The position numbers were made by a program, and so were the translations under genes. A stretch of 42,314 bases of DNA from positions 1 to 42,314 of the forward strand of contig JAUXSK010000004.1 of the NCBI GenBank assembly GCA_030679995.1, written 5' to 3'. Of this stretch, positions 1-42,314 are shown one piece after another; position 1 is the first letter of the stretch; each line of letters opens with the position of its first letter. This DNA is from Candidatus Moraniibacteriota bacterium (GTDB taxonomy: Bacteria > Patescibacteriota > Minisyncoccia > Moranbacterales > UBA2206). Under the pieces are notes generated by a model, which was given only the letters and a program-made list of their open reading frames with translations, did no database searches and was not told the DNA's origin.

Positions 1-963
1 TATGACAAACTGACCTATGCCGGCAACCTGAATAATTTGAAAGATGTCGAAAACGATCCGAATTACAAATTCGTCCAAGGCGATATCGTCGATTTGGATT
101 TTCTGAACAAGGTCGTCCAAGAGAACGGCATCACCCATATCATAAACTTCGCGGCGGAAACCCACGTGGATCGTTCGATCCACGGCGGGTGCAAGGATTT
201 CGTCCTGACCAATACGCTCGGGGTGCAGATGATCCTGGACGCGGTGCGCGCCAATAAAATCGAAAAATTCGTCAATGTTTCAACTGACGAGGTCTATGGC
301 GCATTGGAGTTGGATGATGAAAAATTGTTTACGGAAAACACGCCGATCGAACCTAATATGCCCTATGCCGCCGCCAAAGCCGGAGGCGATCTGATGTGCC
401 GGGCCTATTTCAAAACGCACAAGGTTCCGGTGGTGGTGACGCATTGTTCGAATAATTACGGCCCATACCAATTTCCGGAAAAGTTGATCCCTTTCTTCGT
501 GTTCAAATTGTCCAAGGGCGAGAAAGTGCCGGTCTATGGCGACGGTTTGAATGTCCGCGATTGGATCCATGTCCGCGACCATGCCAAAGCGTTGCTTTTG
601 ATGCTTGAGAAGGGCGAGCCTGGCCGCGTATATAATGTCGGATCTGACAATGAGCGGAACAATCTGGAACTGACCCGGATGATATTGGGACTGATGGGCA
701 AAGGCGGGGAAATGATCGAATATGTCACCGACCGTCCTGGGCATGACCGGCGTTACGCGATCGATGCGAGTCTCATCCGCAGTCTCGGCTGGGAGCCGGA
801 TTATCCGCGGGAAAAATTCGAACAAGGACTCAAAGAAACCGTCGATTGGTATTTGGATAATAAGGAATGGGTGGAAGACCTTTGGAAGAAAAAAGACGAG
901 ATGAATAAGTTTATGGATACGTATGTTACTAGGACCGATAAGCCGCAGGAGAGGGCGAGATGA
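1..963 (+). CDS. rfbB: dTDP-glucose 4,6-dehydratase, 5' end outside window
   Basis: Extended short-chain dehydrogenase that converts dTDP-glucose to dTDP-4-keto-6-deoxyglucose in the cytoplasm using bound NAD. The frame is open from base 1 (YDKLTYAGNLNNL), so the track start at 37 (TTG) is not real. About 35-40 N-terminal residues with the Rossmann GxxGxxG loop lie upstream of the window. Visible family marks are the STDEVYG segment carrying the catalytic Thr-Asp-Glu, the YxxxK pair in MPYAAAK, the VTHCSNNYGPYQFPEKLIP block, and TDRPGHDRRYAID near the C-terminus, which is close to diagnostic for RfbB. It is followed 55 bp later by the FdtA-type gene and an rfbD-like gene, as expected for dTDP-sugar synthesis. 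The family assignment is firm. Confidence 0.96.
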   Translation, partial: YDKLTYAGNLNNLKDVENDPNYKFVQGDIVDLDFLNKVVQENGITHIINFAAETHVDRSIHGGCKDFVLTNTLGVQMILDAVRANKIEKFVNVSTDEVYGALELDDEKLFTENTPIEPNMPYAAAKAGGDLMCRAYFKTHKVPVVVTHCSNNYGPYQFPEKLIPFFVFKLSKGEKVPVYGDGLNVRDWIHVRDHAKALLLMLEKGEPGRVYNVGSDNERNNLELTRMILGLMGKGGEMIEYVTDRPGHDRRYAIDASLIRSLGWEPDYPREKFEQGLKETVDWYLDNKEWVEDLWKKKDEMNKFMDTYVTRTDKPQERAR

Positions 964-1018
964 GTTTGTAAAGTTCGTAAAGAAGTTTTAAAAATAAATT
1001 TTTTAACTGATAAAAATT

Positions 1019-1426
1019 ATGGAAATGAAATTTCAACAAGTTGAACTTAAGAAAATTCAAGCGCCTAATTTCGTGATGAGTCCGGTGGAACTGCGGGACT
1101 ACATCGATTTTGAAGTCAAACGTGTCTATTTCATCACCAAGCCGACCGGCAAAACTGGGGCGCATTGCCACAAAGTGGAAAAAGAATTTTTTATTTTGCA
1201 GAGCGGAACTTGCACGGCAATAATCGACAAAGGCGATGGATTGGAAGAAATGAAAATGGAAGGACCAACAAGCGCGCTGTATGTGGGAGACTATGTTTGG
1301 CATCAGTTTAAAGATTTTTCGCAGGATGCAATTTTATTAGCATTGTCTTCAACTAATTATAACCCAGACCGGTCGGACTACATTGAAGATTATGATGAAT
1401 ATATAAAAATAATTTTAAAAAAGTAG
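1019..1426 (+). CDS. fdtA: FdtA/QdtA-type dTDP-4-keto-6-deoxyhexose 3,4-ketoisomerase (cupin)
   Basis: A 135-residue single-domain cupin of the WxcM-like/FdtA family. These enzymes move the keto group of dTDP-4-keto-6-deoxyglucose to C3, giving precursors of 3-amino-3,6-dideoxy sugars. The family marks are GAHCHKVEKEFFILQSG (the cupin histidine motif) and the C-terminal Asp/Tyr-rich tail SDYIEDYDEYI. It starts at ATG 1019; ATG 1025 in the same frame is possible, and neither has a clear Shine-Dalgarno. It sits between rfbB, which makes its substrate, and an rfbD-like gene. No FdtB-type aminotransferase is visible, so the product could instead be a keto-deoxyhexose reduced by the RfbD-like enzyme. 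The family is clear; 3,4-ketoisomerase specificity (galacto versus gluco) is inferred. Confidence 0.82.
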   Translation: MEMKFQQVELKKIQAPNFVMSPVELRDYIDFEVKRVYFITKPTGKTGAHCHKVEKEFFILQSGTCTAIIDKGDGLEEMKMEGPTSALYVGDYVWHQFKDFSQDAILLALSSTNYNPDRSDYIEDYDEYIKIILKK

Positions 1427-1428
1427 CT

Positions 1429-2142
1429 ATGGCGGAACGACAGATACTTCTGGGCTTGACGACGACCCTGGGATCGGATTGGAGGATGAAAGCGGAAGAA
1501 ATCGACAGGCTCGGCATCAAAGAGCTGGCTTTGTTTCTGACCTGCCTGGGATCGGAAGATCGCCGCGAGCTGTATGGCCTTTTGGAAAATACGTCCCTGG
1601 AAAGTATTCCGCATGTGCATTTGCGCGATGATATGGAACTTTGGGAATTGGATTATCTGGTTGAAAAATACCACACCCAGGTCTTTAATATACATCCGAA
1701 AAAATCACACTATCCGCTCGTCAACGACCTTTCCAAATATAACAAGCGGATCTATATCGAGAATACGCCGGATGAACTTCCGGCTTTCGATGAGCTGGAG
1801 TCTTATGGCGGGGTGTGCTTGGATACCAGCCATTGGGAGAATTGGATTTTGGAAGGAAGTCCGGCTTGCAAACGAAAAAGTGATGGGATTAAAAAAATAT
1901 TAAATCTGTTTCCGGCGGGTTGCGCGCATATTTCCGCGATCAGTGCTGGATTGCATGACGATCCCGATAAAAAATATCCGGATCGCAAAGAATATTCCAG
2001 CCATTGGTTGGATAATCTTTCCGAGGTTGATTATGTAAAGAAATACCGGGTGTATTTGCCGAAAATCGTCAGCATCGAACTGGAAAATCCGCTTGAGGAA
2101 CAATTGGAAATCAAAAAGTACCTGGACCGGATAATAAATTAA
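1429..2142 (+). CDS. TIM-barrel sugar isomerase/epimerase-like protein (xylose isomerase-like)
   Basis: A 237-residue soluble protein whose strand-end motifs fit the AP endonuclease-2/xylose isomerase-like TIM barrel: HVHLRDD, NIHP, IYIENTP, VCLDTSHWEN, CAHISAIS and IVSIELENP, each placing His, Glu or Asp at the C-terminal end of a beta strand where this fold binds its metal. The reaction is unknown. Its place between a ketoisomerase and a 4-keto reductase suggests an isomerisation or epimerisation of a sugar intermediate. It starts two bases after the fdtA stop, which implies translational coupling. It is a little shorter than typical family members (about 260-290 residues). The fold call is fairly secure; the substrate is not known. 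Confidence 0.65.
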   Translation: MAERQILLGLTTTLGSDWRMKAEEIDRLGIKELALFLTCLGSEDRRELYGLLENTSLESIPHVHLRDDMELWELDYLVEKYHTQVFNIHPKKSHYPLVNDLSKYNKRIYIENTPDELPAFDELESYGGVCLDTSHWENWILEGSPACKRKSDGIKKILNLFPAGCAHISAISAGLHDDPDKKYPDRKEYSSHWLDNLSEVDYVKKYRVYLPKIVSIELENPLEEQLEIKKYLDRIIN

Positions 2143-2155
2143 AAAAATATATTTT

Positions 2156-3130
2156 ATGGTTAAAAAAATCAAGTCTCCGAAAGTTCAACCTTCGGAAAAA
2201 AAGAAAGTTTTGATAATCGGCGCCAAGGGTATGTTAGGCCAGGAACTGGTCAATGTTTTCAAAAAAGATTCAAGCTATGACGTTGTGGCTTGGGATCGAG
2301 AGATCATCGATGTCACTGTTGAAAAAGACGTGGATGAAAAGGTTGAAAAATTAAAACCAGCTATCATTATCAATGCGACCGGGTACAATGCCGTGGATAA
2401 ATGCGAGGAGGATAAGCAGGAATACGAACTGGCGAAAAAACTGAATGGCAAGGCGCCGGGTTATTTGGCGAAAGCGGCCAAAAAAAATAAGGCAGTATTC
2501 GTAAATTATTCATCCGACTATGTCTTTAATGGACAACCGGATATTCCAGAGCCGGAAGGCTGCACTCATTCATGTGCGTCATGTGGCTTACATCAAGGAT
2601 TTGCGCCGGAAATTGGTTTTGATGAAAATGCACAGACTAGCCCGATTTCCAATTATGGTAAATCGAAAGTGCTGGGTGAGAAAGCGGTGCGTAAATACGG
2701 GGAAGATTATTATATCATTAGGCTTTCCTGGCTGTTCGGGAAACCGGGAGCTTCAGAGGGATCTAAAAAGAGTTTTTTCAGTATGATGCTGGAATTAGGC
2801 CGGAAGAACAAGGAAGTGAAAGGGGTGGATGATGAAACCAGCTGTTTCACCTATGCTCCGGATTTGGCAAAAAAGACCAAAGAGTTGGTCGAGTCCAAAA
2901 AACCGTCAGGAATCTACCATATTACGAACGGCGGACCAAGCAGTTGGTATGAAGGCGTGCTGGAATTGTACCGGCAGGCGAAATTGAAAACGAAAGTCAT
3001 CCCCGTCAGCGGCGCGGAATTCCGGCGGCCGGCCAAACGCCCGCACTACTCGGTCCTGCTTAATACGAAACTCAATCCACTTCGGAGTTATAAGGAAGCT
3101 CTTAAGGAATATTTGAAAAAGTCCGAATAA
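2156..3130 (+). CDS. rfbD: RfbD-like dTDP-4-dehydrorhamnose reductase with a Cys-rich insertion
   Basis: NAD(P)H-dependent extended SDR of the RmlD family, which reduces a dTDP-4-keto-6-deoxyhexose (classically dTDP-4-dehydrorhamnose to dTDP-L-rhamnose). The nucleotide loop GAKGMLG is at residues 22-28, INATGYNAVDKCEED is around 72-86, YSSDYVFNG is around 118-126, and the catalytic pair YGKSK is at 167-171. Its 324 residues exceed the usual 280-300 because of a roughly 15-residue N-terminal lysine-rich extension and an insertion of about 25-30 residues (127-156) right after the DYVFNG strand. That insertion carries Cys136, Cys140 and Cys143 (CxxxCxxC). The gene follows the TIM-barrel gene by 13 bp. 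Substrate stereochemistry is uncertain because no rfbC epimerase is in view. Confidence 0.88.
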   Translation: MVKKIKSPKVQPSEKKKVLIIGAKGMLGQELVNVFKKDSSYDVVAWDREIIDVTVEKDVDEKVEKLKPAIIINATGYNAVDKCEEDKQEYELAKKLNGKAPGYLAKAAKKNKAVFVNYSSDYVFNGQPDIPEPEGCTHSCASCGLHQGFAPEIGFDENAQTSPISNYGKSKVLGEKAVRKYGEDYYIIRLSWLFGKPGASEGSKKSFFSMMLELGRKNKEVKGVDDETSCFTYAPDLAKKTKELVESKKPSGIYHITNGGPSSWYEGVLELYRQAKLKTKVIPVSGAEFRRPAKRPHYSVLLNTKLNPLRSYKEALKEYLKKSE

Positions 3131-3146
3131 CAACATAATAAATAAT

Positions 3147-4094
3147 ATGGAAACTTTCAAGCCGGAAATTATTCCGGATAGCGGGAAACCAAAGCCAGCG
3201 GAAGAAAAAAACGGATTGGAATGGGGGATATACGGGCCGGAAAAAGTCGGGGTTATTTCCGTAAATCTGGAGGACGCCTTGGGGGGCGGCCAGGCTGATT
3301 TGCAAAAAGCGCAAGTGATCCTTGGCGATCCGAAAGCACTCCGCAGTTTTATGGTCGAAGGGGAATATGGGATATTGCAACGCGGATTTGAGGCGTTTTT
3401 GAAAGAGAAGTTCGGACCGCAAGCGGACATCTTTTCAGTCGATGGGAAACAGATCATTGGGATGCTCCACGAAGCCGGATTGCCGGAGCAATACCTGTCG
3501 GAACTTTCAGGGGCGGCCTTCCACCGGCAGGACCCGGTTATGTTTTACCGCGTGCTCGGTATCATTTTTGAAAACGCGGACTTGCTGGAAAACAAAGATT
3601 TGGTTTTGCGGGCCAGGCACGACCGGGCAAGCTGGAAATATTCCGTCGGAAAAAACCCGGAAGCGGCTATTGATGAAAATATGAAAGTTATGTTGGAGGC
3701 CAAAGAAAAAGGCCAGGACATCCTCCAGTGGAAAGCCAGGTTCGGGCTGACCGACCAAAGGAAATTGAAACCGAAAGATAAGGCTGATGATTTCAAATTA
3801 ATCGCGGGTAAATTGGAAAATTTAGATAATTTATATGACGCGCATCGGGCCAAGATCGAAGAGGCCCGGGCGAGGGTGCGGCTGGCTTCATTGCAATCCT
3901 CCGCCCAAGATAGCACTGTCCGGGAAGATAATTTGGAAAGCGCGCGCGGATTGATTGGGGAGGTTTTGGAATATTACCGAAAAAGCGGATACAAGAAACT
4001 CGCGCAAATTACACTCAAGGTTTTGGAAAAATACGGAAAAGAAAGTGGAAATAAGCAGTTCGTTCGAGAGGCTAAAGAGACATATCCTTTGTAA
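3147..4094 (+). CDS. unrecognised mostly helical cytoplasmic protein
   Basis: A 315-residue protein I do not recognise. It has no signal peptide or membrane segment. The N-terminus is Pro/Lys/Glu-rich and disordered-looking. The remainder is dominated by charged helical stretches, for example around residues 205-250 (KLENLDNLYDAHRAKIEEARARVR), and could form a helical bundle or coiled coil. It starts 16 bp after the rfbD-like gene on the same strand and has the codon use of its neighbours, so it is probably the last gene of that operon. A link to glycan synthesis is only positional. It is probably a real gene because the frame is long and the antisense ORFs are short shadows. Confidence 0.7.
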   Translation: METFKPEIIPDSGKPKPAEEKNGLEWGIYGPEKVGVISVNLEDALGGGQADLQKAQVILGDPKALRSFMVEGEYGILQRGFEAFLKEKFGPQADIFSVDGKQIIGMLHEAGLPEQYLSELSGAAFHRQDPVMFYRVLGIIFENADLLENKDLVLRARHDRASWKYSVGKNPEAAIDENMKVMLEAKEKGQDILQWKARFGLTDQRKLKPKDKADDFKLIAGKLENLDNLYDAHRAKIEEARARVRLASLQSSAQDSTVREDNLESARGLIGEVLEYYRKSGYKKLAQITLKVLEKYGKESGNKQFVREAKETYPL

Positions 4095-4156
4095 AAATAT
4101 AATCGAAAAACGCAAATTTTAGTTAAAAAATCTTTTATTTCAGGGATTTTTTGCTA

Positions 4157-4185
4157 TTGACGGTTTTTAATAAATGTGCTAGAAT
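4157..4185 (+). promoter_or_regulatory. sigma70-type promoter with extended -10
   Basis: TTGACG at 4157-4162, a 17-bp spacer and TAGAAT at 4180-4185, preceded by TGC (extended -10). The predicted transcription start is near 4192. It follows the end of the rfbB operon and drives the leader and gene at 4399. Confidence 0.75.
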
Positions 4186-4197
4186 AGATTGTTGAAA

Positions 4198-4326
4198 ATG
4201 AAAAACAAAAAAATGACTGGTTTTCCTTCGCGGCGTATATTTCAAATGGGAAATATGCGAAGCGAAGTAGAAATCAGCAGTCCTTTTTATCGGCGATGGG
4301 AATGTTTCGGAAAGGTCCGGAGCTAG
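4198..4326 (+). CDS. possible 42-residue leader ORF
   Basis: ATG 4198 lies about six bases after the predicted transcription start and opens a 42-codon frame (MKNKKMTGFPSRRIF...) ending at TAG 4324. It is too short for the ORF track. The frame spans the leader hairpin at 4226-4267, and its stop falls inside the palindrome GAGCTAGCTC (4320-4329). There is no Shine-Dalgarno; translation would have to be near-leaderless. It could be an upstream ORF whose translation changes folding of the leader before the well-marked gene at 4399, or it may be chance. I cannot decide from sequence alone. Confidence 0.3.
   Translation: MKNKKMTGFPSRRIFQMGNMRSEVEISSPFYRRWECFGKVRS
4226..4267 (+). other. long imperfect hairpin in the 5' leader
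   Basis: CTTCGC (4226-4231) pairs with GCGAAG (4262-4267). Inside it, GTATATTTC pairs with GAAATATGC (nine pairs, one G-U) around a six-base loop, with a three-by-three internal loop between the stems. No U-run follows, so it is not an intrinsic terminator. It lies in the roughly 200-nt leader between the 4157 promoter and the gene at 4399 and may be a regulatory or stabilising structure. Confidence 0.5.
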
Positions 4327-4386
4327 CTCAAATAGGAGCGAAAAGCCTGTCGCTAAAAAACTTCATTTGTCGCAAGTGGGCGGCAG

Positions 4387-4393
4387 AAGGAGG
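4387..4393 (+). promoter_or_regulatory. strong Shine-Dalgarno for the 4399 gene
   Basis: AAGGAGG ends five bases before ATG 4399. It is the most complete ribosome binding site in the window; most neighbouring genes have none that is recognisable. It fixes the start of this unknown gene. Confidence 0.85.
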
Positions 4394-4398
4394 ATGTT

Positions 4399-4881
4399 AT
4401 GAAGAAGTTAAGTCTGGGCGAAGAGCTCATGGTCGAAGGCCGCGGCGGTTGGGTTTATAGGATCATCGGCGCTGGCGACGGTGCTGATATCGAGGCATCC
4501 AATCCAGTCGAGGGCGGAGGTGAGAAGTTTTTCACCTTCTCCACCGTCGGCAACCCGTACGGGGCCGGAAAAATCATTCAGGAGCGATCCCTCGGGATTG
4601 CAACTGAATATGGCCGCGTTGTCGGGGCGCTTGTCCTTGATACTGACGGCAAGGTTGCCGAGCGGTTCTCCTGGTCTAATTCTGTCTATATGAAGAAGCA
4701 GACCGTGGAAATCGCCGCCACTGGCGAGTTGTTCGTCGGCGGCGTCAGCAAGGGCTACCTTGCGGCCGTATTCCTGCCGGACAAGAACCGGCTGGATGGC
4801 TATGTTGGCATTTTCAAGCCAACCAGGCCTGAAATGGTGAAAGTGTTGGAGATGGAGGATCTGCTTCTCGCCAGCATTTAA
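4399..4881 (+). CDS. unrecognised 160-residue soluble protein
   Basis: I do not recognise this protein. It has 160 residues, no signal peptide and no membrane helix, is rich in Gly and Val, and looks mainly beta-stranded (alternating hydrophobic stretches such as WVYRIIGAGDG and GRVVGALVLDTDGKV). Its start is set by AAGGAGG five bases upstream. It is monocistronic: it has its own promoter (4157-4185), a structured leader of about 200 nt and a strong intrinsic terminator (4904-4957). Codon choice is more G+C-rich than in the glycan genes. The careful transcriptional packaging suggests a well-expressed housekeeping or regulatory protein, but no function can be assigned. Confidence 0.78.
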   Translation: MKKLSLGEELMVEGRGGWVYRIIGAGDGADIEASNPVEGGGEKFFTFSTVGNPYGAGKIIQERSLGIATEYGRVVGALVLDTDGKVAERFSWSNSVYMKKQTVEIAATGELFVGGVSKGYLAAVFLPDKNRLDGYVGIFKPTRPEMVKVLEMEDLLLASI

Positions 4882-4903
4882 TTTAACCAATTTTTTACTA
4901 TAC

Positions 4904-4957
4904 CACCCTCGCGCCGGATTTCCAGATTTCTGGGTTTCCGGTCTGAGGGTGTTTTTT
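4904..4957 (+). terminator. intrinsic terminator after the 4399 gene
   Basis: CACCCTC (4904-4910) pairs with GAGGGTG (4945-4951), with an inner CCGGA/TCCGG and CCAGA/TCTGG extension, followed by T6 at 4952-4957. Confidence 0.88.
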
Positions 4958-4967
4958 ATTGGGAAAA

Positions 4968-4996
4968 TTGCAAAAAGCGGGATTTTTTGGTATAGT
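4968..4996 (+). promoter_or_regulatory. promoter of glyA
   Basis: TTGCAA at 4968-4973, a 17-bp spacer, and TATAGT at 4991-4996 preceded by TGG (extended -10). It lies directly downstream of the previous terminator and about 95 bp before glyA, giving a leader of about 88 nt. Confidence 0.7.
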
Positions 4997-5090
4997 TTTG
5001 AATACAAGCGAATTTTATCAAATAAATAACCAGCACTAAACAATGGAATTTTTATTTTACATCAAATGAAAATATCCATCACGAAACTTT

Positions 5091-6335
5091 ATGCCGATAT
5101 TAAAAAAGCAAGATCCGAAAATTTATAAAGCGATCCAAGGCGAACTCAAAAGGCAGCGCGAGGGGATGGAATTGATCGCCAGCGAGAACTATGTTTCCGA
5201 AGCGGTTTTGGAAGCGCTGGGAACGGTTTTTACCAATAAATATTCCGAAGGCTATCCGGGGAGAAGATATTACGGCGGGCAGGAATTCACGGATGTCGTG
5301 GAAAACCTAGCGATCGAACGGGCCAAGAAACTTTTCGGAGCCGAACATGTGAATGTCCAGCCGCTTTCCGGCGCGCCGGCCAATATGATCGCCTACAGCG
5401 CCGTTTTGAAACCGGGCGATAAGGTTTTGGGGATGGACCTTTCCCACGGCGGCCATCTGACGCACGGCCATCCGGTCACCCTTTCGGCCCAGGTATATGA
5501 TTTTGTCCGCTACAAGACCGGCGCGGACGGCAAGATTGATTACAAAGAATTGGAAGCGATGGCTATCAAGGAAAAACCGCAGATGATCTTGGCAGGTTTT
5601 TCCGCTTACACCCGGCAATTGGATTACAAAAAATTCGCGGCTATCGCCAAGAAAGTGGGCGCGATCACGATGTTTGATATCGCGCATATCGCGGGACTCA
5701 TCGCCGGCAAGGCTTTGCCTAATCCCGTGCCATATTTCGATATCGTTACGACCACGACCCACAAGACCTTGCGCGGTCCGCGCGGCGGAATGATCCTGTG
5801 CAAGGAAAAGTTCGCCAAAGCGATCGATAAAGCGGCTTTTCCTGGATTCCAAGGCGGACCGCATATGAACAACATCGCGGCCAAGGCGGTGGCTTTCGGT
5901 GAGGCGTTGAAACCGTCGTTCGCGAGATATGCGGCGCAGATCCTCAAAAACGCCAAGGTCTTGGAAATTGAGTTGAAAAAATACGGATTCAAGATAATGT
6001 TCGGCGGGACGGATAACCATATGGTCCTGGTGGATGTCTTCGGCAGCAAAGGCGTGACCGGCAAGGAGGCGGAAAAGGCTCTGGACAAAGTCGGTATAAC
6101 TTTGAATAAAAATATGATTCCCGATGACCCGAGAAGCCCGATGGACCCGAGCGGCGTGCGGATCGGCGTGCCGGCGGTGACGACCCGCGGGATGAAAGAA
6201 AGGGAAATCGTGAAAATCGCCCGCTGGATAAACGATGTGGTTGAAAACCACGCGGATGAAAAAAAGCTCAAAGTGATCCACAAAGAAGTGATCGCGCTTT
6301 GCAAAAAATTCCCGGTATATGGAAACTTGAAATAA
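5091..6335 (+). CDS. glyA: serine hydroxymethyltransferase
   Basis: PLP enzyme that interconverts serine and glycine with tetrahydrofolate, supplying one-carbon units in the cytoplasm. At 414 residues it has the normal bacterial length. Recognisable blocks are [18 protein letters not shown] near the N-terminus, [15 protein letters not shown], the substrate-loop region [10 protein letters not shown], and the PLP-lysine motif [14 protein letters not shown] (Lys at about residue 225), then [14 protein letters not shown] and the C-terminal [16 protein letters not shown] 5091 gives the usual N-terminus; no strong RBS precedes it. It appears monocistronic, with its own extended -10 promoter, and is a housekeeping gene lodged between polysaccharide operons. 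Confidence 0.98.
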
Positions 6336-6390
6336 TAGTAAAAATAAAATACGCGGATTGTTTGGACCGGAATTGCCGGCGGTTTTCGGT

Positions 6391-6419
6391 TTGACAAATC
6401 CAGGATTGTGTGCCAAATT
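6391..6419 (+). promoter_or_regulatory. candidate promoter for the 6505 gene
   Basis: A consensus -35 TTGACA (6391-6396), a 17-bp spacer, and a poor -10 CAAATT (6414-6419) preceded by TGC (extended -10). The start would be near 6426, about 80 nt before ATG 6505. The weak -10 lowers confidence. Confidence 0.5.
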
Positions 6420-6504
6420 AAGCCATTGGCAGATTGGATGGATGATACGGCTGATTTAAAAAAGCCATTGGTTCTTATACAAAAAAATAGACTGGGAGGC
6501 GACT

Positions 6505-7320
6505 ATGGCAAAGGCAAGGATCGAAACGGAATATGAGGATTTTTTATTGGTGGATGTTCCGGCGGCGGGGCTGTCCAATGGCAACGGCATTACTGACATT
6601 GAAAAGAAGAGAATCGTCCTTGAGGATAATCTCCATCTGCTGGCTTTCACGGAATTGTTTTTTGCCGAGTCCTTCCAGAATAATGAAAACGGGGACAAGG
6701 TGAAGGACGTGTTACGCAGTTTTTTTCTGGAGCGCGTCAGCGCGGGTTATGATGCGCTTGTCAAGAAAAATCTGGCGGTTTTTGATTTTCCATTGATTTG
6801 CATAACAAGAATTGAGAGCCTGGGTATGATTAAAGAAAACATGGTCGTAGAACTGCGTCTGACCAGGAATGGCTGGGTGTGTGAACAGTATACCGAAATA
6901 TTCCGGACGACCTATGGAATGTGCCGTCCGGCTAAGGCCATTTCGATTATTCTCGATCTGTCCGGCGGGGTCATAGACATAGAAATGGCCACTATGCTCA
7001 TATCCGAGTTCGTCGCGGACGGACTGAGTCTGAATCCGTTCATGGTCAGAAATGACATTATCGACGCCTCTAGTCGAGGCGAGCTGGCCTGCTTCGGAGT
7101 GAAAAATAATTTCAAAATCGAGGCAGGCTTGCGCCAAATCGATTCCGATAGTTTGGAGCTGGATAAAAACAGCCCGAACATAAGAGTGGTGCACGGAACG
7201 GGGAAAGCGGAATTCCGCATCGGGATTTCGGCCAATCCGAACTTCCTGATAATAAGCCCGGCAGCGCACAGGGCGGTGGCGGCTTACGCGGAGGAGGCAG
7301 CCAAACGACTGTCGACTTAA
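6505..7320 (+). CDS. unrecognised 271-residue soluble protein
   Basis: I do not recognise this protein. It is soluble-looking, with no signal peptide or membrane helix and mixed alpha/beta composition. The start is well defined by GGGAGG five bases before ATG 6505, which makes this and the 4399 gene the two strongest RBS genes in the window. The C-terminal half has short-strand segments (SIILDLSGGVID, NPNFLIISPAAHRAVAAYAEEAAKR), the latter ending in an amphipathic helix. It appears to be a single-gene unit between a TTGACA promoter and a hairpin at 7341. Nothing links it to glycan synthesis apart from position. Confidence 0.75.
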   Translation: MAKARIETEYEDFLLVDVPAAGLSNGNGITDIEKKRIVLEDNLHLLAFTELFFAESFQNNENGDKVKDVLRSFFLERVSAGYDALVKKNLAVFDFPLICITRIESLGMIKENMVVELRLTRNGWVCEQYTEIFRTTYGMCRPAKAISIILDLSGGVIDIEMATMLISEFVADGLSLNPFMVRNDIIDASSRGELACFGVKNNFKIEAGLRQIDSDSLELDKNSPNIRVVHGTGKAEFRIGISANPNFLIISPAAHRAVAAYAEEAAKRLST

Positions 7321-7340
7321 TCAATATCAAGAACAAGCCT

Positions 7341-7377
7341 GTGAGCCGTCGCTGGAATCTATCCGGTGGCGGCTCAC
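7341..7377 (+). terminator. strong hairpin after the 6505 gene, terminator-like
   Basis: GTGAGCCG (7341-7348) pairs with CGGCTCAC (7370-7377), and the next seven positions also pair when G-U is allowed, giving a 15-bp stem with loop AATCTAT. Only a broken T tract (ATCTTTCTC) follows, so termination may be weak. Confidence 0.55.
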
Positions 7378-7473
7378 GATCTTTCTCGGGCTGGGATATT
7401 TTCCAAGAGGGAGGTATGCCGGCGGGAGCTGAGATGCGTATTCGGGCAAGACCGGAGTTATCCGCAACTTGCA

Positions 7474-7502
7474 TTGTAAAGCAATCGATAGTTTGTTATA
7501 CT
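7474..7502 (+). promoter_or_regulatory. promoter of the 7535-14735 operon
   Basis: TTGTAA (7474-7479), a 17-bp spacer, TATACT (7497-7502) with TGT immediately before it (extended -10). The predicted start is near 7509, about 26 nt before ATG 7535. There is no other good promoter before the following gene string. Confidence 0.7.
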
Positions 7503-7534
7503 GGATTTGGGATTAATCATTGGAAATCAGAGGG

Positions 7535-7813
7535 ATGTTGACACCCAAAGTGAAACTCAAGATCGTTTTGTCAGGCATCGCCATAGCGGTGCTTTTGAAC
7601 GTGGCGAATCCGTTTTTGATTTCTTTCCGCCTTGGATCTTTTTCCAAAGAAGCCATCCAAGCCGTTTTGGCAGTGCTGGAGTTTTTAGCGGTCGCGTTTC
7701 TCTGGAGGCAATTCAATGTCTTGCGCGTCACCATAAATAAAAAAGAACTTGAGGATGGGGATCTTTTGGAATTGGAAAAGAGTGTCCAACAAATCACGCA
7801 TACGAAACCATAA
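7535..7813 (+). CDS. small two-helix membrane protein, paralogue of the RfbA N-terminal domain
   Basis: About 92 residues from ATG 7535 (MLTPKVKLKIVL). The track start at TTG 7520 adds five residues and cannot be excluded. There are two hydrophobic helices (about residues 8-30 and 42-60) and a charged cytoplasmic-type tail. It aligns by eye along its whole length with the first 90 residues of the next gene: NPFLI.../TPFLV..., EAIQAVLAVLEFLAVAFLWRQF/SAIRSLFGSMELFMAIFLLNEF, and INKKELEDG/IRKEEISKD. The two therefore look like a tandem duplication, with the second copy fused to RfbA. It is the first gene of the operon, ending 9 bp before the fusion gene. It may pair with the fused copy in the membrane (inference). 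Confidence 0.72.
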   Translation: MLTPKVKLKIVLSGIAIAVLLNVANPFLISFRLGSFSKEAIQAVLAVLEFLAVAFLWRQFNVLRVTINKKELEDGDLLELEKSVQQITHTKP

Positions 7814-7822
7814 AACACACTT

Positions 7823-8950
7823 ATGTTTCTTACTACCAACACCAAGCTTATCGCAATCGCAATCGCGCTTTCCGGCGTGGTCTTTATGATGTTCGCGACG
7901 CCCTTTTTGGTCGCTGATTCCGACGCTTTCCGGGAAAGCGCTATCAGGTCGCTTTTCGGTTCGATGGAATTATTTATGGCTATTTTCCTCCTGAATGAAT
8001 TTTACCGGGTCAAAATCCTTATCCGGAAGGAAGAAATCAGCAAAGACAAAATCAAGAAAATCGGAAGTGATATCGGGAAGCACTTCAAAAAATCGGCTAT
8101 CGGGATGAAGGGAATTATTTTGTCCGGAGGCACCGCGACGCGTCTTTTTCCGTTGACAGCCACCACTTCGAAGCAACTTTTGCCGGTCTATGACAGGCAG
8201 ATGATTTTCTATCCTTTGAATACTTTGATCAAAGCCGGCATCCGGGATATTTTATTGATCGTTTCTCCTGAAAACAGCGGGCAATATCTGAATCTCCTGG
8301 GTTCCATTTTCAAAAATTACGGCATCAATCTCTATTTCGAAGTCCAGAAAGTTCCGGGCGGACTGCCGGAAGCTTTCATTTTCGGCGAAGGTTTCATCGG
8401 GAGCGACAACGTGACTTTGATCTTGGGGGATAATATTTTCGAAGATGATATTTCCGAGATCATTTCCGGGTTCCAGTCGGGGCATCACATATTCGCCAAA
8501 AAAGTGCCGGATCCAGAACGCTTCGGGGTGGTGAAATTCGACGGGAACGGGAAGGCGGAAAAAATCGTCGAAAAACCCAAAGAATGGATCAGTGACTATG
8601 CCATTTCCGGACTCTATATCTATGATAATGAAGTGGTCGAGGTTTCCAAAAACCTGAAAGTGTCCGAAAGGGGGGAATTGGAAATAACCGATCTCCACCG
8701 GCACTATCTGGAAAAAGACAAGCTGAAGGTGAATATCCTAGAAGGCGTCTGGTTGGATGCCGGGACGCACGATTCGCTTCTGGCGGCCAGCCAGATCGTC
8801 AAGGAAAGGAATATTTCCCAGAATTTCCATCCGATAATAAACGAAGCCATCGCCGAATTCAACCGCGAGTTTAAGATGCGGACGCAAGCGGTCCTTAATA
8901 TGCATAACTTGCGGTTGCGGGAGGAATTTATGTTGCATAAGAAGCCTTAA
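7823..8950 (+). CDS. rfbA: glucose-1-phosphate thymidylyltransferase fused to an N-terminal two-helix membrane domain
   Basis: Residues 1-94 form a two-transmembrane-helix domain like the preceding small protein. Residues 95-375 are an RfbA-type nucleotidyltransferase that makes dTDP-glucose from dTTP and glucose-1-phosphate. Catalytic-domain marks are MKGIILSGGTATRLFPLT at its start (Ala where the signature usually has the second Gly of GxGTRL), SKQLLPVYDRQMIFYPL, LGDNIFEDD with the metal Asp, VEKPKEW and GVWLDAGTHDSL. The frame is continuous from ATG 7823. ATG 8105 is an internal start that would give a normal soluble RfbA, but no RBS precedes it. Standard RfbA proteins are soluble and about 290 residues. 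The fusion implies that activated sugar is made at the membrane (inference). Confidence 0.9.
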   Translation: MFLTTNTKLIAIAIALSGVVFMMFATPFLVADSDAFRESAIRSLFGSMELFMAIFLLNEFYRVKILIRKEEISKDKIKKIGSDIGKHFKKSAIGMKGIILSGGTATRLFPLTATTSKQLLPVYDRQMIFYPLNTLIKAGIRDILLIVSPENSGQYLNLLGSIFKNYGINLYFEVQKVPGGLPEAFIFGEGFIGSDNVTLILGDNIFEDDISEIISGFQSGHHIFAKKVPDPERFGVVKFDGNGKAEKIVEKPKEWISDYAISGLYIYDNEVVEVSKNLKVSERGELEITDLHRHYLEKDKLKVNILEGVWLDAGTHDSLLAASQIVKERNISQNFHPIINEAIAEFNREFKMRTQAVLNMHNLRLREEFMLHKKP

Positions 8951-8966
8951 CATTTTTTATAACGAA

Positions 8967-9830
8967 ATGGACGATAAAACTATCAAACTGACGATCATTA
9001 TCCTGGATTTTATGAAAGCCCGAAGGTTGGTCGAAGGCGTCAAATTTTTGATGGAGCAGGAAACTAACTTCAATTTAAAGATCATCGTGATCGATAATTC
9101 TTGCAACAATGAGAATGCCGGAATCTTGCGGGAAGGGCTTGGAAAATATCCGAATATCGAGTTGGTCATCAATGAAAAGAATTCTGGCTATCCGAAAGCG
9201 CACAATGATGTCAAGGATAGGATCGAGGGGGAATATGTGATGATTCTCAATCCGGACATCTTACTGAAAGAAAAAACGACACTGACGGAAATGGTCGCTA
9301 AGATGGAGGCTGATCCGGAAATCGGAATCCTGGGACCCAAGCAGGTCGATGACAACGGCAATGTGGCTATGTCAGTGCGCGCTTTCCCTAATTTTTTCTT
9401 GCAGGTTTCCCGCCGTACGTTTTTGCGCAACCTCCCGGTCTTGAAAGGCAAGGTGGCATATGATGAGATGCGGCATCTTGACTATTCCCAGACCCAGGAC
9501 GTGGATTGGCTGCAATCCTCCTGCGTGCTGATCAGGCGCGACCTTTGGGAGAAAGTCGGCGGATTCAATGACGGATATTTCCTTTTTATGGCTGATGTGG
9601 AGATATGTCTGAAAGCTTGGCAAAACGGCTATCGGGTCGTCTATTATCCGGAAGCCCAAGTTTATGCGGACGGCAAACGGGTGAGTGCCGGAGGTTTCGG
9701 GGCGTTTTTCAAAAATTGGGTTTTGCGCCAGCATGTCAAGGATTCTTTGCGATATAGTTTGGCTCATCTGCTATCGTCTGATCCGAGAAAAAAATACTAC
9801 GCGATGAAGGCGGAACACGGGAATCGCTAG
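8967..9830 (+). CDS. GT2-family glycosyltransferase (rhamnosyltransferase-like)
   Basis: A GT-A fold enzyme of 287 residues that transfers a sugar from a nucleotide-sugar to a growing lipid-linked glycan. It has the N-terminal strand TIIILDFMKARRLVEGV, VIDNSCNN, the region NSGYPKAHN in place of the usual NxGfaxGxN, the metal-binding acidic motif in LNPDILL, and YFLFMADVEICLKAWQNGYRVVYYPEA, which resembles the acceptor-base region of WbbL-like rhamnosyltransferases. It starts 16 bp after rfbA, consistent with use of a dTDP-deoxysugar. Specificity is not determinable from sequence. Confidence 0.87.
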   Translation: MDDKTIKLTIIILDFMKARRLVEGVKFLMEQETNFNLKIIVIDNSCNNENAGILREGLGKYPNIELVINEKNSGYPKAHNDVKDRIEGEYVMILNPDILLKEKTTLTEMVAKMEADPEIGILGPKQVDDNGNVAMSVRAFPNFFLQVSRRTFLRNLPVLKGKVAYDEMRHLDYSQTQDVDWLQSSCVLIRRDLWEKVGGFNDGYFLFMADVEICLKAWQNGYRVVYYPEAQVYADGKRVSAGGFGAFFKNWVLRQHVKDSLRYSLAHLLSSDPRKKYYAMKAEHGNR

Positions 9831-9856
9831 ACTAATTTTTTTAAGTGAAATCGATT

Positions 9857-11038
9857 ATGAAATCATTACTCGTGAAATTTGGAAAGGCCTGGTTGATATG
9901 GCGGCGGAACGGGCTATGGGGAGGGACGAAAATCGTTGCCGGCTATCTGTCCACTTTTGTTAAGGCTTTTTTTGTCGGTTCCGGCGATGTGCTTTTCATT
10001 TCCAGCGGCGTAGGGGACAGCGCGTTCTACCGCGCTTACAATCCGGCCGAAGAATTGAAGATCCACGGATTCAGGACGGCTACGACCATCTCTGACAATC
10101 CCAATCTGCCAAAACTGGTCGATAAATTCGAGATTTTCGTGTTCCATCGGGTGATTCAGAATAAAAATATTGGAAAAATGATCCAAAAGATCAAGGAGCA
10201 AGGGAAAGAAATAATTTTCGATACGGACGATTTGGTGTATGATCCGCAATACCTGAAACATATGGATTATTTCCAAAAAATGAGCGCGGCGGAACAAGAA
10301 TTGTACCGCAACGGAATCGGGGCGGAAATTCTCAATGATCCGTATGTGAAAGTCTGCACTACGACCGTTTCATATCTGGGGGATAAGTTGCGGGAAAGGG
10401 GAAAGAAAGTGATCATAGTCCCGAACCGGTTTTCCGACCACGAATTGGAACTGGCCAGTCGGCTCTTGGAAAAAGAAAAAACCCGGGACGGATTCGTGCG
10501 GTTGGGCTATTATAGCGGAACGCTTTCGCATAACAAGGATTTCGCTAGCATCACGGACGCGCTGATGGAAGTGCTTGGCAGATATGGAAACGTGAAATTG
10601 CTTTTGGCCGGGTCGCTGGATGTCGAGGATAAGCTGAACGAATTCGGTGCGCGGATCGAAACCTTGCCCAGGGTTCCGCGGGACGAATATTATGGCAACA
10701 TCTACAAATGCGATATTAACCTTGCGCCGTTGGAATTGGGCAATCCTTTTTGCGAATCCAAATCGGCTATCAAATTCACTGAAACCGGAGTGCTGGAAAT
10801 CCCGACGGTGGCGGTGAAGAACCGGACATTTTCCGAAACGATCGAAGACGGGGTTGATGGGTTATTGGCAGATAGTACCGCCGAGTGGGTGGAGAAAATC
10901 AGTCGTCTGGTTGAAGACGGAAATTTGAGAAAATCAATGGGAGAAAAAGCGCGGGAAAAAGTCTTGCGCGACTATACGAACAAGAATAGCCGGAACGAGG
11001 AATATTACGGATATCTGAGGAGCATCCTAAACAAGTAA
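9857..11038 (+). CDS. GT4-family glycosyltransferase
   Basis: A GT-B fold enzyme of about 393 residues. ATG 9857 is preferred over the in-frame GTG 9845 from the track; neither has an RBS. The N-terminal half includes the IIFDTDDLVYDP motif seen in a subgroup of GT4 proteins. The C-terminal Rossmann half has LGYYSGTLSHNKDF, LLLAGSL, and the donor-binding acidic region LELGNPFCESKSAIKFTETGVLEIPTVA in place of the common EGFGxxxxE. It sits in the middle of the rfbA-galU operon, 12 bp before the next transferase. It is cytoplasmic or membrane-associated through the basic N-terminus. Its substrate is unknown. Confidence 0.83.
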   Translation: MKSLLVKFGKAWLIWRRNGLWGGTKIVAGYLSTFVKAFFVGSGDVLFISSGVGDSAFYRAYNPAEELKIHGFRTATTISDNPNLPKLVDKFEIFVFHRVIQNKNIGKMIQKIKEQGKEIIFDTDDLVYDPQYLKHMDYFQKMSAAEQELYRNGIGAEILNDPYVKVCTTTVSYLGDKLRERGKKVIIVPNRFSDHELELASRLLEKEKTRDGFVRLGYYSGTLSHNKDFASITDALMEVLGRYGNVKLLLAGSLDVEDKLNEFGARIETLPRVPRDEYYGNIYKCDINLAPLELGNPFCESKSAIKFTETGVLEIPTVAVKNRTFSETIEDGVDGLLADSTAEWVEKISRLVEDGNLRKSMGEKAREKVLRDYTNKNSRNEEYYGYLRSILNK

Positions 11039-11050
11039 TCACTGGAGCAT

Positions 11051-11914
11051 ATGGAATCATGGCCGAAAGTTTTCATCATCATATTAAATTATAACGGCGG
11101 GGAATTTTTGAAGAATTGCCTGAAAAGCGTGCAGGATATCGATTATCCTGATTTTTCCGTGCTGGTTGTTGACAATGGTTCCCAAGACGGTTCGTTCCAG
11201 GCGGTTCCGGCGGTTTTTCCCGGCGTGCTCACTTTGGAAAACGGAAAAAATCTGGGGTTTGCCGCTGGCAACAATACAGGCATCCGTTACGCCTTGGAAC
11301 GCGGGGCTGACTATGCTTTGCTTTTGAACCAGGATACCGAAGTCGAGCCGGATTTTTTGAAGAAGCTGATGGTCGCGGCGCGGGAACATCCCGAAGCTGG
11401 CATATTGTCCCCGCTGATTTTTTGGAAAAGGACCGCTGAAATCTGGTTTTCCGAGGGATGGATCAATTGGCTGACTATGAAGTCGTATCATAAAAAGGAA
11501 TTGCGGACAGGTGCTCCCTACAAAAGTGGTTTTATCACCGGCTGTTCGATGCTGATCAAAAAAGAAGTCTTGGTTAAAATCGGCTTTCTGAGTGAAAAAT
11601 ATTTTCTGTATTGGGAAGACGCCGATTTCAGCCTGAAAGCGCGAAGGAACGGGTTTTCAATGTTGGTGGTTCCCGAGAGCCGCATCTACCATTTTGAGGC
11701 ATACACTGAGCCTGCGGGCAACAAACTGTATTGGCTGGTGTTTTCCGGACTCATTTTTTTTAAGAGGAACGCCCCTGCTTGGGCCAGGATCTGGCTCAAG
11801 CTTTACTATGGACTGAGGAAGATAAAAAACCGGATTGATATCGCGCTGCGTCCTAATGATAACGCGCGCGTCGTCCGAAAAGCTTATTATGATTTCGATC
11901 AAGGAAACTACTAA
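11051..11914 (+). CDS. GT2-family glycosyltransferase (rhamnosyltransferase-like)
   Basis: A 287-residue GT-A enzyme with textbook motifs: FIIILNYNGGEFLKNCLKS, VLVVDNGSQDGS, GKNLGFAAGNNTGI, LLLNQDTEVEPDFL (the DxD equivalent), ITGCSMLIKKEVL, and YFLYWEDADFSLKARRNGF containing the catalytic ED. The family commonly transfers L-rhamnose or related sugars to lipid-linked glycans. Its 3' end overlaps the next GT2 gene by 26 bp. The C-terminal basic amphipathic region (WLKLYYGLRKIKNR) could associate with the membrane. Confidence 0.9.
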   Translation: MESWPKVFIIILNYNGGEFLKNCLKSVQDIDYPDFSVLVVDNGSQDGSFQAVPAVFPGVLTLENGKNLGFAAGNNTGIRYALERGADYALLLNQDTEVEPDFLKKLMVAAREHPEAGILSPLIFWKRTAEIWFSEGWINWLTMKSYHKKELRTGAPYKSGFITGCSMLIKKEVLVKIGFLSEKYFLYWEDADFSLKARRNGFSMLVVPESRIYHFEAYTEPAGNKLYWLVFSGLIFFKRNAPAWARIWLKLYYGLRKIKNRIDIALRPNDNARVVRKAYYDFDQGNY

Positions 11915-12704
11915 AGACCTGTCGGTCATCATCGTCAATTATAAGAGCGAGCATTTTTTGGAACAATGCCTGGCTTCGCTTTATCGCGCGATCGGCGGCC
12001 GGATGTCGTTCGAGGTCATCATCGTCAATAACTATCCCGAGGAAAAGCTGGAAGGGATCAGGCAACTTTTCCCTGAAACCCAGGTGATCGTCAACTCGAA
12101 AAACGGAGGCTTCGGCCAGGGAAATAATCTCGGAGCCTGGGAAGCGTCCGGCCGGTATCTTTGGCTTTTAAATCCGGATACGGAAATTATCGCCGGCAAT
12201 CCATATAATATTATAGGAGAATTCAAGCGTGACGCTAGTCTGGGCGTGCTCGGATGTTGTCTGATGACCGAGTATGGTAAAATACAAGAATGGGGGGCTG
12301 GGGAAGAGGTCACTCTTTGGGATTTGATAAAGAATAATCTGGGAATATATGCCAGTCGAAAAATTTGGGAGAGCGGAAACAAAAAGGAAGCCGCTTGGGT
12401 GGCCGGCACGGCTTTGTTCGTGAAGAGGGAATTATTTTTGGAAATTGGGGGGTTTGATGAGGATATTTTCATGTATTTCGAGGATGTCGATTTGTGCAAA
12501 AGGATACGGGGGTCGGGCAAAAAGATATTTTATTTTCCCGAAATAAAAATCCTGCACAAGTGCGGGGGCAGTTACGGCGAAGATGGGAAAAAAAGGCAGA
12601 AGCAAAACTACTATGATTCGCTGGTCTATTATTTCAAAAAGCACCGCTCCGGATTTGAGACATTCGTCGTTGAGACACTTAGGAGAATTTTTTTCAGCCG
12701 ATAG
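11889..12704 (+). CDS. GT2-family glycosyltransferase
   Basis: The track frame opens at 11835, but ATG 11889 (MISIKETTKDLSVIIVNYKS) places the first strand where the family has it and is the likely start. It overlaps the previous gene by 26 bp. Motifs are SVIIVNYKSEHFLEQCLASL, NGGFGQGNNLGAW, LLNPDTEI, VAGTALFVKRELF, and MYFEDVDLCKRIRGSGKKIFYFPE. With about 272 residues it is of normal length. It is probably the next transferase in the same glycan pathway; donor and acceptor are unknown. Confidence 0.88.
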   Translation: MISIKETTKDLSVIIVNYKSEHFLEQCLASLYRAIGGRMSFEVIIVNNYPEEKLEGIRQLFPETQVIVNSKNGGFGQGNNLGAWEASGRYLWLLNPDTEIIAGNPYNIIGEFKRDASLGVLGCCLMTEYGKIQEWGAGEEVTLWDLIKNNLGIYASRKIWESGNKKEAAWVAGTALFVKRELFLEIGGFDEDIFMYFEDVDLCKRIRGSGKKIFYFPEIKILHKCGGSYGEDGKKRQKQNYYDSLVYYFKKHRSGFETFVVETLRRIFFSR

Positions 12705-12732
12705 GATTTTTTAATATCATTAAGATAAAATC

Positions 12733-13602
12733 ATGACAACAAGAAAAATCAAAAAAGCCATAATTGCCGTCGCCGGTTCGGGAACTAGGTTATTGCCGGC
12801 CACCAAATCGATGCCTAAGGAAATGTTGCCGATCGTGGACAAGCCGATAATCCAATTGGTCGTCGAGGAGCTGGTCGAGGCGGGCATCGAGGACATAATC
12901 TTCGTGACTCGGTGGGATAAAAAACCATTAGAAGACCATTTCGACCACAGCGTGGCGCTGGAAGATGATTTGAAAAAGAACGGCAAAAACGAAATCGCTG
13001 AGAAAATCGGAAAAATCGCCGATATGGCCAATTTCATTTATGTCCGCCAGAAGGGTCCATATGGCAATGGAACCCCGGTCCTGTCGGCGGCCAGCCTGGT
13101 GGATGATGAGCCGTTCGTGTTCGTGTGGGGCGACGACCTGGTGAAGTCGGAAGTTTCTTTTACCAAGCAGATGGTGGAGGACTATGAGAAGAACGGACAG
13201 CTGATGATCGGAGTCCAGGAAGTTCCGCGCGAAGTGGTGAATCGTTACGGCATCGTGAAATTGAAAGAAGGTACCAATGAAATCGAGGATATCGTCGAGA
13301 AGCCTTCAATCGAAGAAGCGCCGACCTGTTTGGCGGATTTTGGCCGGATGGTTTTGAACCAGGATTTTATCAATATCCTGCGGGAAACTTCGCTGGGAAA
13401 AGGCAATGAACTTTGGATCACCGATGCTATCAAAAAATATATCCAGAATGGCGGAATTTTTTTGGCTAAGGAACTTAAGGATGGTCAATGGCTGACGACC
13501 GGTGATCCGCTCAACTATCTCAAAGCTATTTTCGCGTATGCCTTGGATCGCGACGATATCAGCGGCGAGATACTGGATTTCATCGCTTCGCAAAAAAAAT
13601 AA
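12733..13602 (+). CDS. galU: UTP-glucose-1-phosphate uridylyltransferase
   Basis: Makes UDP-glucose from UTP and glucose-1-phosphate. It has 289 residues, the normal length for bacterial GalU. The pyrophosphorylase signature AGSGTRLLPATKSMPKEMLPIVDKPIIQ is at residues 14-41, FVWGDDLV carries the metal Asp, and VNRYGIVKLK, IVEKPS, GRMVLNQDF and GNELWITDAI are typical GalU blocks. It sits inside the transferase operon, two bases before the following GT4 gene. The UDP-glucose can feed the transferases directly or, after oxidation by an enzyme not seen here, the epimerase at 19889. Confidence 0.95.
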   Translation: MTTRKIKKAIIAVAGSGTRLLPATKSMPKEMLPIVDKPIIQLVVEELVEAGIEDIIFVTRWDKKPLEDHFDHSVALEDDLKKNGKNEIAEKIGKIADMANFIYVRQKGPYGNGTPVLSAASLVDDEPFVFVWGDDLVKSEVSFTKQMVEDYEKNGQLMIGVQEVPREVVNRYGIVKLKEGTNEIEDIVEKPSIEEAPTCLADFGRMVLNQDFINILRETSLGKGNELWITDAIKKYIQNGGIFLAKELKDGQWLTTGDPLNYLKAIFAYALDRDDISGEILDFIASQKK

Positions 13603-13604
13603 GG

Positions 13605-14735
13605 ATGAAAATCGCCATCCAAGCCGCCGATCTTGATCATAAGCGCATAGATGGGACCCGGGTCTATATTTTCAACCTGTTGAAAAATTTTGGCTGGCTG
13701 GACAGCAGCAGTGATTTTGCGCTTTATCACAGGAATGAGTTTAATCCCGAATTGGCTCCGCCAGTCTTCGCGAACTATGCGGTCATCCGCAAGCCGTTTC
13801 CTTGCCTATGGACCCAGACGCGGCTGGCCTATGAGTTATGGTGGAACACTCCGGATGTCCTGTGGATGCCGATGTCGGCCTTGCCGATAATCCGCCGGAA
13901 AAAAATGAAAACCGTGATTACGATCCATGACCTGGCTTTTAAATATTTTCCGGAACATTTTCCTGCCAAAGATCTGCGCAAGCTGAATTTTTTTGCTGAT
14001 TATTCGATCCGGGCCGCCGACAAGATAATTGCGATTTCCGAAGCGACCAAAAAAGACATTTTGAAATTATATCCGGGAATAAGAGCAGAGAAAATCAAAG
14101 TCATCTACCATGGTTTCAGCCCGGATGTCTTCAGTCAGCCACGTGATGCGGCGCGCGAAGCGGAAATCAAAAAAAAATCCGGTATCACGGGAAATTATAT
14201 TATCTATATCGGCGCCATCCAACCGCGCAAAAACCTCAAAACTCTGATCAAGGCTTTCGAGATATTGAAAAGCCGGGCGCAAGAGAATGGATCTTCGGAT
14301 GATTTGGAGCTGCTTATTGTCGGGGAAAAGGCCTGGTTGAGCGAAGGAACGGTCAAAATGGCCCGGCAAAGCCGGTTTGCCGATGATATCAAAATGCCCG
14401 GTAGGCTCAGATTTGACGATCTGGGGCATCTTTGCCGGGGGGCAGGGGTATTCGTATTCCCGTCGTTATATGAGGGTTTCGGCATTCCGGTCTTGGAAGC
14501 GATGGCAGCCGGAGTGCCGGTCATCTGTGCGGATAACTCCAGCTTGCCGGAAGTCGGCGGCGAGGCCTGCCTGTATTTCAAAGCCGCCAGTCACGAAGAT
14601 TTGGCGCAAAAAATCAAGCGCGTTTTAGGAGACGGGGGATTGCGTGCCGAGCTGGTCGCCAAAGGTGCGGAGCAGATAAAAAAATTCTCCTGGGAAAAAT
14701 GCGCCCGGGAAACTTTGGACTATTTGAAAAATTGA
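13605..14735 (+). CDS. GT4-family glycosyltransferase (mannosyltransferase-like)
   Basis: A GT-B enzyme of 376 residues. It shows the GT4 pattern VITIHDLAFKYFPEHFP in the N-terminal half and, in the C-terminal half, YIGAIQPRKNLKTLIKAFE, LLIVGEKAW, and the donor-site motif PSLYEGFGIPVLEAMAAGVPVICADNSSLPEVGG with both conserved Glu residues. This last block matches WbaZ/mannosyltransferase-like GT4 proteins. It starts two bases after galU and is the last plus-strand gene of the operon; a minus-strand operon converges on it about 40 bp downstream, with no clear terminator between them. Confidence 0.9.
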   Translation: MKIAIQAADLDHKRIDGTRVYIFNLLKNFGWLDSSSDFALYHRNEFNPELAPPVFANYAVIRKPFPCLWTQTRLAYELWWNTPDVLWMPMSALPIIRRKKMKTVITIHDLAFKYFPEHFPAKDLRKLNFFADYSIRAADKIIAISEATKKDILKLYPGIRAEKIKVIYHGFSPDVFSQPRDAAREAEIKKKSGITGNYIIYIGAIQPRKNLKTLIKAFEILKSRAQENGSSDDLELLIVGEKAWLSEGTVKMARQSRFADDIKMPGRLRFDDLGHLCRGAGVFVFPSLYEGFGIPVLEAMAAGVPVICADNSSLPEVGGEACLYFKAASHEDLAQKIKRVLGDGGLRAELVAKGAEQIKKFSWEKCARETLDYLKN

Positions 14736-14777
14736 TTTTATAGAGATTTAACCTCCATAAGGGAAGTTGAACCTTGA

Positions 14778-15170
14778 TTATTCTTCCTGGAACGCTTTGA
14801 AGATGAAATAAACAGTTGTTGAAATCGCGGCTAAAATAAACAGGCTGAGGTAGATATCCAATTTCAACATACTGTTGAAAAGCAACAGTACGAAGATGAA
14901 AAATAGCGGCCAAGCTATTTTTTTGCTGAGGATGTCCGCGTTTCCGATTTGCGCGTCTTCGCGTATCTTGCGGATCAGCACGATATTGATGAGCATGGCG
15001 AACGCTATTTTGTAGAGTTCCAAATGCTGTGAAACTATGCCGGGAATCAAGCCCTCGGCGACCATGGCGAAAACGAAAAGCGCCAGCCACAGCAGCAGCG
15101 AATCGTTGAGCAACTTATAAATTATGATGAGATTTTCCGGCTTAAGGCGCTGGAACGGCTTGTGGAACAT
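14778..15170 (-). CDS. small polytopic membrane protein, unknown
   Basis: 130 residues with about four hydrophobic helices (roughly residues 20-42, 53-67, 86-101 and 104-124) and a basic N-terminus (MFHKPFQRLKPEN). I do not recognise a family. Its start overlaps the preceding surface-repeat gene by 29 bp, so the two are probably translated from one message and may work together in the membrane. It is the last gene of the three-gene minus-strand operon beginning at 18299. Confidence 0.68.
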   Translation of the reverse strand: MFHKPFQRLKPENLIIIYKLLNDSLLLWLALFVFAMVAEGLIPGIVSQHLELYKIAFAMLINIVLIRKIREDAQIGNADILSKKIAWPLFFIFVLLLFNSMLKLDIYLSLFILAAISTTVYFIFKAFQEE

Positions 15171-16485
15171 AGCGGTTCTTTATTTTATTATATATATCAC
15201 GTACAAATGCGACCAGGTTGGACCGGCTTATATCTTTTTTGAAGGAAACGTTCAGATAATCGATTTTCGTGCCATTGTCCAATTTCATAATGAATTCATA
15301 GTTGGTGCCGGCCAGTTGTTGGAGGCTTGTAATCGGAATTTCACAAGAATATGATCCGAAGAAACCTTGTTTGATTTCACACTGGCTGGCAGTTTCCAAA
15401 CTTTTTTCTGAAAACGTAATCGGGGAATGGCGCAGCCAGGAATCGGCGATATTTTGGGATGGCAGAAGATGTTTTTTGGAATCTTTGACCATATAGTGCT
15501 TGGCGTTTTCAATAGTGGCGAAAACCGTTCCGTCCGGATGGACGCTTTTGATCGTGAAAAGTTTGGTTTTTTCATAAAGCGCGATCTCATCGGCGCTGGC
15601 GGCGATCACATCCTCCCAGGCGAAACCTTTTTCAAGGAAGGTCACAGGATTGTTGATCGGCAGGATCTTGTTGTCACTGACGATATAGACCGATTCGCCG
15701 TAGGAGATGAGCGAGCCGTCACTGAAGCTGATAGGGATTTCGGATAAGGGATATCGGGAAAAGATGTCCGTGTTTTTTTCAAGCGCTTGTCGCGGTTCGT
15801 ATTGGCTGAGGAACGCTTGTTCGCTGGAAAATTTTTTCAGCTGCGCACTTTCCAGGAGATAGTAGTCACTGTCGATTTTGAAGATGGAATTGTCAGGATA
15901 ACCCTCATCGCCTCTAATCGGCTGGCCGGCCGGATTGAAACGCAGTTCTTCCGGGGCGACCTCGATGAACGCCTCAGGCGCATAGCCGAGGATTGGAATA
16001 GTGCCAGTGTCGAAATGGCGGAGTGCGCCCTGGGAAACCAGATAGTAGTCGCCATTATTTTTGAGAAGCGAGCCGTCTTTGAATCCGATCGGATCGCCTT
16101 CCGGATAGAGGAGGGCCTGGTAGGATTTTTTGACGATGATCGAGCCGGAATTGATTCCGGACGCGTCCTTGTCTTGCGGAAATTCGATGACGGCCTTGGA
16201 AAAAGTTCCTGTCGCGGCCATATCGAAATATACGTCGCGGCCGGCGGAGATGCGGCCGTTTTCAACCGGGAAATCCGCGCTTTGATAACGCGGGACGGCT
16301 ATGCTGTTTTTAGATGAATCTGGATTGGCGAAAGAGAAAGTGAAGTTCTGCGCGTCAAAAATCACGCGGACAGCCATAATGGCAGCCAGCAAGAAAGCCA
16401 GCGCATACAAGGCGGTTTGGAATTTTTTGTAGCGCGCGCGATCTTTTTCCGCGAGCGTAACATCCTCGGTCAAATCGAACCACAT
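15142..16485 (-). CDS. membrane-anchored extracytoplasmic protein with four DGSL/YYLV repeats
   Basis: 447 residues with a short cytoplasmic N-terminus, one transmembrane helix at about 24-45 and a large outer domain. Four repeats of about 60 residues begin near 135, 197, 255 and 316. Each starts with a DGSL-like turn, then a YYLV-type strand, a basic residue before a hydrophobic (ALRHF, QLKKF, KILPI, KKHLL), and a tail leading to a small G-Y/F-aromatic segment. I recall the same pattern in many bacterial surface proteins of unknown role. The first 60 outer residues and the C-terminus are not repeats. It lies between a GT-C-like protein and a small membrane protein, suggesting a cell-surface job. 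No enzymatic motif was seen. Confidence 0.72.
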   Translation of the reverse strand: MWFDLTEDVTLAEKDRARYKKFQTALYALAFLLAAIMAVRVIFDAQNFTFSFANPDSSKNSIAVPRYQSADFPVENGRISAGRDVYFDMAATGTFSKAVIEFPQDKDASGINSGSIIVKKSYQALLYPEGDPIGFKDGSLLKNNGDYYLVSQGALRHFDTGTIPILGYAPEAFIEVAPEELRFNPAGQPIRGDEGYPDNSIFKIDSDYYLLESAQLKKFSSEQAFLSQYEPRQALEKNTDIFSRYPLSEIPISFSDGSLISYGESVYIVSDNKILPINNPVTFLEKGFAWEDVIAASADEIALYEKTKLFTIKSVHPDGTVFATIENAKHYMVKDSKKHLLPSQNIADSWLRHSPITFSEKSLETASQCEIKQGFFGSYSCEIPITSLQQLAGTNYEFIMKLDNGTKIDYLNVSFKKDISRSNLVAFVRDIYNKIKNRYVPQAVPAP

Positions 16486-16496
16486 ATTTTTTTGAG

Positions 16497-18299
16497 TTAG
16501 TATCTTAGCAAATATATCTTACCATAAACGACGACCTTCTTGTTTTCCGGAAGCTTGATTGCGGCATCATACATTTCCTGTTTTTCTCCAGTCACGATGT
16601 CGAGCATATTAGTTTTGATTTCATAATTCTTGATGGCGGTAAGTCTTTTGAACAGGCCGCTGGACTTGTAAAAATCCACTTTGTCATCCGGGATTATGAA
16701 ATAAATCGAGCTGAACTTTTCGTGGTCCAGCTTATCCAGGTCTTTGGGATTGAAAAAATAGACAGCTTGTTTGCCATAGAGGAAATTAAGCGGTCCGGTC
16801 ATCATCGACCAACCGTCGCCAGTGGCGTCCCGGTCGACCAGGATTAAATCGGAGTCTTTGAAATTCCCGCTGATTTCCTTGATTTGCGGTAAAAGATCCT
16901 TATTAGGTGAGATAGTCAGATAAGGAATGAATATCAACAAGTTGGTTGCCAGCATCAGAAAAATGAAGATATGGAAATAGACTCTTTTTTTAAAAAACCA
17001 ATCCAAAAACCAGACCGTATAGAGGATGCTGATGGGAACGATCGAAAAAACGAAACGGCGCAGCATCCAAGGATGGTCGCTGGAAATGCTCGGATGGATG
17101 AGATAGACGAAGGTCGGCAGGATGATGAGGAAGGGGACGATGATTTCAAAACGGCGATGTTTCAAAAGATAGATGAAGCCGATGATTCCGAACAGGATGA
17201 AATTGAAAATAGCATAAGCGAAGAGGACCTTGATGACATAAACGGTCGTTTCCAGGATTGAGACCGAAGCGGGCAATGAATAATCCTTGAGGCCGGAACC
17301 TAGCGAAATGAAGGGGCTAAGGATTCCTTTCAACATCAACATATATGATTGGGTATCCAGCACCAGGTTGAAAAAATAAAGCAGGATGAAACTGCCGAAC
17401 AGCAGCAGCAGTTTTTTGCCGATGACTACGAAGAGCAAATATTTCCAATCTTTGTATTTGATAAGCAATATGGCGATAATGATTGACAAGAAACCCAGGG
17501 CTTCCACGCGGGTGAAGACCAGGATAGAAAAAGCCGTGATGGAAGCAAGCAAATAGAAGCGTTTTTTATTGTGGGTAAATAGGACGAATTCATATAACCC
17601 GAACCAGGTGAGCATCAGCGCCAGGTTCTCGCTGAGCGTGAATTTGAAAAACCAGGAAAAGATGAAGGAGGTCAGGACCAGGAAAAGGGCGGCAAGGGCG
17701 GATTGGGCGCGCAGGTAATAGCGGGCGACCAGATAGAAAGAGAAAATGAAAATCAGGAAAGTCACGCTGTTGGCGATCACGAAGCCGTTGAGGCCGGCCA
17801 GAGAATAAAAAACTGCCAGCCAGGAAACATAACCCAGCGGGAATTGGGTCATCAATTCGCCTTTGGGTGTGTAGTTGAAGCCCGGAAAATTCAAAGCTTG
17901 ACCTGGACCATAAATCTGGAAGAATTCTTTTTCAGCCGGAAAGGAAAAAGTCAAACGGTGGTTTTGCGCCAGCTGGATAGCTGATTCGCTGAGCGTCCCC
18001 TGGTCGCGTCCGGAAAAGATGGTCGGGACGGTGTAATAGGAAAAGATGAAAATGCTTAAAAGCGACAGAAAAAAAACCAGGAAAAAGCGGTGGTTAATTT
18101 CGATTTTAGCCCGGTTGAAAGCGATCAGATAAACAAGGCCGATTCCGCCGAGAAATATGTAGGCGGCCAAAAATATGTTATAAAAAATTCCCAGGAGCGA
18201 TAAGGCCAAGCCGAGCCAGCCCAAACCAATCCAAAAAAGCACAAAGATTGTGAAGAGCTGATGTTTGTCCAAATTGACTTCAGGTATATTTAATCGCAT
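16497..18299 (-). CDS. polytopic GT-C-like (GT39/PMT-type) membrane protein
   Basis: About 600 residues with roughly eleven or twelve transmembrane helices followed by a C-terminal outer domain. The first outer loop has FSGRDQGTLSESAIQLA, an acidic loop in the place where lipid-phosphate-sugar-dependent GT-C enzymes keep their catalytic Asp. Such enzymes transfer sugar from polyprenyl phosphate on the outer face of the membrane. The track start (TTG 18335) falls inside the -35 element of the promoter, so ATG 18299 (MRLNIPEVNLD) is taken. That ATG lies seven or eight bases after the -10 TATAAT, implying a leaderless or nearly leaderless message. It heads the minus operon 18299-14778. Substrate unknown. 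Confidence 0.8.
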   Translation of the reverse strand: MRLNIPEVNLDKHQLFTIFVLFWIGLGWLGLALSLLGIFYNIFLAAYIFLGGIGLVYLIAFNRAKIEINHRFFLVFFLSLLSIFIFSYYTVPTIFSGRDQGTLSESAIQLAQNHRLTFSFPAEKEFFQIYGPGQALNFPGFNYTPKGELMTQFPLGYVSWLAVFYSLAGLNGFVIANSVTFLIFIFSFYLVARYYLRAQSALAALFLVLTSFIFSWFFKFTLSENLALMLTWFGLYEFVLFTHNKKRFYLLASITAFSILVFTRVEALGFLSIIIAILLIKYKDWKYLLFVVIGKKLLLLFGSFILLYFFNLVLDTQSYMLMLKGILSPFISLGSGLKDYSLPASVSILETTVYVIKVLFAYAIFNFILFGIIGFIYLLKHRRFEIIVPFLIILPTFVYLIHPSISSDHPWMLRRFVFSIVPISILYTVWFLDWFFKKRVYFHIFIFLMLATNLLIFIPYLTISPNKDLLPQIKEISGNFKDSDLILVDRDATGDGWSMMTGPLNFLYGKQAVYFFNPKDLDKLDHEKFSSIYFIIPDDKVDFYKSSGLFKRLTAIKNYEIKTNMLDIVTGEKQEMYDAAIKLPENKKVVVYGKIYLLRY

Positions 18300-18306
18300 T
18301 GTTTCA

Positions 18307-18335
18307 ATTATATAGACAAAGGGATATTTTGCCAA
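18307..18335 (-). promoter_or_regulatory. minus-strand promoter of the 18299-14778 operon
   Basis: Reading the minus strand: TTGGCA (18335-18330), 17-bp spacer, TATAAT (18312-18307), then TGAAACA and ATG 18299. The expected transcription start coincides with or immediately precedes the ATG. Its -35 overlaps the -35 of the plus-strand promoter. Confidence 0.78.
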
Positions 18336-18357
18336 ACCGGCTGGAATAGGATAGAAT
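18329..18357 (+). promoter_or_regulatory. plus-strand promoter of the DUF4012 gene
   Basis: TTGCCA (18329-18334), 17-bp spacer, TAGAAT (18352-18357). The start would be near 18364, 36 nt before ATG 18400. Its -35 uses the same TTGCCAA bases as the opposing promoter. Confidence 0.68.
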
Positions 18358-18399
18358 TCGGATAGATATTAAAAAATAATCAATTAACAAAAAGCACAT

Positions 18400-19845
18400 A
18401 TGTCTTTAGACAGAATGGGGTTGGACGGCAGGCGGATTGCTGGTGGCAAATCGAGATTTAAGGGTTTTTTTTCCAAGAGGAACATTGTCATAATGGTTTG
18501 GGTAGCCTTTTTTATTTTGGGAGGGTTTTTTGCCTATTCGTTCGTAAACAAGAACAAGCAACTATTGGTCATTGAGGCGCTCAATGTCGCCAGTAAGATT
18601 TCAGGCCTGTTGCCGATGGCGGCGGATGAAAAAAAGGAATTGGAAGTGGTCAATCAATTGGTCCAAAATATCACCAAAAAAGATGGGGTGACCAGGAATT
18701 TCCTGGTGATGCTTCAGAATAATATGGAGCTCCGCCCCGGTGGCGGCTTCTTGGGACAATATGCAATCATAAAAGTCAAGGACGGAGAGGCGGTTTCGGT
18801 TTTCGTGGAAGATGCCAACTTGTTGGACCAGAAGATTACCGCCAAAATAACGCCGCCCTATGCCTTGCAAAGGATGATGCAGATCAGGAAATGGAAATTC
18901 CGGGACTCCAATTTTTCTCCGGATTTTCCGACTAATGTGGACAAGGCGGAATATTTCTTGCGTCTGGCGGGCAGTCAAAGCAAATTTGACGGGGTGGTCG
19001 CGGTGAACTCGCAGGTGTTCAATGACATCCTGGAAATCACCGGGCCGGTTTCGGCTCCAGGCAGTTCAGTTGTTTTTGATAGCTCGAACGCCGCTTTGAA
19101 ACTTGAGGAAATCGTCGAGAAACCGTATTTGATGAATGAAAATCTTGATACGCAAAACAGGAAATGGATTATGAAAAAATTGGCGCCGGTAATCATCGAG
19201 AAGCTGGCCAATGCCGGCAATATCCAGAAGTTGGCGGAATTTTTCCACAATGAATTGAAAAACAAAAACATTATGCTGAATTTTTCCGATGCGGAACTCC
19301 AAGGCTTGGTTGAGAGCGTGTATTGGGATGGGAAAGTTTCTGAAAATTGGAATGGCGACTATCTGATGATGGTCGATGCCAATATGGGCGCGCTCAAAAC
19401 CGACTATTATATGCGCCGTTCGATGGAATATGGATTGGATCTGACGGGAGAGAAGCCGGTGGCGACGCTCAACATCCTCTATAAGAACACCGCGCCCTAT
19501 GGGGATTGGCGGACCAGCGATTACCATTCCTATCTGCGGGTATATGTCCCGGCCGGGGCGAAACTTTTGGAAAACAAGATGGTTTCACCCATCGGCGGCA
19601 CCGTCGATGAATTCGGCAAGACCGCCTTCGGCTTTATGTTGCACACGCTGATTGGTCAGGAAACAGCCGCGATGATAAAATATGAATTGCCGGTCAATTT
19701 CAGCGCGGATGAATACAAATTGTTGATCCAGAAGCAATCCGGCGTGGGAGATTTGCCGGTCAAAATCCGCATAAAAAGCAAAGAGGGTGAATTTGACCAG
19801 GAAAGCGTTTTGAAAGGCGACCTGAAATTCCAAATGAAAAAATAG
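18400..19845 (+). CDS. DUF4012 domain protein, membrane-anchored
   Basis: 481 residues. The basic N-terminus (about 1-28) is followed by one transmembrane helix (about 29-48) and a large outer domain. The outer domain carries the marks of DUF4012: FLVMLQNNMELRPGGGFLGQYA around residue 100 and KFRDSNFSPDFPTNVDKAEYF around 166-186. DUF4012 proteins are widespread in Patescibacteria and some other bacteria and often lie next to polysaccharide genes; their biochemical role is not established as far as I know. It starts from a promoter that is back-to-back with the GT-C operon promoter and is followed 43 bp later by a nucleotide-sugar epimerase, probably on the same transcript. Confidence 0.88.
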   Translation: MSLDRMGLDGRRIAGGKSRFKGFFSKRNIVIMVWVAFFILGGFFAYSFVNKNKQLLVIEALNVASKISGLLPMAADEKKELEVVNQLVQNITKKDGVTRNFLVMLQNNMELRPGGGFLGQYAIIKVKDGEAVSVFVEDANLLDQKITAKITPPYALQRMMQIRKWKFRDSNFSPDFPTNVDKAEYFLRLAGSQSKFDGVVAVNSQVFNDILEITGPVSAPGSSVVFDSSNAALKLEEIVEKPYLMNENLDTQNRKWIMKKLAPVIIEKLANAGNIQKLAEFFHNELKNKNIMLNFSDAELQGLVESVYWDGKVSENWNGDYLMMVDANMGALKTDYYMRRSMEYGLDLTGEKPVATLNILYKNTAPYGDWRTSDYHSYLRVYVPAGAKLLENKMVSPIGGTVDEFGKTAFGFMLHTLIGQETAAMIKYELPVNFSADEYKLLIQKQSGVGDLPVKIRIKSKEGEFDQESVLKGDLKFQMKK

Positions 19846-19888
19846 ACTGCAAAAACCAATCGATAATCAAATAATTTAAATAAACGGT

Positions 19889-20842
19889 ATGAAAATACTC
19901 ATTACGGGCGGTGCGGGCTTTATCGGCTCCAATCTGGCCAAGAAATTGATGGACCGGGGGGACCAAGTGGTGATGATCGATAATTTCAACGATTATTACG
20001 ATCCGCAACTGAAAAAGGACCGCATCAAAAAATATCTCAAGGGTTATAAGTTCAAGCTGTACAAAGGCGACATCCGCGACATCAAACTTTTGGAAAGGAT
20101 TTTTAAGACGGAAAAATTGGACAAGGTGATGAGTTTGGCGGCTTTGGCCGGCGTGCGGAATTCGCTATTGGACCCGCTCGGCTATGAAGATGTGAACATC
20201 AAAGGTACGCTAAATTTGTTGGAAATGTCGCGCAAATACAAAATTAAGAATTTCGTGTATGCTTCCTCATCTTCAGTTTATGGCAACAACAAAAAACAGC
20301 CGTTTTCGGAAACTGACAGCGTCGATACGCCGATTTCACCGTATGCGGCCACTAAGAAGGCCACAGAGCTTCTGGCGCACGTCTATAGCCACATTTACGG
20401 CCTGAACACCACGGGATTGCGCTATTTCACCGTCTATGGCCCATGGGGTCGGCCGGATATGGCTTTGTTCCTTTTCGCGGACGGGATCACCAAAGGCAAG
20501 CCGATCAATGTCTTCAATCGCGGCAAGATGAGCCGCAATTTCACCTACGTGGATGACATCGTTTCCGGCACCATCACCGTCATCGACGCCAACCTCAAAT
20601 GCGAAGTGATGAATATCGGCGGCGACCGGGAAGAAACCCTGATGCGCTATATCGAAGTCTTGGAAGAGAACCTGGGTAAGAAAGCCAAGAAAAAAATGTT
20701 GCCGATGCAACCGGGCGACGTGCCGTCAACTGTGGCCGATATCCGCAAACTCAGGAAGCTCGGCTGGAAGCCGACCACCCGCATCGAAGAAGGCATCAAG
20801 AATTTCGTGGAGTGGTATAAGGAATATTACAAAGTCGCGTAG
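19889..20842 (+). CDS. UDP-glucuronate 4-epimerase-like SDR
   Basis: An extended SDR of 317 residues that interconverts C4 epimers of a UDP-hexose, using bound NAD. The Rossmann motif TGGAGFIGS is at residues 7-15, then FNDYYDPQLKKDR, a loop typical of UDP-glucuronate 4-epimerases (LspL/Cap1J type), SSSSVYGNNKKQPF, the catalytic YAATK, and RYFTVYGPWGRPDMALF, again characteristic of that branch. No UDP-glucose 6-dehydrogenase is in the window, so the glucuronate substrate would come from elsewhere; UDP-glucose/galactose use cannot be excluded. It is closed by a strong terminator 30 bp downstream. Confidence 0.88.
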   Translation: MKILITGGAGFIGSNLAKKLMDRGDQVVMIDNFNDYYDPQLKKDRIKKYLKGYKFKLYKGDIRDIKLLERIFKTEKLDKVMSLAALAGVRNSLLDPLGYEDVNIKGTLNLLEMSRKYKIKNFVYASSSSVYGNNKKQPFSETDSVDTPISPYAATKKATELLAHVYSHIYGLNTTGLRYFTVYGPWGRPDMALFLFADGITKGKPINVFNRGKMSRNFTYVDDIVSGTITVIDANLKCEVMNIGGDREETLMRYIEVLEENLGKKAKKKMLPMQPGDVPSTVADIRKLRKLGWKPTTRIEEGIKNFVEWYKEYYKVA

Positions 20843-20871
20843 CGTCCCATCGGAATTATTTTCCGCAAAAC

Positions 20872-20905
20872 AAATCCGCAGGAATAAAAACCCTGCGGAT
20901 TTTTT
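20872..20905 (+). terminator. intrinsic terminator after the epimerase gene
   Basis: AAATCCGCAGG (20872-20882) pairs with CCTGCGGATTT (20892-20902), an 11-bp perfect stem with a 9-base loop running into a T-run ending at 20905. Confidence 0.92.
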
Positions 20906-20944
20906 GCAGATTAAAATTCGCGGATGTCGAGACGCGAGACTATA

Positions 20945-20973
20945 TTGTCAAAACGCGGATCATTGGTTATACT
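20945..20973 (+). promoter_or_regulatory. promoter of the mini-gene unit
   Basis: TTGTCA (20945-20950), 17-bp spacer, TATACT (20968-20973). The predicted start is at about 20980, exactly at the ATG of the 30-codon frame. It lies between two strong terminators. Confidence 0.72.
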
Positions 20974-20979
20974 TTGCAT

Positions 20980-21072
20980 ATGGAAAACAACGGAGATAAA
21001 AAAATGATGGAATGGTATTCCGTCCGGAAGAGTTATCCGGATGTTTTTGCTGGTTACTATGTGAAGCGATAA
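20980..21072 (+). CDS. orphan small protein of 22-30 residues with its own promoter and terminator
   Basis: A frame too short for the ORF track. From ATG 20980 it encodes 30 residues (MENNGDKKMMEWYSV...YYVKR), ending at TAA 21070. ATG 20980 coincides with the predicted transcription start and would be leaderless. ATG 21004 (MMEWYSV..., 22 residues) has GGAG eight bases upstream and may be the real start. The peptide is basic and aromatic-rich (Trp, four Tyr, Phe), with no membrane helix. It fills the space between a 17-bp-spaced promoter and a perfect intrinsic terminator whose stem begins at the stop codon, so the unit is complete. The alternative is a roughly 115-nt small RNA in which the frame is incidental. 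No family is recognised. Confidence 0.5.
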   Translation: MENNGDKKMMEWYSVRKSYPDVFAGYYVKR

Positions 21073-21096
21073 ATCGGGGATATGCCCCGATTTTTT
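21071..21096 (+). terminator. intrinsic terminator of the mini-gene unit
   Basis: AAATCGGGG (21071-21079) pairs perfectly with CCCCGATTT (21085-21093), loop ATATG, followed by continuing T-run to 21096. The stem starts within the stop codon of the small frame. Confidence 0.92.
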
Positions 21097-21148
21097 CTTT
21101 GGGATAAATACCAGTTAAAATTTAATTAAATTTAAAACGCGCAATTCC

Positions 21149-21174
21149 TTGCAAAATTCAGATGGATTTTGCAA
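21149..21174. repeat. inverted repeat upstream of the small membrane protein genes
   Basis: TTGCAAAAT (21149-21157) and ATTTTGCAA (21166-21174) form a perfect 9-bp inverted repeat with an 8-base centre. It lies 22 bp before ATG 21197. It could be an operator or a leader hairpin; there is no clear promoter with it. If the TTG at 21149 were the true start, the repeat would be coding. Confidence 0.45.
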
Positions 21175-21196
21175 AGAAGTCGCGACAATAAAGAGT

Positions 21197-21481
21197 ATGT
21201 TTTTTTCAAATCCGGCGGCAGATCTTGATTTCCTAATCTTTTTTTCGTTGGTAGCTCTGGCAATTTCGGCTGTCGTGTTTATCTTTGCCAAAAATAAATT
21301 TTTATCCTTGGTTTTGTTTTCGATATTGCTCAATTTTGTTTTTTATGGGAATGCTGGTTCAAGATTGTTCGATATTTATGACTTAAAATGGATAGTTAAA
21401 TTTACCTTAGGGTATTGGCCATACATAAACATCGCCCTTTTTGCGATTTTGGTAGCGGATTATATTAAAAATAAAAAATAA
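21197..21481 (+). CDS. small three-helix membrane protein
   Basis: About 94 residues from ATG 21197 (MFFSNPAADLDF), which is preferred over the track's TTG 21149 because the latter lies in an inverted repeat. There are three hydrophobic helices with a short lysine-rich C-terminus (VADYIKNKK). I do not recognise the family. The next gene ends similarly (WPIINLLLILVLIISHIRNKR here versus YWPYINIALFAILVADYIKNKK), so the two appear to be diverged paralogues. Both precede the surface lipase gene on the same strand. Confidence 0.62.
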   Translation: MFFSNPAADLDFLIFFSLVALAISAVVFIFAKNKFLSLVLFSILLNFVFYGNAGSRLFDIYDLKWIVKFTLGYWPYINIALFAILVADYIKNKK

Positions 21482-21540
21482 TAGTTAAAACAACGAAACG
21501 ATCCCGGAAAATTTTTTGGAGGGATTGTGGAAGCAAAAAA

Positions 21541-21834
21541 ATGGATAGCATAGGTTTGGGAAATGCGATGGTAAATACATTTTATTTAATTTTGTGGAGT
21601 ATATGTTTTTTAGGTGTGGCAATAATGATTAAGAAAAAAATATTCTTAGCTATTTTTGTTTGGGTGTCTTTGGTGAGTAATATTTTTTCCCATTATTTTT
21701 TTATGGGTAATTATCGATATTATACATACGTTTCTTATGATTTTATAAATAAAATATGGCCGATCATAAACCTCCTATTAATCTTAGTTTTGATAATAAG
21801 CCATATTAGAAATAAACGTGCCAAAAACAAATAA
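21541..21834 (+). CDS. small three-helix membrane protein, probable paralogue of the 21197 gene
   Basis: 97 residues with three hydrophobic helices and a basic tail (IRNKRAKNK). A GGAAG lies about nine bases before ATG 21541, and GGAGGG is further upstream. Its C-terminal third resembles that of the preceding gene. It overlaps the start of the lipase gene by 17 bp, so translation is probably coupled and the protein may act with the lipase at the membrane (inference). No family is recognised. Confidence 0.65.
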   Translation: MDSIGLGNAMVNTFYLILWSICFLGVAIMIKKKIFLAIFVWVSLVSNIFSHYFFMGNYRYYTYVSYDFINKIWPIINLLLILVLIISHIRNKRAKNK

Positions 21835-24367
21835 AAACAAACTGCTGGTATTTTTTTTGGCTCTTGGTTTGGTTTTTTCTTTTAGGAGCGCCAGTGCCAA
21901 AGAAACCATAAATATCGACACTGACACGACCTGGACCAAGGAAACTCCCAATCTGGTTTTTGACAAACCGGTGGTTATCGGAAGCGGAGCGACTTTGACT
22001 GTCGAAAAAGGCGTGAGGATAGTTTTTCAGGTGAATCCCGACCAGCCTTTTAATCCCGCGGGATTCGAGGTGCTTGACGGGAGATTGGTCGCAAACGGGA
22101 CGCGCGAAGAAAATATCGTATTCACTTCGCCGGACGACGGTTTCAATCTGCTGTTTAGGGATAACGATCAGACTTCTTTTTTGCGCTATGTGACGCTGGA
22201 AAACGGCGGTTTTATCCCGACCGTGGAAGGCAGCGGAGATTTAGTTCCGCGTTATCCGCTTTTTGAAATAGACGGCGGCAATATCCATATCGAAAATTCC
22301 AAATTCGCAAACAGCCGCTTCAAAGAAATGATCGTTGCGGATGTTCCGATTCAGGACGCGGAGGGGAACTATGTCTATGATGAAAATGACAATCTGGCAC
22401 AAGACAAGGCGCAGGCGGAAGTTATCAATTCCAATTTTTCCAACCAAACCGCAGTCGATTCCCAATTGGACTGCTGGGCCTATGACGAAAACACTGATGA
22501 GGATTATATCAATCAGGAATGCCTCAAGCGGGTGTATTTGAAGGATGATTGGTTTGGAGATGTTTTCGGGCCGACATTGGAGGATGATGATATCCAAAAG
22601 GGTTACTTGATTTCAGGTTTCCATTATTTGGATGCTTGGAAAACCAACATAGACATAATCAATCCGGTGGTGGTAATTCCTGGGATTATGGGTTCGGCCG
22701 AAGTCGATGGAATTTGGCAGATAGATCCGATTTTGCATATCTATGATGATTTGCTGGAATCTTTGGAGGAAAATGGTTACAGCCAAAATGAAAATCTTTT
22801 TGAATTTCCCTATGACTGGAGAAATAGTAATATTGATTCCGCTCAAAAATTACAAACAAAAATTGAAGCTATTCGGAAGCAAACCAAAATTTCAAAAGTC
22901 GATGTGGTGGCTCATTCTATGGGCGGGCTGGTGGCTAGGGCGTACATCGAGGGAGATGATTATGGAAATGACGTTGATAAAATGATAACACTAGGTACGC
23001 CGCATCACGGTTCGCCTGAATCATATCTAAAGTGGGAAGCGGGAGAGGGATTTTTTACTATGAATGAGGGACTGTTGAAACATCATTTCGAAATGGAGGC
23101 TTTGCATAGCGGATATATCAATGTTTTTGAGTATATCCAAGAAAGAATTCTTTCGGTGGGGGAATTGCTTCCCGACTATGATTATCTTTTTGATGTGTCA
23201 AAAAATTCTATGCGCAGTTATGCGGATAAATATCCGAGAAACGAATTTTTGGAAAAGTTGAATGCCAGCACTAATTTGGCAAAATTGGAAGGCGTTGATT
23301 TCACTAACATAGTTGGCGCTCTAGATGATATACAAAGCACGATTACCAGTTTAAGGGTCGTAGAAAGTGAAATCGAGGATCGTTGGGTGGATGGAATGCC
23401 GGAGAATTTTTATGATAATAAAACTGATAGAGGGTTGGTTAGTTATTATGGTGATGGTACGGTTCCGGAATCAAGCGCAGGTGGCATAGTGGCGGACAAT
23501 AAATTGGAATCCAAAGCGGCTCACAATGACCTTCCCACCGTTTCCCAATGTGCGATAGTCTCACTGCTTATACAAAAACAGGAATGCATCAGTGTAAACA
23601 AGACGCATATCCCGAACATCCTGATGTTCAATATTTTTTCTCCCATCGACATCCAAATCATCGCTCCGGACGGGAAAAGGGTTGGCAAGGATTTAGAGAC
23701 CGGAGAAATATACAATGAAATCGAAGGCGCCTACTATTCCGGTTATGGTACGGAAAATGAGTTTTTGACTATCCCCAATCCATTGGATGGAGAATATAAA
23801 GTTTTGACGCAAGGCACGGGAAACGGGGATTTCAAGATTGAAACGGTCAAAATTTCCGAGCAGGCGGATGGCTCGGCGCAGGAAGCAACAAAAGACCTGG
23901 TTGGAACGGCAGTTTCTGGCAGCCTTGATGAATTTACAGTCAACACCGCGGAGTTGGTAACGGTTGATGATGAAGATCAAGATGATTCCGATGCAGTTTC
24001 TGAATCTGAATCGTCCAGTGATTCCTCAGATGACGACGATTCATCCTCGGATTCTGATTCCTCAGATTCGAAAGAACATAATAATAATTCCTCTGCTGGT
24101 GACGGAGTGTCCGTTGCGATTGCTAACAGCCAGGGTTTTTCTGTTAATGACGGGCGGGATGTCGTTTCTAGCTATGCTTTGACACCGGAGGCTGGAAATG
24201 GCAATTGGTCTAATATTGGTGAAAATAACCAAAATAAAAAAGATGAAAAAGTTATTTTGTCTAATTGGGGGATAATTGAAATCATTAGTGGGATTTTTGT
24301 TGGGATTATTACGGTTTTCATCTTTCGCAAAAGACTGATGTTTATTTTGTCGAAAAAATGGTTTTAG
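21818..24367 (+). CDS. surface-anchored LCAT-like alpha/beta-hydrolase (lipase/acyltransferase)
   Basis: 849 residues starting at GTG 21818. A signal peptide lies at about 1-27 (cleavage after SASA), followed by a beta-helix-like region (about 28-175; VIGSGATLTVEKGVRIVF is typical). The hydrolase domain follows from about 285 (VVVIPGIMGSAEV) with the LCAT-type triad: Ser367 in VAHSMGG, Asp546 in GDGTVP and His569 in AAHNDLP. A beta-rich region is at about 615-700, an Asp/Ser-rich stalk at about 715-765, and a C-terminal transmembrane helix with a basic tail at 817-849. It should act outside the cell on lipid or acylated substrates, possibly of host or neighbour cells. The preceding gene overlaps it by 17 bp. 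The family call is good; the substrate is unknown. Confidence 0.86.
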   Translation: MPKTNKNKLLVFFLALGLVFSFRSASAKETINIDTDTTWTKETPNLVFDKPVVIGSGATLTVEKGVRIVFQVNPDQPFNPAGFEVLDGRLVANGTREENIVFTSPDDGFNLLFRDNDQTSFLRYVTLENGGFIPTVEGSGDLVPRYPLFEIDGGNIHIENSKFANSRFKEMIVADVPIQDAEGNYVYDENDNLAQDKAQAEVINSNFSNQTAVDSQLDCWAYDENTDEDYINQECLKRVYLKDDWFGDVFGPTLEDDDIQKGYLISGFHYLDAWKTNIDIINPVVVIPGIMGSAEVDGIWQIDPILHIYDDLLESLEENGYSQNENLFEFPYDWRNSNIDSAQKLQTKIEAIRKQTKISKVDVVAHSMGGLVARAYIEGDDYGNDVDKMITLGTPHHGSPESYLKWEAGEGFFTMNEGLLKHHFEMEALHSGYINVFEYIQERILSVGELLPDYDYLFDVSKNSMRSYADKYPRNEFLEKLNASTNLAKLEGVDFTNIVGALDDIQSTITSLRVVESEIEDRWVDGMPENFYDNKTDRGLVSYYGDGTVPESSAGGIVADNKLESKAAHNDLPTVSQCAIVSLLIQKQECISVNKTHIPNILMFNIFSPIDIQIIAPDGKRVGKDLETGEIYNEIEGAYYSGYGTENEFLTIPNPLDGEYKVLTQGTGNGDFKIETVKISEQADGSAQEATKDLVGTAVSGSLDEFTVNTAELVTVDDEDQDDSDAVSESESSSDSSDDDDSSSDSDSSDSKEHNNNSSAGDGVSVAIANSQGFSVNDGRDVVSSYALTPEAGNGNWSNIGENNQNKKDEKVILSNWGIIEIISGIFVGIITVFIFRKRLMFILSKKWF

Positions 24368-24392
24368 TCGGGTACTGGAATATCAACAAGCA

Positions 24393-24416
24393 AAATCCGA
24401 TCACAAAACCGGATTT
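24393..24416. terminator. weak hairpin between convergent genes
   Basis: AAATCCG (24393-24399) pairs with CGGATTT (24410-24416) with a 10-base loop, between the convergent lipase and 24434 genes. Short T tracts flank it on both strands (GGATTT on plus, GGATTTTG on minus), so it may be a weak bidirectional terminator. Confidence 0.4.
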
Positions 24417-24433
24417 CATGACGGATTGGAAAT

Positions 24434-25072
24434 TTATAGGGTGATTAAAATAACCACACTGGCTATGGAAAAGACGATGAAGGCGATTGTGATGATCCAG
24501 AGGTAGTAGTGCTTCAAAAACCACGGTTTGTATTGGGAAATCCGCTGGTTGAGTTCGGAAAAATCTTGCCAAATGTGCGCGTTCTTGTAGACCGGACGGA
24601 TTGACAATGACTGGCCTTCTTTATCTCCCATAGTGAAAAATTGGATGCTTTTGGCGTTTTCTTTCTTGTTGGCGAAGGTGGCGGTCAAACAAAATTCCTT
24701 TTCCTGCGAATCAGGTATTCTGTCAAATCTGAACTCATAGAGATTTTCCGTATTTAAAAATGAATCATCCAGATAGCCTGTACGCAAAGTTTCCTTACAA
24801 TCCGCATCGGCAAGTTTCATTTCCATCCGATCGCCATTTTCATATTTTATGCCTGGGCTGCGCAACAGAACTTCAACCTTGGTAAGTCCGTCGCGATTGG
24901 CGACAAAGTTCTGTTGGAGGCTTTCCCTGGGTCGCAATTTCACGGTTAGTCCTTTTTGCAGGACAATGTTTGAATCGCGGAAAGATAACAGATTTAAAAA
25001 ACGCCAGGCGATGGATAGCGTGATGATTAAAAAAATTATTAAGAATATTTTTTTACTGGATATTTTTGGCAT
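24434..25072 (-). CDS. membrane-anchored extracytoplasmic protein, unknown
   Basis: 212 residues: a basic N-terminus, one helix at about 8-26, an outer beta-rich domain (about 35-180) with two or three Cys, and a second helix at the very C-terminus (about 188-212). The outer domain (LQQNFVANRDGLTKVEVLLRS, FRFDRIPDSQEKEFCLTATF) resembles, from memory, the jelly-roll-like outer segment that accompanies DUF2142-type membrane proteins. Its neighbour upstream on the same strand is such a protein, so the two may form one enzyme system. It has a candidate promoter of its own at 25100-25128. Confidence 0.65.
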   Translation of the reverse strand: MPKISSKKIFLIIFLIITLSIAWRFLNLLSFRDSNIVLQKGLTVKLRPRESLQQNFVANRDGLTKVEVLLRSPGIKYENGDRMEMKLADADCKETLRTGYLDDSFLNTENLYEFRFDRIPDSQEKEFCLTATFANKKENAKSIQFFTMGDKEGQSLSIRPVYKNAHIWQDFSELNQRISQYKPWFLKHYYLWIITIAFIVFSIASVVILITL

Positions 25073-25099
25073 AAATTCTAATTAGTGTTGTAGCTTATT

Positions 25100-25128
25100 A
25101 TTTTAGTATATCATAGGCTGCGATTCAA
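25100..25128 (-). promoter_or_regulatory. candidate minus-strand promoter of the 24434-25072 gene
   Basis: On the minus strand, TTGAAT (25128-25123), 17-bp spacer, TAAAAT (25105-25100). The start would be near 25093, about 20 nt before ATG 25072. It is A+T-rich, so a chance match is possible. Confidence 0.45.
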
Positions 25129-25177
25129 GCGCATGCGGGGCGGTGTAATTTTTTAAGAATGGAATTTTCGGATGTTT

Positions 25178-25351
25178 CTAGGGAATCCTTTTTTCCCAAT
25201 ATGTATTTCCTTTCGCATTAAACTGGTATATATAGGCACTATCAATATTTTTTGGCGGACAGATAGAGGACGTGATAAAGGTATCCATAAATTCAGAATA
25301 TTTTTTCGTGATAAAATTTGAGCAAGGTTTTCTACAGATAAAATCGATAAA
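25178..25351 (-). other. out-of-frame 57-codon continuation of the DUF2142-type gene (apparent frameshift)
   Basis: Downstream of the 25332 stop, another minus-strand frame reads 57 codons to TAG 25178, with natural-looking protein sequence (FIDFICRKPCSNFITKKY, then SICPPKNIDSAYIYQFNA, WEKRIP). The frame opens at a stop just inside the upstream gene's 3' end, so it has no independent start before an internal ATG at about 25285. The simplest reading is that a one-base shift near 25335 cut the end of the membrane protein, whose full length would be about 535-540 residues. It may be a sequencing or assembly error, a recent mutation, or a remnant of another gene. The stretch 25073-25177 holds only the promoter at 25100 and no gene that I can see. 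Confidence 0.5.
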
Positions 25352-26783
25352 TTATCACGTCGAAGATGATATACATCGATAGAAAAAACATTAGGATCGC
25401 ACCAAGTTTCAATGAATATTCAAAAAAATGCTCTTTTTTAATCTTGTAAAACAACATACCCAATCCGGTATAAAGCAAAATGATGTGTGAGGCCAGGTTC
25501 GGCAGGAAATAGCGACCGGGCGTGCCAAGCGATATGACACCCTCATGGACATAAACCCGCCAGTCGAAAGCCCGGATGCCCAGCTGAAGGGCGAAAATCA
25601 TGCCAAGAAAGAAAATAGCATATTTTTTTCTCGGTAGATACGAAGGCGTGTTTTTTGTGAAAAAATATAAGATTAATCCGATAACTGAAATAACTTGTAT
25701 AAGCCAAATCATGTCCGTAAAGTGGGATAGCAGCCAGCTATCTACCCATCCGACGTTTCCCCAATAAGTCCTTGAAGAAAGGGCTAATTTCCCAAGAGTG
25801 AGGCTTTTATCAATATACTTAGTGAAAGTTTCAAAAATTTGTACTATTCCATCTTGGAGAGGAAGGTATTTTTTGGAAAAAAATCCTAGACATAGGATAT
25901 AGATTGTGGAAAAAAAATAGAAAATGCGAAGGTGCAACGGGCTTCCATTCTTGATTTTTTCAAAAATAAGATAAAAAACAAGGAAAGCGAATGCTACAAG
26001 CAGGACTATCCCGGTCCCTTTGGTTAAAAATGCTAAAATAGCTGACAATAACATCAATGATAAATTTTTCCAACTAGGCCCGTTTTTAAGGGATAGGATG
26101 CCATTGAGAGTAAAGAAGAAAAAAATAGGAATTATAAAAGCATCATAATTGATATTCGTGAGATAATCGGAGAATTTTGGATGAAATGAGATTATCGTGC
26201 TGATAAGCAATGAATTTTTTATGGATAATCCCGAGTTTTTGGCAATAAGGAATGATATATAGATAGTGATTGTAGCAAGAAAAACCGAGAATATTCTGAA
26301 TATAAAAAAGCGTGTCAGGATATTCTGATAGGAAAGTGTTTTTTCAAAGAAAGATAAAAAATGATGGTAAAATTGCGACCCACCTATAATTTCCGGCTTA
26401 CTGGAATAAATATACGAAGGCCATTGTTCGGTCTCGATGGCGTGTTCATTTTTTCCATTGTATCCTTCGGAAAACCGGATCGTATTAAAAATCTCGCTGC
26501 GCAAAATCTTGCTGTCGGCAGCAGTCGATGTTTTGCCGATTTCTTCAGAAAAACCGTATGTTTCCAGTCGGTTGTCATCTTTTTTGGTGCTTTCCTTTGA
26601 TTCATCCCAATAATTATCCTCCGAATGGGAAAAATATTGGATATTGGCATAATGTCTAGCTTCATCTTGGCCGTCAAAAATGGGATGCAATGCTACTAAA
26701 AATATTCCCTTAAAAAAAAATAAGGCAAGGATTATGACAAGTGGGATATTAGGTTTTTTTGATAAAGATTGAATATTTAGCAT
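25332..26783 (-). CDS. DUF2142-type polytopic membrane protein (putative GT-C), probably truncated by frameshift
   Basis: 483 residues in the open frame, with about ten transmembrane helices. The first outer loop HPIFDGQDEARHYANIQYF carries the acidic residues typical of DUF2142/GT-C proteins. The loop FHPKFSDYLTNINYDA and the late GRYFLPNLASHIILLY motif also match that family. Such proteins probably use polyprenyl-phosphate sugars on the outer face of the membrane. The ATG at 26783 is seven bases after a TATAAT box, so the message is likely leaderless. The 3' end seems frameshifted, with a plausible continuation at 25351-25178. It is divergent from the flippase gene. Confidence 0.8.
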   Translation of the reverse strand: MLNIQSLSKKPNIPLVIILALFFFKGIFLVALHPIFDGQDEARHYANIQYFSHSEDNYWDESKESTKKDDNRLETYGFSEEIGKTSTAADSKILRSEIFNTIRFSEGYNGKNEHAIETEQWPSYIYSSKPEIIGGSQFYHHFLSFFEKTLSYQNILTRFFIFRIFSVFLATITIYISFLIAKNSGLSIKNSLLISTIISFHPKFSDYLTNINYDAFIIPIFFFFTLNGILSLKNGPSWKNLSLMLLSAILAFLTKGTGIVLLVAFAFLVFYLIFEKIKNGSPLHLRIFYFFSTIYILCLGFFSKKYLPLQDGIVQIFETFTKYIDKSLTLGKLALSSRTYWGNVGWVDSWLLSHFTDMIWLIQVISVIGLILYFFTKNTPSYLPRKKYAIFFLGMIFALQLGIRAFDWRVYVHEGVISLGTPGRYFLPNLASHIILLYTGLGMLFYKIKKEHFFEYSLKLGAILMFFLSMYIIFDVIIYRFYL

Positions 26784-26797
26784 AACTCAATTATACT
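26769..26797 (+). promoter_or_regulatory. plus-strand promoter of the flippase gene
   Basis: TTGAAT (26769-26774), 17-bp spacer, TATACT (26792-26797), start near 26804. Its -10 overlaps the -10 of the opposing promoter. It lies partly within the first codons of the divergent gene. Confidence 0.5.
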
Positions 26798-26817
26798 AAG
26801 AATAGCTTGAAAAGCAA
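26790..26817 (-). promoter_or_regulatory. minus-strand promoter of the DUF2142-type gene
   Basis: On the minus strand: TTGCTT (26817-26812), 16-bp spacer, TATAAT (26795-26790), then TGAGTT and ATG 26783. The predicted start is the A of the ATG, so the transcript would be leaderless. Confidence 0.65.
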
Positions 26818-26842
26818 ATATTTTAGGCTAATTTTTGAAAAA

Positions 26843-28138
26843 ATGATAAAAAAACTAGAGAGGAAAATTTATGCGCTTTCAAAAGAATGGGGAAGCAGGA
26901 TTGGCCTAGATTTGCCATATTTCGTTAAGAATGGCTTCTGGGTGGCTGTTAGGCAGGGGATTGGGATGGTGAGCGGATTAGCTCTTTCTGTCGCCTTTGC
27001 CCGCCTAGCAACGCAGGAGGTTTTTGGCCAATACCAATTTGTTCTGTCTGTTTTGTCCGTAGTTTCAATCGTATCAATCCCGGGTTTTAATACCGCGATT
27101 ACGCAATCAGTCGCAAGGGGATATGATGGAGAATATAAAAAAGTCGTTAGAATGAGCTTCTTCTGGAGTTTACTTGGAACTCCTATTTTATTACTTATCG
27201 GGGGGTATTACTATATTTATCAAAGCCATCCATTGGGAGTCGCCTTTATGATTGCGTCGGTATTTTTCCCATTTTTCTATGCTCCCAATACCTGGGATGC
27301 TTTTTTGCAGGGCAAGGGAAGATTTGATGTTTCTGCTAGATTTGGTTCAATCCAATCTATAATAAGTTCCATTGTGACGATTGTCGTAATTTTTTCCAAC
27401 GGTGACGATCTGATTCGTATAATAGTTACTTACCTATTTTCGTATGCTTTTTTAAATGGCTTATTTTATTGGAAGGCTGGGAAATATTTGGACAATAATA
27501 GAATAGAAAAAGGAAATATCAAGTACGGATACTTTTTATCATTGATAAACCTTTTCAATTTTGCCGGATCGAATATTGATAAAATTGTCATAGGCATTCT
27601 TTTGGGGGCAGAGGAAGTCGCAGCCTATACTATAATTTCCATGATAGCTTTTCGCTTGAAAGACTTGCTTAAAACATTCAATTCTATGTTATTGCCTAAA
27701 TTTGCAACTCTTGATAGTAGTTTAATTGTTTTTTTTAGAACTCATAGAATAAAATTAGTGATGATGTTTATTGCTTCGCTTGTAATCGGGAGTGGATATT
27801 ATTTTGCTGTTTCGTATATTAATGACCTATTGTTCGGTAGTCAATATTCACAATATTCACAATATTCTAGAATATTTGCGATTACAATATTTTTTGCATT
27901 GCCTACCACGTTTTTAGGATATTATGCGGCAGCAAAAAAAAATAAACTTTCAATTATAATAGTCAATCCTGTTTTCTATGCAATTAAGATAATTATAAAT
28001 ATTTATTTTGTATATAGGTTTGGCTTGGCGGGAGCTGTTGTTTCGTTTAATATATCGATGTTTATTTGGTTTCTTTTGAGCTTGATTAGTATTATTTGGG
28101 AAGAATTGAACTTAAAAGAGGCTAATAAAACAGCTTGA
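26843..28138 (+). CDS. Wzx-type polysaccharide flippase (MOP superfamily)
   Basis: About 431 residues with roughly twelve transmembrane helices. It moves lipid-linked glycan or repeat units across the cytoplasmic membrane. Family-like features are GFWVAVRQGIGMVSGLALSVAFARLATQEVFGQYQFVLSVLSVVSI at the N-terminus and INLFNFAGSNIDKIVIGILLGAEEVAAYTI in the middle, the classic Wzx/oligosaccharide-flippase pattern. ATG 26843 is preferred to TTG 26807, which lies only about three bases after the predicted transcription start. An in-frame Ser-Gln-Tyr triplet repeat occurs in an outer or inner loop. Its stop lies one base from the stop of the convergent gene at 28140. Confidence 0.9.
   Translation: MIKKLERKIYALSKEWGSRIGLDLPYFVKNGFWVAVRQGIGMVSGLALSVAFARLATQEVFGQYQFVLSVLSVVSIVSIPGFNTAITQSVARGYDGEYKKVVRMSFFWSLLGTPILLLIGGYYYIYQSHPLGVAFMIASVFFPFFYAPNTWDAFLQGKGRFDVSARFGSIQSIISSIVTIVVIFSNGDDLIRIIVTYLFSYAFLNGLFYWKAGKYLDNNRIEKGNIKYGYFLSLINLFNFAGSNIDKIVIGILLGAEEVAAYTIISMIAFRLKDLLKTFNSMLLPKFATLDSSLIVFFRTHRIKLVMMFIASLVIGSGYYFAVSYINDLLFGSQYSQYSQYSRIFAITIFFALPTTFLGYYAAAKKNKLSIIIVNPVFYAIKIIINIYFVYRFGLAGAVVSFNISMFIWFLLSLISIIWEELNLKEANKTA
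27842..27867 (+). repeat. 9-bp tandem repeat (nearly three units) inside the flippase gene
   Basis: CAATATTCA repeats twice exactly, with a third copy lacking its last base, encoding SQYSQYSQYS. The unit is a multiple of three, so slippage changes only the loop length and not the frame. Confidence 0.85.
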
Positions 28139-28139
28139 T

Positions 28140-29456
28140 TTATCTGTCTTTGAATATGGAATTGAAAATATCCATATTGTAATTATGCGCGATATACGCC
28201 TTTAAAAACAACGCATTGTATTTAAAATTGATAGTTGTATCAATTATGACTCCATACTGATTAATTTTGGAACCTAATAAGCCTCCCAGACTAAAATTAT
28301 TTGTGATGGCATCAAAAATTAACTTACCTTCTTTTGAATATTGATCGTCGCCAGCGAGTTGGGATAATTTTTTTAGGGAAATTGAAAAATCTGTCTGGCA
28401 GTCAATAAACGCAAAATTGTTAGTGAATGGATTCTCTGGTATGGAGTGATTGTCCCATTTGGATTCAATCCAAAAATCAGCCATTCTCTTTGCTAACTTG
28501 ATATATTCTTTGTCATTTTCAATAAAGCGACAATAGTCCATAAGTATGTCCAGGAAGGTGAAATTTTGAGCAAGGGATACATCATTAGTCGTGTATGTGT
28601 CGGAGTATGTTGTATGGATAAATCCTCTAGCGTCATACATCTTTTCTATAACTCCGTCTATGAATAAGGATACTATTTTTTTATATTTCGTGTCCCCAGT
28701 TACTTTGTATGCTTCAATCACGGAGTAAATCAGGTTGGAGTTGTCCTTCATTGCCTGTATGTTGGATAAGGGAATGATTCCCATTATAATTTTTATGATT
28801 TTCCCCTTGTTTGAGTTTATGTCAAAATACGTAGATGAATCTCCTAAAAAATTAAGCTGGCGAGGAAGCATTAATCGATAGCCCCATAAGTTACTAAAGT
28901 AATATATATATTTGTTTAAGAATAGCTTGTTATTGTCAAAATATCTATTTTTGAATAGCATATTGTCCAAAACTCGCAAGGCTTTTTTTTTCAAATCAAT
29001 AGATAATATTTCATTTTCCAATATAACTTCAATTAAGTTGTACCCCCTGGAAAAGCAAGTTCTCGAGAAAGCGTTCCTGGTTGTATTTATATATGCTGGA
29101 ATATAGCCAAGATCAAGCATGCTGTGTAATAATTTTTTTTGCTCAGTTATAATATCTTCGACGGATGCATCATTGGTTTTTTTGTAATATTCAATAACTC
29201 CTCCTAAATATTCATCCATGCGATAGGAATAAAGAGTATTTTTTAATGGAACAAATCCCCTAAAGAGATATGGTCTTGATAGATCTATTTGTTTTTTTAT
29301 CTCGTCTGCTTGGTCGAAAAATATTAGAAATGGAACGATATCATCAAAATCAAGGAATATGTTATCAATTTTATCCGGAGCGTGGCTAAATTCTCCTTGG
29401 CGATTTTTTGATTTTAATAAATTATTTAGAAATATATTTATATTGAAATCGTTCAT
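28140..29456 (-). CDS. predicted alpha/alpha-barrel (six-hairpin glycosidase-like) protein
   Basis: 438 residues, no signal peptide or membrane helix, nearly all helical with regularly spaced helix pairs. Segments such as NLIYSVIEAYKVTGDTKYKKIVSLFIDGVIEKM, NFTFLDILMDYCRFIENDKEYIKLAKRMADFWI and LKKLSQLAGDDQYSKEGKLIFDAI are typical repeats of (alpha/alpha)6 toroids such as glycosidases, epimerases and uronyl hydrolases. I cannot place the family or the active site. It is the last gene of the 14-gene operon and overlaps the methyltransferase gene by 4 bp. A role in trimming or modifying the glycan is inferred. Confidence 0.6.
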   Translation of the reverse strand: MNDFNINIFLNNLLKSKNRQGEFSHAPDKIDNIFLDFDDIVPFLIFFDQADEIKKQIDLSRPYLFRGFVPLKNTLYSYRMDEYLGGVIEYYKKTNDASVEDIITEQKKLLHSMLDLGYIPAYINTTRNAFSRTCFSRGYNLIEVILENEILSIDLKKKALRVLDNMLFKNRYFDNNKLFLNKYIYYFSNLWGYRLMLPRQLNFLGDSSTYFDINSNKGKIIKIIMGIIPLSNIQAMKDNSNLIYSVIEAYKVTGDTKYKKIVSLFIDGVIEKMYDARGFIHTTYSDTYTTNDVSLAQNFTFLDILMDYCRFIENDKEYIKLAKRMADFWIESKWDNHSIPENPFTNNFAFIDCQTDFSISLKKLSQLAGDDQYSKEGKLIFDAITNNFSLGGLLGSKINQYGVIIDTTINFKYNALFLKAYIAHNYNMDIFNSIFKDR

Positions 29457-30121
29457 TTTTTTGCTATTATAAAAAATCCAGTAGTATAATTTTTTAATCC
29501 ATTTCTTAAGACTAGCTTGGAAGTATCTAACTTTGCCGATAAGGATAGAAGGGGATATAATAGGTAGAAAAAATATCTCATCGGAGCTGGCATATTTTTA
29601 TTTAATACTTGTAGCATATCCGATAATACTGTAAAAAATCTTCCCATAAACACTAATTTTTCAATTTCAAATCCAATAGCAATTAATTCATTTTTCCACT
29701 TCGTGTTCGTCCATCTTTGAAAATCATAAGGATCTCCATGTATGGGATGGAGAAATGGAGCTGAGATAATGAGGTAGCCGTTATTTTTAAGAACTCTGTA
29801 GCATTCATACAGCCCGTCAGCTGGGTTCTTAACATGCTCAAAAAGCTCCGTGGCTTTGATGACGTCGAAACTTTCGTTAGAAAATTGCATCTTCTCTACA
29901 TTGCAAATCACATCTGGATTTAACGCGGGTGTTATATCGGCAAAAATCCACTTTTCGGTTTTAGGTGGAATGAATTTCCCCCTTTTTCTTCCACCGCCAA
30001 TATCTAAAACAACCCCAGAGAAATAGCAGTTATTCTCATTCAATATTTTATCTAAAAGCTTTCTTCTATAGGACGTTCCAATGTAATATTGAATATTTTC
30101 CAATATTTTTTTAATAATCAT
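29453..30121 (-). CDS. class I SAM-dependent methyltransferase
   Basis: 222 residues with the Rossmann methyltransferase pattern: motif I VVLDIGGGRKRG (about residues 37-48), an acidic residue after the second strand (FADITPA), then FDVIKATELFEHVKNP and LKNNGYLIISAPF. It is of the small Methyltransf_11 kind that frequently modifies sugars in glycan loci. It lies one base downstream of a GT4 gene and overlaps the next gene by 4 bp. The target is unknown. Confidence 0.85.
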   Translation of the reverse strand: MIIKKILENIQYYIGTSYRRKLLDKILNENNCYFSGVVLDIGGGRKRGKFIPPKTEKWIFADITPALNPDVICNVEKMQFSNESFDVIKATELFEHVKNPADGLYECYRVLKNNGYLIISAPFLHPIHGDPYDFQRWTNTKWKNELIAIGFEIEKLVFMGRFFTVLSDMLQVLNKNMPAPMRYFFYLLYPLLSLSAKLDTSKLVLRNGLKNYTTGFFIIAKK

Positions 30122-30122
30122 A

Positions 30123-31118
30123 TTATTTTTTTAATAACAATCTTAATTTAATCGAATATGCGTTGATGTATAATGATAAATATTTAGGTATAGTTAAATT
30201 CTTTGAACGGGGCGTATCGCAGATGATGTTTGCGACTTGCATGTATTCTTTGGCAATGTTTTGTATCTTGTATGCGGGAATATTATTTTTGTAAGTTTCA
30301 TAATTATCAGAAACGATCTCTATTTTAGGTAAGATGTCTTTTGGGGAGGTGAAAGTTTCTCCGCCTGCCTTGATTAATTCCGGATGTCCGCCATCATTCA
30401 AAACAATTGCAGGAAGACCGCAAGAGAGAGCTTCTATTAATGAATTTGAGCAAGGGTCATTCTTGCTAGCAGTTATGTATATGTCGGATTTTTTAAGCTC
30501 CTCAGCTAAATCATTGCTTGGCAGGGGTTTTATGTGGATTGCATTTTTGAAATTTATTGGAGAATTTCCAACAAAAACGAATTCGTACTTTTTAAAATCA
30601 AGATTTTCATCCAAATATTTGTATGCATCAAATCCTTTGTTTGGATTTCCAGACCAGCTTGTTGCGATAATTCGAATTTTCCCGGAATTTTTAAATAGAG
30701 TTTTGCCAACATTGTTGAATATCGAACAGTCTGGAGCATTATGAATTATAGAATTAGATTCATTTTTAAAACCCAGTTCCTTACATTTTTTAAAACTCCA
30801 ATTTGATTGAAATATGGAAAAATCAGCTATTGATTCAGAAAGCTTAAAAATAAGCTTATCGATTATGAGATCTTTATTGCGGATTAAAAAAATAGGCCCA
30901 TCTATCCTATGGATAAATTTTTTTTGAGGATATCTGAATTTTAATTTTAAAAGCTCCTTGATGTTGTGGTGTGAGTTGAATAATATAACATCCGCTTTGA
31001 GCGGGTCATTTTCATAGGCGCCCATTCTGGCAAGTTCCCCCTTGAGGGCTTTCAGGAATTGATTTCCTCCACCCCACGGCCCATCTTTAAATTTTAATAA
31101 TATATGGATTTTCTTCAT
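30123..31118 (-). CDS. GT4-family glycosyltransferase
   Basis: 331 residues, somewhat short for GT4. The N-terminus has the glycine-rich acceptor loop KFKDGPWGGGNQFLKALKGEL. The C-terminal domain has IRIIATSWSGNPNKGFDAYKYL, YEFVFVGNSP and the donor-site region ITASKNDPCSNSLIEALSCGLPAIVLNDGGHPELI. The usual EGFG is replaced by NDPCSN, but the second Glu (IEA) is kept. The start has GGGGGA seven bases upstream. Donor and acceptor are unknown. Confidence 0.85.
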   Translation of the reverse strand: MKKIHILLKFKDGPWGGGNQFLKALKGELARMGAYENDPLKADVILFNSHHNIKELLKLKFRYPQKKFIHRIDGPIFLIRNKDLIIDKLIFKLSESIADFSIFQSNWSFKKCKELGFKNESNSIIHNAPDCSIFNNVGKTLFKNSGKIRIIATSWSGNPNKGFDAYKYLDENLDFKKYEFVFVGNSPINFKNAIHIKPLPSNDLAEELKKSDIYITASKNDPCSNSLIEALSCGLPAIVLNDGGHPELIKAGGETFTSPKDILPKIEIVSDNYETYKNNIPAYKIQNIAKEYMQVANIICDTPRSKNLTIPKYLSLYINAYSIKLRLLLKK

Positions 31119-31153
31119 TTTTTCCCCCGTTATCAGTTATCGCGTAGTTTTGT

Positions 31154-32119
31154 CTATGCGTATTTTTTAAAAACAACAAAAAATGTAGCTCCCTTGTTTG
31201 GGAATATTTTGCTTAATATATCGGAATATTTTTTAAGCAGGGGGTTTTTGCTATTTATCCTCGGTATGTGGTTATAGGTTTCAATCATTTCAATCTTGAA
31301 ATTATTTAGATATTCCATTTGGATGGATTTTATGTCGATTCCCTTTTTTTCCTTACTGGCCTTGCCGGCAGTGGGGGATTGAACGTCGATCAATTCCATA
31401 ATTTTTTCATAGGAAAGGCTTTCACTAATGAGTCCCTCGTAAATTAGCTGTGTATTTATTTTTTCTACAATTTTTTGGCAATCTGAATCGCCTGTATTTA
31501 TCCTGCGGTAAATAAATCGCATTATTTTGAATAATCCAATTTTTCTGGATATTGACACAACTAGCTGGGCAGGATTTGTTATAAGGAAAAACATTCTATA
31601 ATTATACCAAAGAAAGCGATTTTTAAAGAAGATGGAATTTGGCTCGTGCCCTATGATCAAGAGACCGTTAACTTTTAGAAGGCGGTTTATTTCATTAAAA
31701 AAAGGAGCGAAGTCTGGGATGTGATGAAGGACGGAATTCATCGTTATTATATCCATTGACTCATCGTGGGGGCTTAATGAAAATCCATCAGATTTGATAA
31801 ATTTAAAATCGCATAAAAACTTTTGTTGCGCTATTTTTTCTTTGCAAACTTCAAGCATTTTTTCAGATATATCAGAGCAAATAAAAGTATCTTGTGCTTG
31901 TAGGAGATTACATATCTGCATAGGAACAAATCCCGTCCCACATCCAATATCGAGAATTGAAATAGGAGATGTTTTATTTTTTAGCATTGTCTTACCTATA
32001 TTTTTCCAGCGTCCAGTCTCGCCTATGAAAATATCAGCGTGTTTTTTATCATAGTCAGCTTGTTCAAAATCATGAAACAGCTCGTTTATCCTGAGAACTA
32101 ATTTATCTTGATGTAACAT
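31154..32119 (-). CDS. class I SAM-dependent methyltransferase with C-terminal extension
   Basis: 321 residues. Motif I is ISILDIGCGTGFVPMQI (about 51-67), followed by FICSDISEKMLEV, the MDIITMNSVLHHIPDFAPFF block and LLKVNGLLIIGHEPN, a clear Methyltransf_11/25 domain. The extra 150 C-terminal residues are not typical of the minimal fold and may bind the glycan acceptor or another partner. It sits between two GT4 genes with gaps of 35 and 45 bp, the loosest spacing in this operon. The substrate is unknown. Confidence 0.85.
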   Translation of the reverse strand: MLHQDKLVLRINELFHDFEQADYDKKHADIFIGETGRWKNIGKTMLKNKTSPISILDIGCGTGFVPMQICNLLQAQDTFICSDISEKMLEVCKEKIAQQKFLCDFKFIKSDGFSLSPHDESMDIITMNSVLHHIPDFAPFFNEINRLLKVNGLLIIGHEPNSIFFKNRFLWYNYRMFFLITNPAQLVVSISRKIGLFKIMRFIYRRINTGDSDCQKIVEKINTQLIYEGLISESLSYEKIMELIDVQSPTAGKASKEKKGIDIKSIQMEYLNNFKIEMIETYNHIPRINSKNPLLKKYSDILSKIFPNKGATFFVVFKKYA

Positions 32120-32164
32120 AAAAGATGATAGTGAAAAATTAATAATTTAATAAATCGAAAAATA

Positions 32165-33214
32165 TTATGATTTTTTGTAGTATTTTTCCAACATTGTTAA
32201 TATTTTTTCAACTTTCAATATGTGGTTTATTTTATCATAATTGTATTTTTTCAGTGAATCTGTTTGTTTTCTATCCTGAATCATTTCGATGATTTTTTGC
32301 GTTACTGCGGGAATATCTTCCGTATTGTAAATGAGATCTTTGCTTAATACGTCCTTAGCTAGTCCGACATCCGTACTGAAAATCAATGTTTTTGTGCTTG
32401 CGCATTCTAGGATTGCCTTGGGACCACCTTCGCTTCTGGAAGTTATAATGTATACATCAATAAGATTATATAGTAAATTTATTTTATTGAGCGGCAGATT
32501 ATTTTCAAAAATATCATCACAGCCGGAGTTTATTGGATTTTCATTTCCAATAAATAGATACGGAATATTTGACTTTCGACATTCATTTAGTATGTAATGC
32601 CTTCTGGGTCCTGCTAAAATTAAGATAAATTCCTCTCTTGGGAAATTTTTCATGATTTCAATTAGGAGGTCAGGGTTTTTTTGCCACTTTGGTTTTGAAA
32701 GATCGCTTCCCAGGGAATCTCTCTGAAATGATCCTATTAGGATTTTTCCATTTATTTTTTTTTGATCTACGCCCAATATTTTGATTAGGTCACTTTTGGA
32801 TTTAGCTAGTTTTAAAAAAATATCCCTATCAATAAGAAATGGAATTTGAATGGTTTTTAGTCCATTTTTTGCAATAAAAGCGTAGGTTTTTGAATTTGGA
32901 GAAATCCATATATCGATAAGTTTTTTTAATTTGGAAATCTTTTCAGGAGTATCTTCGATGTCATTTGTTATCACGGCAAAAACCTTAACTTTTTTGAGTT
33001 TCTTTAAGATGGTTAATGGGTAAAATAAATACGGGATATTTAATATGTCATACCATACTGAATATATTATATCGGCTTTGAATATATTTTGTGTAATTTC
33101 GAAATTATCACTTTTGGAAAAAAGATCAGTAGTGTTTTTTCTATCACTATCAATAGACCATCCGACATTGTCTTTTCCCAATATGAATACTTTAATTTTG
33201 CTTGATGGTTGCAT
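32165..33214 (-). CDS. GT4-like glycosyltransferase
   Basis: About 349 residues from ATG 33214 (MQPSSKIKVFILGKDNVGWSID), which is preferred to the track's TTG 33247; it overlaps the previous gene's end by 23 bp. GT-B features in the C-terminal half are ILIGSFQRDSLGSDLSKPKWQKNPDLLIEIM, EFILILAGPRRHYIL and IDVYIITSRSEGGPKAILECASTKTLIFSTDVGLAKDVL, with the EGGPxxxxE donor motif. The N-terminal half is less recognisable. It is in the middle of the 14-gene operon. Confidence 0.8.
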   Translation of the reverse strand: MQPSSKIKVFILGKDNVGWSIDSDRKNTTDLFSKSDNFEITQNIFKADIIYSVWYDILNIPYLFYPLTILKKLKKVKVFAVITNDIEDTPEKISKLKKLIDIWISPNSKTYAFIAKNGLKTIQIPFLIDRDIFLKLAKSKSDLIKILGVDQKKINGKILIGSFQRDSLGSDLSKPKWQKNPDLLIEIMKNFPREEFILILAGPRRHYILNECRKSNIPYLFIGNENPINSGCDDIFENNLPLNKINLLYNLIDVYIITSRSEGGPKAILECASTKTLIFSTDVGLAKDVLSKDLIYNTEDIPAVTQKIIEMIQDRKQTDSLKKYNYDKINHILKVEKILTMLEKYYKKS

Positions 33215-33818
33215 ATAATTCCCCAAATTTAATATAGTAATTTTCAATTTCCAGTCCTGATTTTTCTAATTCATCTTTGAAATTTTCTTCCGTGTATTCA
33301 ATGTAGTGCGTGCTGTCTAAGCGGTATTCAAAGCCGTTTTCTTTTTTGTAAACAGAAAGCCAATCGCGGGTCAGTAGGGGGACGCGAATAAGAATTTTCG
33401 GGGCGAGGTTTTTGATCTTTGAAAGGAATTCGATTCTGTTTTTGATGTGCTCCAAAACATTGGAAAGGATGATGACGTCGAATTTTTCTTGGAAATTGAA
33501 GTTTGTGGCATCACCCCTGATATATTCCAAATTTTCATGGCTGAATTTCTCCCGGGCGATTTCGATATTGTTTTTTACGATATCTATGGCAATGACTCTT
33601 TTGGATTTTTGACTTAGGTCATAGGCGACCGCTCCATTGCCACAGCCGATATCCAAAACGGTGTCATTTTCCGATACATTGTCCAGAAAAAATTTGTGGT
33701 AATTTAGGATTTTGTGCTTGGGATGCAGGCCGTTATTTTCGCGCACCACTAAAGCACTGATCGCTTTATAAGAAATGTTATGCATCCAGATAAAAATTTT
33801 TAGAGCAGCTTTAATCAT
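33192..33818 (-). CDS. class I SAM-dependent methyltransferase
   Basis: 208 residues. Motif I TVLDIGCGNGAVAYDLS is around 53-69, then VIAIDIVKNNIEIAREKF, YIRGDATNF, FDVIILSNVLEHIKNR. It is a small soluble methyltransferase that probably modifies a sugar of the glycan. It overlaps the methyltransferase gene upstream of it by 8 bp and the GT4 gene downstream by 23 bp, so the three are tightly coupled. Confidence 0.86.
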   Translation of the reverse strand: MIKAALKIFIWMHNISYKAISALVVRENNGLHPKHKILNYHKFFLDNVSENDTVLDIGCGNGAVAYDLSQKSKRVIAIDIVKNNIEIAREKFSHENLEYIRGDATNFNFQEKFDVIILSNVLEHIKNRIEFLSKIKNLAPKILIRVPLLTRDWLSVYKKENGFEYRLDSTHYIEYTEENFKDELEKSGLEIENYYIKFGELYATIKQN

Positions 33819-34614
33819 TTTTTTTAAAAACCAATAATATTGAATGGCTACTAAATGAATAAAAAAATTTTGAAATTGAAAATGAAATTATTTTGCAAAA
33901 TATATTCCTACTGTCATATATCTTTTGCAGGGGATTTTTCATAAAATTCACTTCGTCTTTTAATCCCTTTATGCCATCAAACGGTTTCTTGCTAACCAGG
34001 GAGAATCCCGACAACTCAAATTTTTCGATGACTTTTTTATGGTCGAGTGCAAATTGATAGAACGTTTCTTTATTGAAATTGTTTTCTTGAAATTTGGGAT
34101 ATTTTCCATGTTTAGCCTTGAATTTCCTAAGAGGGGACATGTAGGGAAAGGTAAGAAATAAATACCCCCCGGGTTTTATGACGCGCCTCATCTCACTTGC
34201 TATTTTAGCATAACTATCAAAAAAATGTTCAATGACGCCAAGCGACCAGTAGCCATCGAAAAAATTATCAGGGAAATCTAATTTTTCTACATTTCCGTAG
34301 CTTACTTTGAGTCTGGGCATAATTTTGTTTATTTTTTCAATCGTTTTTCGGGCGTAATCGATGCCATAGGCATCATAGCCATTGAGTTGTAGAGAATAAA
34401 CAAATTGACCCTTTCCGCAACCTCCCTCGAGAATGCGCTTGTTTTTGGGAATGGGTATAAAATTTTTAGTTATTTTTGAAATAAATCTGTCATTCTTGCC
34501 GTTTTTTATTTCAGTTAATAAATGGTCACTCTCCCAATGAGCATCCCAAAAATCAGCCGAAGCTTCGGTGTTTATGAAAACGAGACAGTTATTTTTTTTG
34601 TCGAAATATTTCAT
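33811..34614 (-). CDS. class I SAM-dependent methyltransferase
   Basis: 267 residues. It has RILEGGCGKGQFVYSLQLNGYDAYGIDYARKTIEKI (motif I and II), NVEKLDFPDNFFDGYWSLGVIEHFFD and MRRVIKPGGYLFLTFPYMSP, the standard Methyltransf_11 arrangement. The C-terminal region is basic and aromatic and includes ISFSISKFFYSFSS, which may be hydrophobic enough to touch the membrane. It overlaps the GT4 gene upstream by 4 bp and the next methyltransferase by 8 bp. The target is unknown. Confidence 0.86.
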   Translation of the reverse strand: MKYFDKKNNCLVFINTEASADFWDAHWESDHLLTEIKNGKNDRFISKITKNFIPIPKNKRILEGGCGKGQFVYSLQLNGYDAYGIDYARKTIEKINKIMPRLKVSYGNVEKLDFPDNFFDGYWSLGVIEHFFDSYAKIASEMRRVIKPGGYLFLTFPYMSPLRKFKAKHGKYPKFQENNFNKETFYQFALDHKKVIEKFELSGFSLVSKKPFDGIKGLKDEVNFMKNPLQKIYDSRNIFCKIISFSISKFFYSFSSHSILLVFKKND

Positions 34615-35696
34615 TTGTATAGAGTTAATTCATTTCTCATTATTTTTTCTATGCTATATGTATTTCTAATGGAATTTCTAGCATTCGATGCGATTTTTTC
34701 TTTAAGTGGTTTGTTGTTTAATAAATCATTGAGTTTACTTGCGATGGAGGTCGTATCGGTGCCGCATAACAAACCATTCACACTGTCGATTATTAGATTA
34801 TTAATCCCTTCGATGTTACTTGCGATTACTGGCAGTCCACAGCTCATCGCTTCAAGAATGGCTTTGGGGTTTCCCTCGTAGAGGGACGGTTGCATATAAA
34901 TATCAGCTTCATTGTATATTTTTGGCAGTTCGGAATTCGGAATATTTCCAATGAGTTCCAGGTCTAAGCTGAGCTTTTTAGCTAGTTGTAAAATTTCATT
35001 TTCTAATTCTCCTTTGCCGACTATTTTTAATTTAATACCTCGTAAACCGCTAAGCGCCCTAAGTAAGTTAAAAATGTTTTTTTCCCTATTGAGCCTTCCT
35101 ACGAATAATATCCGTATCGGACCTCCTAGGGAATTATTTTTTTCAATCGGCCTGAATAATTCCGTATCTATGCTGTTGGGTATTACGAATATATTTTTTG
35201 TTTTGTATTTTTTTTGTATATAATCAGCCTGAGCCTTTGTTGTGACTATCGAAACATCAGAAAATTTATAAGCAATGTGTTCAAATATTCTAGTTAGAAA
35301 TTTCTTTATACCTTTTCTGCCAAACAGGCTTTCAGTGTAGCCAGTCCGGATTACTAGTTTTTTTTGAAAAAAAATTTTTGCCAGAACCGCGCTCCAACTT
35401 CCCAGCATTTGGTTTGTTTTTAGCCAGTAGCAATTTCGCAGCTGCTTTTTGTGCGCAAATGGAATGAGGAGGGAATAGAATGGATTGGGAATGGGGTACT
35501 TTTTTTGCAAAATTATGATATTTTTTGGCAGTGCATCCTGAAATTTCAAATCGTCGATCCCATAGGTAATAAAATATATTTTATTAAAATGATTAAGAAA
35601 TCTTTTGTAGATATTCAACTCGCGATCAATATTGCCGTTTGCAAACCAATCTTCGAGAGAGATACCGTATGTGAAAAATAGAGCGAGGTTTTTCAT
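34611..35696 (-). CDS. GT4-family glycosyltransferase
   Basis: 361 residues with a full set of GT4 marks: RILFVGRLNREKNIFNLLRAL, LKIVGKGELENEILQLAKKL, and the donor site YMQPSLYEGNPKAILEAMSCGLPVIASNIEGINNLI. The N-terminal domain lacks the glycine-rich loop of some relatives. Its start codon shares one base with the upstream GT2 gene's stop region (35696), and its stop overlaps the next methyltransferase by 4 bp. Donor and acceptor are unknown. Confidence 0.9.
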   Translation of the reverse strand: MKNLALFFTYGISLEDWFANGNIDRELNIYKRFLNHFNKIYFITYGIDDLKFQDALPKNIIILQKKYPIPNPFYSLLIPFAHKKQLRNCYWLKTNQMLGSWSAVLAKIFFQKKLVIRTGYTESLFGRKGIKKFLTRIFEHIAYKFSDVSIVTTKAQADYIQKKYKTKNIFVIPNSIDTELFRPIEKNNSLGGPIRILFVGRLNREKNIFNLLRALSGLRGIKLKIVGKGELENEILQLAKKLSLDLELIGNIPNSELPKIYNEADIYMQPSLYEGNPKAILEAMSCGLPVIASNIEGINNLIIDSVNGLLCGTDTTSIASKLNDLLNNKPLKEKIASNARNSIRNTYSIEKIMRNELTLYK

Positions 35697-36490
35697 TATA
35701 TTTTGTGTAATAAAAAGCGCTTAAGTCGATGGGGGATCAAGGCGACTATTAACGCCCTGAGAATATAAATTGAATAAAAAATGCTATAGCCGTATTTGGT
35801 TATAGCGAGCCATCGGGCCTTGATGGCAAACCATTCCTGCTCTTTCGAGTTTTGGTAAGATATACTCTTGTTTCCTAGCCTGTATTTTAGCACATATTGG
35901 GGCTGATAGGATAGCTTAAACTTTTTGCTGATGATTCGCAGTAGAAATTCATAATCCTGGGCTCTTTTGAAGCTTTCGTTGTATAATTCTCCAAATACAG
36001 ACCTTTTTCCAAATAGAGTGCTGTGTGTGAAAAAATTTCCTTTCAAGAGGGTTTTGGGGAGATTTTGGGTCATGAACGATGGTATTGTGGCCGTTTTCTT
36101 CAATTGCCTGCCTCGTGTATCAATTATTTCGCAAGCAGATCCTATGATGTCAGCGCCATTGTTAAGTAAGAAATTTAACTGATTTTCTAATCTATTAGGG
36201 AAAGCTATGTCGTCACTATCCATACGGGCAATATATTCTCCTTGAGCATTTTTTATTCCTAAATTGAGTGATTTGGTCAATCCGATATTATGCGAGTTCT
36301 TTATCAGCTTGATTCTGGAGTCTTGCGATGTGTAACTTTCCAGTACCTCGGCATTTTCCTTATCAGATCCGTCATCTATTATGATGAATTCAAAATCAGC
36401 ATCGGTTTGCGCTAGGATACTTTCAATCGATTGGATTAAGAACCGTTCTTCCTGGTTATATATTGACATTAGGACGGATATTTTAGGCAT
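35696..36490 (-). CDS. GT2-family glycosyltransferase
   Basis: 264 residues, GT-A fold: ISVLMSIYNQEERFLIQSIESILAQT at the N-terminus, FIIIDDGSDKENAEVLE, NIGLTKSLNLGIKNAQGEYIARMDSDDIAFPNRLENQ (the DxDD metal motif) and FKRAQDYEFLLRI as the acceptor-side acidic block. It resembles the lipopolysaccharide/capsule transferases that work on membrane-linked acceptors. It lies four bases downstream of the GT-C-like gene and one base upstream of a GT4 gene. Confidence 0.9.
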   Translation of the reverse strand: MPKISVLMSIYNQEERFLIQSIESILAQTDADFEFIIIDDGSDKENAEVLESYTSQDSRIKLIKNSHNIGLTKSLNLGIKNAQGEYIARMDSDDIAFPNRLENQLNFLLNNGADIIGSACEIIDTRGRQLKKTATIPSFMTQNLPKTLLKGNFFTHSTLFGKRSVFGELYNESFKRAQDYEFLLRIISKKFKLSYQPQYVLKYRLGNKSISYQNSKEQEWFAIKARWLAITKYGYSIFYSIYILRALIVALIPHRLKRFLLHKI

Positions 36491-36494
36491 AAAA

Positions 36495-38777
36495 TTAAAT
36501 CCCGATTATTTTTTTATAAAAATCAATAAAGAAAATATTAAAGAATATTGAATTTAGAATGAGTAAAAAAATGACAGATATGATGATGATAGCATCATTT
36601 TTAGATCGAAATATCAAAACTGAGTTTATTTGATGTTTTATTTTGTTGTGTAATAAGAATAATATATAAATGATAATTAGCGCAATTAGGCAAAATAGGG
36701 AAAAAATTGTCAAAAATCCTTGTCGTGAGACGGTCTGGTAAGAAAAGTTGTTATTTGTAATCCTTCCATAGACCGATACTTCATTCAGGCTGTATTCTCG
36801 GAGATTCTTGCGATCGATGTTTATGCCAGATGTACTGAGAAGGAATGTGGATGATTTAAGGCGTAATCCGATATGGGAATCAGACGGGCGGATGGGTATT
36901 TCTTTCAGATTGATGATGTTTGAAGAAAATCCCCCGGCATTTTTAGCACGTAATCCTTCATATTTAATCCCGATTATTTCATTGGAATTGAAAACAGCGA
37001 ATTCTTTGATTTTTGCTTCTTCGTTTTGTGTTATCTCGATAGACCAGTTTTTGAGCTTATCTCCAGAAATTATTTTTTCTGAGATTTTTTGTAAAAAAGT
37101 ATCTGCACACGCAGGATTGTCGTAACAATCAATTAATGATGAGTTTGAGACTGGCGTTTGTTTTCCAGAGGGATCAAAACGGAAAATGCTTAAGTGTAAG
37201 TGGGGCTTTATAAATTCGCCTAGGTTTTTAAAATATCCGGAATTCTGATATAGATCGAGATTCTTATTGGTGGTCACTCCTATGTCGTTTCCGCTGCGAT
37301 CAATTTTTTCATGATCGAAGATGATATATTTTATCTTAGCTTGATTTAGGTGGGATACTAGTTTATTTTCATCTTCTGTTGAAAAGAGAAAGTCATTGCG
37401 AAATAAAACCGAATCAGTATGCAGCGTGTCGAATGTTGATCCATTGGATAAAAAAATAGTTTTTGCGCTTAATTCAGGATGCGTAAGGTATATTTCTTCG
37501 AGTGAATCTTTTTTTGTAGTATCGTCTTGATAATTCCGTAAAATCGTATTTTCTAGAATAATGGGAATGCTTGCGGTCAGAAAGGAAAATAAAATAACAA
37601 TGGAAAAGAATTTTTTTCCGACGGGATTTTTCACCCGAGTTATTAATATATCAAAAATGATAGCGGTTAGTAGTAGTGAGGGAAAAATAAGCATCAGAGA
37701 GAATCTATAGGCAAGAGTATCGATGTGTAAGATAAGATCCAATTTGCTTCCGGCATATGTCGTCATCCAGACTATCAGTAGCGGTAGGTGACTTAAAAAA
37801 TATCGTTTCGTGCATATGAGTATTATGGATAATCCTAAGAAGATCATCATTATAATTGGAAACCCGGGTAAGCGGTATTCAAACAAAATTCTGAATAATT
37901 TGAAAGTAGAGTTTTTTAAGTCGTTTAAAAATATGGTAACTTCCTCTGAAATATCGGGGGTGATTGCTGGTTGGTTTGCTGGAGCAGGTTTATTTTCGGC
38001 ATTGCTCAGGCTGAATATTTTTTGATAGTCACCAACTCCCACATTTTGAGAATACATCTTGGCCAAATAGGGAGCTTGAATTGCCAATGCGAAGATGCCT
38101 ATGAGGAGGGTTGTCGATAGGATTTTTTTTAGATCGTTTGTTTTTGTTATTGATTTAGCTGGAAAAGTATAAAAATTGAGGGTGAATAGTGAGATGGTTA
38201 TAATTGAAAATATTGAAACCAGACTAAAGTCAATAATCACAGCTGGCAATATATGGGCATAAATCACCAATCCGATCAAGAGGGAGGCAATTACCACTTC
38301 TTTTTTATTAAGACTGCTTTGTCTGAATAATTTCAGTATGTAATATAGCGCTCCGAGAAAAAACAGAGTGGCAAAGTGGTTTCTTAGGAGATTATCTTCG
38401 ATTGAGAAAAAAGAAAAAGAAAAATTGAGAATGATTACGAAGGCAAGCGCTATATGTTCATTTTTTGCGAATAACTTCAATAATTTATAAAACACATATA
38501 GTCCGACAACCGTAATTGTATTTTTTAAGATAATAATGGACCAAAGTGGACCGGTTATCTTTGCTAAAAAATAACTTACGGTAATAAAAAAAGGCTCGAC
38601 CCTGGCGCTGTGGATGCTTTGAGGAAAATTTTTAATAAAATCCAGATAAGCTATATTGGTTGAATATTCTCGGGACAATCCTTTGCTGTAAAATAAAAAT
38701 AGATTAGCTAACAAACAAGCCAATATCACTAGAAAAATATCCCGATTATTTCGTATGAATTTTTGAATATGCTTCAT
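36495..38777 (-). CDS. large polytopic membrane protein, GT-C-like
   Basis: 760 residues. About ten transmembrane helices in the first 430 residues, an outer domain (about 440-680), and one to two helices at the end. The early outer loop with SARVEPFFITVSYFLAKITG and the overall plan resemble GT-C or O-antigen-type membrane glycosyltransferases, but I see no catalytic motif I would call with confidence. The outer domain has FDHEKIDRSGNDIG and Cys-containing stretches. Its start overlaps the upstream GT4 gene by 32 bp. It could be a polymerase, a ligase or a lipid-sugar-dependent transferase; the position in the locus fits any of these. Confidence 0.72.
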   Translation of the reverse strand: MKHIQKFIRNNRDIFLVILACLLANLFLFYSKGLSREYSTNIAYLDFIKNFPQSIHSARVEPFFITVSYFLAKITGPLWSIIILKNTITVVGLYVFYKLLKLFAKNEHIALAFVIILNFSFSFFSIEDNLLRNHFATLFFLGALYYILKLFRQSSLNKKEVVIASLLIGLVIYAHILPAVIIDFSLVSIFSIITISLFTLNFYTFPAKSITKTNDLKKILSTTLLIGIFALAIQAPYLAKMYSQNVGVGDYQKIFSLSNAENKPAPANQPAITPDISEEVTIFLNDLKNSTFKLFRILFEYRLPGFPIIMMIFLGLSIILICTKRYFLSHLPLLIVWMTTYAGSKLDLILHIDTLAYRFSLMLIFPSLLLTAIIFDILITRVKNPVGKKFFSIVILFSFLTASIPIILENTILRNYQDDTTKKDSLEEIYLTHPELSAKTIFLSNGSTFDTLHTDSVLFRNDFLFSTEDENKLVSHLNQAKIKYIIFDHEKIDRSGNDIGVTTNKNLDLYQNSGYFKNLGEFIKPHLHLSIFRFDPSGKQTPVSNSSLIDCYDNPACADTFLQKISEKIISGDKLKNWSIEITQNEEAKIKEFAVFNSNEIIGIKYEGLRAKNAGGFSSNIINLKEIPIRPSDSHIGLRLKSSTFLLSTSGINIDRKNLREYSLNEVSVYGRITNNNFSYQTVSRQGFLTIFSLFCLIALIIIYILFLLHNKIKHQINSVLIFRSKNDAIIIISVIFLLILNSIFFNIFFIDFYKKIIGI

Positions 38778-39891
38778 AAGTCTTTTCCGCTACATCTTTC
38801 CATGTATATTTTTCCATAACTAAATTATATCCTGCAATACCCATCGCTTTTAAATTATCAGAGCTAATAGCCTGGCTCAGTTTGTCGGTAATTTTAGGAA
38901 CATCGCCACTTTCGGATAGGAAGCCATTTTCACCTTCCCTGATCAAATGAGGAATTTCTCCTACCTTGGTTGCTAGGACAGGAACTTTCATCGCCCAAGC
39001 CTCCAAAATAGTTAGCGGAAACCCTTCACTGAGAGAGGGTAATATGAACAAATCAGCCATTGCATACTCTTCCAATAAATCTTGGTCGATTTTTTTGCCT
39101 TTAAAAAAAACGATATTATCCAAATTTAATTTTTTTGCCAACACTTTTAAATTTTTTTCATCATATCCATAGCCGACTAAATGTAACTGAATTTTTTTCT
39201 TAATTGAATCTGATAGCTGGCCTACTGCTTGTAGCAATATGTCGACTCCCTTTATTTTGTCCAATCTGCCAACAAACAATATTCTAAAGATGCCTGGATT
39301 TTTTTCGGAGCTTAATTTTTTAGATGTATTTTCAAATTTTTCAATCGCTACGCCGTTGGGAATTATCAAGGGGTAATTTACGTTCTTGTATCCTAGGAAT
39401 TTTTTTGTAACTGAAATTTCTAAATCGTATCTTAACTGAGTCATCAAAAATTTTTCAATATAATAATATGGATTTTTTTCTCCCACATCTAAGAAATTTG
39501 AGCCGTGCACGGTATAAACAATAGGAATTTTCAAAATTTTATTCAGAATTTTTCCTGGAATTCCAGGAAGATTCGCATGGGCGTGGATAATGTCATAATT
39601 TTCTGCGTTATGATTTTTTTTGATTTCTTGGATAACTTCAAATATCCAAAAAATCCTATCTTTCAAAGAATGAAAATTCTTTATTTTCCCAGTTCTGATT
39701 ATCCTCAGGTCGCCATTCTTGAATTTTTCAACATGATTTTGTATTTGATCCTTTTCATCTCTTAGATTCATAGTGTATACATCTATTTTGCAGCCGTGAT
39801 TTCCTACTAGTTTTTTTGAAAGTTCAAGAACATGGACTTGCCCGCCGCCCCAAATTGGTTCCCAAGCTTCTATTATCATGGCTATTTTCAT
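38746..39891 (-). CDS. GT4-family glycosyltransferase
   Basis: 381 residues. It has the acceptor loop IIEAWEPIWGGGQVHVLELSKKL near the N-terminus, IVYTVHGSNFLDV, FRILFVGRLDKIKGVDILLQAVG, LHLVGYGYDEKNL and the donor motif LPSLSEGFPLTILEAWAMKVPVLATKVGEIPHLI with both Glu residues. This is a canonical GT4 protein. It overlaps its upstream GT4 neighbour by 4 bp (ATGA type) and the GT-C-like gene by 32 bp. Confidence 0.92.
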   Translation of the reverse strand: MKIAMIIEAWEPIWGGGQVHVLELSKKLVGNHGCKIDVYTMNLRDEKDQIQNHVEKFKNGDLRIIRTGKIKNFHSLKDRIFWIFEVIQEIKKNHNAENYDIIHAHANLPGIPGKILNKILKIPIVYTVHGSNFLDVGEKNPYYYIEKFLMTQLRYDLEISVTKKFLGYKNVNYPLIIPNGVAIEKFENTSKKLSSEKNPGIFRILFVGRLDKIKGVDILLQAVGQLSDSIKKKIQLHLVGYGYDEKNLKVLAKKLNLDNIVFFKGKKIDQDLLEEYAMADLFILPSLSEGFPLTILEAWAMKVPVLATKVGEIPHLIREGENGFLSESGDVPKITDKLSQAISSDNLKAMGIAGYNLVMEKYTWKDVAEKTYEAYSKIHTK

Positions 39892-41000
39892 AGAAGTTCT
39901 CGGTATATAATTTCTATCTTATTTACAGAATCATTCCAATTGAATTTTTTTGTTCGGATAGTTTCGAACTTGCCTTCGGTTGCTAATAATATTTTTTCAG
40001 CTAAATCGTCGGAGTTGCCACTTTCAAAAAATAATACCTTTCCACTTGCAACTTCTGGAAGTGAATCGGCATTGCTGACGATTAGCGGAACATCCAAGGC
40101 GGATATTTCAGCGGCAGTGAATCCAAATCCTTCTGTCAATGATGGCACTATGTATGCATAGGCAGCCTTTCTATATCCGGGAAGCTCCGGATATAGGAGT
40201 GAATCTTTGATTTTTACAATAGTTTGAAGGTTATATTTTTTAATCAAATTTTCAAACGCAAGCCTTTCGTCTGTTGGATCTTTGCTTAGGATAAATCCGA
40301 ATTTAAAATCTTTGGATAACGTGCTTTTTATTTTTTGGATTGCTTCAAGAAGCAAAAACACACCTTTGGTTTTTCCTGGCCGTCCATTATATAGGAATAT
40401 TTTGTCTGATTTTTTGAAACCCAGTAGGCCGGAAAGATCTTTTTTCTCAACTTCTGGATTCCAAATGGAATAATCAATGCCATGATAAATAAGTTCGATC
40501 TTTTTTTCTGGTATGCCAAGCTTAATCAAGTCATTTTGAGTGGATTGCGAGATGGCCTGCCAGAGGGAATATTTTTTTTTGATTACATATCGCTCAAAAA
40601 AAAGAAAACCCAACGCTTTAAGTGGATTTTTTTCGATAGCAAACCACTTATTCCCAAGAACTTCATGAACCATCAGGACACAGGGCTTCTTGAATTTTTT
40701 CGCTGCTTTTAGCGATGGAAGCGCGGCGGTAAAGGTCGTAGTATGTATCACATCCGCCCAGTCGGCGTATTTTTCAATTTTTTCTACGGATATGATCGGA
40801 TGGCCGAAAAGAGACTTGCAATCCAAGAAATCTATTTTCAGATTGCCGATATTTTTTTCTCCGGTAATTCCGCCTGAATTTGAAGTTGCGACGATGACGT
40901 CGTGGCCTTTGGCTGATAGTCCTTCGGCGTATTTTTCAAAAGCTATTTCAACGCCTCCGATGTGGGGCGGAAAGTGTTCGGTAATCAGGCAAATTTTCAT
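39888..41000 (-). CDS. GT4-family glycosyltransferase
   Basis: 370 residues, canonical GT4: CLITEHFPPHIGGVEIAFEKYAEGLSAKGHDV at the N-terminus, VIHTTTFTAALPSLKAA, IFLYNGRPGKTKGVFLLLEAIQKI, and VPSLTEGFGFTAAEISALDVPLIVSNADSLPEV with EGFGxxxxE. It lies seven bases after the DUF2304 gene and overlaps the next GT4 gene by 4 bp, so it is the third gene of the operon. The donor is unknown. Confidence 0.92.
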   Translation of the reverse strand: MKICLITEHFPPHIGGVEIAFEKYAEGLSAKGHDVIVATSNSGGITGEKNIGNLKIDFLDCKSLFGHPIISVEKIEKYADWADVIHTTTFTAALPSLKAAKKFKKPCVLMVHEVLGNKWFAIEKNPLKALGFLFFERYVIKKKYSLWQAISQSTQNDLIKLGIPEKKIELIYHGIDYSIWNPEVEKKDLSGLLGFKKSDKIFLYNGRPGKTKGVFLLLEAIQKIKSTLSKDFKFGFILSKDPTDERLAFENLIKKYNLQTIVKIKDSLLYPELPGYRKAAYAYIVPSLTEGFGFTAAEISALDVPLIVSNADSLPEVASGKVLFFESGNSDDLAEKILLATEGKFETIRTKKFNWNDSVNKIEIIYRELL

Positions 41001-41007
41001 AAGTTGC

Positions 41008-41346
41008 TTATTTAGACAATTTATCTTTATGGATTTTCTTCGACATTTCAGTCGCTAGTTTTGTAATGTCATTGTCGATATTGTCTAATTTTATGTATAG
41101 TCTGAATACGAGATAGAGAAGCGCGATTATCGATATGAAAAAAGCGGTGTCCGTCCCTCTGTTGATGCCCAGCGCGTGGGCAAGGTCATCGGATATTTTT
41201 GGGTTGAAAACGATCACTAAAATGCCGGTCCAAATAATCATCCAGAATATGAGCGATTGGAGGCTGAGCATGCGCTCTTTAAATCTCAATATTGCGCGGG
41301 AGGCGGCGAAAAAAATGAAGATGATAGTGAGTATTTTTATAATCAT
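41008..41346 (-). CDS. DUF2304 membrane protein
   Basis: 112 residues with three hydrophobic helices (about 2-20, 31-52, 66-85) and a charged C-terminal helix. The pattern W(M)IIWTGILVIVFNP, DLAHALGINRGTDTAFFISIIALLYLVF and a following LDNIDNDITKLATEM coiled tail is that of DUF2304. These proteins commonly sit beside DPM1-type transferases, as here, and are thought to assist them (from memory; exact role unknown). It starts one base after the GT2 gene. Confidence 0.82.
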   Translation of the reverse strand: MIIKILTIIFIFFAASRAILRFKERMLSLQSLIFWMIIWTGILVIVFNPKISDDLAHALGINRGTDTAFFISIIALLYLVFRLYIKLDNIDNDITKLATEMSKKIHKDKLSK

Positions 41347-41347
41347 A

Positions 41348-42046
41348 TCAGTTTGTCATTTTTCTAATTATTATTTTTATCCCCATCTTAATAAAGTGTA
41401 TATTCCTGTTAGTTCCCTTATGCATTGAATAATCGGAATAGATGATTTCCGTGGGAACTTCTTTATATTTAAGCTTCTTGGCTGTTATTTCGTCTATGAT
41501 ATCGGAGGCATGTTCCATTCCCCGATGGGATATTTTAATTGAATCAATGGCTTTTTTCCCAAGCGCCCTAAAGCCATTGTGCGTGTCAGTTAATTTTATT
41601 TTTGAAATCAGTCTTGTGAACAATATACCGATTTTTAAAACCGCTTTTCTCATAAACGGCATATGCCGCTTTTCTGACAAAAATCTTGATCCGAGCGTGA
41701 TATCAAATCCTTCTTTGAGAATAGGCTCAAGCAGATTTTGAATGTCTTTGGCTCTGTGTTGTCCGTCCGCATCAAAGGTTATGATGATATCGGGATTTTT
41801 ATTTTCTCGAAGATATTCGATTCCAGTCCGAAGGGCCGCACCTTGTCCGCGATTTATGATATGGTTTAAAACTTCCGCGCCGGAATCAAGCGAGACTTGT
41901 TCCGTATTGTCAGTACTGCCATCATTGACTACGAGGATTTTATGAAATCCTTCCTTTTTTAGTAAATGAATGACTCTTCCAATGCTCTGGCCCTCATTGA
42001 AGGCTGGAATTAATATGAATATTGTATGGAAATGGCTTATCGACAT
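41348..42046 (-). CDS. polyprenyl-phosphate hexose synthase-like GT2 (DPM1-type)
   Basis: 232 residues. It uses a nucleotide-sugar to glycosylate a polyprenyl phosphate on the cytoplasmic side, giving the donor for GT-C enzymes. It has IFILIPAFNEGQSIGRVI, KILVVNDGSTDNT, NHIINRGQGAALRTGIEY, FDADGQHRAKDIQNLL (DAD metal motif), LGSRFLSEK and LTDTHNGFRALG. These are DPM1/GtrB-type hallmarks. No transmembrane helices follow the catalytic domain, so it depends on a partner such as DUF2304 for membrane contact. It is the first gene of the operon and is read from the promoter at 42078-42106. Confidence 0.9.
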   Translation of the reverse strand: MSISHFHTIFILIPAFNEGQSIGRVIHLLKKEGFHKILVVNDGSTDNTEQVSLDSGAEVLNHIINRGQGAALRTGIEYLRENKNPDIIITFDADGQHRAKDIQNLLEPILKEGFDITLGSRFLSEKRHMPFMRKAVLKIGILFTRLISKIKLTDTHNGFRALGKKAIDSIKISHRGMEHASDIIDEITAKKLKYKEVPTEIIYSDYSMHKGTNRNIHFIKMGIKIIIRKMTN

Positions 42047-42077
42047 AGGATTGAATCAACATTTTTACATTTCTTTA

Positions 42078-42106
42078 ATTATAAGGCATTTGTAGGAGGG
42101 TAGCAA
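42078..42106 (-). promoter_or_regulatory. promoter of the 14-gene glycan operon
   Basis: On the minus strand, TTGCTA (42106-42101), 17-bp spacer, TATAAT (42083-42078); start near 42071, a leader of about 25 nt before ATG 42046. It lies immediately downstream of the preceding gene's terminator. No other good promoter was seen down to 28140, although the gaps at 31119-31153 and 32120-32164 could hide weak ones. Confidence 0.72.
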
Positions 42107-42118
42107 TAACAAATTTAA

Positions 42119-42150
42119 AAGGGGTCCGGCTATAGTAGCAGGAACCCCTT
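42119..42150 (-). terminator. terminator of the right-edge surface-protein gene
   Basis: On the minus strand, AAGGGGTTCC pairs with GGACCCCTT (one bulged T), followed by TTTTAAATTT. It separates the FG-GAP-type gene from the operon promoter. Confidence 0.65.
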
Positions 42151-42170
42151 GTTTGAGTTGAAAAAAGCTT

Positions 42171-42314
42171 TTACCAAGCCCCGGCTATCGGCTTATCGGC
42201 AGGAGTTCCGAATACGGTACTTGTGTACCCGGTGCCAATAGAGTCTCGCAGATAAAATGTAGAAGTGCTTGCTCTAAAGACGCCGATTTCGGATTTGCCA
42301 TCCCCATCCCAATC
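42171..42314 (-). CDS. C-terminus of an FG-GAP/VCBS-type repeat surface protein (5' end outside window)
   Basis: The minus frame entering from the right edge reads 47 residues to TAA 42171. It begins DWDGDGKSEIGVFR, a calcium-binding FG-GAP/VCBS-like repeat (DxDGDGKxEIxxFR), and continues STFYLRDSIGTGYTS and ends PADKPIAGAW. The last words look like the start of another repeat cut off at W. Such repeats form beta-propellers in secreted or surface proteins. It is too short at this edge for the ORF track. It is followed by a terminator. The overall size and the domains upstream are not visible. Confidence 0.75.
   Translation of the reverse strand, partial: DWDGDGKSEIGVFRASTSTFYLRDSIGTGYTSTVFGTPADKPIAGAW

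Follow-up and report, generated by a model that had tools for sequence, protein, structure and literature searches.

A candidate transcription attenuator in the leader of an LCAT-like hydrolase operon of Candidatus Moraniibacteriota

A short promoter-terminator unit and the operon behind it

The window, that is, the whole stretch of 42,314 nucleotides analysed here, carries a short transcription unit between an epimerase gene, which stops at position 20842 and has its own terminator at about 20873-20907, and an operon composed of two genes for small putative membrane proteins and one for an LCAT-like hydrolase. The features of the unit and of the operon are listed in Table 1. The promoter hexamers match the consensus at 10 of 12 positions, and the first base of an ATG lies 6 nt after the -10 hexamer, exactly where transcription is expected to start. 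The frame opened by this ATG reads MENNGDKKMMEWYSVRKSYPDVFAGYYVKR up to its stop codon, and it contains a second pair of start codons behind a Shine-Dalgarno sequence. An earlier inspection made without database searches (the sequence-only reading) had pointed out the promoter with its 17-bp spacing, the ATG at the predicted start, the second ATG preceded by GGAG, the terminator beginning at the stop codon and the location between two terminators, and each of these features was found in our analysis. The inner hairpin, which resembles a terminator, was absent from that description. The RNA of the unit is predicted to fold more stably than shuffled sequences (z -2.75).

Table 1. Coordinates of the unit and of the downstream operon in the window
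Feature	Position	Strand	Details
Unit promoter	20945-20973	+	TTGTCA 20945-20950, 17-nt spacer, TATACT 20968-20973; +1 expected at about 20980
Leader reading frame	20980-21072	+	30 codons, stop TAA 21070-21072; 22 or 21 codons from 21004 or 21007
Shine-Dalgarno GGAG and second start pair ATGATG	20992-21009	+	GGAG 20992-20995, ATGATG 21004-21009, 8-nt spacer; unchanged in the related genome G001
Inner hairpin	21021-21048	+	Arms 21021-21028 and 21036-21043, followed by TTTTT; terminator-like
Intrinsic terminator	21071-21096	+	Stem 21071-21079/21085-21093 and T-run; starts inside the TAA stop
Hairpin in the operon 5' leader, just before the first small membrane-protein ORF	21138-21184	+	z -4.3 for the window copy
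Putative membrane protein of 94 aa, first ORF of the operon	21197-21481	+	No Pfam match
Protein of 97 aa, second of like kind	21541-21834	+	No Pfam match
LCAT-like alpha/beta-hydrolase gene	21818-24367	+	Signal-peptide-like N-terminus; Pfam PF02450, E 3.9e-19

The promoter-terminator unit is real and stands above chance. Taken singly, promoter-like sites are not enriched (12 found, 13.3 expected from shuffles), and terminator-like sites are only in slight excess (10 found, 6.4 expected). When the two are combined, as a promoter matching at least 10 of 12 positions with a strong terminator no more than 160 nt behind it, the 42-kb window contains a single instance, and 4000 shuffles of the intergenic region that preserved dinucleotides gave none.

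The terminator and the next ORF are 100 nt apart, which leaves room for a weak separate promoter. The best candidate in the window after the terminator matches the consensus at 9 of 12 positions and lacks the A at the second position of the -10 hexamer. The small putative membrane proteins belong to a family of about 94-100 amino acids without Pfam match, members of which stand before the LCAT-like gene in many of the order's genomes. Two tandem copies are present in the window and none in G001.

Conservation of the unit and coding potential of its frame

The sequence-only reading had proposed that the unit might encode a new small protein, which could be checked by searching related genomes for the 30-residue sequence and by looking for synonymous-biased variation. 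The searched set covered the GTDB contig collection, IMG/VR and 131 genomes of the order, with a single one of the same genus among them, the Candidatus Moraniibacteriota genome G001 (match of MAG contig JAUXSI010000024.1). Besides the window, only G001 encodes the peptide in this set. The G001 unit is syntenic, being flanked by the epimerase and the LCAT-like gene as in the window. Both promoter hexamers are identical in the two copies, while the spacer between them is 65% identical. The leader from 20974 to 21009 is 94% identical, with the Shine-Dalgarno sequence and the start codons unchanged; the remaining body of the ORF is 72% identical and drifts at about the neutral rate; and the terminator stem is invariant, whereas its loop has changed. 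Thus, hexamers, start region and terminator stem are kept while spacer, loop and ORF body change, a pattern suggesting that promoter, start region and terminator are under selection.

The peptide itself is 63% identical between the window and G001, in contrast to 98.7% for the neighbouring epimerase. The frame is open and in register in G001. However, random substitution sets created a stop codon in 51% of the trials, so this openness constitutes weak evidence. The 19 substitutions separating both copies are distributed as 7/7/5 over the three codon positions, and 11 residues were changed, where random substitution would give 12.3 (P=0.30). Synonymous bias is therefore absent from this pair, and it is also absent from a second group of units, in genomes G006 and G018, described below. 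Moreover, within the ORF body, 10 of 20 residues are identical in the sense frame as compared with 10-15 of 20 in the other frames. Conservation is higher in the antisense frame (80%), which is also open; as it has no ATG, GTG or TTG start, this frame was rejected as a gene and used as a yardstick instead.

No credible match of the peptide was found in Pfam, PHROGs, NCBIfam, PDB, phages or IMG/VR, and no relative was detected outside the genus. A match of PHROG_23189 to the G001 peptide (E 0.0095) was attributed to chance, as this profile gives matches of similar strength across unrelated genes and the phage match has an E value of 7. Weak peptide matches in G055, G050, G073, G116 and other genomes were also discarded, since they lie within longer frames or have no evident promoter-terminator context.

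With promoter, start region and terminator unchanged while the frame drifts without synonymous bias, the proposal of a small protein finds no support, and neither of the two checks favoured it. A genuine mini-gene for a protein of 21-30 residues would account for the conserved Shine-Dalgarno sequence and start codons and for frames that stay open, in register, in G001 as well as in the G006 and G018 units. Given the lack of synonymous bias in either group, a sense frame kept no better than the others, the divergence of the peptide beside a nearly unchanged epimerase and the absence of any family match, we consider it very unlikely. As the Shine-Dalgarno sequence and the start codons are unchanged, initiation may nevertheless matter even if the sequence of the peptide does not.

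Units of like architecture before other LCAT-like genes

A first unit of like architecture was found in G006 when the regions preceding the order's LCAT-like genes were inspected, and a DNA search with this unit recovered a second copy in G006 and one copy in G018. These three units (G006a, G006b and G018), from genomes of the same family, share a TTGTCA-N17-TATAAT promoter and a GTG at +1. A further start codon occupies codon 10 of their open frames, which are 32-35 codons long and end in or at the terminator hairpin. In all five units, including those of the window and G001, start codons are thus present at +1 and at codon 10 of an open frame, the terminator hairpin lies in or at the frame end, and promoter, intrinsic terminator and structural genes follow each other in the same order. 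The upstream genes of the G006 and G018 units, named from their translated sequences, are smc-like, dnaK and ABC-2-type permease genes, while an epimerase gene precedes the unit in the window and in G001. Downstream of every unit, by contrast, lies a secreted LCAT-like hydrolase operon, with or without a preceding gene for the 94-aa protein. The epimerase was rejected as the partner of the unit because other genomes retain it without the unit.

The linkage to the operon is close. In G018, the ATG of the LCAT-like gene is located 32 nt past the terminator, which leaves almost no room for another promoter. No good alternative promoter was found after the terminator at any of the five loci, the candidates there being weaker than the unit promoter in all of them, although weak promoters may still exist. 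Most relatives devoid of the unit have a promoter-like site just before the operon, and G013 has a promoter similar to the G018 one which leads directly into the LCAT-like gene. At the equivalent place in G012, there is a promoter-like site followed by a different short leader and a terminator, an arrangement that is suggestive only.

The sequence-only reading had described a self-contained unit missed by ORF tracks, or alternatively a small RNA. The promoter-terminator transcription unit stands, but its description as self-contained is not supported. The small-RNA alternative comes closer than a protein. However, units of this architecture always sit immediately before LCAT-like genes, which points to a cis-acting leader rather than to a free RNA. 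An independent gene for a trans-acting small RNA of about 115 nt, having its own promoter and terminator and remaining beside the LCAT-like operon by chance, would agree with the completeness of these two signals, with a fold stability exceeding that of shuffles and with the absence of a coding signal. We hold it to be unlikely, because, at four loci whose upstream genes differ, the units stand in the same place right in front of LCAT-like operons, and because the G018 gene has hardly any space for a promoter of its own.

The modules of the second group are 84-90% identical (G006a/G006b and G006b/G018), whereas the N-termini of the LCAT-like proteins encoded behind them are less than about 30% identical (about 22% for G006a and G018). 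The module is therefore kept much better than the genes that follow it. At the three loci concerned (L123, L129 and L130), it appears as if it had been kept or exchanged independently of the gene. One could imagine a modular cassette of an uncultured Moranbacteria family, in which a conserved promoter-leader-terminator segment would be kept, or swapped by recombination, before very divergent secreted LCAT-like paralogues, and in which translation of a leaderless mini-ORF would gate which surface enzymes are produced; such a scenario is, in our opinion, improbable.

In sequence, the two groups resemble each other weakly, with 26-29 of 69 nt shared (P about 0.005-0.05). The best shared block, TATCCGGATGTTTTTG in one group and TATCTGAATGTTTTTG in the other, lies at an equal distance from +1, and a sequence model of either group (G000/G001 or G006/G018) does not find the other. 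Their common interpretation thus rests on architecture, spacing and genomic position and not on proven homology. Elsewhere in the order, one model, R1, gave weak and partial matches.

Probable attenuation of the operon and competing explanations

On balance, and partly by analogy with the G006 and G018 units, we think it probable that the window unit is the promoter-proximal 5' leader and transcription attenuator of the operon for small membrane proteins and the LCAT-like hydrolase. RNA polymerase would start at about 20980 and produce a structured leader of about 115 nt containing the short reading frame, and transcription would normally end at the terminator. Under some condition, formation of the terminator would be prevented and transcription would continue into the operon. 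The most likely trigger would be a ribosome translating the leader frame. This is the simplest candidate, given that the terminator hairpin contains or adjoins the end of every frame: a ribosome that trails the polymerase closely would mask the 5' arm of the hairpin, and expression of the operon would then follow translation of the leader. The terminator could also be constitutive, with leaky read-through.

The RNA offers alternative structures as well. The segment 21036-21048 can pair either with 21021-21028 or with the 5' leader at 20983-20994, which includes the Shine-Dalgarno sequence. All pairs of each alternative are kept in G001, with one two-sided change, which controls showed not to be significant with two sequences. 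No conserved antiterminator common to the five leaders was found, and the candidate predicted in the window, which pairs 21050-21055 with 21072-21077, is not retained in G001. These competing helices would suit a leader controlled by a ligand or a protein, similar to a riboswitch, with an incidental reading frame; short open frames are common by chance, and in G000, G006b and G018 the fold of lowest predicted energy is the long-range helix. However, in G001 and G006a this helix does not have the lowest energy, covariation lacks statistical support with so few sequences, and start codons recur at +1 and codon 10 in 5/5 units. Moreover, no Rfam family matched the window or the unit loci above the gathering score, the sole match being a tRNA elsewhere in locus L105. 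We therefore regard a riboswitch-like leader as improbable.

The preferred reading, attenuation, can be compared with known systems. The attenuator of the Escherichia coli trp operon consists of a promoter, a leader ORF, an inner hairpin and a terminator, followed by the structural genes, and the elements of the window unit come in a like order. However, the window frame has no run of codons for a single amino acid, no conserved 2:3 antiterminator was found, and the frame stops inside or at the terminator, whereas the trp leader has its stop codon well before it.

Switches that pair a leader frame with conditional termination are known, and each follows a logic of its own, as illustrated by bmrB-bmrCD (PMC4191407) and by the upstream ORF of a Sinorhizobium meliloti DUF1127 gene (PMC12218461). 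The bmrB leader of bmrCD in Bacillus subtilis comprises, like the window, a promoter, a short leader ORF, an intrinsic terminator overlapping the 3' part of this ORF, and an operon. There, a ribosome-mediated transcription attenuation with a predicted antiterminator and anti-antiterminator operates, in which slowed translation raises read-through (PMC4191407). In contrast to bmrB, no conserved antiterminator was found for the window unit, and its ORF is shorter and may be leaderless. In S. meliloti, attenuation dependent on the upstream ORF was proposed to monitor translation efficiency, and the likeness to our unit is the premature termination between the upstream ORF and the gene; the mechanism there needs C-rich codons near the start of the upstream ORF to become accessible, whereas in the window the terminator lies at the frame end and no C-rich element is evident (PMC12218461).

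A limited literature search yielded no paper describing leader-peptide attenuation in Patescibacteria. If our reading is correct, these units would make up a small family of candidate attenuators that govern a lipase-like surface hydrolase operon in an uncultured lineage. More generally, a promoter-ORF-terminator mini-gene that a scan picks out as isolated may be the attenuated leader of the operon behind it, and a check of the neighbouring genes in relatives can tell.

Several minor observations concern the regions around these leaders. An exact 19-base string of the leader is present in two viral contigs. DnaA-box-like sequences (TGTGGATAA or TTATCCACA) occur upstream of several promoters, just before the promoter at L123 and L130 and also at L099, L105 and L112. 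At L134 (G031:C14:1-400), between an epimerase and an LCAT-like gene, a 13-nt inverted repeat (ACCCTATGGAGTA ... TACTCCATAGGGT) extends over about 100 nt. Finally, a hairpin lies just before the ribosome-binding region of the 94-97 aa ORF at about 15 loci of the order, including 21138-21184 and 21490-21540 in the window as well as L067, L068, L069, L098, L099, L105, L122 and others. These hairpins are divergent in sequence but have a predicted stem, with z values mostly between -2 and -6, and may possibly represent a second leader element of the operon.
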